37,143 nt of DNA from Candidatus Binatota bacterium (GTDB taxonomy: Bacteria; Desulfobacterota; Binatia; UBA1149), in assembly GCA_012960245.1 (NCBI GenBank), contig DUBO01000009.1, positions 1 through 37,143 on the forward strand. Reading direction: 5' to 3'. The notes beneath the pieces were generated by a model, which had not been told where the DNA came from, did no database searches, and saw only the letters and a program-made list of their open reading frames with translations. The translations under genes were made by a program, and so were the position numbers. Of the stretch, positions 1 to 37,143 are shown one piece after another (within the stretch, counting starts at the first letter, position 1; the number at the start of each line of letters is the position of its first letter).

Positions 1-386
1 ATCAAGGCGGCGACGGTGGCCGTCGCGACCCCGTGCTGGCCGGCACCGGTCTCGGCTATGATTCGTTTCTTACCCATCTTGCGGGCCAGTAGTATCTGCC
101 CCAGCGTGTTGTTGATCTTGTGCGCGCCGGTGTGGCAGAGGTCTTCGCGCTTGAGATAAACCCGCGCACCACCCATGTGATCGGTCAGCCGCTCGGCAAA
201 ATACAGTGGCGTTTCACGGTTGGCGTAGTCGCGATAGAGACCTTTGAGTTCAGCCTTAAAGCCGGCATCCCTGCGCAGGCTGGCGTAAGCCTGCTCGAGT
301 TCCTCGAGGGCCGGCACGAGGGTCTCAGAGACGTAGCGCCCCCCGTACTCGCCAAAGCGGCCGCGGCGATCAGGCAGAGCGGGCAT
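1..386 (-). CDS. trpB: Tryptophan synthase beta subunit, N-terminal part (cut by window edge)
   Basis: TrpB joins indole to L-serine using PLP, the last step of tryptophan synthesis, in an alpha2-beta2 complex with TrpA. The visible 128 codons start at ATG 386 with [19 protein letters not shown], the usual TrpB opening. They include the motif HTGAHKINN, whose Lys (about residue 90) forms the Schiff base with PLP, and end in the [12 protein letters not shown] segment. The gene runs off the left edge, so the C-terminal two thirds are unseen. The start lies inside the end of trpF (17-base overlap), so the two are probably translationally coupled. It is the last visible gene of a trpE-D-C-F-B run; trpA is expected just beyond the edge but cannot be seen. 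Identification is secure. Confidence 0.95.
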
Positions 387-975
387 TGTTAACAAACTCC
401 ATCATCAGCTTCCTGTTCTTCACCCCGGGCCCGCTCTCCACTCCCCCGGCGCAGTCCACACCCCAGGGCCGCCGCGCTCGCACGAGACCCGCCACGTTGG
501 CTACATCGAGGCCGCCCGCGAGCACCGTGCGCGAAAGGTCCAGTCCGTCGAGCAACGCGCTGTCAATCTGCTGACCACTGCCTCCACCCAGCGGGCTGTC
601 GAGAAGAAGCACTGCTTCCCGCTTCACCGCCAGGGCCGCTTCTACAGAGGGCCTGTCCACTGCTTTTACCGCGCGTATCACCGGCACTTCCCAACCTGAA
701 ATATCTTCATCGGTCTCGTTACCATGAAATTGCAGCCCGTTGATTCCAGTTTCAGCGAGAACCTGCCGCACCCGGTCACGCCCGGCATCAACAAATACAC
801 CATACACGGGAAAGCCGCGAGGTAGTGCGGCCACCACTTGGGCCGCCTGGGGGTCGTTGCAGAAGCGCGAGCTGTGTTCGCAGAAGTTAATGCCTATGGC
901 GTCGGCGCCCGCCAGCTGCGCGTCAACCGCGTCTACGGGCCGGGTCACGCCACAGACTTTGACCCAGGGACTCAT
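370..975 (-). CDS. trpF: Phosphoribosylanthranilate isomerase
   Basis: TrpF converts phosphoribosylanthranilate to the carboxyphenylamino-deoxyribulose phosphate used by TrpC. The 201-residue product has the usual length of the (beta/alpha)8 enzyme. Seen directly: the KVCGVTR strand with catalytic Cys8, the catalytic Asp126 in [12 protein letters not shown], and a late phosphate-binding segment [16 protein letters not shown]. That segment has CAG where many homologues have SSG, a mild deviation. The ATG at 975 overlaps the trpC stop as ATGA, and the 3' end overlaps trpB by 17 bases. It sits in the middle of the trp operon as a separate gene rather than fused to trpC as in enteric bacteria. 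Confidence 0.95.
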
Positions 976-1745
976 GGGACAAGCAGGCCCGCGAGAGCGG
1001 CGCCGGGGTCTGTGGCAGACATCAGCGATTCGCCCAACAGGAAGGCCGTAACCCCTATCTCCTCCAGCTGGCCGAGCTCGTCCGTCTGGCCCAGCCCACT
1101 CTCTGAAACCAGCAGCGCGCCCTCGGGCGCCAGCGGTGCGAGGCGGCGCGTGACATCGGTGCTGGTGTCGAAGGTCTTCAGGTCGCGGTTGTTTATACCT
1201 ATGAGCGCCGCCCCGATGGCCGCAGCCCTTTCCATTTCAGTTTCGTCGTGGACTTCAACGAGGACGTCGAGCCCTTCTTCGTTGGCGGCGACGTAGAGTT
1301 CATCGAGCTGGCTCCCGGGCAGCGCGGCCACGATCAACAGCACCGCGTCGGCCCCGTGCGCGCGGGCTTCTGTGAGCTGCCACTCATCGACCATAAAATC
1401 CTTGCGCAGAAGGGGCAACGCGCAAGCGGCCCGAGCGTCCTCCAGGCAAGCCAGGCTACCCGAAAAGTATTCCCGGTCGGTCAACACCGACAGGCAGGCC
1501 GCTCCACCTTCCTCATATTGTCGTGCGTGCAGGGCCGCTTCGAAGTCCTGCCTTATGACTCCACGCGACGGCGACGCTTTCTTGATCTCGGCTATTATGC
1601 GGCGCCCGGGGAGCCCCAGCGCTGCAGTAAACCCGCGACGCTCCTGGCCGTAGAGGGGCAGCCCGCGCAACTCGGACAAGGAGTGCTCGGCGCGCCCGCG
1701 GGAAACTTCACCGCGCTTGGTCGCCAGTATGTCATCCAGGATCAC
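972..1745 (-). CDS. trpC: Indole-3-glycerol phosphate synthase
   Basis: TrpC closes the indole ring, giving indole-3-glycerol phosphate for tryptophan synthase. The protein is about 257 residues with the expected motifs: AEIKKASPSRG near the N terminus (catalytic Lys), VLTDREYFSGS, LPLLRKDFMVDEWQ, GINNRDLKTF and LLVSESG. The reading frame is open from 1775, but family alignment and context favour GTG at 1745. That start gives the normal N terminus (ILDDILATKRGEV) and forms a GTGA overlap with the trpD stop. The 3' end overlaps trpF by ATGA. The gene is monofunctional, not fused to trpF. Confidence 0.94.
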   Translation of the reverse strand: MILDDILATKRGEVSRGRAEHSLSELRGLPLYGQERRGFTAALGLPGRRIIAEIKKASPSRGVIRQDFEAALHARQYEEGGAACLSVLTDREYFSGSLACLEDARAACALPLLRKDFMVDEWQLTEARAHGADAVLLIVAALPGSQLDELYVAANEEGLDVLVEVHDETEMERAAAIGAALIGINNRDLKTFDTSTDVTRRLAPLAPEGALLVSESGLGQTDELGQLEEIGVTAFLLGESLMSATDPGAALAGLLVP

Positions 1746-2755
1746 TCCCCCGCTCCACGGGTGAGGGCGACCCACTTTTCGACGAGGTCACGGGCGTCGC
1801 CGCTCTTCATGATCCGGCGGGCGAGGGCCAGGCCGCCAGCTATGTCCTCAGCCTTGTCGGCCACGTACAAGGCCGCGCCGGCGTTGAGCGCCGTGATATC
1901 GGCCAGCGCACCTTCGCCACCGGAGAGTATGTCTTTCAGTGTCGCCGCATTTTCCTCGGCACTGCCGCCGGCCAGGTCATCGATGCGCGCCGTTGCCAGC
2001 CCCAGGGCCGAGGGGTCGATGGTGTAGCCCTCGATGTGCCCCCCCTTCAATTCCACCACAGCTGTCGGGCCCGTGGTGGTGATCTCGTCGCTGCCGTCCG
2101 AACCGTGCACGACCATGGCCCTCTCCGACCCCAGCTCAGCGAGGGCCTCGGCCACCCCGTGCAGCCATTCGCCCGAGTAAATGCCGAGCAGTTGATGGGT
2201 AGCGTGAGCCGGGTTGCAAAGTGGACCGGTGAGGTTGAAGAGGGTTCTCACGCCCAGCTCTCGGCGTGGCCCGGCAACGTGGCGAACCGCCGGGTGGTAA
2301 CTGGGGGCAAAAAGAAACGCGAAGCCGATTTCCTCGAGCGACCGGGCCGAAACCTCTGGAGACACGTCTATGCTCGCGCCGAGAGCCTCGAGAACGTCGG
2401 CGGCTCCAACCTTGCCCGAGGCCGCGCGGTTACCGTGCTTGGCAACGCGTGCCCCTCCCGCCGCGGCTACGAAAGCCGTCGCCGTGGATACGTTGAAGGT
2501 ACCCAGGCCGTCGCCGCCGGTACCACAGGTGTCGAGCAGCGGGCCCTCTACATCCAGCGGTACCGCGCGCGCGCGCATTGCTCGGGCGGCAGCCACCAAC
2601 TCGCTGCGGGTTTCGCCCTTGAGCCTCAGGGCGACGAGGAAAGCGCCTACCTGGGCAGGGGTCGCCTCACCGTCCATGATGAGCCCGACCGCGCGTTCCA
2701 TAACCTCGGCCGAAAGATCATCACCCGCCACGAGCTGCGCGAGTACCTGCTTCAT
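1742..2755 (-). CDS. trpD: Anthranilate phosphoribosyltransferase
   Basis: TrpD transfers the phosphoribosyl group of PRPP to anthranilate. The 337-residue product shows the glycine-rich PRPP loop DTCGTGGDGLGTFNVST, followed by VAKHGNRAASGKVGAADVLEALG, the family signature. The latter carries small substitutions (RAAS for the more usual RSVS). The frame is open to 2818, but ATG 2755 (MKQVLAQLVAGDDL) gives the family-typical N terminus and overlaps the trpE stop as ATGA. No amidotransferase (TrpG) domain is fused to it. In many bacteria trpG lies between trpE and trpD; here the overlap leaves no room for it. Confidence 0.95.
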   Translation of the reverse strand: MKQVLAQLVAGDDLSAEVMERAVGLIMDGEATPAQVGAFLVALRLKGETRSELVAAARAMRARAVPLDVEGPLLDTCGTGGDGLGTFNVSTATAFVAAAGGARVAKHGNRAASGKVGAADVLEALGASIDVSPEVSARSLEEIGFAFLFAPSYHPAVRHVAGPRRELGVRTLFNLTGPLCNPAHATHQLLGIYSGEWLHGVAEALAELGSERAMVVHGSDGSDEITTTGPTAVVELKGGHIEGYTIDPSALGLATARIDDLAGGSAEENAATLKDILSGGEGALADITALNAGAALYVADKAEDIAGGLALARRIMKSGDARDLVEKWVALTRGAGE

Positions 2756-4245
2756 ACTCTTTCCATTTCCCCGGCCTTCTCCAGCGCCAGGATCATGCCG
2801 CGAATCTTCGCCTCGCATTCGGCTTGCTCACGGCTGGGGTCAGAATCAGCAACGATCCCAGCTCCCACCTGCATGTACACCCGCCCTCCCTTGATGAGCG
2901 CAGTACGAATCGCTATGCAGGTGTCGAGATTACCCGAGTAGTCGACCCAACCCACACCACCGCCGTAGAGACCCCGCCGGGTGGGTTCGAGTTCCTCGAT
3001 GATCTCCATTGCGCGGACCTTGGGCGCGCCGCTGAGCGTGCCCGCTGGATGCGCAGCCGCAAAGGCGTCGAGCCTGTCGCAGTCGTCCCTGAGGCGGCCA
3101 CTTACATGGGAAACTATGTGATTCACGTGCGAATATTTCTCGACGACCATCTGTTCGTCGACACTGACGCTGCCGGTTACGGCCACCCTGCCGACGTCGT
3201 TTCGGCCCAGGTCCAGCAGCATGACATGCTCGGCCCGTTCCTTGGGGTCGGCGAGCATGGCGGCGACCAGTCGATCGTCCTCTTCGGGAGTCTCACCGCG
3301 CCTGACGGTGCCTGCGATCGGCCTCACGTGGACCCTGTCGCCGTCCACCTTGACCAGCACCTCGGGCGAAGCGCCAACCGCTATCTCGTCTTCAAGGTCG
3401 AGGAAGAACATGTAGGGTGACGGGTTTATCGTGCGCAGCGCGCGGTAGATCGAAAACGGATTGACCTGCAGCTCCTGCTCGTAACGCTGCGAGAGCACCA
3501 CCTGTATTATGTCGCCCGCGCGTATGTATTCGCGCGCGGCCTCAACGCTCTCGCCGTACTGCCCGGGAGTCATGTTGGACACCGGCGAACCCTTGCCACC
3601 GGGGCCGGACAGCGGGGTTTCTGCCACGGCTTCCGACAAAAGCCTGACCGTATCCTCCAACTCGGCTACCGCGTCGGACCACGCCTGGTCGATACCGCCA
3701 TCGTGGTCCGCCGGAAAGGTGAGCTTTACCGCCGTCATGGTATGGCGGACGTTGTCGAAAACTACGAAGGCATCGACGATCATTCCCGAGAGGTCGGCCA
3801 CGCCGAGATCGTTGGTCGTGCTCTCGGGCAGTTTCTCGACGCTGCGCACGAGGTCGTAGCCGAAGTAGCCCACGAAGCCCCCCGAAAACGCCTCGAGTTC
3901 CTCGCTGTTGGCAACGCGCGGCTTACCAAGTACGCGGCCGAGCACCTCGAGGGGCTTACCCTCCATTGTTTCTTCGCGGCCATCTCTGTGACGGAGCTTG
4001 CAGCTACCCCCCTCGCAGCTCAGCGTCATCGCGGGCCTGGTACCCAGAAAACTATAGCGGCCGACCTTGTCCTGCCCCTCGACACTTTCGAGCAGAAACC
4101 CATGCCCCCCAGCGTGCAGCTTGAGAAACGCAGATACCGGGGTGTCGAGATCAGCTGTGATTTTACGACAGACGGGGACAGCGTCGTAATTCGCGCAAAG
4201 CTGCCTGTACTCGTCGAGTGAAGGCGAAATTGTTGACAGGTCCAC
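2752..4245 (-). CDS. trpE: Anthranilate synthase component I
   Basis: TrpE makes anthranilate from chorismate, normally using ammonia delivered by the partner TrpG. The 497 residues match the family length. The N-terminal region has the LLES...GRYSFLG segment linked with feedback binding of tryptophan. The chorismate-binding domain shows VVLSQRYE, FFLDLEDE-IAVGASPE, RPIAGTVRRGETPEED, LLDLGRNDVGRV and HPAGTLSGAPKVRAMEII. This set fits TrpE better than PabB, as does the neighbouring trpDCFB. The start codon is GTG 4245, only 11 bases after the stop of the SPOR gene. That leaves no space for a leader peptide or attenuator. No trpG is adjacent, so the glutaminase subunit must be encoded elsewhere. 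Confidence 0.94.
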   Translation of the reverse strand: MDLSTISPSLDEYRQLCANYDAVPVCRKITADLDTPVSAFLKLHAGGHGFLLESVEGQDKVGRYSFLGTRPAMTLSCEGGSCKLRHRDGREETMEGKPLEVLGRVLGKPRVANSEELEAFSGGFVGYFGYDLVRSVEKLPESTTNDLGVADLSGMIVDAFVVFDNVRHTMTAVKLTFPADHDGGIDQAWSDAVAELEDTVRLLSEAVAETPLSGPGGKGSPVSNMTPGQYGESVEAAREYIRAGDIIQVVLSQRYEQELQVNPFSIYRALRTINPSPYMFFLDLEDEIAVGASPEVLVKVDGDRVHVRPIAGTVRRGETPEEDDRLVAAMLADPKERAEHVMLLDLGRNDVGRVAVTGSVSVDEQMVVEKYSHVNHIVSHVSGRLRDDCDRLDAFAAAHPAGTLSGAPKVRAMEIIEELEPTRRGLYGGGVGWVDYSGNLDTCIAIRTALIKGGRVYMQVGAGIVADSDPSREQAECEAKIRGMILALEKAGEMERV

Positions 4246-4256
4246 CGCCGATTTAC

Positions 4257-5270
4257 CTACTGCATTGTCACGTATGCGCTTTTGAAACCGAGCTCGTCGT
4301 TACACTCACCCTGAACGACTCGCGCCTCGGTTATCGTTTGATAGCTGCCGATCCTGACCCTGTACCACGGAACGTCTTCTTCATCACCCAGCTTCACGTA
4401 GGCCTGGTAGCCTTCTTTCCTCAGCCTGTGGCCGAGTCCGTAAGCTTCTTCCCTGCTGCGGGTGGCAATGAGTTGGACCGTATAGGCCCCCTCGCCCGGA
4501 GCCAGCTCAAGGTCGGCGTCGGTCAACGGCTTCTGTTCCTTAGTGGCGGCAACGAGGGCCTTCGCCAGGACCGAAGGATCCAGCGCCTCTCCGGCTTCTT
4601 CGTCGGCGACGTCTTCCCCACCGCCGGCCTCCAGCTCGTCCACAAGATCTTGTTCCAGCTCTTCTTCAGCAGGTTGACGTTCTTCGGCTGCACTCGATTC
4701 ATCGTCAGGGGTTTCTGCACTCGAGTCCAGTTTTTGAACAGCCGGGGCCGGTTTTTCGCCGGCCGGGATTTCGACAACCGCTGCCTCCTCGGCCTCCGGC
4801 TCGGGCTCCGGCTCGGCAATGGCTTCGGCTACCGGTTCGGGCTCAGCAACCGGCTCAACGACAGGTTCCGCGGCGGATGCCGGTTCCGCGACTGGCTCGT
4901 CTACTGGCTCGGGAACGACTACGGCTTCGGGTTCCGGTTCAGCTTCTGGCTGCGCAACGGCAACGGGTTCGGCTTCCGGCTCAAGCTGGGACTCAGGCTC
5001 GGGCTCCGGTTCGGCCGCTGACTCGGGAGCTACAATTTCCACAAGCGCGTCCAGGGCCGGGGCCACGTCCAAGGACGACTCAAGCTCAGGCGGCTCGGTA
5101 ATCGGCACCCTGGCCACCGCCGGGTCTGCCTCCGAATGCAGGTCGGAAAATCCACGCCCGAGGTAAAACCCCATGAAGAAAATAAAAAGAGACGCCGCGG
5201 TAAACCCGGCAGCCAGCGCCAGCAACTCGCCGAAAGAAAACTGGTAGTGCCCCCTGCTACGTCCAGCCAT
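4257..5270 (-). CDS. Single-pass membrane protein with Glu/Pro/Ala-rich stalk and C-terminal SPOR domain
   Basis: The 337-residue protein has a short cytoplasmic N terminus and one hydrophobic segment at about residues 14-38. A long low-complexity stalk rich in Glu, Pro, Ala and Val follows (about 45-250), dominated by repeated PEPE, EPVA and AEPE units. A SPOR fold ends it at about 262-337 (YTVQLIATRSREEA ... VPWYRVRIGSYQT ... AYVTMQ). SPOR domains bind denuded glycan strands of septal peptidoglycan, so it probably spans the inner membrane and acts at the division site, like FtsN or DedD family proteins. It lies 12 bases after argS and 11 before trpE, evidently co-transcribed. An argS-SPOR pair is, as I recall, frequent in proteobacteria. 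I cannot assign an orthologue name. Confidence 0.85.
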   Translation of the reverse strand: MAGRSRGHYQFSFGELLALAAGFTAASLFIFFMGFYLGRGFSDLHSEADPAVARVPITEPPELESSLDVAPALDALVEIVAPESAAEPEPEPESQLEPEAEPVAVAQPEAEPEPEAVVVPEPVDEPVAEPASAAEPVVEPVAEPEPVAEAIAEPEPEPEAEEAAVVEIPAGEKPAPAVQKLDSSAETPDDESSAAEERQPAEEELEQDLVDELEAGGGEDVADEEAGEALDPSVLAKALVAATKEQKPLTDADLELAPGEGAYTVQLIATRSREEAYGLGHRLRKEGYQAYVKLGDEEDVPWYRVRIGSYQTITEARVVQGECNDELGFKSAYVTMQ

Positions 5271-5282
5271 AACCCTACGGCC

Positions 5283-6941
5283 TCACATCCGCGACGGAGC
5301 GCTTATTCCCACGAGGCTGAGAGCGTTCCCTATTACCTGTTGCACCGCCTTCACCAACAGCAGTCGGGCCTCCGTCACTTTCTTGTCATCCGATACCACC
5401 CGGTGGCGACTATAGAACCTGTGAAAATCACCCGCCAATGCCTGCACATAGAATATCACCCTGTGGGGCTCGAACGACCTCGCGGCACTTTCAACTATGT
5501 TGGGGTAGTCGTCGAGCACCCGGACCAGCGCGATTTCGTCCTCATGCTGGAGGGCTGAAAGCACGTCGGGCTTGGCTTCGGGCAGCGGGATGCCCTTGTC
5601 CTCGGCCTGCCTGAAAACGCCGGCTATCCGCGTGTGAGCGTACTGTATGTAGAATACGGGGTTCTCAGCCGTCTGCCGCCGCGCAAGCTCGAGGTCGAAC
5701 TCCAGCTGTGCATCAGATTTTCGCGCGAGAAAGAAAAACCTCGCCAGGTCGGCTCCAACTTCATCGATAACGTCGCGCAGTGCCACGAACTCGCCGCTGC
5801 GCTTGCCCATCCGCACGGGCTCGCCGTCGCGCGTGAGGTTGACCATCTGTACCAGCACTACCTGGAGGCCCGAGGGGTCAACCCCCAGGGCTTCGAGAGC
5901 CGAGCGCACCCGTTTCACATAACCGTGGTGGTCAGCACCCCAGATATCGACCACCTTCTCCATGCCACGCGCGAACTTCTTACGATGGTAGCCCACGTCG
6001 GCGGCAAAATAAGTAAGGTCGCCTCCGCTCTTCACCAACGCCCGATCCTTGTCATCACCGAAGTTGGTAGACCTGAACCACTCTGCACCACCTTCCTCGT
6101 AGGTATGCCCCGCGTCTCTCAGCTCCTGTATGGCCGCCTCAACGGTCCCGTCGCCACGCAGTTTCTTCTCGCTGCTGAAGTTGTCCATGCTGACACCGAA
6201 AGCCGCGAGATCCTCGCGGATACGGCCCAGGAGTTTGTCTCCAGCGTAATCGGCGGCAATGGCTGCGGATTCATCTTCGGGCAGCTGTTCCAGGGCGTCG
6301 CCCTTGTCCTCCCGGAGCAGACCGGCGATCTCGGTGACGTATTCACCAGGATACCCTTCCTCTGGAAAGGCCGCGTTCTCATCAACTGCTTGCAGGTAAC
6401 GCGCCAGCACCGACCGGCCGAGTATCAGCATCTGTCGACCAGCGTCGTTGACGTAGTATTCCCTCTCTACATCATAACCGGCGGCTTCCAGTACACGGGC
6501 CAGCGCGTCGCCGGTTGCCGCCCCCCTGCCGTGGCCCACGTGCAGAGGGCCCGTGGGGTTGGCCGACACGAACTCGACCTGTACGCGGCGGCCCTCGCCC
6601 AGGTTTACGCGACCAAAACCGTCTCCTTTTTCGAGAATATCGCGTAGCCTCTCCCGCCAGGCATCAGCACTGAATGTAACATTGATAAAACCCGGGCCGG
6701 CGATCTCTACCGATTCGATGCGGGAGTCGTTTATCTGCGCGGCCAGGGTTTCAGCGATTTTACGCGGGGGCTTGCGCTCAGAGCGGGCGAGCAACATGGC
6801 CACGTTGCAAGCAAGATCACCGTGACCCTGCTCGCGGGGCTTCTCAACCACCACCGGCACGGTTTCGGACAGTTCCAACTCGCCAGCGTCGCGAGCGGCG
6901 GCCAGCGCATCCCCGAGAAGAGACTGTAGGAGTTCTCTCAC
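5283..6941 (-). CDS. argS: Arginyl-tRNA synthetase
   Basis: A class I aminoacyl-tRNA synthetase that charges tRNA-Arg; 552 residues, a normal length. Seen: the N-terminal tRNA-binding (Add1) domain with REQGHGDLACNVAM; the nucleotide-binding motif NPTGPLHVGHGRGAATGD (HVGH variant of HIGH); the arginine-site region YVNDAGRQM; and the DALR-type C terminus, with its anticodon-binding region around YAHTRIAGVFRQ. The KMSKS site is replaced by VRMGKRSGEFV, common in ArgRS and not a defect. The start is GTG 6941, preceded by a G-rich ribosome-binding site. That site is also the 3' arm of a small hairpin starting two bases after the rplQ stop. Confidence 0.96.
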   Translation of the reverse strand: MRELLQSLLGDALAAARDAGELELSETVPVVVEKPREQGHGDLACNVAMLLARSERKPPRKIAETLAAQINDSRIESVEIAGPGFINVTFSADAWRERLRDILEKGDGFGRVNLGEGRRVQVEFVSANPTGPLHVGHGRGAATGDALARVLEAAGYDVEREYYVNDAGRQMLILGRSVLARYLQAVDENAAFPEEGYPGEYVTEIAGLLREDKGDALEQLPEDESAAIAADYAGDKLLGRIREDLAAFGVSMDNFSSEKKLRGDGTVEAAIQELRDAGHTYEEGGAEWFRSTNFGDDKDRALVKSGGDLTYFAADVGYHRKKFARGMEKVVDIWGADHHGYVKRVRSALEALGVDPSGLQVVLVQMVNLTRDGEPVRMGKRSGEFVALRDVIDEVGADLARFFFLARKSDAQLEFDLELARRQTAENPVFYIQYAHTRIAGVFRQAEDKGIPLPEAKPDVLSALQHEDEIALVRVLDDYPNIVESAARSFEPHRVIFYVQALAGDFHRFYSRHRVVSDDKKVTEARLLLVKAVQQVIGNALSLVGISAPSRM

Positions 6942-6945
6942 CTAC

Positions 6946-6962
6946 CCCACCCTTGCGGTGGG
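6946..6962 (-). promoter_or_regulatory. Candidate hairpin overlapping the argS ribosome-binding site
   Basis: Between the rplQ stop and the argS GTG there is a perfect 6-bp stem (CCCACC/GGTGGG) with a GCAAG loop. The 3' arm GGTGGGG includes the only Shine-Dalgarno-like stretch in front of argS. There is no following run of T, so it does not look like an intrinsic terminator. It may instead reduce argS translation relative to the ribosomal genes upstream. Function is inferred from structure alone. Confidence 0.4.
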
Positions 6963-6964
6963 CA

Positions 6965-7348
6965 TCAGTCGCCTGTGTTTTCGGGCGCCGCGGCCTGCTC
7001 CGTTAACTCGATACGCGACAGCGCAGCGTTATCGCCCTTGCGCCTGCCCAGCTTGATGATCCGGGTGTATCCGCCTTCGCGCTGCATGAAACGCGGGGCC
7101 ACGTCATTGAACAGTCTCGCCAACGCCGAATCGGTGCGAACGAAGCGCCGGGCCTGCCTGCGCGCGGCTACTGTCTGCTTTTTGCCCAGGGTGATCATGC
7201 GATCGGCCACGCGACGCAGTTCCTTGGCCTTGGCGTCGGTAGTGGTGATTCCGCCCAGGTCGATAAGCGAGGTCACCATGTTACGAAACATGGCCTTACG
7301 GTGAGACGAATTCCGCCCCAGCTTTTTTCCAACCTTCTGGTGTCGCAT
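6965..7348 (-). CDS. rplQ: 50S ribosomal protein L17
   Basis: The 127-residue product opens [20 protein letters not shown], diagnostic of L17, followed by [24 protein letters not shown] and [18 protein letters not shown]17 sits near the exit tunnel of the large subunit. It is the last alpha-operon gene, three bases after rpoA, the usual arrangement. The next gene, argS, follows after 23 bases with no convincing terminator, so transcription probably continues. Confidence 0.97.
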
Positions 7349-7351
7349 TTT

Positions 7352-8362
7352 TCAGAAAGTCTCCTGCTCCAGGCGAAGCTTGTCGAGCTCGTCGCGTTCG
7401 GGAAAACTATCCAGGCGCGTGCCAAGGTTCAGCTCCATCGTTATGAGAAGGTCCTTAATCTCGAGCAGCGATTTGCGACCAAAGTTCTTGGTCTTGAGCA
7501 TCTCCCCTTCACTCTTCTGCACCAGCTCACCGATATACTTGATATCAGCGTTCTGCAGGCAGTTTGCCGAGCGCACCGAGAGGTCGAGTTCATCGACACA
7601 ACGGTAGAGGGCGTCGCTGAACAATTGCGATGACGGGACTTCTTTCACCGCCTGGGCCTCAACTTCGTTCACATCAAAGTTGATGAACACCTGCACTTGG
7701 TCCTGCAGTATACGAGCCGCCAAAGCCACGGCGTCGTCGGGACGCACGCTGCCGTCTGTCCACACCTGCAACGACAGCTTGTCGTAGTCGGTACGCTGGC
7801 CCACGCGGGCACCGGTGACAGAAAAGTTAACGCGGGTTATCGGTGAGTAAGCCGTGTCCAGCGTAATGGTGCCCACCGGCGCGCTCTCTTCGCGATTGCG
7901 GTCCGAGGTAAGGTACCCGCTGCCGCGCTTGACCACCACGTCCATCTGGAGCGAGGCCCCCGGGGCGAGGGTCGCGATAACGAATTCGGGGTTAAGCACC
8001 TCGACCTCGGGCCCGAACTTCAGGTCACCGGCGGTGACCTGACCTTCGCTGGAGGCCTCGAGTCTGCCCTCGTGCCTCTGCCCTTCGAAAACCCGCAGGC
8101 GGACTTCCTTGAGGTTGAGCGCGATATCGGTGACGTCTTCCTTGACGCCATCGATGGTCGAGAACTCGTGCAGTACGTCGTGAATAAAAACGCTCGAAAT
8201 AGCAGCGCCCTTCAACGATGCCAGCAGGGTGCGACGAAGCGCATTCCCTACCGTGGTGCCAAACCCTCTCTCGAACGGCTCGAGGTCAAAACGACCGTAG
8301 CCATTAGTAAGTTCCTTGACCTCGATTTCGGGCCTTGAAAGATCCTTCCAGTTATCCAACAT
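7352..8362 (-). CDS. rpoA: RNA polymerase alpha subunit
   Basis: The 336-residue alpha subunit starts polymerase assembly and contacts UP elements and activators. The N-terminal domain has [27 protein letters not shown] (dimerisation). The C-terminal domain has the helix-hairpin-helix region with [38 protein letters not shown]. Start ATG 8362 has a good GGAGG site upstream. It lies between rpsD and rplQ as in most bacteria. Confidence 0.97.
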
Positions 8363-8412
8363 CAGTAACGTGCCTCCAAGTGGCGTAGTCGTAATGACGA
8401 CCTGCCGAACGG

Positions 8413-9042
8413 TTATTTCGAGTAAAGCTCAACGACCAGCCGTTCGTTTACGGCCAGCGGTAGTTCTTCCCGCACGGGAATCCGAACCACCTTTCCGGAC
8501 AACGCGTCAGCGTTGAGTTCGAGCCATGAAACAGTCTCGTGGCGTTGGGCCAACCCCAGCGCCTCCGCAAAAACCTGTTTCCCCTTGCTTTTTTCAACTA
8601 CAGATATCTCGTCGCCCTCGCTCATCAGGTAGGAAGGTATGTTGACCTTGCCACCGTTGACGGCGAAATGACCGTGGCGAATCAGCTGGCGAGCTTGCGC
8701 CCGCGAACCGGCTAACCCCAGCCTGTACACCATGTTGTCCAGCCGCCTCTCGAGAAAAGTGAGCAGCGCCTCGCCGGTCACGTCACGGGATTTCTCAGCC
8801 ATGGTGAAGTATCGCTTGAACTGCTTCTCGAGCAGACCGTACATGCGCTTGAGCCGCTGCTTTTCGCGAAGCTGGACCGCGTACTCCGATATCTTGCGCC
8901 TGCGCCCCTGGCCGTGCTGCCCGGGAGCATAGTTACGACGCTCGATCGCACACTTGTCGGTGAAACAACGCTCACCCTTGAGAAAAAGTTTTGTTCCCTC
9001 TCTGCGGCAAAGCCTGCAGACGGGATCGGTATATCTTGCCAC
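8413..9042 (-). CDS. rpsD: 30S ribosomal protein S4 (zinc-binding type)
   Basis: The 209-residue S4 binds 16S rRNA early in small-subunit assembly. The N terminus carries four cysteines (C9, C12, C26, C31) in a zinc-binding layout, so this is the C+ form. The S4 RNA-binding domain is visible as [21 protein letters not shown] followed by [14 protein letters not shown]. In many bacteria S4 represses the alpha operon; no leader structure was recognised here. It lies between rpsK (18 bases) and rpoA (50 bases). Confidence 0.97.
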
Positions 9043-9060
9043 TTCCTGATTTCCTCCCGG

Positions 9061-9450
9061 TCAGACCCGGCGCTTCTTCGGCGGCCGGCAGCCGTTATGT
9101 GGAATGGGGGTCACGTCACTTATGGTGTGAACCTGCAGCCCGGCAGCCCCGAGGCCCCTTACGGCAGACTCGCGGCCACTACCCGGTCCCTTGATGCGGA
9201 CGTTCACCGTGCGCATACCCATGTCGACAGCAGCGCGCCCGGCCTTCTCGGACGCCTGCTGGGCAGCAAACGGCGTACCCTTCCTGGAGCCCTTGAAGCC
9301 CGAAGCTCCGGCGCTGTTCCACGCCACAACGTTCCCCGCGGGGTCCGTTATGGTTATGTGAGTATTGTTAAAAGTCGCACGTACGTGGGCAATGCCCTCC
9401 GATACCGTGCGCTTGGTCTTCTTCTTCTTGCTCTTGTTCTTTATTGCCAT
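9061..9450 (-). CDS. rpsK: 30S ribosomal protein S11
   Basis: The 129-residue product has the S11 pattern: a basic N terminus, [54 protein letters not shown] and the C-terminal [17 protein letters not shown]11 lines the mRNA exit region of the platform. It lies between rpsM and rpsD in the standard alpha-operon order. Confidence 0.97.
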
Positions 9451-9498
9451 GTTTCTTTCCGTATCGTGCTCCGCGCGGTGTACCCCGCCGCTTGAAAG

Positions 9499-9879
9499 TT
9501 ATTTTCTCGGTGCGATTTTCTTGCCGGTTATGGCCTTGCGAGGGCCTTTCCTGGTGCGCGCGTTGGTACTCGTGCGCTGGCCCCTGACGGGGAGACCACG
9601 CCTGTGGCGCAATCCCCTGTAACAGCCGAGGTCCATGTAACGCTTGATGTTCATCGCGATCTCTCGCCGAAGATCGCCCTCTACCTGGTAGCTCTCGTCG
9701 AGCACTCCCCTTATGGCGTTGATCTGCTCATCGCCCAGGTCATCGCTCTTCGTAGCGTGATCGATACCCGCCGCGTCGAGAATCTTTACCGCAGAGGTCC
9801 TGCCAATCCCGAAAATCGAGGTCAGCGCTATGTCCATGCGCTTTCCATGGGGAAGATCTATTCCAACTATTCTAGCCAT
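9499..9879 (-). CDS. rpsM: 30S ribosomal protein S13
   Basis: The 126-residue product starts [20 protein letters not shown] and contains [13 protein letters not shown] and the C-terminal [20 protein letters not shown], all S13 hallmarks. S13 forms inter-subunit bridges and contacts P-site tRNA through its C-terminal tail. It is the first alpha-operon gene and lies 49 bases after rpmJ, with no intervening infA. Confidence 0.97.
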
Positions 9880-9928
9880 CAGGCCATTTCTCCTGTCACC
9901 GGTTCAGTGCCGGCTGGTACAAGGCAGC

Positions 9929-10042
9929 TCATCCCTGCCTCTGTTTGTGCCGGGGGTTCTTACAGACCACGCGCACAACCCCCTTGCGCTTTATGACCTT
10001 GCAGTCCTTGCACATCTTCTTTACCGACGCTCTTACTTTCAT
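9929..10042 (-). CDS. rpmJ: 50S ribosomal protein L36 (zinc-ribbon type)
   Basis: A 37-residue basic protein, beginning [20 protein letters not shown] and ending in RHKQRQG. It carries the zinc ligands C11, C14, C27 and H32, so it is the zinc-containing L36 form. Its ATG overlaps the map stop as ATGA. rpsM follows after 49 bases. Length and sequence are diagnostic. Confidence 0.95.
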
Positions 10043-10815
10043 GGCGATGCCTCTCCAGCCCTGGCAGTTAAAACCTGCGGCCCCTCATCCGTTATGGCCA
10101 CCGTGTGCTCAAAATGGGCCGACCGCCTGCCGTCAGTTGTAACGGCAGTCCAGCCATCTTCCTTCACACGCACCCCGTAACCGCCGGCGTTTATCATCGG
10201 CTCAATGGCCAGCACCATGCCCACTCTCAGGGCCTGCCCACGCCCGCGCTTTCCAAAATTTGGCAGCTGCGGATCTTCGTGCAAGGCCCTGCCTATGCCG
10301 TGACCGACAAAAGACCGAACGACCGAGAAGCCCCCGCCTTCGGCCACTTCCTGCACGGCAGCACCTACGTCTCCGAGCCGCTGCCCGGGCCGCATCTGCT
10401 CGATACCCGCCTCCATGCTGCGCCTTGTAACTTCGACCAGTCGGCGGGATTCCTCGTCGGTGTCGCCCGCGACCACGGTCACGGCCGAATCACCGTAATA
10501 ACCTTCTTTCTCGACACCGAAATCCAACGAGACGAGGTCTCCCTCTTCTATGGGACGGTCGCTGGGAATGCCGTGCACGACCTCGTCGTTCACCGAGGCA
10601 CACAACACTGCGGGATAAACGACGTCGCCCACCTGGTAGTTCTTGAACGCCGAGCGACAACCGGCGAGCGATATCATGCGCTCCGCCTTGCTGTCGAGCT
10701 CAGCCGTGGTGATACCCGGCTCAACCATCGCCTCCAGCTCGCGGAGAATCTCGGCCACCACTGCACCCGCAGCTCGCATCTTGCCGATCTCGACCTCTGA
10801 CTTCAGCTCAATCAT
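10039..10815 (-). CDS. map: Methionine aminopeptidase type I
   Basis: Removes the initiator methionine from nascent proteins. The 258-residue enzyme shows the pita-bread fold ligands: D98 and D109 ([15 protein letters not shown]), H172 ([14 protein letters not shown]), E205 ([10 protein letters not shown]) and E236 (HFEHTVAIT), plus the substrate-site H81 in [10 protein letters not shown]. The frame is open far upstream, but ATG 10815 gives the normal N terminus ([14 protein letters not shown]). It falls one base after the adk stop and 4 bases overlap rpmJ at the other end. secY-adk-map is a common spc-operon tail. Confidence 0.96.
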
Positions 10816-10816
10816 T

Positions 10817-11458
10817 TCAGCCGCCCAACGCCTCGAGGATCCGTGCGGTGACCTCACTCGGATTACCGGTACCGTCAATCTTATTGAGAATCCCTTTCTC
10901 CCCGTAAAAGCCCAGCAAGGGCGCGGTCTGGTCCCTGTAAATGCCAAGCCGGGCCCTGACCGACTCTTCAACATCGTCAGCCCTCTGCTCGAGGGTCCCC
11001 TCGCAAGCGTCGCACACCGCCTCTCGCGAGGGAGGGCGGAACTCGAGGTGGTACAAGCGCCCGCAGTCAACGCAGGACCTTCGCCCGCACAGGCGTCGGA
11101 CCAGTTCTGATTCGGGCACGTCCAGCGCCACGACCTGATCGAGCTCGTAGCTGCCACTGTCCGAAGCTGTATCAAAAGCGCTGGCCTGGGCCAGGGTGCG
11201 CGGAAACCCGTCCAGCAGGTAGTTGTCGCGACCGTGTCCGTTGAGCTGTTCTTCTACCAGGCCCAGCACCAGGTCGTCGGGCACGAGTTTGCCTTCGGCC
11301 ATCATGGCAGCAGCCGCGAGGCCGAGCTCGGATCCGTCCTTGACGGCCGCGCGCAGGAGTTCACCCGTAGATACGTGTGCCGAACCAAAACGTTCGCGCA
11401 ATACAGCGCCCTGGGTTCCCTTGCCGCAGCCGGGAGGGCCAAGAAGAGCCATTCTCAC
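10817..11458 (-). CDS. adk: Adenylate kinase, zinc-lid type
   Basis: Interconverts ATP + AMP and 2 ADP. The P-loop GPPGCGKGTQ is at residues 7-16, the AMP-site segment STGELLRAAV follows, then LLDGFPRTLAQA. The long LID domain carries C129, C132, C149 and C152, the four-cysteine zinc site found in Gram-positive and many deltaproteobacterial enzymes and absent in the enteric one. Start is either GTG 11458, which makes a GTGA overlap with the secY stop, or ATG 11452 two codons later. I chose GTG because of the overlap. Product about 213 residues. Confidence 0.95.
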   Translation of the reverse strand: MRMALLGPPGCGKGTQGAVLRERFGSAHVSTGELLRAAVKDGSELGLAAAAMMAEGKLVPDDLVLGLVEEQLNGHGRDNYLLDGFPRTLAQASAFDTASDSGSYELDQVVALDVPESELVRRLCGRRSCVDCGRLYHLEFRPPSREAVCDACEGTLEQRADDVEESVRARLGIYRDQTAPLLGFYGEKGILNKIDGTGNPSEVTARILEALGG

Positions 11459-12768
11459 CCTGTCCTCCCGCGCGCCCTGCCACCGCGCGACATGAATCCA
11501 TCGTAGTTACGCTGAATGAGATGGGCCTGCATCTGGGCCACCGTGTCGATAGCAACACCAACTACGATCAGCAGCGCAGTACCACCGAAGAAAAACGGCA
11601 CGTTAAAACGACTGATCAGTATGGTCGGAAGCACGCACACAATTGAAACGTAGATCGCCCCGCCGAGGGTGATGCGCGTGAGAATGCGGTCAATGTACTC
11701 GGCCGTGCGCTTACCCGGCCTGATCCCGGGTATAAAACCACCGGCCTTCTGCATGTTCTCGGCGACGTCGTCGGGCTTGAAGGTGACGGCCGTGTAGAAA
11801 TAGCAGAAGAATATAATCGCGGCGACGTAAACAATGTTGTAAAACATGCCGCCCGGCTGCAGGTAGTCGGCCGCTCTCTGGAACGCCGGGTGCTGGACAA
11901 ACTGGGCAATGGTCCCCGGAAAGATGAGCAACGAGGACGCAAAAATCGGGGGGATTACGCCAGCCGTGTTTACCTTCAACGGCAGGTGGGTACTCTGGCC
12001 GCCATACATCTTGCGGCCCACCACGCGCTTGGCGTACTGCACCGGGATGCGCCTCTGGGCCCGCTCAACGAAGATGATAATGCCGATAACGCCGATCATC
12101 ATGGCCGCGAGAAAGACCAGCACGAGAACGCCAAGCTCACCCTGCCGGGTAAACTCGAAGGTAGCTCCTATGGCCGAGGGAATCGCCGCGACGATGCCCG
12201 CAAAGATTATCAGGCTGATGCCGTTGCCTATGCCCCGCTCGCTGATCTGCTCGCCGAGCCACATGATGAAAACCGTGCCCGAACAGAGCGTCAGCATGGT
12301 CATCAAGCGGAAACTCCAGCCTGCGTCATACACCACTGAGCCTCCGCCGGGCGTCTGTATCTGCTCAAGGCCCATGGAGATAAACAGCCCCTGAACGAGC
12401 GCCAACCCGACCGTGCCATAGCGGGTGTACTGGGTAATCTTGCGCCGGCCCTGCTCGCCTTCCTTCGAAAGACGTTCCAGGTGAGGCACCACGAGGGTCA
12501 TCAGCTGCAGGATAATCGAAGCCGAAATGTAGGGCATTATGCCGAGGGCAAAAATTGAGAATCTCTCCAGCGCGCCGCCGGAGAACAGGTTGACCATGCC
12601 AAACACGGTCGCCTGGGCGGCCTTGAAGAACTCGCCCAGCGCCTCGCCGTCGATACCCGGAGTGGGCACCGCGACACCGAGACGATAGATCGCCAGCATG
12701 GCGAGCGTAAACCCGAGCCGACGCCTCAACTCGGGTATGCGAGGAAGGTTCTGTATTCCCTCAAACAC
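11455..12768 (-). CDS. secY: Protein translocase subunit SecY
   Basis: The central channel of the Sec translocon in the inner membrane, partnered by SecE and SecG. The 437-residue product has the ten-helix pattern. Conserved stretches include RLGVAVPTPGIDGEAL, FALGIMPYISASIILQLMT, the plug region, LIIFAGIVAAIP, and the cytoplasmic loop YAKRVVGRKMYGGQSTHLPLK with NTAGVIPPIFASSLL. It follows rplO by six bases, its normal spc-operon position, and couples into adk. Confidence 0.97.
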   Translation of the reverse strand: MFEGIQNLPRIPELRRRLGFTLAMLAIYRLGVAVPTPGIDGEALGEFFKAAQATVFGMVNLFSGGALERFSIFALGIMPYISASIILQLMTLVVPHLERLSKEGEQGRRKITQYTRYGTVGLALVQGLFISMGLEQIQTPGGGSVVYDAGWSFRLMTMLTLCSGTVFIMWLGEQISERGIGNGISLIIFAGIVAAIPSAIGATFEFTRQGELGVLVLVFLAAMMIGVIGIIIFVERAQRRIPVQYAKRVVGRKMYGGQSTHLPLKVNTAGVIPPIFASSLLIFPGTIAQFVQHPAFQRAADYLQPGGMFYNIVYVAAIIFFCYFYTAVTFKPDDVAENMQKAGGFIPGIRPGKRTAEYIDRILTRITLGGAIYVSIVCVLPTILISRFNVPFFFGGTALLIVVGVAIDTVAQMQAHLIQRNYDGFMSRGGRARGRTG

Positions 12769-12774
12769 CGGCAG

Positions 12775-13287
12775 CTATTCTCCCGACTCCGAAGGCGAAA
12801 CAGCCTCAGTATCAGAACTGGAAGTGCTACGGGTCTTTTTAGCGGCACCCGTGACAAGCTCCACGCTGCCACCGGCACTTTCTATTGCTGCCTGGGCTGG
12901 CTTGGAAAACGCGTCGAGCTTGACGGTGAGACCGTGCTTCAGCTCGCCGTTGGCCAGCACCTTGACCGGAAGGCCCCGCTTGGCGAGTCCCCGTGTCCTG
13001 AGCGCCTCGACATCCACTACCGTGCCCGCGTCAAACTCGGCCAGGTCGACAAGCCCGATGACCTGGTAAGCGACCCTGAATGGGTTTTTAAACCCCCGCT
13101 TGGGCAGGCGTCGCGAGAGCGGCATCTGGCCGCCTTCAAATCCAGGCGCCACGTTGCCACCAGCCCTCGAGCCCTGCCCCTTGTGCCCACGTCCGGCGGT
13201 CTTGCCGTGTCCCGAACCGGGACCGCGGCCTATCCTCCGACGTTTTTTTCGTGAACCTGGCGCCGGCTTCATTGAATCGAGCTGCAT
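12775..13287 (-). CDS. rplO: 50S ribosomal protein L15
   Basis: The 170-residue product has the basic glycine-rich L15 start (KPAPGSRKKRRRIGRGPGSG, then GHKGQGSRAGG), LPKRGFKNPFR and the C-terminal repeat-like GLPVKVLANGELKHGLTVK. It is somewhat longer than the usual ~145 residues owing to a Ser/Thr/Glu-rich C-terminal tail after the conserved core (TRSTSSSDTEAVSPSESGE). L15 is a late large-subunit assembly protein. Three bases separate it from rpmD. Confidence 0.95.
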   Translation of the reverse strand: MQLDSMKPAPGSRKKRRRIGRGPGSGHGKTAGRGHKGQGSRAGGNVAPGFEGGQMPLSRRLPKRGFKNPFRVAYQVIGLVDLAEFDAGTVVDVEALRTRGLAKRGLPVKVLANGELKHGLTVKLDAFSKPAQAAIESAGGSVELVTGAAKKTRSTSSSDTEAVSPSESGE

Positions 13288-13290
13288 CGA

Positions 13291-13479
13291 CTACTCCTCT
13301 ACCTTCACGAGGTGCAGAACCTTGTTTATCATTCCGCGAACCTCCGGTGTTTCCCTCAGCGCCGCACAGCGGCCGCGCCTCGACAAGCCAAGACCCCTGA
13401 GCGTGGCGCGCTGCCGCTTGGTGCAGCCTATAAAGCTGCCGGTCATACGCACCCGAATCATTTTTTCAGAAGAAGACAT
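13291..13479 (-). CDS. rpmD: 50S ribosomal protein L30
   Basis: A 62-residue protein with the L30 pattern: MIRVRMTGSFIGCTKRQRATLRGLGL, then a loop and ETPEVRGMINKVLHLVKVEE. ATG 13479 is used here; Met7 is an alternative start that would match shorter homologues. It sits between rpsE and rplO, the standard spc order. Confidence 0.93.
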   Translation of the reverse strand: MSSSEKMIRVRMTGSFIGCTKRQRATLRGLGLSRRGRCAALRETPEVRGMINKVLHLVKVEE

Positions 13480-13501
13480 TGTTCTCTCTCCACCACCGCT
13501 C

Positions 13502-14020
13502 TCAGCGTATGCCTGACAGGACCTTTCCCCGCAGGGCCGCTATATCTTCCGGCCTCACCAACGAAGTGAGCGCGTCCATCGTAGCCCGCACCATGTTCAT
13601 GGCGTTGTGGGAACCGAGACACTTGGTGAGAATGTTCTGCACTCCCGCCAGCTCTACGACCGCACGTATACCACCACCGGCTATGACTCCGGTTCCCGCA
13701 GAGGCCGGTTTCAGTAATACCTTTCCAGCGCCGCTGTGTCCGGTTACCCCGTAGGGTATGGTGCCATCCAGTATTGGCACGGTCACCAGGTTTTTCCTGG
13801 CCCTTTCAACACCCTTGCGTATAGCCTCGGGGACTTCCTTGGCCTTGCCCAGGCCGAAACCGACCTGCCCGTCACCGTCGCCAACGACCACCAGTGCTGA
13901 AAAGCCGAAGCGCCTGCCGCCCTTGACGACCTTGGCAACCCGGTTGATGTAAACAACGCGTTCCTTGAACTCGGTCGCTTCCGCGCCGCCTTCCCTGCTC
14001 TGAGTCTCTCGTCTGGCCAC
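13502..14020 (-). CDS. rpsE: 30S ribosomal protein S5
   Basis: The 172-residue product contains the S5 dsRNA-binding fold with [40 protein letters not shown] and [18 protein letters not shown], then [21 protein letters not shown]5 takes part in decoding accuracy and the mRNA entry tunnel. It follows rplR by 26 bases. Confidence 0.97.
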
Positions 14021-14046
14021 TTATACTCTTGCTCCCGCGCGAACTT

Positions 14047-14412
14047 TCACAACTGAAGTCCCGCTTCCCGCGCGCCCTCTGCAACGGCGCGTACACATCC
14101 GTGAAATCGATAACCGTTACGGTCAAAAACCACTGCGTCTATCGACAGCTCTTTACATCGACCCGCAATCACGCGGCCGAGTTCTCCGGCAGTCGCGACC
14201 CCCGCGCCAAGCTTCTTCCCATCGCCGTCCGACGCCATCGTCGAAGCCGAAGCCAGGGTACGCCCGCTCTCGTCCGATATGATCTGCAAGTAAAGGTGCT
14301 TGTTAGACCTGAACACGCACAAGCGAGGACGCTGATCCGTGCCGACGACCCTGCGCCTGACCCTAAACCGGCGTCTTTGCCTGGCCACTCTTCTTTCTGC
14401 TGAATTTCCCAA
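14047..14412 (-). CDS. rplR: 50S ribosomal protein L18
   Basis: The 121-residue product is arginine-rich at its N terminus and has the L18 core RPRLCVFRSNKHLYLQIISD, then VFDRNGYRFHGCVRAVAEGAREAGL at the C terminus. L18 binds 5S rRNA with L5 and L25 in the central protuberance. It lies between rplF and rpsE. Confidence 0.96.
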   Translation of the reverse strand: MGNSAERRVARQRRRFRVRRRVVGTDQRPRLCVFRSNKHLYLQIISDESGRTLASASTMASDGDGKKLGAGVATAGELGRVIAGRCKELSIDAVVFDRNGYRFHGCVRAVAEGAREAGLQL

Positions 14413-14442
14413 AGTTTCTTTCCTTGCCTACACGGCCCTTGC

Positions 14443-14982
14443 CTAGGCAGCGGCCGCCTTGCCGGCCTTCCGTCTTACCTGCTCGTCGCTGTAACGTACG
14501 CCCTTGCCCTTGTACGGCTCCGGCGGCCTGAGCGACCTGATTTCAGCTGCGACCTGGCCGACGTTCTGCCGGCTCGATCCACTGATCGTGATCGTTGTCT
14601 GGTCAGCCACCGCGGCATCTACACCCTCAGGCAGCTGGTAAATGATCGGGTGCGAAAAGCCAAGAGTGAGGTGTACAAGGTTACCCTTGACGTCGGCCCT
14701 ATAGCCGACGCCGGTGATCAACAAAACCTTTGAAAATCCAGCAGTAACGCCAACAACCATGTTTTCGACCAGCCGGCGCGCGAGCCCGTGTCCCATGCGC
14801 TGCTCTCGACTGTCATCGCTGCGCTCAACAACTACTCCCGCGTCGCCTATGGTGATCGAAATGCCCCCCGGTAACTTCTCCGACAGCGAACCCTTGGGGC
14901 CCTGAACGTTGACAACCTGGCCGTCCACGCTGACTTTTACGCCGTCCGGGATAACGATCGGATTTCTACCAGTACGAGACAA
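14443..14982 (-). CDS. rplF: 50S ribosomal protein L6
   Basis: The 179-residue product begins MSRTGRNPIVIPDGVKVSV and ends with PPEPYKGKGVRYSDEQVRRKAGKAAAA, both diagnostic of L6. L6 lies by the sarcin-ricin loop near the factor-binding site. It follows rpsH by one base. Confidence 0.97.
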   Translation of the reverse strand: MSRTGRNPIVIPDGVKVSVDGQVVNVQGPKGSLSEKLPGGISITIGDAGVVVERSDDSREQRMGHGLARRLVENMVVGVTAGFSKVLLITGVGYRADVKGNLVHLTLGFSHPIIYQLPEGVDAAVADQTTITISGSSRQNVGQVAAEIRSLRPPEPYKGKGVRYSDEQVRRKAGKAAAA

Positions 14983-14983
14983 A

Positions 14984-15382
14984 CTACCAGACCTCGCAGA
15001 TTACTTCGCCGCCGACGTTTTGCTTGCGGGCTTCGCGGTCCACTAACATGCCCGAAGGCGTGGACAGCACGCTTATACCAAGACCATTTCTCACCCGCGG
15101 AGCCTCGTCGGCCCCCGAGTAAACCCTCAGGCTCGGCCTGCTCACGCGGCGTACACCGGTAATCGCGGGTACACCCTCTTCGTTGTAACGAAGGGTAATA
15201 AGAATCTTGCGCGTAACACCCTCGCCCTCGGCTACGGCCTGGTTAATGTAGCCCTCGTCCACCAGCAGGGTAGCCAGTCGCTCCTTGAAGCTGGACCAGG
15301 GGATCTCAACCTCGGCGTGGCCCGCCCTGACGGCGTTGCGCACCCTGGTTAGGAAATCGGCTATAGGATCACTCATCGACAT
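14984..15382 (-). CDS. rpsH: 30S ribosomal protein S8
   Basis: The 132-residue product has DPIADFLTRVRNAVRAGHAEVEIPWS and the C-terminal LGISVLSTPSGMLVDREARKQNVGGEVICEVW typical of S8. In enteric bacteria S8 represses the spc operon. ATG 15382 is preferred over Met3 because a GAGGA site lies nine bases upstream. Confidence 0.96.
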   Translation of the reverse strand: MSMSDPIADFLTRVRNAVRAGHAEVEIPWSSFKERLATLLVDEGYINQAVAEGEGVTRKILITLRYNEEGVPAITGVRRVSRPSLRVYSGADEAPRVRNGLGISVLSTPSGMLVDREARKQNVGGEVICEVW

Positions 15383-15397
15383 CTTACGTTTTCCTCT

Positions 15398-15583
15398 TTA
15401 CCAGCTGGCCTTTATCATGCCCGGCACCAAGCCCTCGAGGGCCAACGAGCGCAGGCAGATCCTGCACAGCCGAAACCGCCGGTATACGCTGCGCGGACGC
15501 CCGCACTGCTGGCAACGGGTGTAACCGCGCACGCTGAACTTGGGCTTCCTTTTCGCCTTGGCGATCAATGACTTCTTCGCCAC
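15398..15583 (-). CDS. rpsN: 30S ribosomal protein S14 type Z (zinc-binding)
   Basis: A short 61-residue S14 of the zinc type: [20 protein letters not shown] then CxxC (C24, C27) and a second CxxC (C40, C43). The long non-zinc S14 found in enteric bacteria is about 100 residues. S14 is in the head of the small subunit. Gaps are 52 bases to rplE upstream and 15 to rpsH downstream. Confidence 0.96.
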
Positions 15584-15635
15584 TTAAAATCTCTCCTCCA
15601 TAACAACTAACCCTCGGCCCTCGGGCCAGACTCGC

Positions 15636-16193
15636 TTAATCTCTCAGCGGAAGCCCGAAGTGCTTCAGCAATGACCGGCCTTCATTGTCGTCGACCGCCG
15701 TAGTGACCAGGCTCACGCTCATTCCCTTGGTGACGTCGACCCTGTCGAGGTCCACTTCCGGAAAAATAGAGTGATCCCTCAAACCTATCGTGTAGTTTCC
15801 GCAGCCATCGAAGGCCTTGGGGTTAAGACCCCGGAAGTCACGAACCCTGGGAAGGGCAACATTTATCAAACGATCCAGGAACTCGTACATCCGCGCGCGC
15901 CGCAAAGTCACGGTAACACCAATGGGCATGCCTTCCCTGAGTTTAAAATTGGCGATCGACTTACGGGCCTTGGTCACCAGCGGCCTCTGGCCGGCAATGA
16001 GACCAAGCTCGGTCACCGCGTCTTCGATGATCTTGGGATTGGCAACAGCAGCACCCAGCCCGATATTGAGCACTACCCTGTCCATCTTCGGCACCCGCAT
16101 GACTGACTTTACCCCCAGCTCCTCTTTGAGCTGGGCGACAATCTCGTCTTCGAATTGAACCTGTAATCTAGGCTTGTTGGTCTTCTTGCTCAT
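15636..16193 (-). CDS. rplE: 50S ribosomal protein L5
   Basis: The 185-residue product shows MRVPKMDRVVLNIGLG, GQRPLVTKARKSIANFKLREGMPIG, LPRVRDFRGLNPKAFDGCGNY and the C-terminal GRSLLKHFGLPLRD, all typical of L5. L5 binds 5S rRNA and contacts P-site tRNA. It is located between rplX and rpsN. Confidence 0.97.
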   Translation of the reverse strand: MSKKTNKPRLQVQFEDEIVAQLKEELGVKSVMRVPKMDRVVLNIGLGAAVANPKIIEDAVTELGLIAGQRPLVTKARKSIANFKLREGMPIGVTVTLRRARMYEFLDRLINVALPRVRDFRGLNPKAFDGCGNYTIGLRDHSIFPEVDLDRVDVTKGMSVSLVTTAVDDNEGRSLLKHFGLPLRD

Positions 16194-16209
16194 CGTCCGC
16201 TCGACTCCC

Positions 16210-16536
16210 TCACGAACCTGCCAGGAGCTCGCCGCTCCTGCGTGCTACCCGGGCCCGTGCGCCGTCCTTAAGCTGGGTGCGCCCAACCCGGGTCGGCTTG
16301 TTTGTCTTGGGGCAGATAGGCATGACGTTGGACGCGTGCACGGAAGCTTCCTTCTCCACGATACCGCCGGGCTGCTGCGGCCCGCTGGGCTTACTGTGCC
16401 GCTTTACCATGTTGATGCGCTCCACCAACACGCGTTCGCCGTCATCAACAATCTTGACGATTTTACCCGTCTTTCCCCGGTCTTTGCCTGCCGTTACCAG
16501 CACCGAATCACCTTTTTTTAATCTCGACTTCGCCAT
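16210..16536 (-). CDS. rplX: 50S ribosomal protein L24
   Basis: The 108-residue product has the KOW motif (KGDSVLVTAGKDRGKTGKIV), then INMVKRHSKP, and a C-terminal CPKTNKPTRVGRTQL. L24 starts large-subunit assembly near the exit tunnel. I use ATG 16536; the codon just before it is a GTG that could also serve. It lies 13 bases after rplN. Confidence 0.95.
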   Translation of the reverse strand: MAKSRLKKGDSVLVTAGKDRGKTGKIVKIVDDGERVLVERINMVKRHSKPSGPQQPGGIVEKEASVHASNVMPICPKTNKPTRVGRTQLKDGARARVARRSGELLAGS

Positions 16537-16549
16537 CACCCTGCTCTGC

Positions 16550-16918
16550 TTAAAGCACCTCCGGTGCCAGGGACACGATCTTCATAAAACGCCGTGCCCT
16601 CAGCTCCCTGGCCACGGGGCCAAAAATTCTTGTCCCGACCGGTTCACCCTGGTTGTCCAGTATGACCGCCGAATTTGTATCAAACTTGATGTATGAACCG
16701 TCGGCGCGACCCATTTCCTTGGCCACGCGCACGACGACGGCCTTGACGACGTCCCCCTTGGAGACCTTGCCACCGGGTATCGCCTCTTTGACGGTCACGA
16801 CGATAACATCGCCGACCCGCGCGTAGCGACGACGGCTACCACCGAGCACTTTGATACAAAGCACGCGACGAGCACCCGAATTGTCAGCTACGTCCAATAC
16901 GCTCTCAGCCCCGATCAT
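16550..16918 (-). CDS. rplN: 50S ribosomal protein L14
   Basis: The 122-residue product has the family length and motifs: [48 protein letters not shown] and the C-terminal [15 protein letters not shown]14 forms bridges to 16S rRNA at the subunit interface. Its ATG overlaps the rpsQ stop as ATGA, joining the S10 and spc parts of the cluster without a gap. Confidence 0.97.
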
Positions 16919-17283
16919 GACTCTTCTATTTCCGTTGTCCCTTGCTCGGCAGAACCCGCGGTGTCGGCCGGTCCGGCACCCTGTTGGACCGAACGCTCAA
17001 TCACCTCGCGCAAACGCCAGCGTTTGTTCCTGCTCAACGGGCGGCTCTCGGCAATCAATACCCGGTCCCCCTCTCGACAGGTGTTTTCTTCGTCGTGCAC
17101 CATGAAACGCTTCGAGCGTTGTATGTACTTGTGATAACGCCGGTGTTTGAACCGCCTCTTAATCACGACCACCACGGTCTTGTCCATGGCGGCGCTCACT
17201 ACCACGCCCTCGCGTGTGCGATGCCTCTGCCGGCCGGGTGTCTCGACCGCCGCCTGCGTTTCTGTCTTTTCCTGCTCAGGCAT
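16915..17283 (-). CDS. rpsQ: 30S ribosomal protein S17 with extended termini
   Basis: The S17 OB-fold core is clear: [57 protein letters not shown]. The product is about 122 residues against roughly 85 in most bacteria. The extra length is a Glu/Gln-rich N-terminal extension and a Gly/Ala/Glu-rich C-terminal tail of about 24 residues. The start is set to ATG 17283 (MPEQEKT), overlapping rpmC by 8 bases. The upstream Met at 17316 would lie deep inside rpmC and is less likely. Confidence 0.92.
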
Positions 17284-17488
17284 TGCCCTGCTCTCCCGTT
17301 TCGCCCACGCGCTCATTGAGTACCGTGAGCACCCTCGCCAGATCGTGGCGCAAGGTGCCCGGAAGCGCCGTTTTCTCCAACCGACGCGAGTACCGCTGCA
17401 TATTGACCTTGGCTATTTCGCCGCGAAGCTCATCGGCCTTACCGGCCAGCTCCACGTCGCTCATTTTCCTGAAATCACTCGCTCTCAT
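17276..17488 (-). CDS. rpmC: 50S ribosomal protein L29
   Basis: A 70-residue helical-hairpin protein: [20 protein letters not shown], then LRGEIAKVN, then [27 protein letters not shown]. The N terminus matches the family when the ATG at 17488 is used, so the 14-base overlap with rplP is probably real. L29 lies at the tunnel exit next to L23 and helps form the trigger-factor and SRP docking site. Confidence 0.93.
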
Positions 17489-17906
17489 GGATATCCTCCC
17501 GAATGCAGAAGCGGGTAGGAACCGACAGTTTATGCCCGGCCAACCTCATCGCTTCACGCGCCAGTTCGGGACTCACGCCCTCAAGCTCAAAAAGCATCCG
17601 CCCCGGTTTTACCTGGCATACCCAGCCTTCCGGAGAACCCTTGCCCTTACCCATGCGAACCTCGGCAGGCTTACTCGTGTAGGGGATGTCCGGAAAGATT
17701 CGTATCCACACACGCCCTCCACGTTTTACGTGGCGGGTTATGGCAATACGCGCGGCTTCTATCTGCCGTGCAGATATTCTTGCCGTGCCCGTAGACTTGA
17801 GCCCGTAGTCGCCGAAGGCCAGCGTGTTGCCACGCCAGGATAGCCCCTTATCGCGGCCCTTGCCTTTCTGCATTTTACGGTACTTGGTTTTCTTAGGAGC
17901 AAGCAT
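17475..17906 (-). CDS. rplP: 50S ribosomal protein L16
   Basis: The 143-residue product has [80 protein letters not shown] and [17 protein letters not shown]16 helps position A-site tRNA in the large subunit. It follows rpsC by three bases. Confidence 0.97.
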
Positions 17907-17909
17907 CGT

Positions 17910-18572
17910 TCAGGCCCCACCCGGGCTACCATTGTCATCGCCGCCACCGGGAGACTTCTCGCCCCGGTAGACCCATACCTTGACGCCAATAACGCCGAAG
18001 GTCGTGCGAGCCTCGGTAAATCCATACTGCACGTCTGCGCGCAGGGTGTGCAGCGGAACGCGGCCATCGCGATACCACTCGGTGCGGGCAATATCGTGGC
18101 CACCCAGGCGTCCGCCCGATTGTACCCTTATGCCGCCGGCGCCCATTCTCATGGCCCGCGAAACACTTTCTTTCATGGCGCGCCGGAACATGACCCGCCT
18201 CTCCAGTTGCATAGCTATATTTTCCGCCACCAGCTGGGCGTCAAGGTCCGGCTTACGGATCTCGTGAATCTCAATGAAGCTCTCCTTTCCCGCAATCGAG
18301 ACGAGGTCCTTCTTGAGCTTCTCTATCTCAGCCCCCTTCTTACCGATCACGATACCGGGCCTCGCGGTAAAAATGTTGACCTTTACCTTGTCAGCTGCCC
18401 GCTGGATCTCGATCCGCGAAACGCCGGCAAAGCGAAGCTGCTTTCGTAAAAACTTACGTATCTCCAGGTCCTGGTGCAGCAGCTCGGCGTAATCCTTGTC
18501 CGCGTACCACCGGGAATCCCACGTCTCGGTGTAACCGAGCCTGAAGCCCTTAGGATGTGTTTTCTGTCCCAC
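17910..18572 (-). CDS. rpsC: 30S ribosomal protein S3
   Basis: The 220-residue product starts [22 protein letters not shown]. It carries the KH-type segment [20 protein letters not shown] and [27 protein letters not shown] (in two blocks). The C terminus is a Gly/Asp-rich tail ([13 protein letters not shown]). S3 lines the mRNA entry channel. Confidence 0.97.
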
Positions 18573-18615
18573 TCTATTTCCTGTTTGTCACGGTTCTACC
18601 TGAACCGCGGACTTT

Positions 18616-18951
18616 TCAGCCCTGTTCGTCCACCACAACTGTTATGTGACTCGTTCTCTTCGCAATCGGCGTCGCCCGTCCCTGGGCACGGGGGCGCCAG
18701 CGCCAGTTTATGGGTCCACCGTCTACCCAGGCCCGCGTCACCACGAGCCGGTCGACATCCACGTTCTGGGTGTCGCGGGCGTTGGCTACGGCTGACCGCA
18801 GGGTATCGGCGAGAATGGCCCCGGCCTTCTTCTCACTCAGGTCAAGTATCGCGAGGGCGTCGGAAACCGGCAGCCCGCGAACCTGGTTCACCACCAGTCT
18901 CGCTTTGCGCGGCGACAACTTGGCGTAACGCAGAACGCAACGACTCTCCAC
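18616..18951 (-). CDS. rplV: 50S ribosomal protein L22
   Basis: The 111-residue product has RYAKLSPRKARLVVNQVRGL, the tunnel-lining beta-hairpin region VDGGPINWRWRPRAQGRA and SHITVVVDEQ at the end, as in L22. L22 lines the nascent-peptide tunnel and is where some macrolide-resistance mutations fall. It directly abuts rpsS. Confidence 0.96.
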   Translation of the reverse strand: MESRCVLRYAKLSPRKARLVVNQVRGLPVSDALAILDLSEKKAGAILADTLRSAVANARDTQNVDVDRLVVTRAWVDGGPINWRWRPRAQGRATPIAKRTSHITVVVDEQG

Positions 18952-19227
18952 CTACCTGACCTCTCCCTTTCTCGTACCGGTGTGCCCGCGGTAGGTCCGG
19001 GTGGGAGAAAATTCCCCAAGCTTGTGCCCGACCATATCCTCCGAAATCAGTACCGGTATGAACTGCTTGCCGTTGTGGGTGGCGATCGTGTAGCCAACCA
19101 TGTCTGGCGTCACCGTTGACCGGCGCGACCAGGTACGTATCGGCCGCCTGTTACTCACGTCCTGCGCTTCTATCTTTTTCATCAGATGAGCGTCAACGAA
19201 CGGTCCCTTTTTAATTGATCTAGGCAA
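18952..19227 (-). CDS. rpsS: 30S ribosomal protein S19
   Basis: The 91-residue product begins [20 protein letters not shown] and ends with [18 protein letters not shown], classical S19. It forms a complex with S13 in the small-subunit head. Its stop is immediately next to the rplV start codon. Confidence 0.97.
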
Positions 19228-19257
19228 TTCAGTCCTTCCTCCGTTTACCTGGCGCCA

Positions 19258-20082
19258 TTACCTGCGCTTCCGGCGCGCCACGATATATTTGTCGCTGTGA
19301 CGCTTACCCCTGGTCCTGTAACCCTTAGTGGGTTTGCCCCATGGCGTGGTCGGGTGATTTCCCTTCGACCGGCCCTCACCACCACCGTGCGGGTGATCAA
19401 CCGGGTTCATGGCAATACCTCGGACACTCGGCCTACGTCCCGCCCAACGAGAGCGACCGGCCTTACCGATCTTGACGTTCTCGTGCTGTTGGTTGCCCAC
19501 CGACCCTATAGTGGCCCGGCACACACCCCTGACGTTGCGAAGTTCACCCGAGGGCAGTCGTAGCAGTACGAAGTTGCCTTCGCGGGCCACGATCTGGGCC
19601 CCGGTTCCGGCGCTGCGCGCCAGGGCGGCTCCCGCACCCGGCTTCAACTCTATAGCATGGACAACAGTTCCGAGCGGTATCGAGCTCAGCTCCATGGTGT
19701 TGCCAACCTTTATATCCGAACCCTCGCCGGCGATTACGGTGTCGCCCACCGACAGGTTCGCAGGCGCGAGGATGTAGGTCTTGGCCCCGTCAGCGTAGTG
19801 TAACAGCGCGATCCTGGCCGAGCGATTGGGATCGTATTCGATCGAAGCAACCTTTGCCGGCACACCATCCTTGCGGCGACGGAAATCCACCAGCCGGTAG
19901 CGACGCTTGTGCCCACCCCCGCGGTGCCTCAGCGTTATGCGTCCGTTGACGTTGCGGCCGCCCGAACGGTTCTTTCCGCTGGTCAGCGATTTCTCGGGAG
20001 TCGAGCGCGTGATCTCCTCGAAATCGAGGCTGGTCTGGAAGCGCCTGCCCGGCGAAGTTGGTTTATAGGTCTTGATAGCCAT
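19258..20082 (-). CDS. rplB: 50S ribosomal protein L2
   Basis: The 274-residue product has the L2 sequence throughout: [70 protein letters not shown] and [22 protein letters not shown] near the peptidyl-transferase centre. The conserved histidine in this last segment is present. L2 is needed for subunit association. Confidence 0.98.
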
Positions 20083-20117
20083 CGTCTATTATCTTTCCCT
20101 GCTGCGCTTTACGCGCC

Positions 20118-20402
20118 TCAGACCTTCTCCAGGAGATCCATGACCTCCCCATCAGCCAGGGTAACGTAAGCCTTCTTCCACGCCTTCTTGCGACCGAGCA
20201 CCTTGCCCCGCCTGACCTTGCGCCCCAGGTAATTCATCGTACGCACCGAGGCCACCTTGACCTCGAAGAGTTTCTCGACGGCTTTCCGTATGTCGTCTTT
20301 ACCGGCACGCGTATCGACCTCGAACACGACCTGGCCGTACTCGCTCACGTCGGTTCCCTTCTCGGTAACCATCGGTGCCTTTATTACGTCGCAAATTTCC
20401 AT
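20118..20402 (-). CDS. rplW: 50S ribosomal protein L23
   Basis: The 94-residue product shows VIKAPMVTEKGTDVSE, DDIRKAVEKLFEVKVASVRTMN and GRKKAWKKAYVTLADGE. L23 docks trigger factor at the tunnel exit; trigger factor itself is encoded at 34186-35505 in this window. One base separates it from rplD. Confidence 0.96.
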   Translation of the reverse strand: MEICDVIKAPMVTEKGTDVSEYGQVVFEVDTRAGKDDIRKAVEKLFEVKVASVRTMNYLGRKVRRGKVLGRKKAWKKAYVTLADGEVMDLLEKV

Positions 20403-20403
20403 G

Positions 20404-21072
20404 TCAGGCAGCCAGCCTCCGTTCGATTGCTTCGACCGAGGAAGGTAAGAGCAGCAGGGTCTCGTGCTTGAGCAGGTCGTACACGTTTACGCCATCGACA
20501 AGCACCACGCTGACGCCGGGCAGGTTGCGAGCCGACAAGGCCACGTTGGCGTCCATCTCGGCCAGGACCACCAGCACCGAACCCGTCACCGACAGCGAAT
20601 CAAGCAACTCTTTCATCTGCTTGGTACGCGGTGCCTCGAAGGAAAAATTATCCACTACCTTGACCTGGCCGTCCCTGGCTTTCTGCGACAGGGCGCTGGC
20701 CAGCGCTGCTCGCCTCGCCTTGCGCGGCAAGCGGTAGCCGAAAGACCGCGGCTGCGGACCAAAGGTTGTACCGCCACCTCTCCAGATCGGTGAACGGCTG
20801 CTGCCGGCACGCGCGCGGCCGGTGCCCTTCTGCTTCCAGGGTTTGGCGCCACCGCCACGAATCTTGCCACGGGTCTTGGTCGCCGCCGTTCCGGCCCGAC
20901 TCGAAGCCCGCTGGGCCAGGACCTGGTCAAACATGAGGTAGTCGTTCACCCGGCTGCTGAATGCCCTGGGAAGAGACAACCGCGATATTTCCTTGTTGGA
21001 AGAATCCACCACCGAGACTTCCACCGGCTCTATCTCGCGGCGTTTGCCCCCACCTGTCTTTATCTCAGCCAT
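20404..21072 (-). CDS. rplD: 50S ribosomal protein L4
   Basis: The 222-residue product has the tunnel-lining extended loop with AATKTRGKIRGGGAKPWKQK, GTGRARAGSSRSPIWRGGG and FGPQPRSFGYRLPRKARRAAL. L4 represses the S10 operon in enteric bacteria. No S10-type leader hairpin was recognised here, and the genes upstream are tuf and tRNAs rather than a leader. Confidence 0.97.
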   Translation of the reverse strand: MAEIKTGGGKRREIEPVEVSVVDSSNKEISRLSLPRAFSSRVNDYLMFDQVLAQRASSRAGTAATKTRGKIRGGGAKPWKQKGTGRARAGSSRSPIWRGGGTTFGPQPRSFGYRLPRKARRAALASALSQKARDGQVKVVDNFSFEAPRTKQMKELLDSLSVTGSVLVVLAEMDANVALSARNLPGVSVVLVDGVNVYDLLKHETLLLLPSSVEAIERRLAA

Positions 21073-21077
21073 CCTGT

Positions 21078-21710
21078 CTATCCCTTCACCGCCGGACGAA
21101 TAAGAACCCGGCCATTACGCGCGCCGGGAACACCACCCTTGAGAAGAATCACTTCTTCCTCGCTGCGTACCGCGACGACGGTCAGATTCTGTATGGTGCG
21201 CTTCAACGCTCCCATCTGTCCCGGCATCTTCTTGCCCTTGAAAACCCTGCCCGGGTAAGCGCAAGCACCGATGCCGCCCGGACCACGAAAGGATTCATGG
21301 GTACCGTGGGTGGCCGTCTGGCCGGCAAACTTGTACCTGCGCACCACGCCAGAAAAACCACGTCCCTTACTGCGCCCGGTCACGTCAACAAGATCGCCGA
21401 CAGAGAACACGTCCGCCGCGCTTATCGACTGGCCTACTTCGTAGGCCGAGGGATCGTCGACCAGCAACTCGGCGAGCATCTCAAAGTCACTGCGCCCAGC
21501 AGGTGACATCTGTCCGCGCACTGCCTTGCTGATGCGTTTGTCCTTACGTTTGCCGGTGCCGATCTGTATCGCGTTGTAACCGTGAGTTTCTACGTCGAAC
21601 ACGCGTACGACGGTCACGGGTGTCGCGCGCACAACCGTCACGGGCACCGACTGACCACCGTCGTCAAAAACGCGGGTCATTCCAATCTTGGTTCCAATTA
21701 CTGCAGCCAT
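21078..21710 (-). CDS. rplC: 50S ribosomal protein L3
   Basis: The 210-residue product starts AVIGTKIGMTRVFDDGGQSV and has SKGRGFSGVVRRYKFAGQTA, THGTHESFRGPGGIGACAYP and GRVFKGKKMPGQMG. These are the conserved L3 blocks including the glutamine-methylation region. L3 starts large-subunit assembly. It lies five bases before rplD. Confidence 0.97.
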   Translation of the reverse strand: MAAVIGTKIGMTRVFDDGGQSVPVTVVRATPVTVVRVFDVETHGYNAIQIGTGKRKDKRISKAVRGQMSPAGRSDFEMLAELLVDDPSAYEVGQSISAADVFSVGDLVDVTGRSKGRGFSGVVRRYKFAGQTATHGTHESFRGPGGIGACAYPGRVFKGKKMPGQMGALKRTIQNLTVVAVRSEEEVILLKGGVPGARNGRVLIRPAVKG

Positions 21711-21733
21711 TTTCTCTTCTCGATAAGTAGCTG

Positions 21734-22045
<312 letters not shown>

Positions 22046-22068
22046 TTATTCTTCTCCGCCGCCTCCGC

Positions 22069-23259
22069 CTACTCGGTGATCTTGGTGACCACGCCGGCTC
22101 CCACCGTGCGTCCGCCTTCGCGGATGGCAAAACGAAGCCCGTCGTCCATCGCTATGGGGGTGATCAACTCAACGTCAACCGTCACCGTGTCGCCGGGCAT
22201 CACCATCTCGGTGCCCTCGGCAAGCGTCACTACGCCCGTCACGTCGGTCGTACGGAAATAAAACTGCGGCCGGTAGCCCTGGAAAAAAGGCGTGTGCCGT
22301 CCTCCCTCTTCCTTGTTCAGGATATACGCCTCCGCTGCAAACTTCGTGTGCGGCGTGATCGCCCCGGGCTTGGTCAATACCTGCCCGCGCTCAACGTCCT
22401 CTTTCTTCGTGCCTCGTAGCAGGCAACCAACGTTGTCGCCCGCCTGCCCCGAATCCAGGAGCTTACGAAACATCTCCACGCCGGTGACCGTCGTTTTCTC
22501 GGTCTCGCGGATGCCCACGATCTCGATCTCTTCGCCCACCTTGACCTCGCCCTGCTCGATGCGTCCCGTCACGACCGTGCCGCGTCCCGATATCGAAAAC
22601 ACGTCCTCGATCGGCATCAGGAAAGGCTTGTCTATCGCACGCTCGGGCAGAGGAATGTAGGTGTCAACGGCATCCATCAGCTCGCCTATGCACTTGGTAG
22701 CCTCTTCGTCGTCCGGGTTCTCAAGCGCCTTCAGGGCACTACCGATCACTATCGGAATGTCGTCGCCCGGAAAATCGTAGCTCGACAGCAATTCGCGAAC
22801 CTCAAGCTCAACGAGCTCAAGCAGCTCCGCGTCGTCAACCATGTCGGCCTTGTTCATGAAAACAACGATGCGAGGAACGCCTACCTGCCGAGCCAGGAGA
22901 ATGTGCTCCCGGGTCTGAGGCATCGGGCCGTCGGCGGCCGAAACCACCAGGATCGCCCCGTCCATCTGGGCAGCACCCGTGATCATGTTCTTCACGTAAT
23001 CGGCGTGACCAGGACAGTCCACGTGCGCGTAGTGCCGTTTCTCGGTCTCGTACTCAACGTGGGCAGTGGCAATCGTTATGCCGCGCTCACGCTCCTCGGG
23101 CGCCTTGTCGATGTCCTCGAAGGCTATGAAATCGCCGCCCGTCTTCTTCGACTGGATAAGCGTTATCGCGGCCGTCAGTGTGGTCTTACCGTGGTCAACG
23201 TGACCAATGGTCCCCACGTTTACGTGCTCCTTGCTGCGATCAAATTTCTCCTTAGCCAT
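22069..23259 (-). CDS. tuf: Elongation factor Tu
   Basis: The GTPase that brings aminoacyl-tRNA to the ribosome; 396 residues. The P-loop GHVDHGKT is at residues 19-26. The switch region [38 protein letters not shown] and the guanine-recognition NKAD are all present. Domains 2 and 3 are complete, ending [13 protein letters not shown] strong GGAG-rich ribosome-binding site precedes ATG 23259. The gene follows four tRNA genes and precedes rpsJ. Confidence 0.98.
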
Positions 23260-23316
23260 TCTTCCTCTCCTCTCTCTTTTCTCGCGGCTTCCTCAAGCCG
23301 TTTTAATCAAATCCTG

Positions 23317-23392
<76 letters not shown>

Positions 23393-23450
23393 CTTCTCGA
23401 CGCCTTGTCTTTACAACTACAGCAGCGAGCCCGTCCCCGGGCGGCGGGTA

Positions 23451-23524
23451 AGCGGGAGACGAGACTCGAACTCGCGACCCTCAGCTTGGAAGGCTGACGC
23501 TCTAGCCAACTGAGCTACTCCCGC
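23451..23524 (-). tRNA. tRNA-Gly (UCC)
   Basis: A 74-base cloverleaf with acceptor GCGGGAG/CTCCCGC, loop CTTCCAA giving anticodon TCC, and T arm with GTTCGAGTC. Unlike the other six tRNA genes in the window, the 3' CCA is not encoded: the discriminator T is followed by TAC. CCA must be added by tRNA nucleotidyltransferase. It corresponds to glyT of the enteric cluster. Confidence 0.95.
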
Positions 23525-23671
23525 AACAAACAAACAACACACGAAAAGCCTTACCGCTCGAACTACTTACCCTTCTATACCTACCGTGACTCGAAACCCT
23601 GACGCCGACCACTGACTCTGCCCCCGTAAGCAACCGACCACACCGTCCGCCAACCACCACACTCCAGTAAG
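23525..23671 (-). other. 147-base spacer between tRNA-Tyr and tRNA-Gly
   Basis: This gap is much longer than the other spacers in the cluster (14 and 58 bases). It contains no complete gene. Two stretches resemble T-arm cores (GTTTCGAGTC and AGTTCGAGC) and the part next to tRNA-Gly is T/G-rich with TTGT repeats. It could be a processed spacer, or hold the remnant of a lost tRNA. Confidence 0.4.
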
Positions 23672-23757
23672 TGGTGGAGAGGGGAGGATTCGAACCTCCG
23701 TAGGCGTACGCCGGCAGATTTACAGTCTGCTCCCATTGACCGCTCGGGCACCCCTCC
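23672..23757 (-). tRNA. tRNA-Tyr (GUA)
   Basis: An 86-base class II tRNA with a long variable arm. The acceptor GGAGGGG pairs with CCTCTCC (one G-U pair), the anticodon stem is GCAGA/TCTGC with loop CTGTAAA giving GTA, the discriminator is A, and CCA is encoded. It corresponds to tyrU of the enteric cluster. Confidence 0.96.
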
Positions 23758-23771
23758 TGGCACACTTCCCC

Positions 23772-23847
23772 TGGAGCCGATGGCCAGACTCGAACTGGCT
23801 ACCTACTGATTACAAATCAGTTGCTCTACCAGCTGAGCTACATCGGC
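23772..23847 (-). tRNA. tRNA-Thr (UGU)
   Basis: A 76-base cloverleaf: acceptor GCCGATG/CATCGGC, anticodon stem ACTGA/TCAGT with loop TTTGTAA giving TGT, T arm with GTTCGAGTC, discriminator T and an encoded CCA. It is the first gene of the tRNA-tuf run and matches thrU. The 154 bases up to rlmB must hold the promoter, but I could not recognise a convincing one. Confidence 0.96.
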
Positions 23848-24001
23848 ACTCCGGGCTAAAACATCCTGGTACCGGGCACCCGCCCGTCACCACACAAATT
23901 AAACACCCCGATCCACTCCCCCGGGCACGTCATCAAAACACTCCCCGTAGAGCTTTTCCGCCGGGGTAAACGCCTTTTCCTATCAACCCGGTTTGAGAGA
24001 G

Positions 24002-24829
24002 TCAACCGCTGGGACGCCCGGGGAACAATCCTTCGGCCACCCGGTACAGTGCAACCGCCGCCGCCGCCGACGCATTGAGCGAGCCAACCCTCCCGCGCAT
24101 GGGCAAGCGGGCCAATTGGTCGCAGTTGCGAGCCACCAGGGGCCTCAGCCCACTGCCCTCACTGCCCAGCACCAGCGCAGCCGGCCGCGGAGCAGGCGGC
24201 GGCTCGAGCAGATCGTCGGCCTCGGCGTCAAGGCCGACGGCCCAGAAGCCGGCCTGCTGGGCCATTTCAATGGCCCGAGAAAGGTTGGCTACCCTGCAAA
24301 CGGGCAGGTGTAATGCGGCCCCCGCCGATATTCGCAGGACGGTAGCCGTCACTGGTGCTGCGCGCCGACCCGGCAGGACCACGGCCAGGGCCCCCGCCGC
24401 CTCGGCCGTTCTTATGACGGCACCCAGGTTCACCGGGTCAGTGATCTGGTCGAGCAACAAAAGCGGCCCACAGCCGAGGGCGCCATCCGGCAGTCCATGC
24501 AGGAGTTCGCGAAACTCCCTGTAAACAAAGGTTATTTCAACTGCTATACCACCCGACGTGACCCCTGACATCGAGTCGCATTCGTCAACAGGGACTGTTG
24601 AAACCGCGAGCCCGGCATCGCGGGCGGCCCGGGCCAGCTCTTGCGCGCGCGCCGGGGCCCCCTCGTCAATGTAAACGCAGTGTATCTCGGAGGGGCCGGC
24701 CATGGCTTCTTCCACTGCATGGGGCCCGCCGGCCACCATGCGTTCACCCCTGGCCGGTCTGCGGCGCGCACCCGGGGGGCCTCTTCTGCCCGCCCGGCCA
24801 ACGTAGTCGTCTCTTCTACCCCTACCCAC
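24002..24829 (-). CDS. rlmB: SpoU-family rRNA ribose methyltransferase, probably RlmB (23S rRNA Gm2251)
   Basis: A SPOUT methyltransferase using S-adenosylmethionine to 2'-O-methylate a guanosine of 23S rRNA. The three SpoU motifs are visible: motif 1 DPVNLGAVIRTAEAAGA, motif 2 LVLGSEGSGLRPLV and motif 3 LPMRGRVGSLNASAAAAVALY. The N-terminal substrate-binding part starts at GGPHAVEEAM. GTG 24829 gives 275 residues with an Arg/Gly-rich extension of about 30 residues ahead of that; the ATG at 24739 is an alternative start giving a conventional length. It lies upstream of the tRNA-tuf cluster and is divergent from lptF. Exact target site is inferred from family, not seen. Confidence 0.86.
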   Translation of the reverse strand: MGRGRRDDYVGRAGRRGPPGARRRPARGERMVAGGPHAVEEAMAGPSEIHCVYIDEGAPARAQELARAARDAGLAVSTVPVDECDSMSGVTSGGIAVEITFVYREFRELLHGLPDGALGCGPLLLLDQITDPVNLGAVIRTAEAAGALAVVLPGRRAAPVTATVLRISAGAALHLPVCRVANLSRAIEMAQQAGFWAVGLDAEADDLLEPPPAPRPAALVLGSEGSGLRPLVARNCDQLARLPMRGRVGSLNASAAAAVALYRVAEGLFPGRPSG

Positions 24830-24918
24830 TGTTGATTATCTCCATCGTCGCCCGCCCGCAGGCCTCTTTCACTGAAAACCGGCTGCCGCTGTCCAGCCCG
24901 GGCTTGAGAGGGCCGACG

Positions 24919-24947
24919 TTTACAGGACAGGCCCGTATGACTACACT
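24919..24947 (+). promoter_or_regulatory. Probable sigma-70-type promoter of lptF-lptG
   Basis: A TTTACA -35 hexamer (24919-24924) and a TACACT -10 hexamer (24942-24947) are separated by exactly 17 bases. Each matches the consensus at four or five of six positions. It lies in the divergent gap between rlmB and lptF, with transcription expected to start near 24954 and give a leader of about 50 bases. Based on consensus only. Confidence 0.6.
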
Positions 24948-25006
24948 GATGCTAATCCGCGACGCGGCCCCGCAGTACTGGGGACTTGTCTATACCGGGA
25001 TTTGCT

Positions 25007-26179
25007 ATGGGTAAAACCCTGCGCCGTTACATGATGCGCGAACTGGGCTCGGCCTTCATGACAGGGCTGGGCGTGTTCACGTTTATACTACTGGTTTCAC
25101 GCATGTTGGGACTGGTCGACCTCGTCATGGCCAGGGGCGTACCCGGCTACCGGGTGGCACAGATTTTTGCCTACGTGCTTCCCGGCTTCCTCGAATTGAC
25201 CTTCCCCATGGCCCTGTTGCTCGCGGTAGTGGTGGTATTCGGCCGCCTGGCCAGTGACGGTGAATTGGTGGCCATGAGAACAGCCGGCCTCAGCCTCTAC
25301 CAGATGCTCGGCCCCGTGCTGCGCTTTGCCCTCATCATCGCTGTGGCAACCTTCCTGTTGTCGTCCTGGGCCCGCCCCTGGGCCAACAACGCCATAAAGA
25401 CGACCCTGCTGGAGGTAGCCAGGGAGCGGGCTACGGCGGCACTCAGACCAAAGATGTTCAACAACGACTTCAGCGGCCTCGTGGTTTACGTGGACCGCAT
25501 TGACCAGGAAAACGGGGTCATGGACGGAGTCATGGTAGCCGACGAGCGCGACAGTTACCGCCGTACGAGCATGATGGCGAGTCGAGGACGGGTCATCAGC
25601 CCCCCGGGCGACAGCAACCTCTACCTGCAGCTGCTCGACGGAACCAGCCTGTCGTTTCACGCCGGGCAGGAAAGCTACGACAAAACCGAGTTCGCCTCGC
25701 TTGAGGTCAACCTCGCACTGGCCGACATGAAAACGGTGGCAAGCGGAAAACCAAGACCCCGCGATATGTACCTGGGCCCCCTGTTGGCCGCCAGGCGTCG
25801 TCTCCTGGACGTGGGCGACCGGGCGCTGGAGGAGACAATCGAGATAAACCGCAAGCTGATCATGCCCGTGGCCGCGCTGATACTGGCCCTTTTCGGGGTG
25901 CCCCTGGGCATACAGAAAACCCGTACAGTCCGGGCACGCGGCTTCGCCGTGAGCCTGGTGGTCATCCTTGGTTATTACCTCTTGTTTTCAGGTTCCATCA
26001 CCATTGCCCGCGGTAACACGGCGCCATCGGTCCTGATCATGTGGTTGCCCAACCTCATTTTTGCCGTCGGTGCTGTGCTGCTCACCAACAGGGCAGCGCG
26101 CGACCGACTGCAGTACCCGCCCATGGCGAGCTGGCCGCGGTTGCTGCGGCGCCGAGCAAAAGGGAATGCCGGCTCGTGA
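25007..26179 (+). CDS. lptF: Lipopolysaccharide export permease LptF (YjgP/YjgQ family)
   Basis: One of the two inner-membrane subunits of the LptB2FG ABC transporter that extracts lipopolysaccharide and drives it to the outer membrane. The product (390 residues from ATG 25007) has the family plan. N-terminal helices (VFTFILLVSRMLGLVDLV, PGFLELTFPMALLLAVVVVFGRL) contain the coupling segment GELVAMRTAGLSLYQM. A periplasmic beta-rich region follows (about 140-270), then three C-terminal helices (IMPVAALILALFGVPLGIQ onwards). TTG 24986 is an upstream alternative start; ATG is preferred with a CGGGA site six bases before it. Its TGA overlaps the lptG GTG. It indicates a Gram-negative envelope. 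LptF and LptG are close paralogues; the order suggests F first. Confidence 0.88.
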   Translation: MGKTLRRYMMRELGSAFMTGLGVFTFILLVSRMLGLVDLVMARGVPGYRVAQIFAYVLPGFLELTFPMALLLAVVVVFGRLASDGELVAMRTAGLSLYQMLGPVLRFALIIAVATFLLSSWARPWANNAIKTTLLEVARERATAALRPKMFNNDFSGLVVYVDRIDQENGVMDGVMVADERDSYRRTSMMASRGRVISPPGDSNLYLQLLDGTSLSFHAGQESYDKTEFASLEVNLALADMKTVASGKPRPRDMYLGPLLAARRRLLDVGDRALEETIEINRKLIMPVAALILALFGVPLGIQKTRTVRARGFAVSLVVILGYYLLFSGSITIARGNTAPSVLIMWLPNLIFAVGAVLLTNRAARDRLQYPPMASWPRLLRRRAKGNAGS

Positions 26180-27258
26180 ACATCCTCGCCCGCTACATAG
26201 TCAAGTATTACCTGAAGGTCTTCGGACTCTGCCTTTTTGCAAGTTCCGGGCTGTTTCTGGTCGTAGATTTTTTCCAACGCATAGGAGACCTCGCCGCCTA
26301 TGACCCCGGCGCGCTTGCCCTGGCCGGATACTTTGCCTTCAAGCTTCCGAGCATACTGGCCGAAATCTATCCTGCCTGTTCCCTGCTGGCCGTGCTCCTG
26401 AGCCTGGGCGTGCTCGCCCGTCACCGCGAGACACTCGCCATGCGGGCCTGCGGCGTGACTACCTGGCAGGTGGCCACCCCCATGCTTGCCGCTTCGGCTG
26501 TCATCACCATGGTTGCGCTGCTGGCCAACCTCACCGTGGTGCCCGCCGCGACTGCCCAGTCACGCTACATAAACGACGTGTCGATAAAGAAGAAAGCGTT
26601 CCGCGGCTTCTACAACGTCAACTCGCTGTGGTTCCAGGGAGCCGAGGGGTTTTTCAACGTGGACTACTTCGACGCCAACAACCGTGCCCTGTATGGCCTT
26701 ACCCTGTACGAGGCCGGCCCCGAGTTCCGCCTGGACCGCATAGTGGAAATCCCCGCCGCGCGCTGGCGCAACGACTCGTGGGAGCTCGACCAGGGAACGG
26801 TCAAGACCTTCACCTCGGCGGGCGAAATCCTGGCACGGGACCTCGAGCCAGGCGAGTTCACAGTCGACATCACCCTCGAAGAGTTACTGGCCAACCGGCG
26901 TCGCCCCTCGGAGTTCAACCTGGCCGAGCTCAGGGAGCAGATAAAATTGATGAAAGCCCGTGGCCTGAACACCGACGGCTTCGTGGTCGATATGTATGTA
27001 AAGGCGGCGTGGCCGGTGTCGGGGCTGGTAATGGTGTTGCTGGGCATCCCGCTGTCGTTGCGGGGCCGGCCCCGGGGCGCCGTAGCGCGCAACCTCGGCG
27101 TGGGCCTGGCCGTGGGATTTGCCTACTGGGTCACCATGGCTGTCGCTGTATCTGCCGGTCGCAACGGCGGGATGTCGCCAGCGCTGGCAGCCTGGACGGC
27201 CAACGCTGTGTTTTCGCTGGTGGCGGCATCCCTCTATCTCGGACGCGGACTGCGCTGA
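26176..27258 (+). CDS. lptG: Lipopolysaccharide export permease LptG (YjgP/YjgQ family)
   Basis: The second permease of the Lpt exporter, 360 residues. It shows three N-terminal helices (VFGLCLFASSGLFLVVDFFQRI; PSILAEIYPACSLLAVLLSLGVL) with the coupling helix region RHRETLAMRACGVTTWQ. A periplasmic jelly-roll domain (about 120-260, including FFNVDYFD and LYGLTLYEAG) follows, then C-terminal helices (SGLVMVLLGIPLSLRGRPRG, GLAVGFAYWVTMAVAVS). The frame is open upstream, but GTG 26176 (NILARYIVKYYLK) fits the family and makes a GTGA overlap with lptF. It converges on argC with a 34-base gap. Confidence 0.88.
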   Translation: MNILARYIVKYYLKVFGLCLFASSGLFLVVDFFQRIGDLAAYDPGALALAGYFAFKLPSILAEIYPACSLLAVLLSLGVLARHRETLAMRACGVTTWQVATPMLAASAVITMVALLANLTVVPAATAQSRYINDVSIKKKAFRGFYNVNSLWFQGAEGFFNVDYFDANNRALYGLTLYEAGPEFRLDRIVEIPAARWRNDSWELDQGTVKTFTSAGEILARDLEPGEFTVDITLEELLANRRRPSEFNLAELREQIKLMKARGLNTDGFVVDMYVKAAWPVSGLVMVLLGIPLSLRGRPRGAVARNLGVGLAVGFAYWVTMAVAVSAGRNGGMSPALAAWTANAVFSLVAASLYLGRGLR

Positions 27259-27270
27259 CCAGCTGCCAGG

Positions 27271-27282
27271 CGCGGCGCCGCG
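27271..27282. repeat. 12-base perfect palindrome between convergent lptG and argC
   Basis: CGCGGCGCCGCG reads identically on both strands in the middle of the 34-base gap between the two convergent stops. It could fold into a very short GC hairpin acting on either transcript, but it has no T-run on either side, so a terminator role is uncertain. Confidence 0.3.
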
Positions 27283-27292
27283 AGAGCAGGCC

Positions 27293-28324
27293 TCAGGGTA
27301 AAGCGGCGATCGCGAGCAGGCCGGCCGTTTCATCGAGGCCGAGCATGAGGTTCATGTTCTGCACCGCTTGTCCGGCCGCGCCTTTGCCGAGGTTGTCGAT
27401 TGCTGTCATCACCAGCAGAAGTCCGCTCTGGCTGTGCTCACGCCACGCGATCTCGACCATGTTGGTGCCCCGCACCCTGGCCAGTGACGGCACGCCCTCC
27501 CCGCCCAGCAGGCGAACGAAGGGCTCGTCAGCGTAAGCCCGGGAAAAAGCTCCGCTGACATCCAGCCCTTCGGCCGGCGCAACGTAGCAGTGACTCAGCA
27601 GCCCCCTGGACAAGGGCAGCAACTGGGGGGTGAACAGCAGCCTGGAAGCGTCTACACCGTGGGCCTCGAGCTTCTCGACCATCTCGGGCTGGTGGCGGTG
27701 CTCGCCTACATTGTAAGGCTTGACGTTCTCGTTAACCTCGGCGAACAAGCCTTCCCGTAAAGCCGCCCGCCCCGCACCGCTGGTGCCCGACTTCGAGTCG
27801 ATGATGATGGGGCCCCGGGTCTGCCCTGCCAGCGGCAGCAACCCGAACAAAGCACCAGTGGGATAGCAGCCGGGATTAGCCACCAGCCGGGCCTCGGCCA
27901 GCTCGCTCCTGGCGAACTCACTGAGTCCATACACGGCGCCCTCGAGCAGCTCGGGACAAGGATGATCACCGTACCACTGCTGGTAGACATCAAGGCTGTC
28001 GAAGCGAAAATCTGCGCCCAGGTCAACGACCCGAAGGCCCGCAGCCAACAGCCCTGAGACCAACGGCCCCGAACTGCCGTGCGGAAGCGCTACGAAAGCC
28101 AACTCGGCATTGCCCACTATGTTGTCGACACTGGCCGACACCAGTTCGAGTTCCAGGCCGGCGAGGCCGGGGTGGACAGAGGCCAGCGGAGAGCCGGCGT
28201 CCTGTTCTGAAGTAACGGTAGTGACCTCGACACCGGGGTGGGCGGCCAGCAGGCGCAGCAACTCTGCACCCGCGTAGCCGGTCGCACCCACGACGGCCAC
28301 CCGGACACGGGTTGCTGCTGTCAT
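27293..28324 (-). CDS. argC: N-acetyl-gamma-glutamyl-phosphate reductase
   Basis: Reduces N-acetylglutamyl phosphate to the semialdehyde with NADPH, the third step of arginine synthesis. The 343-residue product has the dinucleotide-binding start RVAVVGATGYAGAELLRLL, then FVALPHGSSG and the catalytic Cys153 in NPGCYPTGALFGLLPL. Later blocks are SKSGTSGAGRAAL, HRHQPEM and TPQLLPLSRGLL. The frame stays open upstream, but ATG 28324 is right for the family and lies 7 bases after the rpsI stop. The rplM-rpsI-argC linkage is, as I recall, common in deltaproteobacteria. Confidence 0.95.
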   Translation of the reverse strand: MTAATRVRVAVVGATGYAGAELLRLLAAHPGVEVTTVTSEQDAGSPLASVHPGLAGLELELVSASVDNIVGNAELAFVALPHGSSGPLVSGLLAAGLRVVDLGADFRFDSLDVYQQWYGDHPCPELLEGAVYGLSEFARSELAEARLVANPGCYPTGALFGLLPLAGQTRGPIIIDSKSGTSGAGRAALREGLFAEVNENVKPYNVGEHRHQPEMVEKLEAHGVDASRLLFTPQLLPLSRGLLSHCYVAPAEGLDVSGAFSRAYADEPFVRLLGGEGVPSLARVRGTNMVEIAWREHSQSGLLLVMTAIDNLGKGAAGQAVQNMNLMLGLDETAGLLAIAALP

Positions 28325-28331
28325 GGTCCCG

Positions 28332-28805
28332 CTACCTCTTGGAGAATTGAGGCCGTTTACGAGCCTTGTGATGACCGTATTTCTTTCGCTCCACCTCACG
28401 TGCATCGCGCGTGAGATAGCCGGCCTTCTTCAGCGCCGGCCTCAGGTCGGGCTGCAATTCGATAAGCGCGCGGCTGACCGCGTGCCGCACGGCCGAAGCC
28501 TGGGCCGAAACCCCTCCGCCTCGAACCCTCACAGAGAGATCGTAGGAACCGGCCGTACCGGTGAGCTCAAAGGGTTGGGCAATGATCATTCGGGCAGTGG
28601 GCCTGGGAAAGTAGTCCTCCTGCGTTCGCTGGTTGACCGTGACCTTGCCATCGCCCGCAACCAGTGACACTCGCGCGACAGCGCTCTTGCGCCTGCCGGT
28701 TGCCTCGTTAGCAGGCGATACTGCCTTCCTCTTGCCGCTGTCGGCAGACCCGCTGTCTGCTGCTGCAGCGCCCCGGGCCCGTAAAGTCTTTCCAATTATA
28801 GCCAT
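28332..28805 (-). CDS. rpsI: 30S ribosomal protein S9 with N-terminal extension
   Basis: The S9 core starts at [20 protein letters not shown] (Gly37) and continues with [54 protein letters not shown] and the tail [11 protein letters not shown] that contacts P-site tRNA. The product is 157 residues; about 27 residues precede the core beyond the enteric length, rich in Ala, Ser and Gly. A GGAG site six bases before ATG 28805 supports the long start. It is 77 bases after rplM. Confidence 0.94.
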
Positions 28806-28882
28806 CTATTACTCCGCTTATTCTCTCGTTGCCCTGTCAGGAGCACTTATCGCAGCACCGCTTCGAAGCCCGCGAAGCCTCT

Positions 28883-29323
28883 TCAAACTGGCAACTGCTC
28901 CGGTGCCTGGGCCACGTGGGGGTGCTCTTCACCCGCGTAGATCTTTAACTTTAGCGCCAACCTACGACCAAGCCTGCCCGGGGGCAACATTCCTACCACC
29001 GCCTTCTCTATTACCTGCTCGGGGCGGGTCTCGAGCAGCCGGCCGGCCGTGGTCTCGGTTATGCCTCCGGGAAAGCCGCTGTGCCGGTAGTACTTTTTGC
29101 CTTGGAGCTTATTGCCAGTGAGCACCACTTTGCTCGCGTTGGTCACGACTACGAAGTCCCCGCAATCCACGTGGGGCGTAAAAGCCGGGTTGTGTTTTCC
29201 CCTGAGCACGTGGGCGATCCTGGTCGCGAGGCGACCTAGAACCAGGCCCTCCGCGTCCACGACGTACCACTTACGCGCATCGCGTGCCTCTTCTACTGAC
29301 AGGCTTCTGGTGACCTTCTGCAT
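28883..29323 (-). CDS. rplM: 50S ribosomal protein L13
   Basis: The 146-residue product has the L13 blocks: [67 protein letters not shown] and [19 protein letters not shown]13 is an early large-subunit assembly protein. A hairpin covers part of its ribosome-binding site. Confidence 0.96.
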
Positions 29324-29330
29324 ACTTGGC

Positions 29331-29347
29331 TCCCGTACATGACGGGA
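29331..29347 (-). promoter_or_regulatory. Candidate rplM leader hairpin covering the ribosome-binding site
   Basis: Immediately upstream of rplM the transcript can form a perfect 6-bp stem (TCCCGT/ACGGGA) with a CATGT loop. The 3' arm contains most of the GGGAG Shine-Dalgarno sequence, which lies six bases before the ATG. Such a structure could control L13-S9 translation. L13 leader regulation is known in other bacteria, but homology to those leaders was not tested. Confidence 0.45.
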
Positions 29348-29407
29348 CTCCTCAATTTCTCGTAGCTCAATTCCTCACGACCGACCACAGTCAGCCAAAA
29401 TAACAAA

Positions 29408-29484
29408 TGGCGGGGCCGACGAGACTCGAACTCGCGACCTCCGGCGTGACAGGCCGGCATTCTAACCAGCTGAACTACGGCCCC
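29408..29484 (-). tRNA. tRNA-Asp (GUC)
   Basis: A 77-base cloverleaf with acceptor GGGGCCG/CGGCCCC, anticodon stem CCGGC/GCCGG and loop CTGTCAC giving GTC, discriminator G (the AspRS identity base) and encoded CCA. It is 84 bases upstream of rplM. Confidence 0.96.
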
Positions 29485-29569
29485 ACCGCGCGCTGACAGG
29501 GCCAACGCGGTCTGCTTGGGTAACAGTTACGCCCACCAGCATCAAGTGGCGGGGCCTGCTTAAACGAAA

Positions 29570-29645
29570 TGGTGGGCGGTGGCAGGCTCGAACTGCCGAC
29601 CCTCGGCTTGTAAGGCCGATGCTCTCCCAACTGAGCTAACCGCCC
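29570..29645 (-). tRNA. tRNA-Val (UAC)
   Basis: A 76-base cloverleaf with acceptor GGGCGGT/ACCGCCC, anticodon stem TCGGC/GCCGA and loop CTTACAA giving TAC, discriminator A and encoded CCA. It is 56 bases after the lon stop and 85 before tRNA-Asp. Confidence 0.96.
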
Positions 29646-29701
29646 CTGGCTCTAGCCGAAGACCCCGCGACAGCGGAGAGTTCGTCCGGTGACCGCACCC
29701 G

Positions 29702-32215
29702 TCAGTGGGTGACCAGGCCTTTTTCGTCCTTGTCGCCGTCACTGGCCGGCGCCGGGGTCGGCGTCATGGCAAGCGGCAGCTGGTTGACTGGTTTCTCGTT
29801 GATAAACACCGAGTCACGGCCATCGGGAAGTTGCAGCGCGGTGTTGAGCACGGTGTCTACTTCTTCGACCGGTACCATCTCGACAGCTTTGCGAACCGTG
29901 GCCGGGATGTCGGCAACGTCCTTGCTGTTCTCGGCCGGCATGAGGACCTTCTTTATGCCAGCTCGGTGGGCTGCCATGACCTTTTCCTTCAGGCCGCCAA
30001 TAGGAAGTACCCGGCCCCTCAGGGTAATCTCGCCCGTCATCGCCACGTCGGGGTCTACCGGCAAGCCGGTAAGCGCCGAGACCAGCGAGGTGGCCAGGGT
30101 GATGCCGGCCGAGGGTCCGTCCTTGGGGATGGCCCCCTCGGGAACGTGGATGTGAACGTCTACCTTCTGGTAGAAATCATCGGCCAGGCCCAGCTCGTAG
30201 GCCCGTGATCTCACGTAGCTCATGGCTGCCTGGGCTGATTCCTGCATGACGTCACCGAGTTGCCCGGTGATGGTCAGCTTGCCCTTTCCCGGAAGCACTG
30301 TGACTTCCGTGTTGAGCAGCTCGCCGCCGTTCTCGGTCCAGGCCAGCCCGGTAGTAACACCAACCAGGGGCTCGACCTCGGCACGACCGTAGGTGAAACG
30401 CTTGGGGCCCAGGAACTTTTCGACCTTGCGCGGGGTAACGCGCGTGGACTTGGCGTCCTTTTCGTCGACTATCTTCACCGCCACCTTACGGCAGATAGAG
30501 GCTATCTCTCTTTCCAGGTTCCGCACGCCGGCTTCCTTGGTGTAGTGCCTCACAAGGTGCAGCAAGGTAGCGTCTGGGAACTCGATCTGCTCTTCGTTCA
30601 GTCCGTTGGCCTCTCTCTGCTTACGGATCAGGAACCTGCTGGCGATATTACGCTTCTCCAGCTCGGTGTATCCGGCTATGCGGATGATCTCCATTCGATC
30701 CTGTAACGGACGCGGAATGGATTCCAGGCTGTTTGCGGTGGTCACGAACATTACCTTGGACAAATCGTAATCTACGTCCAGGTAGTGATCGTTGAAGCTA
30801 CCGTTCTGCTCAGGATCAAGCACTTCGAGCATCGCCGACGCCGGATCTCCCCTGAAATCAGCAGACATCTTGTCTATTTCGTCGAGCAGGAATACCGGGT
30901 TTCCCTTGCCAGCCTTCTTCATGCTCTGGATGATCTTGCCCGGCAAAGCACCGATGTAAGTGCGGCGGTGACCGCGTATTTCGGCTTCGTCGCGCACGCC
31001 ACCGAGCGAAATACGAACGAACTCGCGCCCCATCGATCGCGCTATCGAGCGACCCAGCGAGGTCTTGCCTACTCCGGGAGGGCCAACGAGGCACAGGATC
31101 GGGCCCTTGATCTCGCCCACCAACTTGGTCACGGCCAGGTACTCGAGAATGCGTTCCTTGACCTTCTCCAGCCCGTAGTGGTCTTCATCGAGAACAGTGC
31201 GGGCCTTCTCGATGTCGATATCGTCACCCGTGTAGTCCTCCCAGGGAAGGCACAGCATCCAGTCGATGTAGTTGCGCACCACCGTGGCTTCGGCCGACAT
31301 GGGCGACATCATCTTGAGCTTCTTCAGCTCTTTCTCGGTCTTCTCGCGGGGATCCTCGGGCATCGACGAAGCCTCAAGAGCTTCCTCGAGCTCCTGCACC
31401 TCGTTCTTGAACTCGTCCTTTTCGCCGAGCTCTTTCTGGATAGCCCGCATCTGCTCGTTCAGGTAGTACTCCTTCTGGGTCTTCTCCATCTGCTTCTTGA
31501 CCCTGGAGCGGATGCGTTTTTCGACCTCGAGGATTTCCATCTCCGAACGCATGAAACCCAGCACCTTCTCGAGCCTCTCAGACACGCTGAAAGTCTCGAG
31601 CAGGGACTGCTTATCTTCGAGCTTGACGCCGAGATGCGAAACAATTGTATCGGCCAGCCGCGAAGGTTCGTCTATGGCGGCCACCGTGCCGGCCATCTCC
31701 GGCGGGATTTTCTTGTTGAGCTTTACGTAGGACTCGAAAGCCGTGTTGACGCTGCGCAGCAGTGCCTCCATCTCGGATTCGTCGCCCGCGAGTTCCTCTA
31801 CTTCGTCGACCTCGACTTCGAAGAAATCCTCGGTGCCACCGAAAGCCTTGATGACGGCGCGGCGCTTTCCTTCAACGAGCACCTTGACGGTGCCATCGGG
31901 CAGACGCAGCAGCTGGACGATGGTGCCTATGGTGCCCACCGGGTGAATATCGTCCACGTCGGGGTCATTGGTCTTGGCGTCTTTCTGGGCCGCCAGCAGT
32001 ATCGACTGGTCCCTGTCCATGGCCGCCTCGAGAGCTGCGATCGACTTCGCCCTGCCGGCGAACAACGGCATCACCATGTGTGGAAAAACTATGATGTCGC
32101 GCAGCGGCAACAGGGGGATGTGGCCCTGCGTCTCCACTGAATCGTCCCCGTCTTCTTCAGTACCAGGAGCCGAAGGCTCGTCGCCAATAACCAAGGGTTC
32201 TTTTTCTTTAGACAT
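29702..32215 (-). CDS. lon: ATP-dependent protease Lon (LonA type)
   Basis: A hexameric cytoplasmic AAA+ serine protease degrading misfolded and regulatory proteins; 837 residues. The N-terminal substrate-binding domain starts at [21 protein letters not shown] coiled-coil segment follows ([20 protein letters not shown]). The AAA+ module has Walker [12 protein letters not shown] and Walker [12 protein letters not shown]. The protease domain has the catalytic Ser702 in [10 protein letters not shown] and Lys745 in [12 protein letters not shown] short Pro/Asp-rich tail ends the protein. It follows clpX by 49 bases in a tig-clpP-clpX-lon series. Confidence 0.97.
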
Positions 32216-32264
32216 ATTTTTTCTGCTGTTCCTTCCGGGCGTTCCGGCCGGGGGCCAGTTGTTA

Positions 32265-33515
32265 TCAGCCGACCTTCGAAGCCGAGGAGAAAACCATCAA
32301 CGGCTTCTCCTTCTTCTCGACCACTTCCTTGGAAATGACCACCTCTTCCACGTCGGGCATGGAAGGCACGTCGTACATGGCATCGAGCATGATGTTTTCC
32401 ATTATGGCTCTCAGCCCGCGCGCGCCTGACTTGCGTTCCAGGGCTTCGCGCGAGATGGCCTCGAGGGCGCCATCGGTAAACGTCAGCTTGACGTTCTCCA
32501 TCTCGAACAGCTTGGTGTACTGCTTGGTCAGAGCGTTCTTGGGCTCTTTCATGATGCGCACCAAAGCGGCCTCGTCAAGGTCGTGCAGCGAAGTAATTAC
32601 CGGCAGTCGGCCCACGAACTCGGGGATGAGTCCGAACTTGAGAAGGTCTTCTGTCTGCAGCTCGCCGAGCATACTGCGATCGTTTTCTTCTTTGCCACCC
32701 ACGTCGGCACCAAAGCCCATGCCCTTCATTCCGACCCTGCGACTGATGATATCGTCGAGGCCAACGAAAGCGCCTCCGCAGATGAAAAGTATGTTGGTTG
32801 TGTCCACCTGCAGGAATTCCTGCTGGGGGTGCTTGCGTCCGCCCTTGGGCGGCACGCTTGCCGTGGTTCCTTCAATGATCTTGAGCAGCGCCTGCTGCAC
32901 GCCCTCGCCCGACACGTCGCGGGTGATAGACGGGTTGTCACTCTTGCGGGCCACCTTGTCGATCTCGTCGATATAGACAATGCCGCGCTGGCATTTCTCA
33001 ACGTCGTAGTCGGCGTTCTGCAGGAGGCTCAGGATGATGTTCTCGACGTCTTCGCCTACGTAGCCCGCCTCGGTGAGGCTGGTAGCGTCGGCTATCGCGA
33101 AGGGAACCTGGAGAAATCGTGCGAGGGTCTGCGCCAGCAGGGTCTTACCACTACCGGTAGGACCGACGAGCATGATGTTGGACTTCTGCAGCTCGACCTC
33201 GCCGGTGACCATGCCCGAGTCGATACGCTTGTAGTGGTTGTGAACGGCGACCGAAAGAACGCGCTTGGCCTCGTCCTGGTCGACCACGTACTGGTCGAGG
33301 ACCTTGCGGATATCGACCGGGCGCGGCACCGAGGAAACGGCGCTGATGGCCTCTTCCTGGTCACACTCCTCGGCGATAATGTCGTTGCAGAGGTCGATGC
33401 ACTCATCGCAGATGTAAACGGTCGGACCCGCTATAAGTTTGCGTACCTCTTCCTGGCCCTTTCCGCAGAAAGAACATACGAGGTCGCGAGTGCTGTCTTC
33501 TCCGTTTTTTGGCAT
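32265..33515 (-). CDS. clpX: ATP-dependent Clp protease ATP-binding subunit ClpX
   Basis: An AAA+ unfoldase that feeds substrates to ClpP; 416 residues. The N-terminal zinc-binding domain has C14, C17, C36 and C39. Walker A GPTGSGKT is at 118-125, Walker B in [14 protein letters not shown], and the sensor region includes PEFVGRLPV. The ClpP-binding loop reads MGF ([10 protein letters not shown]) where the enteric protein has IGF, a conservative change. It lies 67 bases after clpP. Confidence 0.97.
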
Positions 33516-33582
33516 TAAGTAAGCCCGGCGCCTCCGTTACTCTCTATCGTCCTTCGACGAAGTCCTGCTACCACCCGTCCGC

Positions 33583-34176
33583 CTACTTACTGTCGGGCCG
33601 CTGCTCAATGACTTCGTCGATGATTCCGAACTCAACTGCCTGCGACCCGTCCATGAAATGGTCCCGGTCGGTGCTTTCCTCTATTGTAGCAAGATCCTGC
33701 CCCGTGTGTCTTGCCAGTATTTCGTTAAGTAGTGCCCTCACCCGCAGGATCTCGCGCGCCTGTATGTCCACGTCGGTGGCCTGCCCCTGCGCACCGCCCA
33801 GCGGCTGGTGTATCATCACCCGCGAATGGGGCAGTGCGTAACGTTTACCCTTGGCGCCCGCAGCCAGTAAAACAGCACCCATGCTCGCGGCCTGCCCGAG
33901 GCAGAGGGTCGACACCGGCGGGCGGATATACTGCATCGTGTCATAGATGGCCAGCCCCGCCGTGACCTGCCCTCCGGGTGAGTTCAGGTAGAGAAAAATA
34001 TCTTTCTCCGGGTCCTCTGCTTCCAGAAACAGCATCTGTGCCGTCACCAGCGCCGCCGTCGTATCGTCAACCTCGCCGCTGAGAAAAACTATACGCTCCT
34101 TCAGCAGTCGAGAAAATATGTCGTAAGAACGCTCGCCACGGCCGGACTGTTCGACCACTATAGGTACAAGATTCAT
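33583..34176 (-). CDS. clpP: ATP-dependent Clp protease proteolytic subunit ClpP
   Basis: A tetradecameric serine peptidase partnered by ClpX; 197 residues. The catalytic triad is visible: Ser98 in [11 protein letters not shown], His123 in [11 protein letters not shown] and Asp172 in STDRDHFM. The N terminus ([19 protein letters not shown]) is normal, and the handle region is complete. It lies 9 bases after tig. Confidence 0.97.
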
Positions 34177-34185
34177 ACAGCGACC

Positions 34186-35505
34186 CTAGCCCGTTTGGAG
34201 GGGGGCGGCAACATCGGCCGGGTCGACTTCGACGTCATTGAGCGTCGCCTGCTCAACCAGGCAATCCATGGCCTTGTCCCTGAGCATCCCCATCCTGAGA
34301 TCGGCCACTGCCCCCGGCTGGGAATAGTGCTGGCGTAGTTCGCCCGCGCGCTCACCGGCTGCGGCCAGCTGCTCCCCCACCCGCTTCTCCATCTCTTCGG
34401 GTTCCACGCCGAGACTCTCGGCCTCGGCCACCGCGTCGAGCACGAAACCCGCCCGCACCCGCTTCTCGGCCTCGGGCTGGACTATGCCCTTGAGCTCGTC
34501 GAACTTGTCGCGCGGAATGTCGCGCATTCCCATCTCGCCCAGCATGCTCATGGCAGTGCGCTCGACCAGCAGCGGCGGCAGGTCAAGCTTGCTCTTGCCC
34601 ACCAGCGTCTCGAGCAACTCGCCGCGCACGCGTCGGTCGGCTTCCTGCGAAGCACGCTCGTGGAGTTCTCCGCTTACCTTCTCTCGCAACGAGGCCAGGT
34701 CCTCGACGCCGTCCCACCCGAGTTCGGCCGCAAACGAATCGTTGAGCGCGGGCACTATCTTGTTCTTGATCTCCCTGACCGTGACCTGGAAGCGCACCAG
34801 GCGGCCGGCCACTTCGGAGTCCTCGCCGTTGTTTTCTGGAAAGCGCACGTCTATGGGCGTGGGAATGCTGCGGGTCACGCCAAGCAGACCACGCTCGAAG
34901 TCGTCGGGCAGGTTGCCACTGCCCACCTCCACCTGCTGGCCATCCCTGCTGTAGCGATCCAGGGGCTGGCCCTCAAAACTGGCGTACATATCCATCGTTA
35001 TGACATCGCCCGCCTGGACGTTGACCCTGTCTTCCTCGGCCTCGAGCACCGCCATGCGCTGGCGCAGCGATTCCATGGCCTCGCTGACCTGGTCGTCTTC
35101 CACTCGAGCAACCTTGCGGTCAGCCTTTGAGCGCTTGTAGCGGCCGAGCTTCACCTTGGGGCGGATCTCCACGGTGGCCTCAAACTTCAAGCCCTCGGCC
35201 GGTTGATACTCGCGGCTGGTCAAATGTGGCGGGCCGACAATATCGAGCTCGTGCTCGCGCACTACCTCTATTACGGCGTCCTCGATGAGACGGCCGATGA
35301 CATCCTCTCGGACCTCGCCGCCGTATTCCTGCTCGAGCACCTCGCGTGGAGCCTTGCCCTTGCGGAAACCCTTTACCTTGGCCTTACTCGCTATGTTACT
35401 GAAAGCCGTGGTCATTTCGGCCTCGACACGCTCGTGGTCCACACTGACGACGAGCACCCTGCTCACCGAATCGTTCTTCTTAACTTTCGCCTGTATTCCA
35501 GCCAT
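34186..35505 (-). CDS. tig: Trigger factor (ribosome-associated chaperone)
   Basis: Binds L23 at the tunnel exit and shields nascent chains. The 439-residue product has the N-terminal ribosome-binding signature GFRKGKAPREVLEQEYGG. An FKBP-type prolyl isomerase domain follows (GDVITMDMYASFEGQPLDRY, VEVGSGNLPDDFERGLLGV, about residues 160-250), then a long helical C-terminal chaperone domain. It heads tig-clpP-clpX-lon, and tRNA-Leu ends 38 bases upstream. Confidence 0.95.
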   Translation of the reverse strand: MAGIQAKVKKNDSVSRVLVVSVDHERVEAEMTTAFSNIASKAKVKGFRKGKAPREVLEQEYGGEVREDVIGRLIEDAVIEVVREHELDIVGPPHLTSREYQPAEGLKFEATVEIRPKVKLGRYKRSKADRKVARVEDDQVSEAMESLRQRMAVLEAEEDRVNVQAGDVITMDMYASFEGQPLDRYSRDGQQVEVGSGNLPDDFERGLLGVTRSIPTPIDVRFPENNGEDSEVAGRLVRFQVTVREIKNKIVPALNDSFAAELGWDGVEDLASLREKVSGELHERASQEADRRVRGELLETLVGKSKLDLPPLLVERTAMSMLGEMGMRDIPRDKFDELKGIVQPEAEKRVRAGFVLDAVAEAESLGVEPEEMEKRVGEQLAAAGERAGELRQHYSQPGAVADLRMGMLRDKAMDCLVEQATLNDVEVDPADVAAPLQTG

Positions 35506-35543
35506 GTTCCTGCTCCGCTCCTGCCTGTACCGTTAAATGCTTC

Positions 35544-35629
35544 TGGTGCGAGAGGGGGGACTCGAACCCCCAACCGCATAGCGGGCTGGATCCTAAATCC
35601 AGTGCGTCTGCCAATTCCGCCACTCTCGC
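35544..35629 (-). tRNA. tRNA-Leu (UAG)
   Basis: An 86-base class II tRNA with acceptor GCGAGAG/CTCTCGC, anticodon stem CTGGA/TCCAG and loop TTTAGGA giving TAG. It has a long variable arm, discriminator A and an encoded CCA. It lies directly upstream of tig and may share its transcript. Confidence 0.96.
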
Positions 35630-35863
35630 GCCCGCCCCGACTGGCACAACCATGGGTCAGGCCGTCCGGGCAAGGCGCGAATACTAGGCGCAAAACCTCG
35701 CCGATGCACACTCTGCTGTGTTGATGTTCGTGGAGCCCGCAGCTGGTGCCGGCATGGCGGATACGCCCGAGTCCCACCCCGCAACACGGAGTGGCAGGCG
35801 GCGGCCCCCATCGGGGGCTCGCCTTTCGGCCGCTGAAAATCGCAGCCCCCGGGAGTTACAGCC
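35630..35863. other. 234-base gap between the Cys-rich gene and tRNA-Leu/tig
   Basis: No coding region is supported here. It must contain the end of the Cys-rich transcript and the promoter for tRNA-Leu and tig. A TAGTAT sequence on the minus strand (35681-35686), about 50 bases before the tRNA, could be a -10 element, but no matching -35 hexamer is evident. Confidence 0.4.
35804..35818 (-). terminator. Candidate terminator hairpin downstream of the Cys-rich gene
   Basis: A 6-bp all-GC stem (GCCCCC/GGGGGC) with a three-base loop lies 46 bases after the stop of the Cys-rich gene. Flanking GCGGCC and GGCCGC could extend it. There is no T-tract, so intrinsic termination is uncertain. Confidence 0.35.
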
Positions 35864-37143
35864 CTAGGGCATGGTCGTGCTGGTAGTCGAGGTGGTGCTG
35901 CCCGGCGCAGCCTGCTCGGCCGCGGCGCCGACTATCCTGGACGGGCAATCCAGAATCACCTGCTGATTGACCACCAGCTGCATCACCATGAGCGCGTCAA
36001 GCGCGGTCACGCCGCCATTGCCGTTAAGGTCGCACAGGTGCAACGGGCACTCGACAGACCTGCCCACGGCGTAGGCAAGGATAACCGGAGCATCGGCTAT
36101 GCCCACCGAACCACTGCCGTCCGAGTCACCGCAGGGCAGCGAGCAAGTCGGGTACGAACAGAAGTCGCCGTTCACCTGGTTACCGTCGTCGCACTCCTCG
36201 CCCAGGTGGCCCTCCGGCTCACGCTCGCCGTTGCCGCAGCAGTCATCCACGTAGGATGCAGGATGACAATCACCTTCGTAGCAGGTTTCGCCGGTGGTAC
36301 AGCTGTTATCGTCGTTGCAAACAAGCGAGTTGTAGCTATGCATGCAGCCCGAATAAGGCTCATCGCTCATGCAGTAGTCGGTGGTGCACAGGTTGCCATC
36401 ATCGCAACTGACAACATCGGTCACACACCCACCTGACTCACAGCGTTCGTTCTCGGTGCACACGTCGTCATCGCTGCAATGGCGGGTGGTGTCGAACGTG
36501 TTGACGCAGCCGGTGTCACCAGTAGAAGCCGAATCGCAGGTGTCAGTCGTGCAGTCGTTCTTGTCGTCGCAGTCCTGGGCCGACGTGTCCGTACCCACGC
36601 AGGTACCCATACCGTTGCACTGATCGCCCGTCGTACAGGCGTCGCCGTCATCGCAGCCGGCAGTGTTGTACTGATCGACGGCGCATCCTGACTCCGTACA
36701 TATGTCGTCGGTGCAAGGGTTATCGTCGTTGCAGTAGTCGCCTGTGTAGTCATGCAAGCACTTGCCAGTCGTCGGGTCGCAAGTATCAACTGAACATTCG
36801 GCTTCATCGCTACCGCTACACGAAACGTCCATGCCCCCACTGACGCATTTCCCCGCCTCGCAATGATCCAGCAAAGTGCAGAGATCGTTGTCGAATTCGC
36901 AGCTATCGGTATTGTATGTGTACTTGCAGCCCTCGGCAGCATCGCAAGTGTAGTCGGTGCAAACATCGCCGTCGTCGCAGTTCAGAGAATCAACGTGCTC
37001 GCAGATACCCGCAGAGCACTCCGTTATGGTGCACTCGTTATCGTCGTCGCAGTCAGTGTCGTCTGCTACAAAGCCGTTGTCGGTGCATGCGCCCGCGCCG
37101 TCGCAGGTATCCTGCACCACGCACTCGCTACCAGCGTCGCCGC
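35864..37143 (-). CDS. Repetitive cysteine-rich, dockerin-like protein (N-terminal part beyond window)
   Basis: The visible C-terminal ~425 residues have no start in the window. They contain about ten repeats of a Cys/Asp-rich unit roughly 35-50 residues apart, with the core C-D-D-G-x-x-C-T-x-x-x-C (for example CDDGDVCTDYTC, CNDDNPCTDDIC, CDDGNLCTTDYC). Next is a DUF4215-like module (CCGNGEREP...EECDDGNQVNGDFC), known from myxobacterial cysteine-rich repeats. Two EF-hand-like dockerin repeats follow (DSDGSGSVGIADA and DLNGNGGVTALDA). A short Ala-rich linker and a tail STTSTTSTTMP end it. Many disulfides and calcium sites suggest an extracellular or outer-surface protein. No enzymatic domain is visible and I assign no function. 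It is the only clearly accessory gene here. Confidence 0.85.
   Translation of the reverse strand, partial: GDAGSECVVQDTCDGAGACTDNGFVADDTDCDDDNECTITECSAGICEHVDSLNCDDGDVCTDYTCDAAEGCKYTYNTDSCEFDNDLCTLLDHCEAGKCVSGGMDVSCSGSDEAECSVDTCDPTTGKCLHDYTGDYCNDDNPCTDDICTESGCAVDQYNTAGCDDGDACTTGDQCNGMGTCVGTDTSAQDCDDKNDCTTDTCDSASTGDTGCVNTFDTTRHCSDDDVCTENERCESGGCVTDVVSCDDGNLCTTDYCMSDEPYSGCMHSYNSLVCNDDNSCTTGETCYEGDCHPASYVDDCCGNGEREPEGHLGEECDDGNQVNGDFCSYPTCSLPCGDSDGSGSVGIADAPVILAYAVGRSVECPLHLCDLNGNGGVTALDALMVMQLVVNQQVILDCPSRIVGAAAEQAAPGSTTSTTSTTMP

Follow-up and report, generated by a model that had tools for sequence, protein, structure and literature searches.

The locus and its modular protein

We analyzed a window of 37,143 nucleotides, meaning the whole stretch of DNA at its full length, from a genome of order UBA1149 that is assembled into 60 contigs totaling 2.82 Mb (G000). 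The window ends where its contig, C9, ends, and an open reading frame (ORF) runs off there with its N terminus missing. This ORF adjoins a tRNA-Leu gene, and its neighbors were read by eye as trigger factor, ClpP and ClpX. The features of the encoded protein are collected in Table 1.

Table 1. Features of the contig-end ORF in the window
Feature	Position	Strand	Basis or remark
ORF, 425 aa plus stop, 5′ end open at contig end	35864-37141	minus	
CTDC (Cys/Asp/Thr) repeat array, residues 1-296, 9 clear plus 1-2 degenerate units	36254-37141	minus	
DUF4215-like module, residues 302-335	36137-36238	minus	own profile; Pfam DUF4215 not reported
Four-Cys type I dockerin, residues 337-401 (Cys 337, 365, 370, 399)	35939-36133	minus	
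Calcium loop 1, residues 339-350, D-S-D-G-S-G-S-V-G-I-A-D	36092-36127	minus	sequence and dockerin alignments
Calcium loop 2, residues 371-382, D-L-N-G-N-G-G-V-T-A-L-D	35996-36031	minus	sequence and dockerin alignments
Ala/Thr/Ser-rich C-terminal tail, ending STTSTTSTTMP	35867-35932	minus	sequence

The readable protein contains 52 cysteines. We counted nine instances of C-x-[DF]-x-[DN]-x(0-2)-C-[TI], against a mean of 0.08 and at most 2 in 2000 shuffled versions of the protein; a truncated first unit and a degenerate one at about residues 108-128, both recognized by eye, bring the array to 10-11 repeats, in agreement with the ten counted in the sequence-only reading. The array shares its Cys/Asp/Thr pattern with Dicty_CTDC (PF00526), which matched it weakly at 22.8 bits, under the cut-off of 27; a relative in genome G001, 88% identical over 166 aa and likewise lacking its N terminus at a contig end, reached 36.1 bits with the same model. 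The module behind the repeats also misses its Pfam cut-off: DUF4215 (PF13948) was not reported for the whole ORF at E≤1, and a search of the C-terminal 148 aa at E≤10, in which the HMMER filters discard most very weak matches, did not report it either. Our own DUF4215-like profile, built from 26 modules that precede dockerins in sister genomes, matched residues 302-335 with 19.8 bits and a bias of 8.8, so the earlier claim of a DUF4215-like module holds for this profile and not for the Pfam model. Such a module lies within the 60 residues ahead of 26 of the 97 sister dockerin domains described below, and at least 82 DUF4215 matches occur in the window's genome (150 of 204 candidates scored). 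The descriptions of both Pfam models give no function. The fold prediction proposed in the sequence-only reading was run with AlphaFold on residues 131-296, and the mean pLDDT was 48.2; therefore, no fold is claimed for the repeat. A catalytic domain, which the same reading had suggested looking for, was not visible in the readable 425 aa with Pfam or NCBIfam (the latter gave no match to the ORF), and an enzymatic role for these 425 aa was accordingly set aside.

Some sister proteins carry a tail similar to that of the window protein after the dockerin domain. Behind the dockerin at loci L204, L232, L247, L260, L278 and L226, as well as in the window, lie tails or linkers rich in Thr and Ser, for example STTTTTTTTTTTLP, which are perhaps glycosylated.

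The locus differs within the genus. In genome G002, the site beside tRNA-Leu and trigger factor is occupied by a different CTDC/DUF4215/dockerin protein with 1619 readable residues, and after it (L049, contig C77, 4822-5106) we recognized by eye an internally deleted remnant of the 3′ end of the window gene. Since no more than this remnant of the gene lies at the G002 locus, the window protein is dispensable there, and not every species of the genus needs it. Contig ends truncate seven dockerin ORFs in the window's genome (on C9, C24, C25, C46, C47, C53 and C60), at least four of them inside CTDC or DUF4215 repeats; such repeats seem to be where assembly fails in this genus.

A four-cysteine dockerin and its order-wide family

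The sequence-only reading had proposed a two-loop, dockerin-like pair at the C terminus, and this assignment was borne out. Pfam Dockerin_1 (PF00404) matched the ORF with 26.7 bits (cut-off 22.9), and both calcium loops follow D-x-[DN]-x-[SN]-x(6)-D, with the ligands D1, D/N3, D/N/S5 and D12 present in both halves (D339, D341, S343 and D350; D371, N373, N375 and D382). When a profile of 18 dockerin domains of the genus (A1; two of the 18 belong to the type 2 described below) was compared with PDB sequences, solved dockerins ranked first, with 4uyq at 33.8 bits and 18 distinct sequences at E≤0.1. Residues 292-425 were modeled with AlphaFold from 10 sequences; the model had a pLDDT of about 90-95 over the dockerin core, was poor ahead of the core and only fair at the tail, and gave a mean pLDDT of 67.2 and a pTM of 0.50 as a whole. 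The first 29 Foldseek rows for this model were all dockerin entries (best E 0.0038, probability 1.00; none at E≤0.001), and structural re-alignment of the candidates gave a best Z of 9.8 over 62 residues at 2.3 Å for the Acetivibrio cellulolyticus ScaB dockerin 4uyq; a middling Z of this kind may reflect a common arrangement, and here the sequence and Foldseek results agree with it. We regard the identification of the C-terminal module as a dockerin, by sequence and predicted fold, as secure.

C-terminal placement is usual for dockerins. The window dockerin shares this placement with cellulosomal type I dockerins (PF00404; nearest solved structures 4uyq and 4uyp from A. cellulolyticus ScaB), along with the fold, the two Ca2+ loops and the duplicated halves. 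Unlike them, it has four conserved cysteines, a variant that it shares with a large family across the order. Matches to A1 were found in 13 of 13 genomes of order UBA1149. The three genomes of the genus hold 19 (the window's genome), 12 (G001) and 20 (G002) copies, counting the rows that built A1. The ten other genomes of the order hold 22-136 copies each, the counts for G020, G201 and G207 being lower bounds taken from 150 candidates each. Across a sample of 198 genomes of the phylum, A1 matched in 15: three belong to the order, and the other twelve lie outside the class and score no more than 48 bits, with 1-17 matches apiece. The four class neighbors outside the order (G058, G094, G123 and G151) gave no match, 31 of 42 candidates being scored for G058 and G094. 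Scanning named genomes with A2, a five-row subset of A1, confirmed 9 of 23 candidate stretches.

We fetched 80 regions from the ten sister genomes, which yielded 90 stop-to-stop ORFs with 97 domains. The regions were picked from the best-scoring matches listed, and frames longer than about 1000 aa were omitted; this sample is therefore biased toward typical copies on ordinary proteins. The four cysteines are kept in 96, 96, 97 and 96 of the 97 domains, D1 of the two loops in 91 and 94, and D12 in 96 and 97. Among the 83 closed ORFs, the dockerin lies within 25 aa of the stop in 69, near the start in 8 and internally in 6, and a crude rule assigns a signal-like start to 66 (shuffle mean 17.2). 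Two dockerin copies are present in 7 of the 90 ORFs. Pfam was run on 88 of them, two shorter than 150 aa being dropped, and reported Dockerin_1 at E≤0.001 for 48, which places the family at the edge of the Pfam model. The passengers, for which 25 of 49 families were listed, include DUF4215 (23 ORFs), CTDC (4), disintegrin (3), PD40 propellers (3), FG-GAP (2), subtilase (2) and endonuclease/phosphatase (2). Pectate_lyase22 was present in 2 members, as were several propeller models. No glycoside hydrolase family, the kind of plant-wall enzyme that carries dockerins in cellulosomes, was among the 25 listed.

Cohesins and the two dockerin subtypes

The genome search for cohesins that the sequence-only reading had called for returned four cohesin-like domains in three giant CTDC ORFs of the window's genome, which we found by tracing relatives and with a local profile. 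A direct Pfam Cohesin (PF00963) search of that genome at E≤0.001 gave one match, below the cut-off. For three of the four domains, Pfam Cohesin is the sole family found, at 18.1-21.8 bits (cut-off 24.1), and the fourth matched no Pfam family at E≤0.1. A profile built from the four domains (A3) detected no additional domain in the window's genome, five in G002 (one cut), and none in G001 (86% complete) or the ten other genomes of the order. Cohesins are thus recognizable in 2 of 13 genomes of the order, both among the three of the genus, by profiles that might overlook diverged cohesins in the sister families. Pfam Cohesin at E≤1 exceeded its cut-off in 0 of the 13 genomes; outside the genus it gave only two matches in the order (E 0.5 and 0.6), and an E. 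coli control also produced matches at that level.

We compared a profile of eight genus domains with one of 17 stretches that exceed the PF00963 cut-off in other genomes sampled from the phylum (four near-copies from G058 and two from the near relatives G098 and G126; L116, L121, L122, L124 and the other listed cohesin matches were outside this comparison). The probability was 95.8 and the score 56.1, against at most 14.0 for column-shuffled copies. Against PDB sequences, the genus profile had no more than four hits (E 0.51-0.88), too weak to be informative; two carry the name scaffoldin, and the best is a dehydrogenase. The view that the genus domains are cohesins, as judged from sequence, draws on the profile comparison and on the sub-threshold Pfam scores of three of the four domains in the window's genome.

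Other proteins with such modules were also seen. A cluster of giant Cys-rich ORFs lies at L082 and L053 (contig C51 of the window's genome, about 36000-75000), and two of these ORFs have cohesin-like domains, one in the order cohesin-dockerin-cohesin. At L081 (contig C32, 6213-10541), one ORF combines a metallopeptidase-like HExxHGLGF motif, seen by eye, with DUF4215/CTDC repeats and a cohesin-like domain. By eye, a 2535-aa cohesin protein (L053, 5276-12880) and a 923-aa CTDC protein (L064, 4279-7047) have a similar C-terminal domain. In the same class but another order, G058 has seven cohesin matches on contigs C1 and C2, five of them over the cut-off, and no four-Cys dockerin detected by A1.

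The dockerins of the genus fall into two subtypes. Type 2 is longer, about 73 aa, and is carried by an endonuclease/phosphatase protein, an SdiA-regulated-like protein, a 554-aa protein and the 2535-aa protein, where it lies between two cohesins; the window dockerin belongs to type 1, the order-wide subtype. With a single-domain query, type 2 at 88 bits or more was confined to the genus (four in G000, one in G001 and three in G002), and the next best match across the 13 genomes scored 36.9 bits. As type 2 is restricted to the genus just as the cohesins are, the two may be partners; since the genus is a single clade, this shared restriction perhaps reflects one evolutionary event. G001 has a type 2 dockerin, and no cohesin was found in this 86% complete genome. 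With its own subtype in 13 of 13 genomes and recognizable cohesins in the genus alone, a cohesin partner for the window protein is doubtful.

The contact positions also bear on this question. According to PMC4728124, a Ser-Thr pair in each half of Clostridium thermocellum dockerins touches the cohesin and a clasp joins head and tail. The pair is a specificity feature of these dockerins rather than of the whole family. At the equivalent loop positions 10-11, as aligned with clostridial dockerins, the window protein has Ile-Ala and Ala-Leu in place of Ser-Thr, whereas the order-wide family mostly has A-[ST]: [AS]-[ST] is present in both halves of 51 of the 97 sister domains, in one half of 40 and in neither of 6. 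The window dockerin has neither the Ser-Thr pair nor the [AS]-[ST] that 91 of 97 sisters show in at least one half, so its binding may be weak, of another kind or absent.

A putative docking tag and its proposed receptor

After analyzing these data, we propose that the window protein is an extracellular, secreted rod with a terminal, Ca2+-dependent and probably disulfide-clasped docking tag whose receptor lies outside the cell, a reading to which we give a probability of about one half. The protein would be exported, and its Cys/Asp-rich CTDC repeats would form a disulfide-bonded spacer, perhaps loaded with Ca2+. The dockerin module would bind two Ca2+ ions. Cys337 lies just ahead of loop 1 and Cys399 behind the last helix, a placement suited to a covalent clasp; a Cys337-Cys399 disulfide probably holds the head and tail of the dockerin together, as a covalent version of the head-to-tail clasp of clostridial dockerins, and a second one, Cys365-Cys370, may sit between the loops. 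The tag would then fasten the rod to its receptor. That receptor is more probably an unrecognized cohesin or an unrelated surface protein than one of the genus cohesins, which more probably pair with the genus-only type 2 dockerins. Against the tag reading, the conserved loops and cysteines would suit a purely structural Ca2+ module too.

Such a module is the core of one alternative, in which the domain is a partnerless end cap, stabilized by Ca2+ and disulfides, that protects the ends of secreted proteins and is a dockerin in fold only. The abundance of the domain across an order without recognizable cohesins, the strongest conservation at Ca2+ loops, cysteines and hydrophobic positions, and the adjacent modules, often Cys-rich as well, all fit a cap. 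However, a cap has no need of the preference for [AS]-[ST] at positions 10-11, and unrelated passengers carry the same tag; we consider this account rather unlikely. It is also rather unlikely, in our view, that the window dockerin takes part in a classical cohesin-dockerin assembly by docking onto the giant, scaffoldin-like CTDC proteins of its own genome. The four cohesin-like domains in three giant ORFs, their Pfam scores and profile comparison, and the protein with a dockerin between two cohesins, a combination also known from adaptor proteins elsewhere, speak for such an assembly. Yet the ten genomes without a recognizable cohesin have at least 22-136 dockerin matches each, G001 has 12 and no detected cohesin, the restriction shared with the cohesins belongs to type 2 and not to type 1, and the recognition positions of the window dockerin lack Ser-Thr.

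Alternatively, a dedicated secretion or anchoring system might recognize the domain as a C-terminal signal for export or sorting, which would explain why it so often lies close to the stop and reaches at least 136 copies in a genome. We consider this highly improbable, given the domains near the start or internal in 14 of the 83 closed ORFs, the ORFs with two copies, and the dockerin being a folded module, unlike short sorting tails. Returning to the docking tag, the uncharacterized surface assembly suggested by the sequence-only reading stands in part: with cohesin-like domains and 19 dockerin matches in one genome, an extracellular assembly is plausible and the dockerin is real, but a cohesin partner for this order-wide subtype is doubtful.

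We also entertain, more tentatively, a wider version in which an order-wide docking code has parted from cohesins: a dozen to more than 100 mostly, probably, secreted proteins per genome would carry a disulfide-clasped dockerin whose receptor is unrelated to cohesins or diverged from them, and one genus would have kept cohesins together with type 2. Within order UBA1149, which the accessible text of PMC8262859 places in Binatota (UBP10), cohesins are unrecognizable in 11 of 13 genomes, in contrast to cellulosomal systems. The words dockerin and cohesin are absent from the main text of that paper, our search for literature on Binatota and dockerins found none, a search on dockerins with "absence of cohesin" retrieved, in the records available, nothing but a rumen gene catalogue, and the accessible text of a survey of cellulosome bacteria (PMC11557425) contains no word starting with "Binat". 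The closest parallels are the non-cellulosomal systems described in the accessible texts on the planctosome of freshwater Planctomycetes (PMC6461901) and on Ca. Stygibacter (PMC8542988), which, as here, have dockerins on secreted peptidases and other proteins as well as large cohesin proteins; the planctosome also has a protein with both domains, as in the window's genus. In both, however, cohesins accompany the dockerins, unlike in the ten sister genomes of UBA1149, and those texts make no mention of a four-Cys variant.

The fold of the window dockerin is ordinary; its cysteines, the numbers of its family and its unrecognizable partner are unusual. Dockerins with no identified partner are an open question in non-cellulosomal genomes. 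If the disulfide clasp is real, such a dockerin could serve as a sturdy and practical tag in protein assembly. Moreover, since the tag is very abundant and uniform, with strong matches confined to a single order in the genomes that we searched, a comparison of a few genomes could be enough to look for its receptor.
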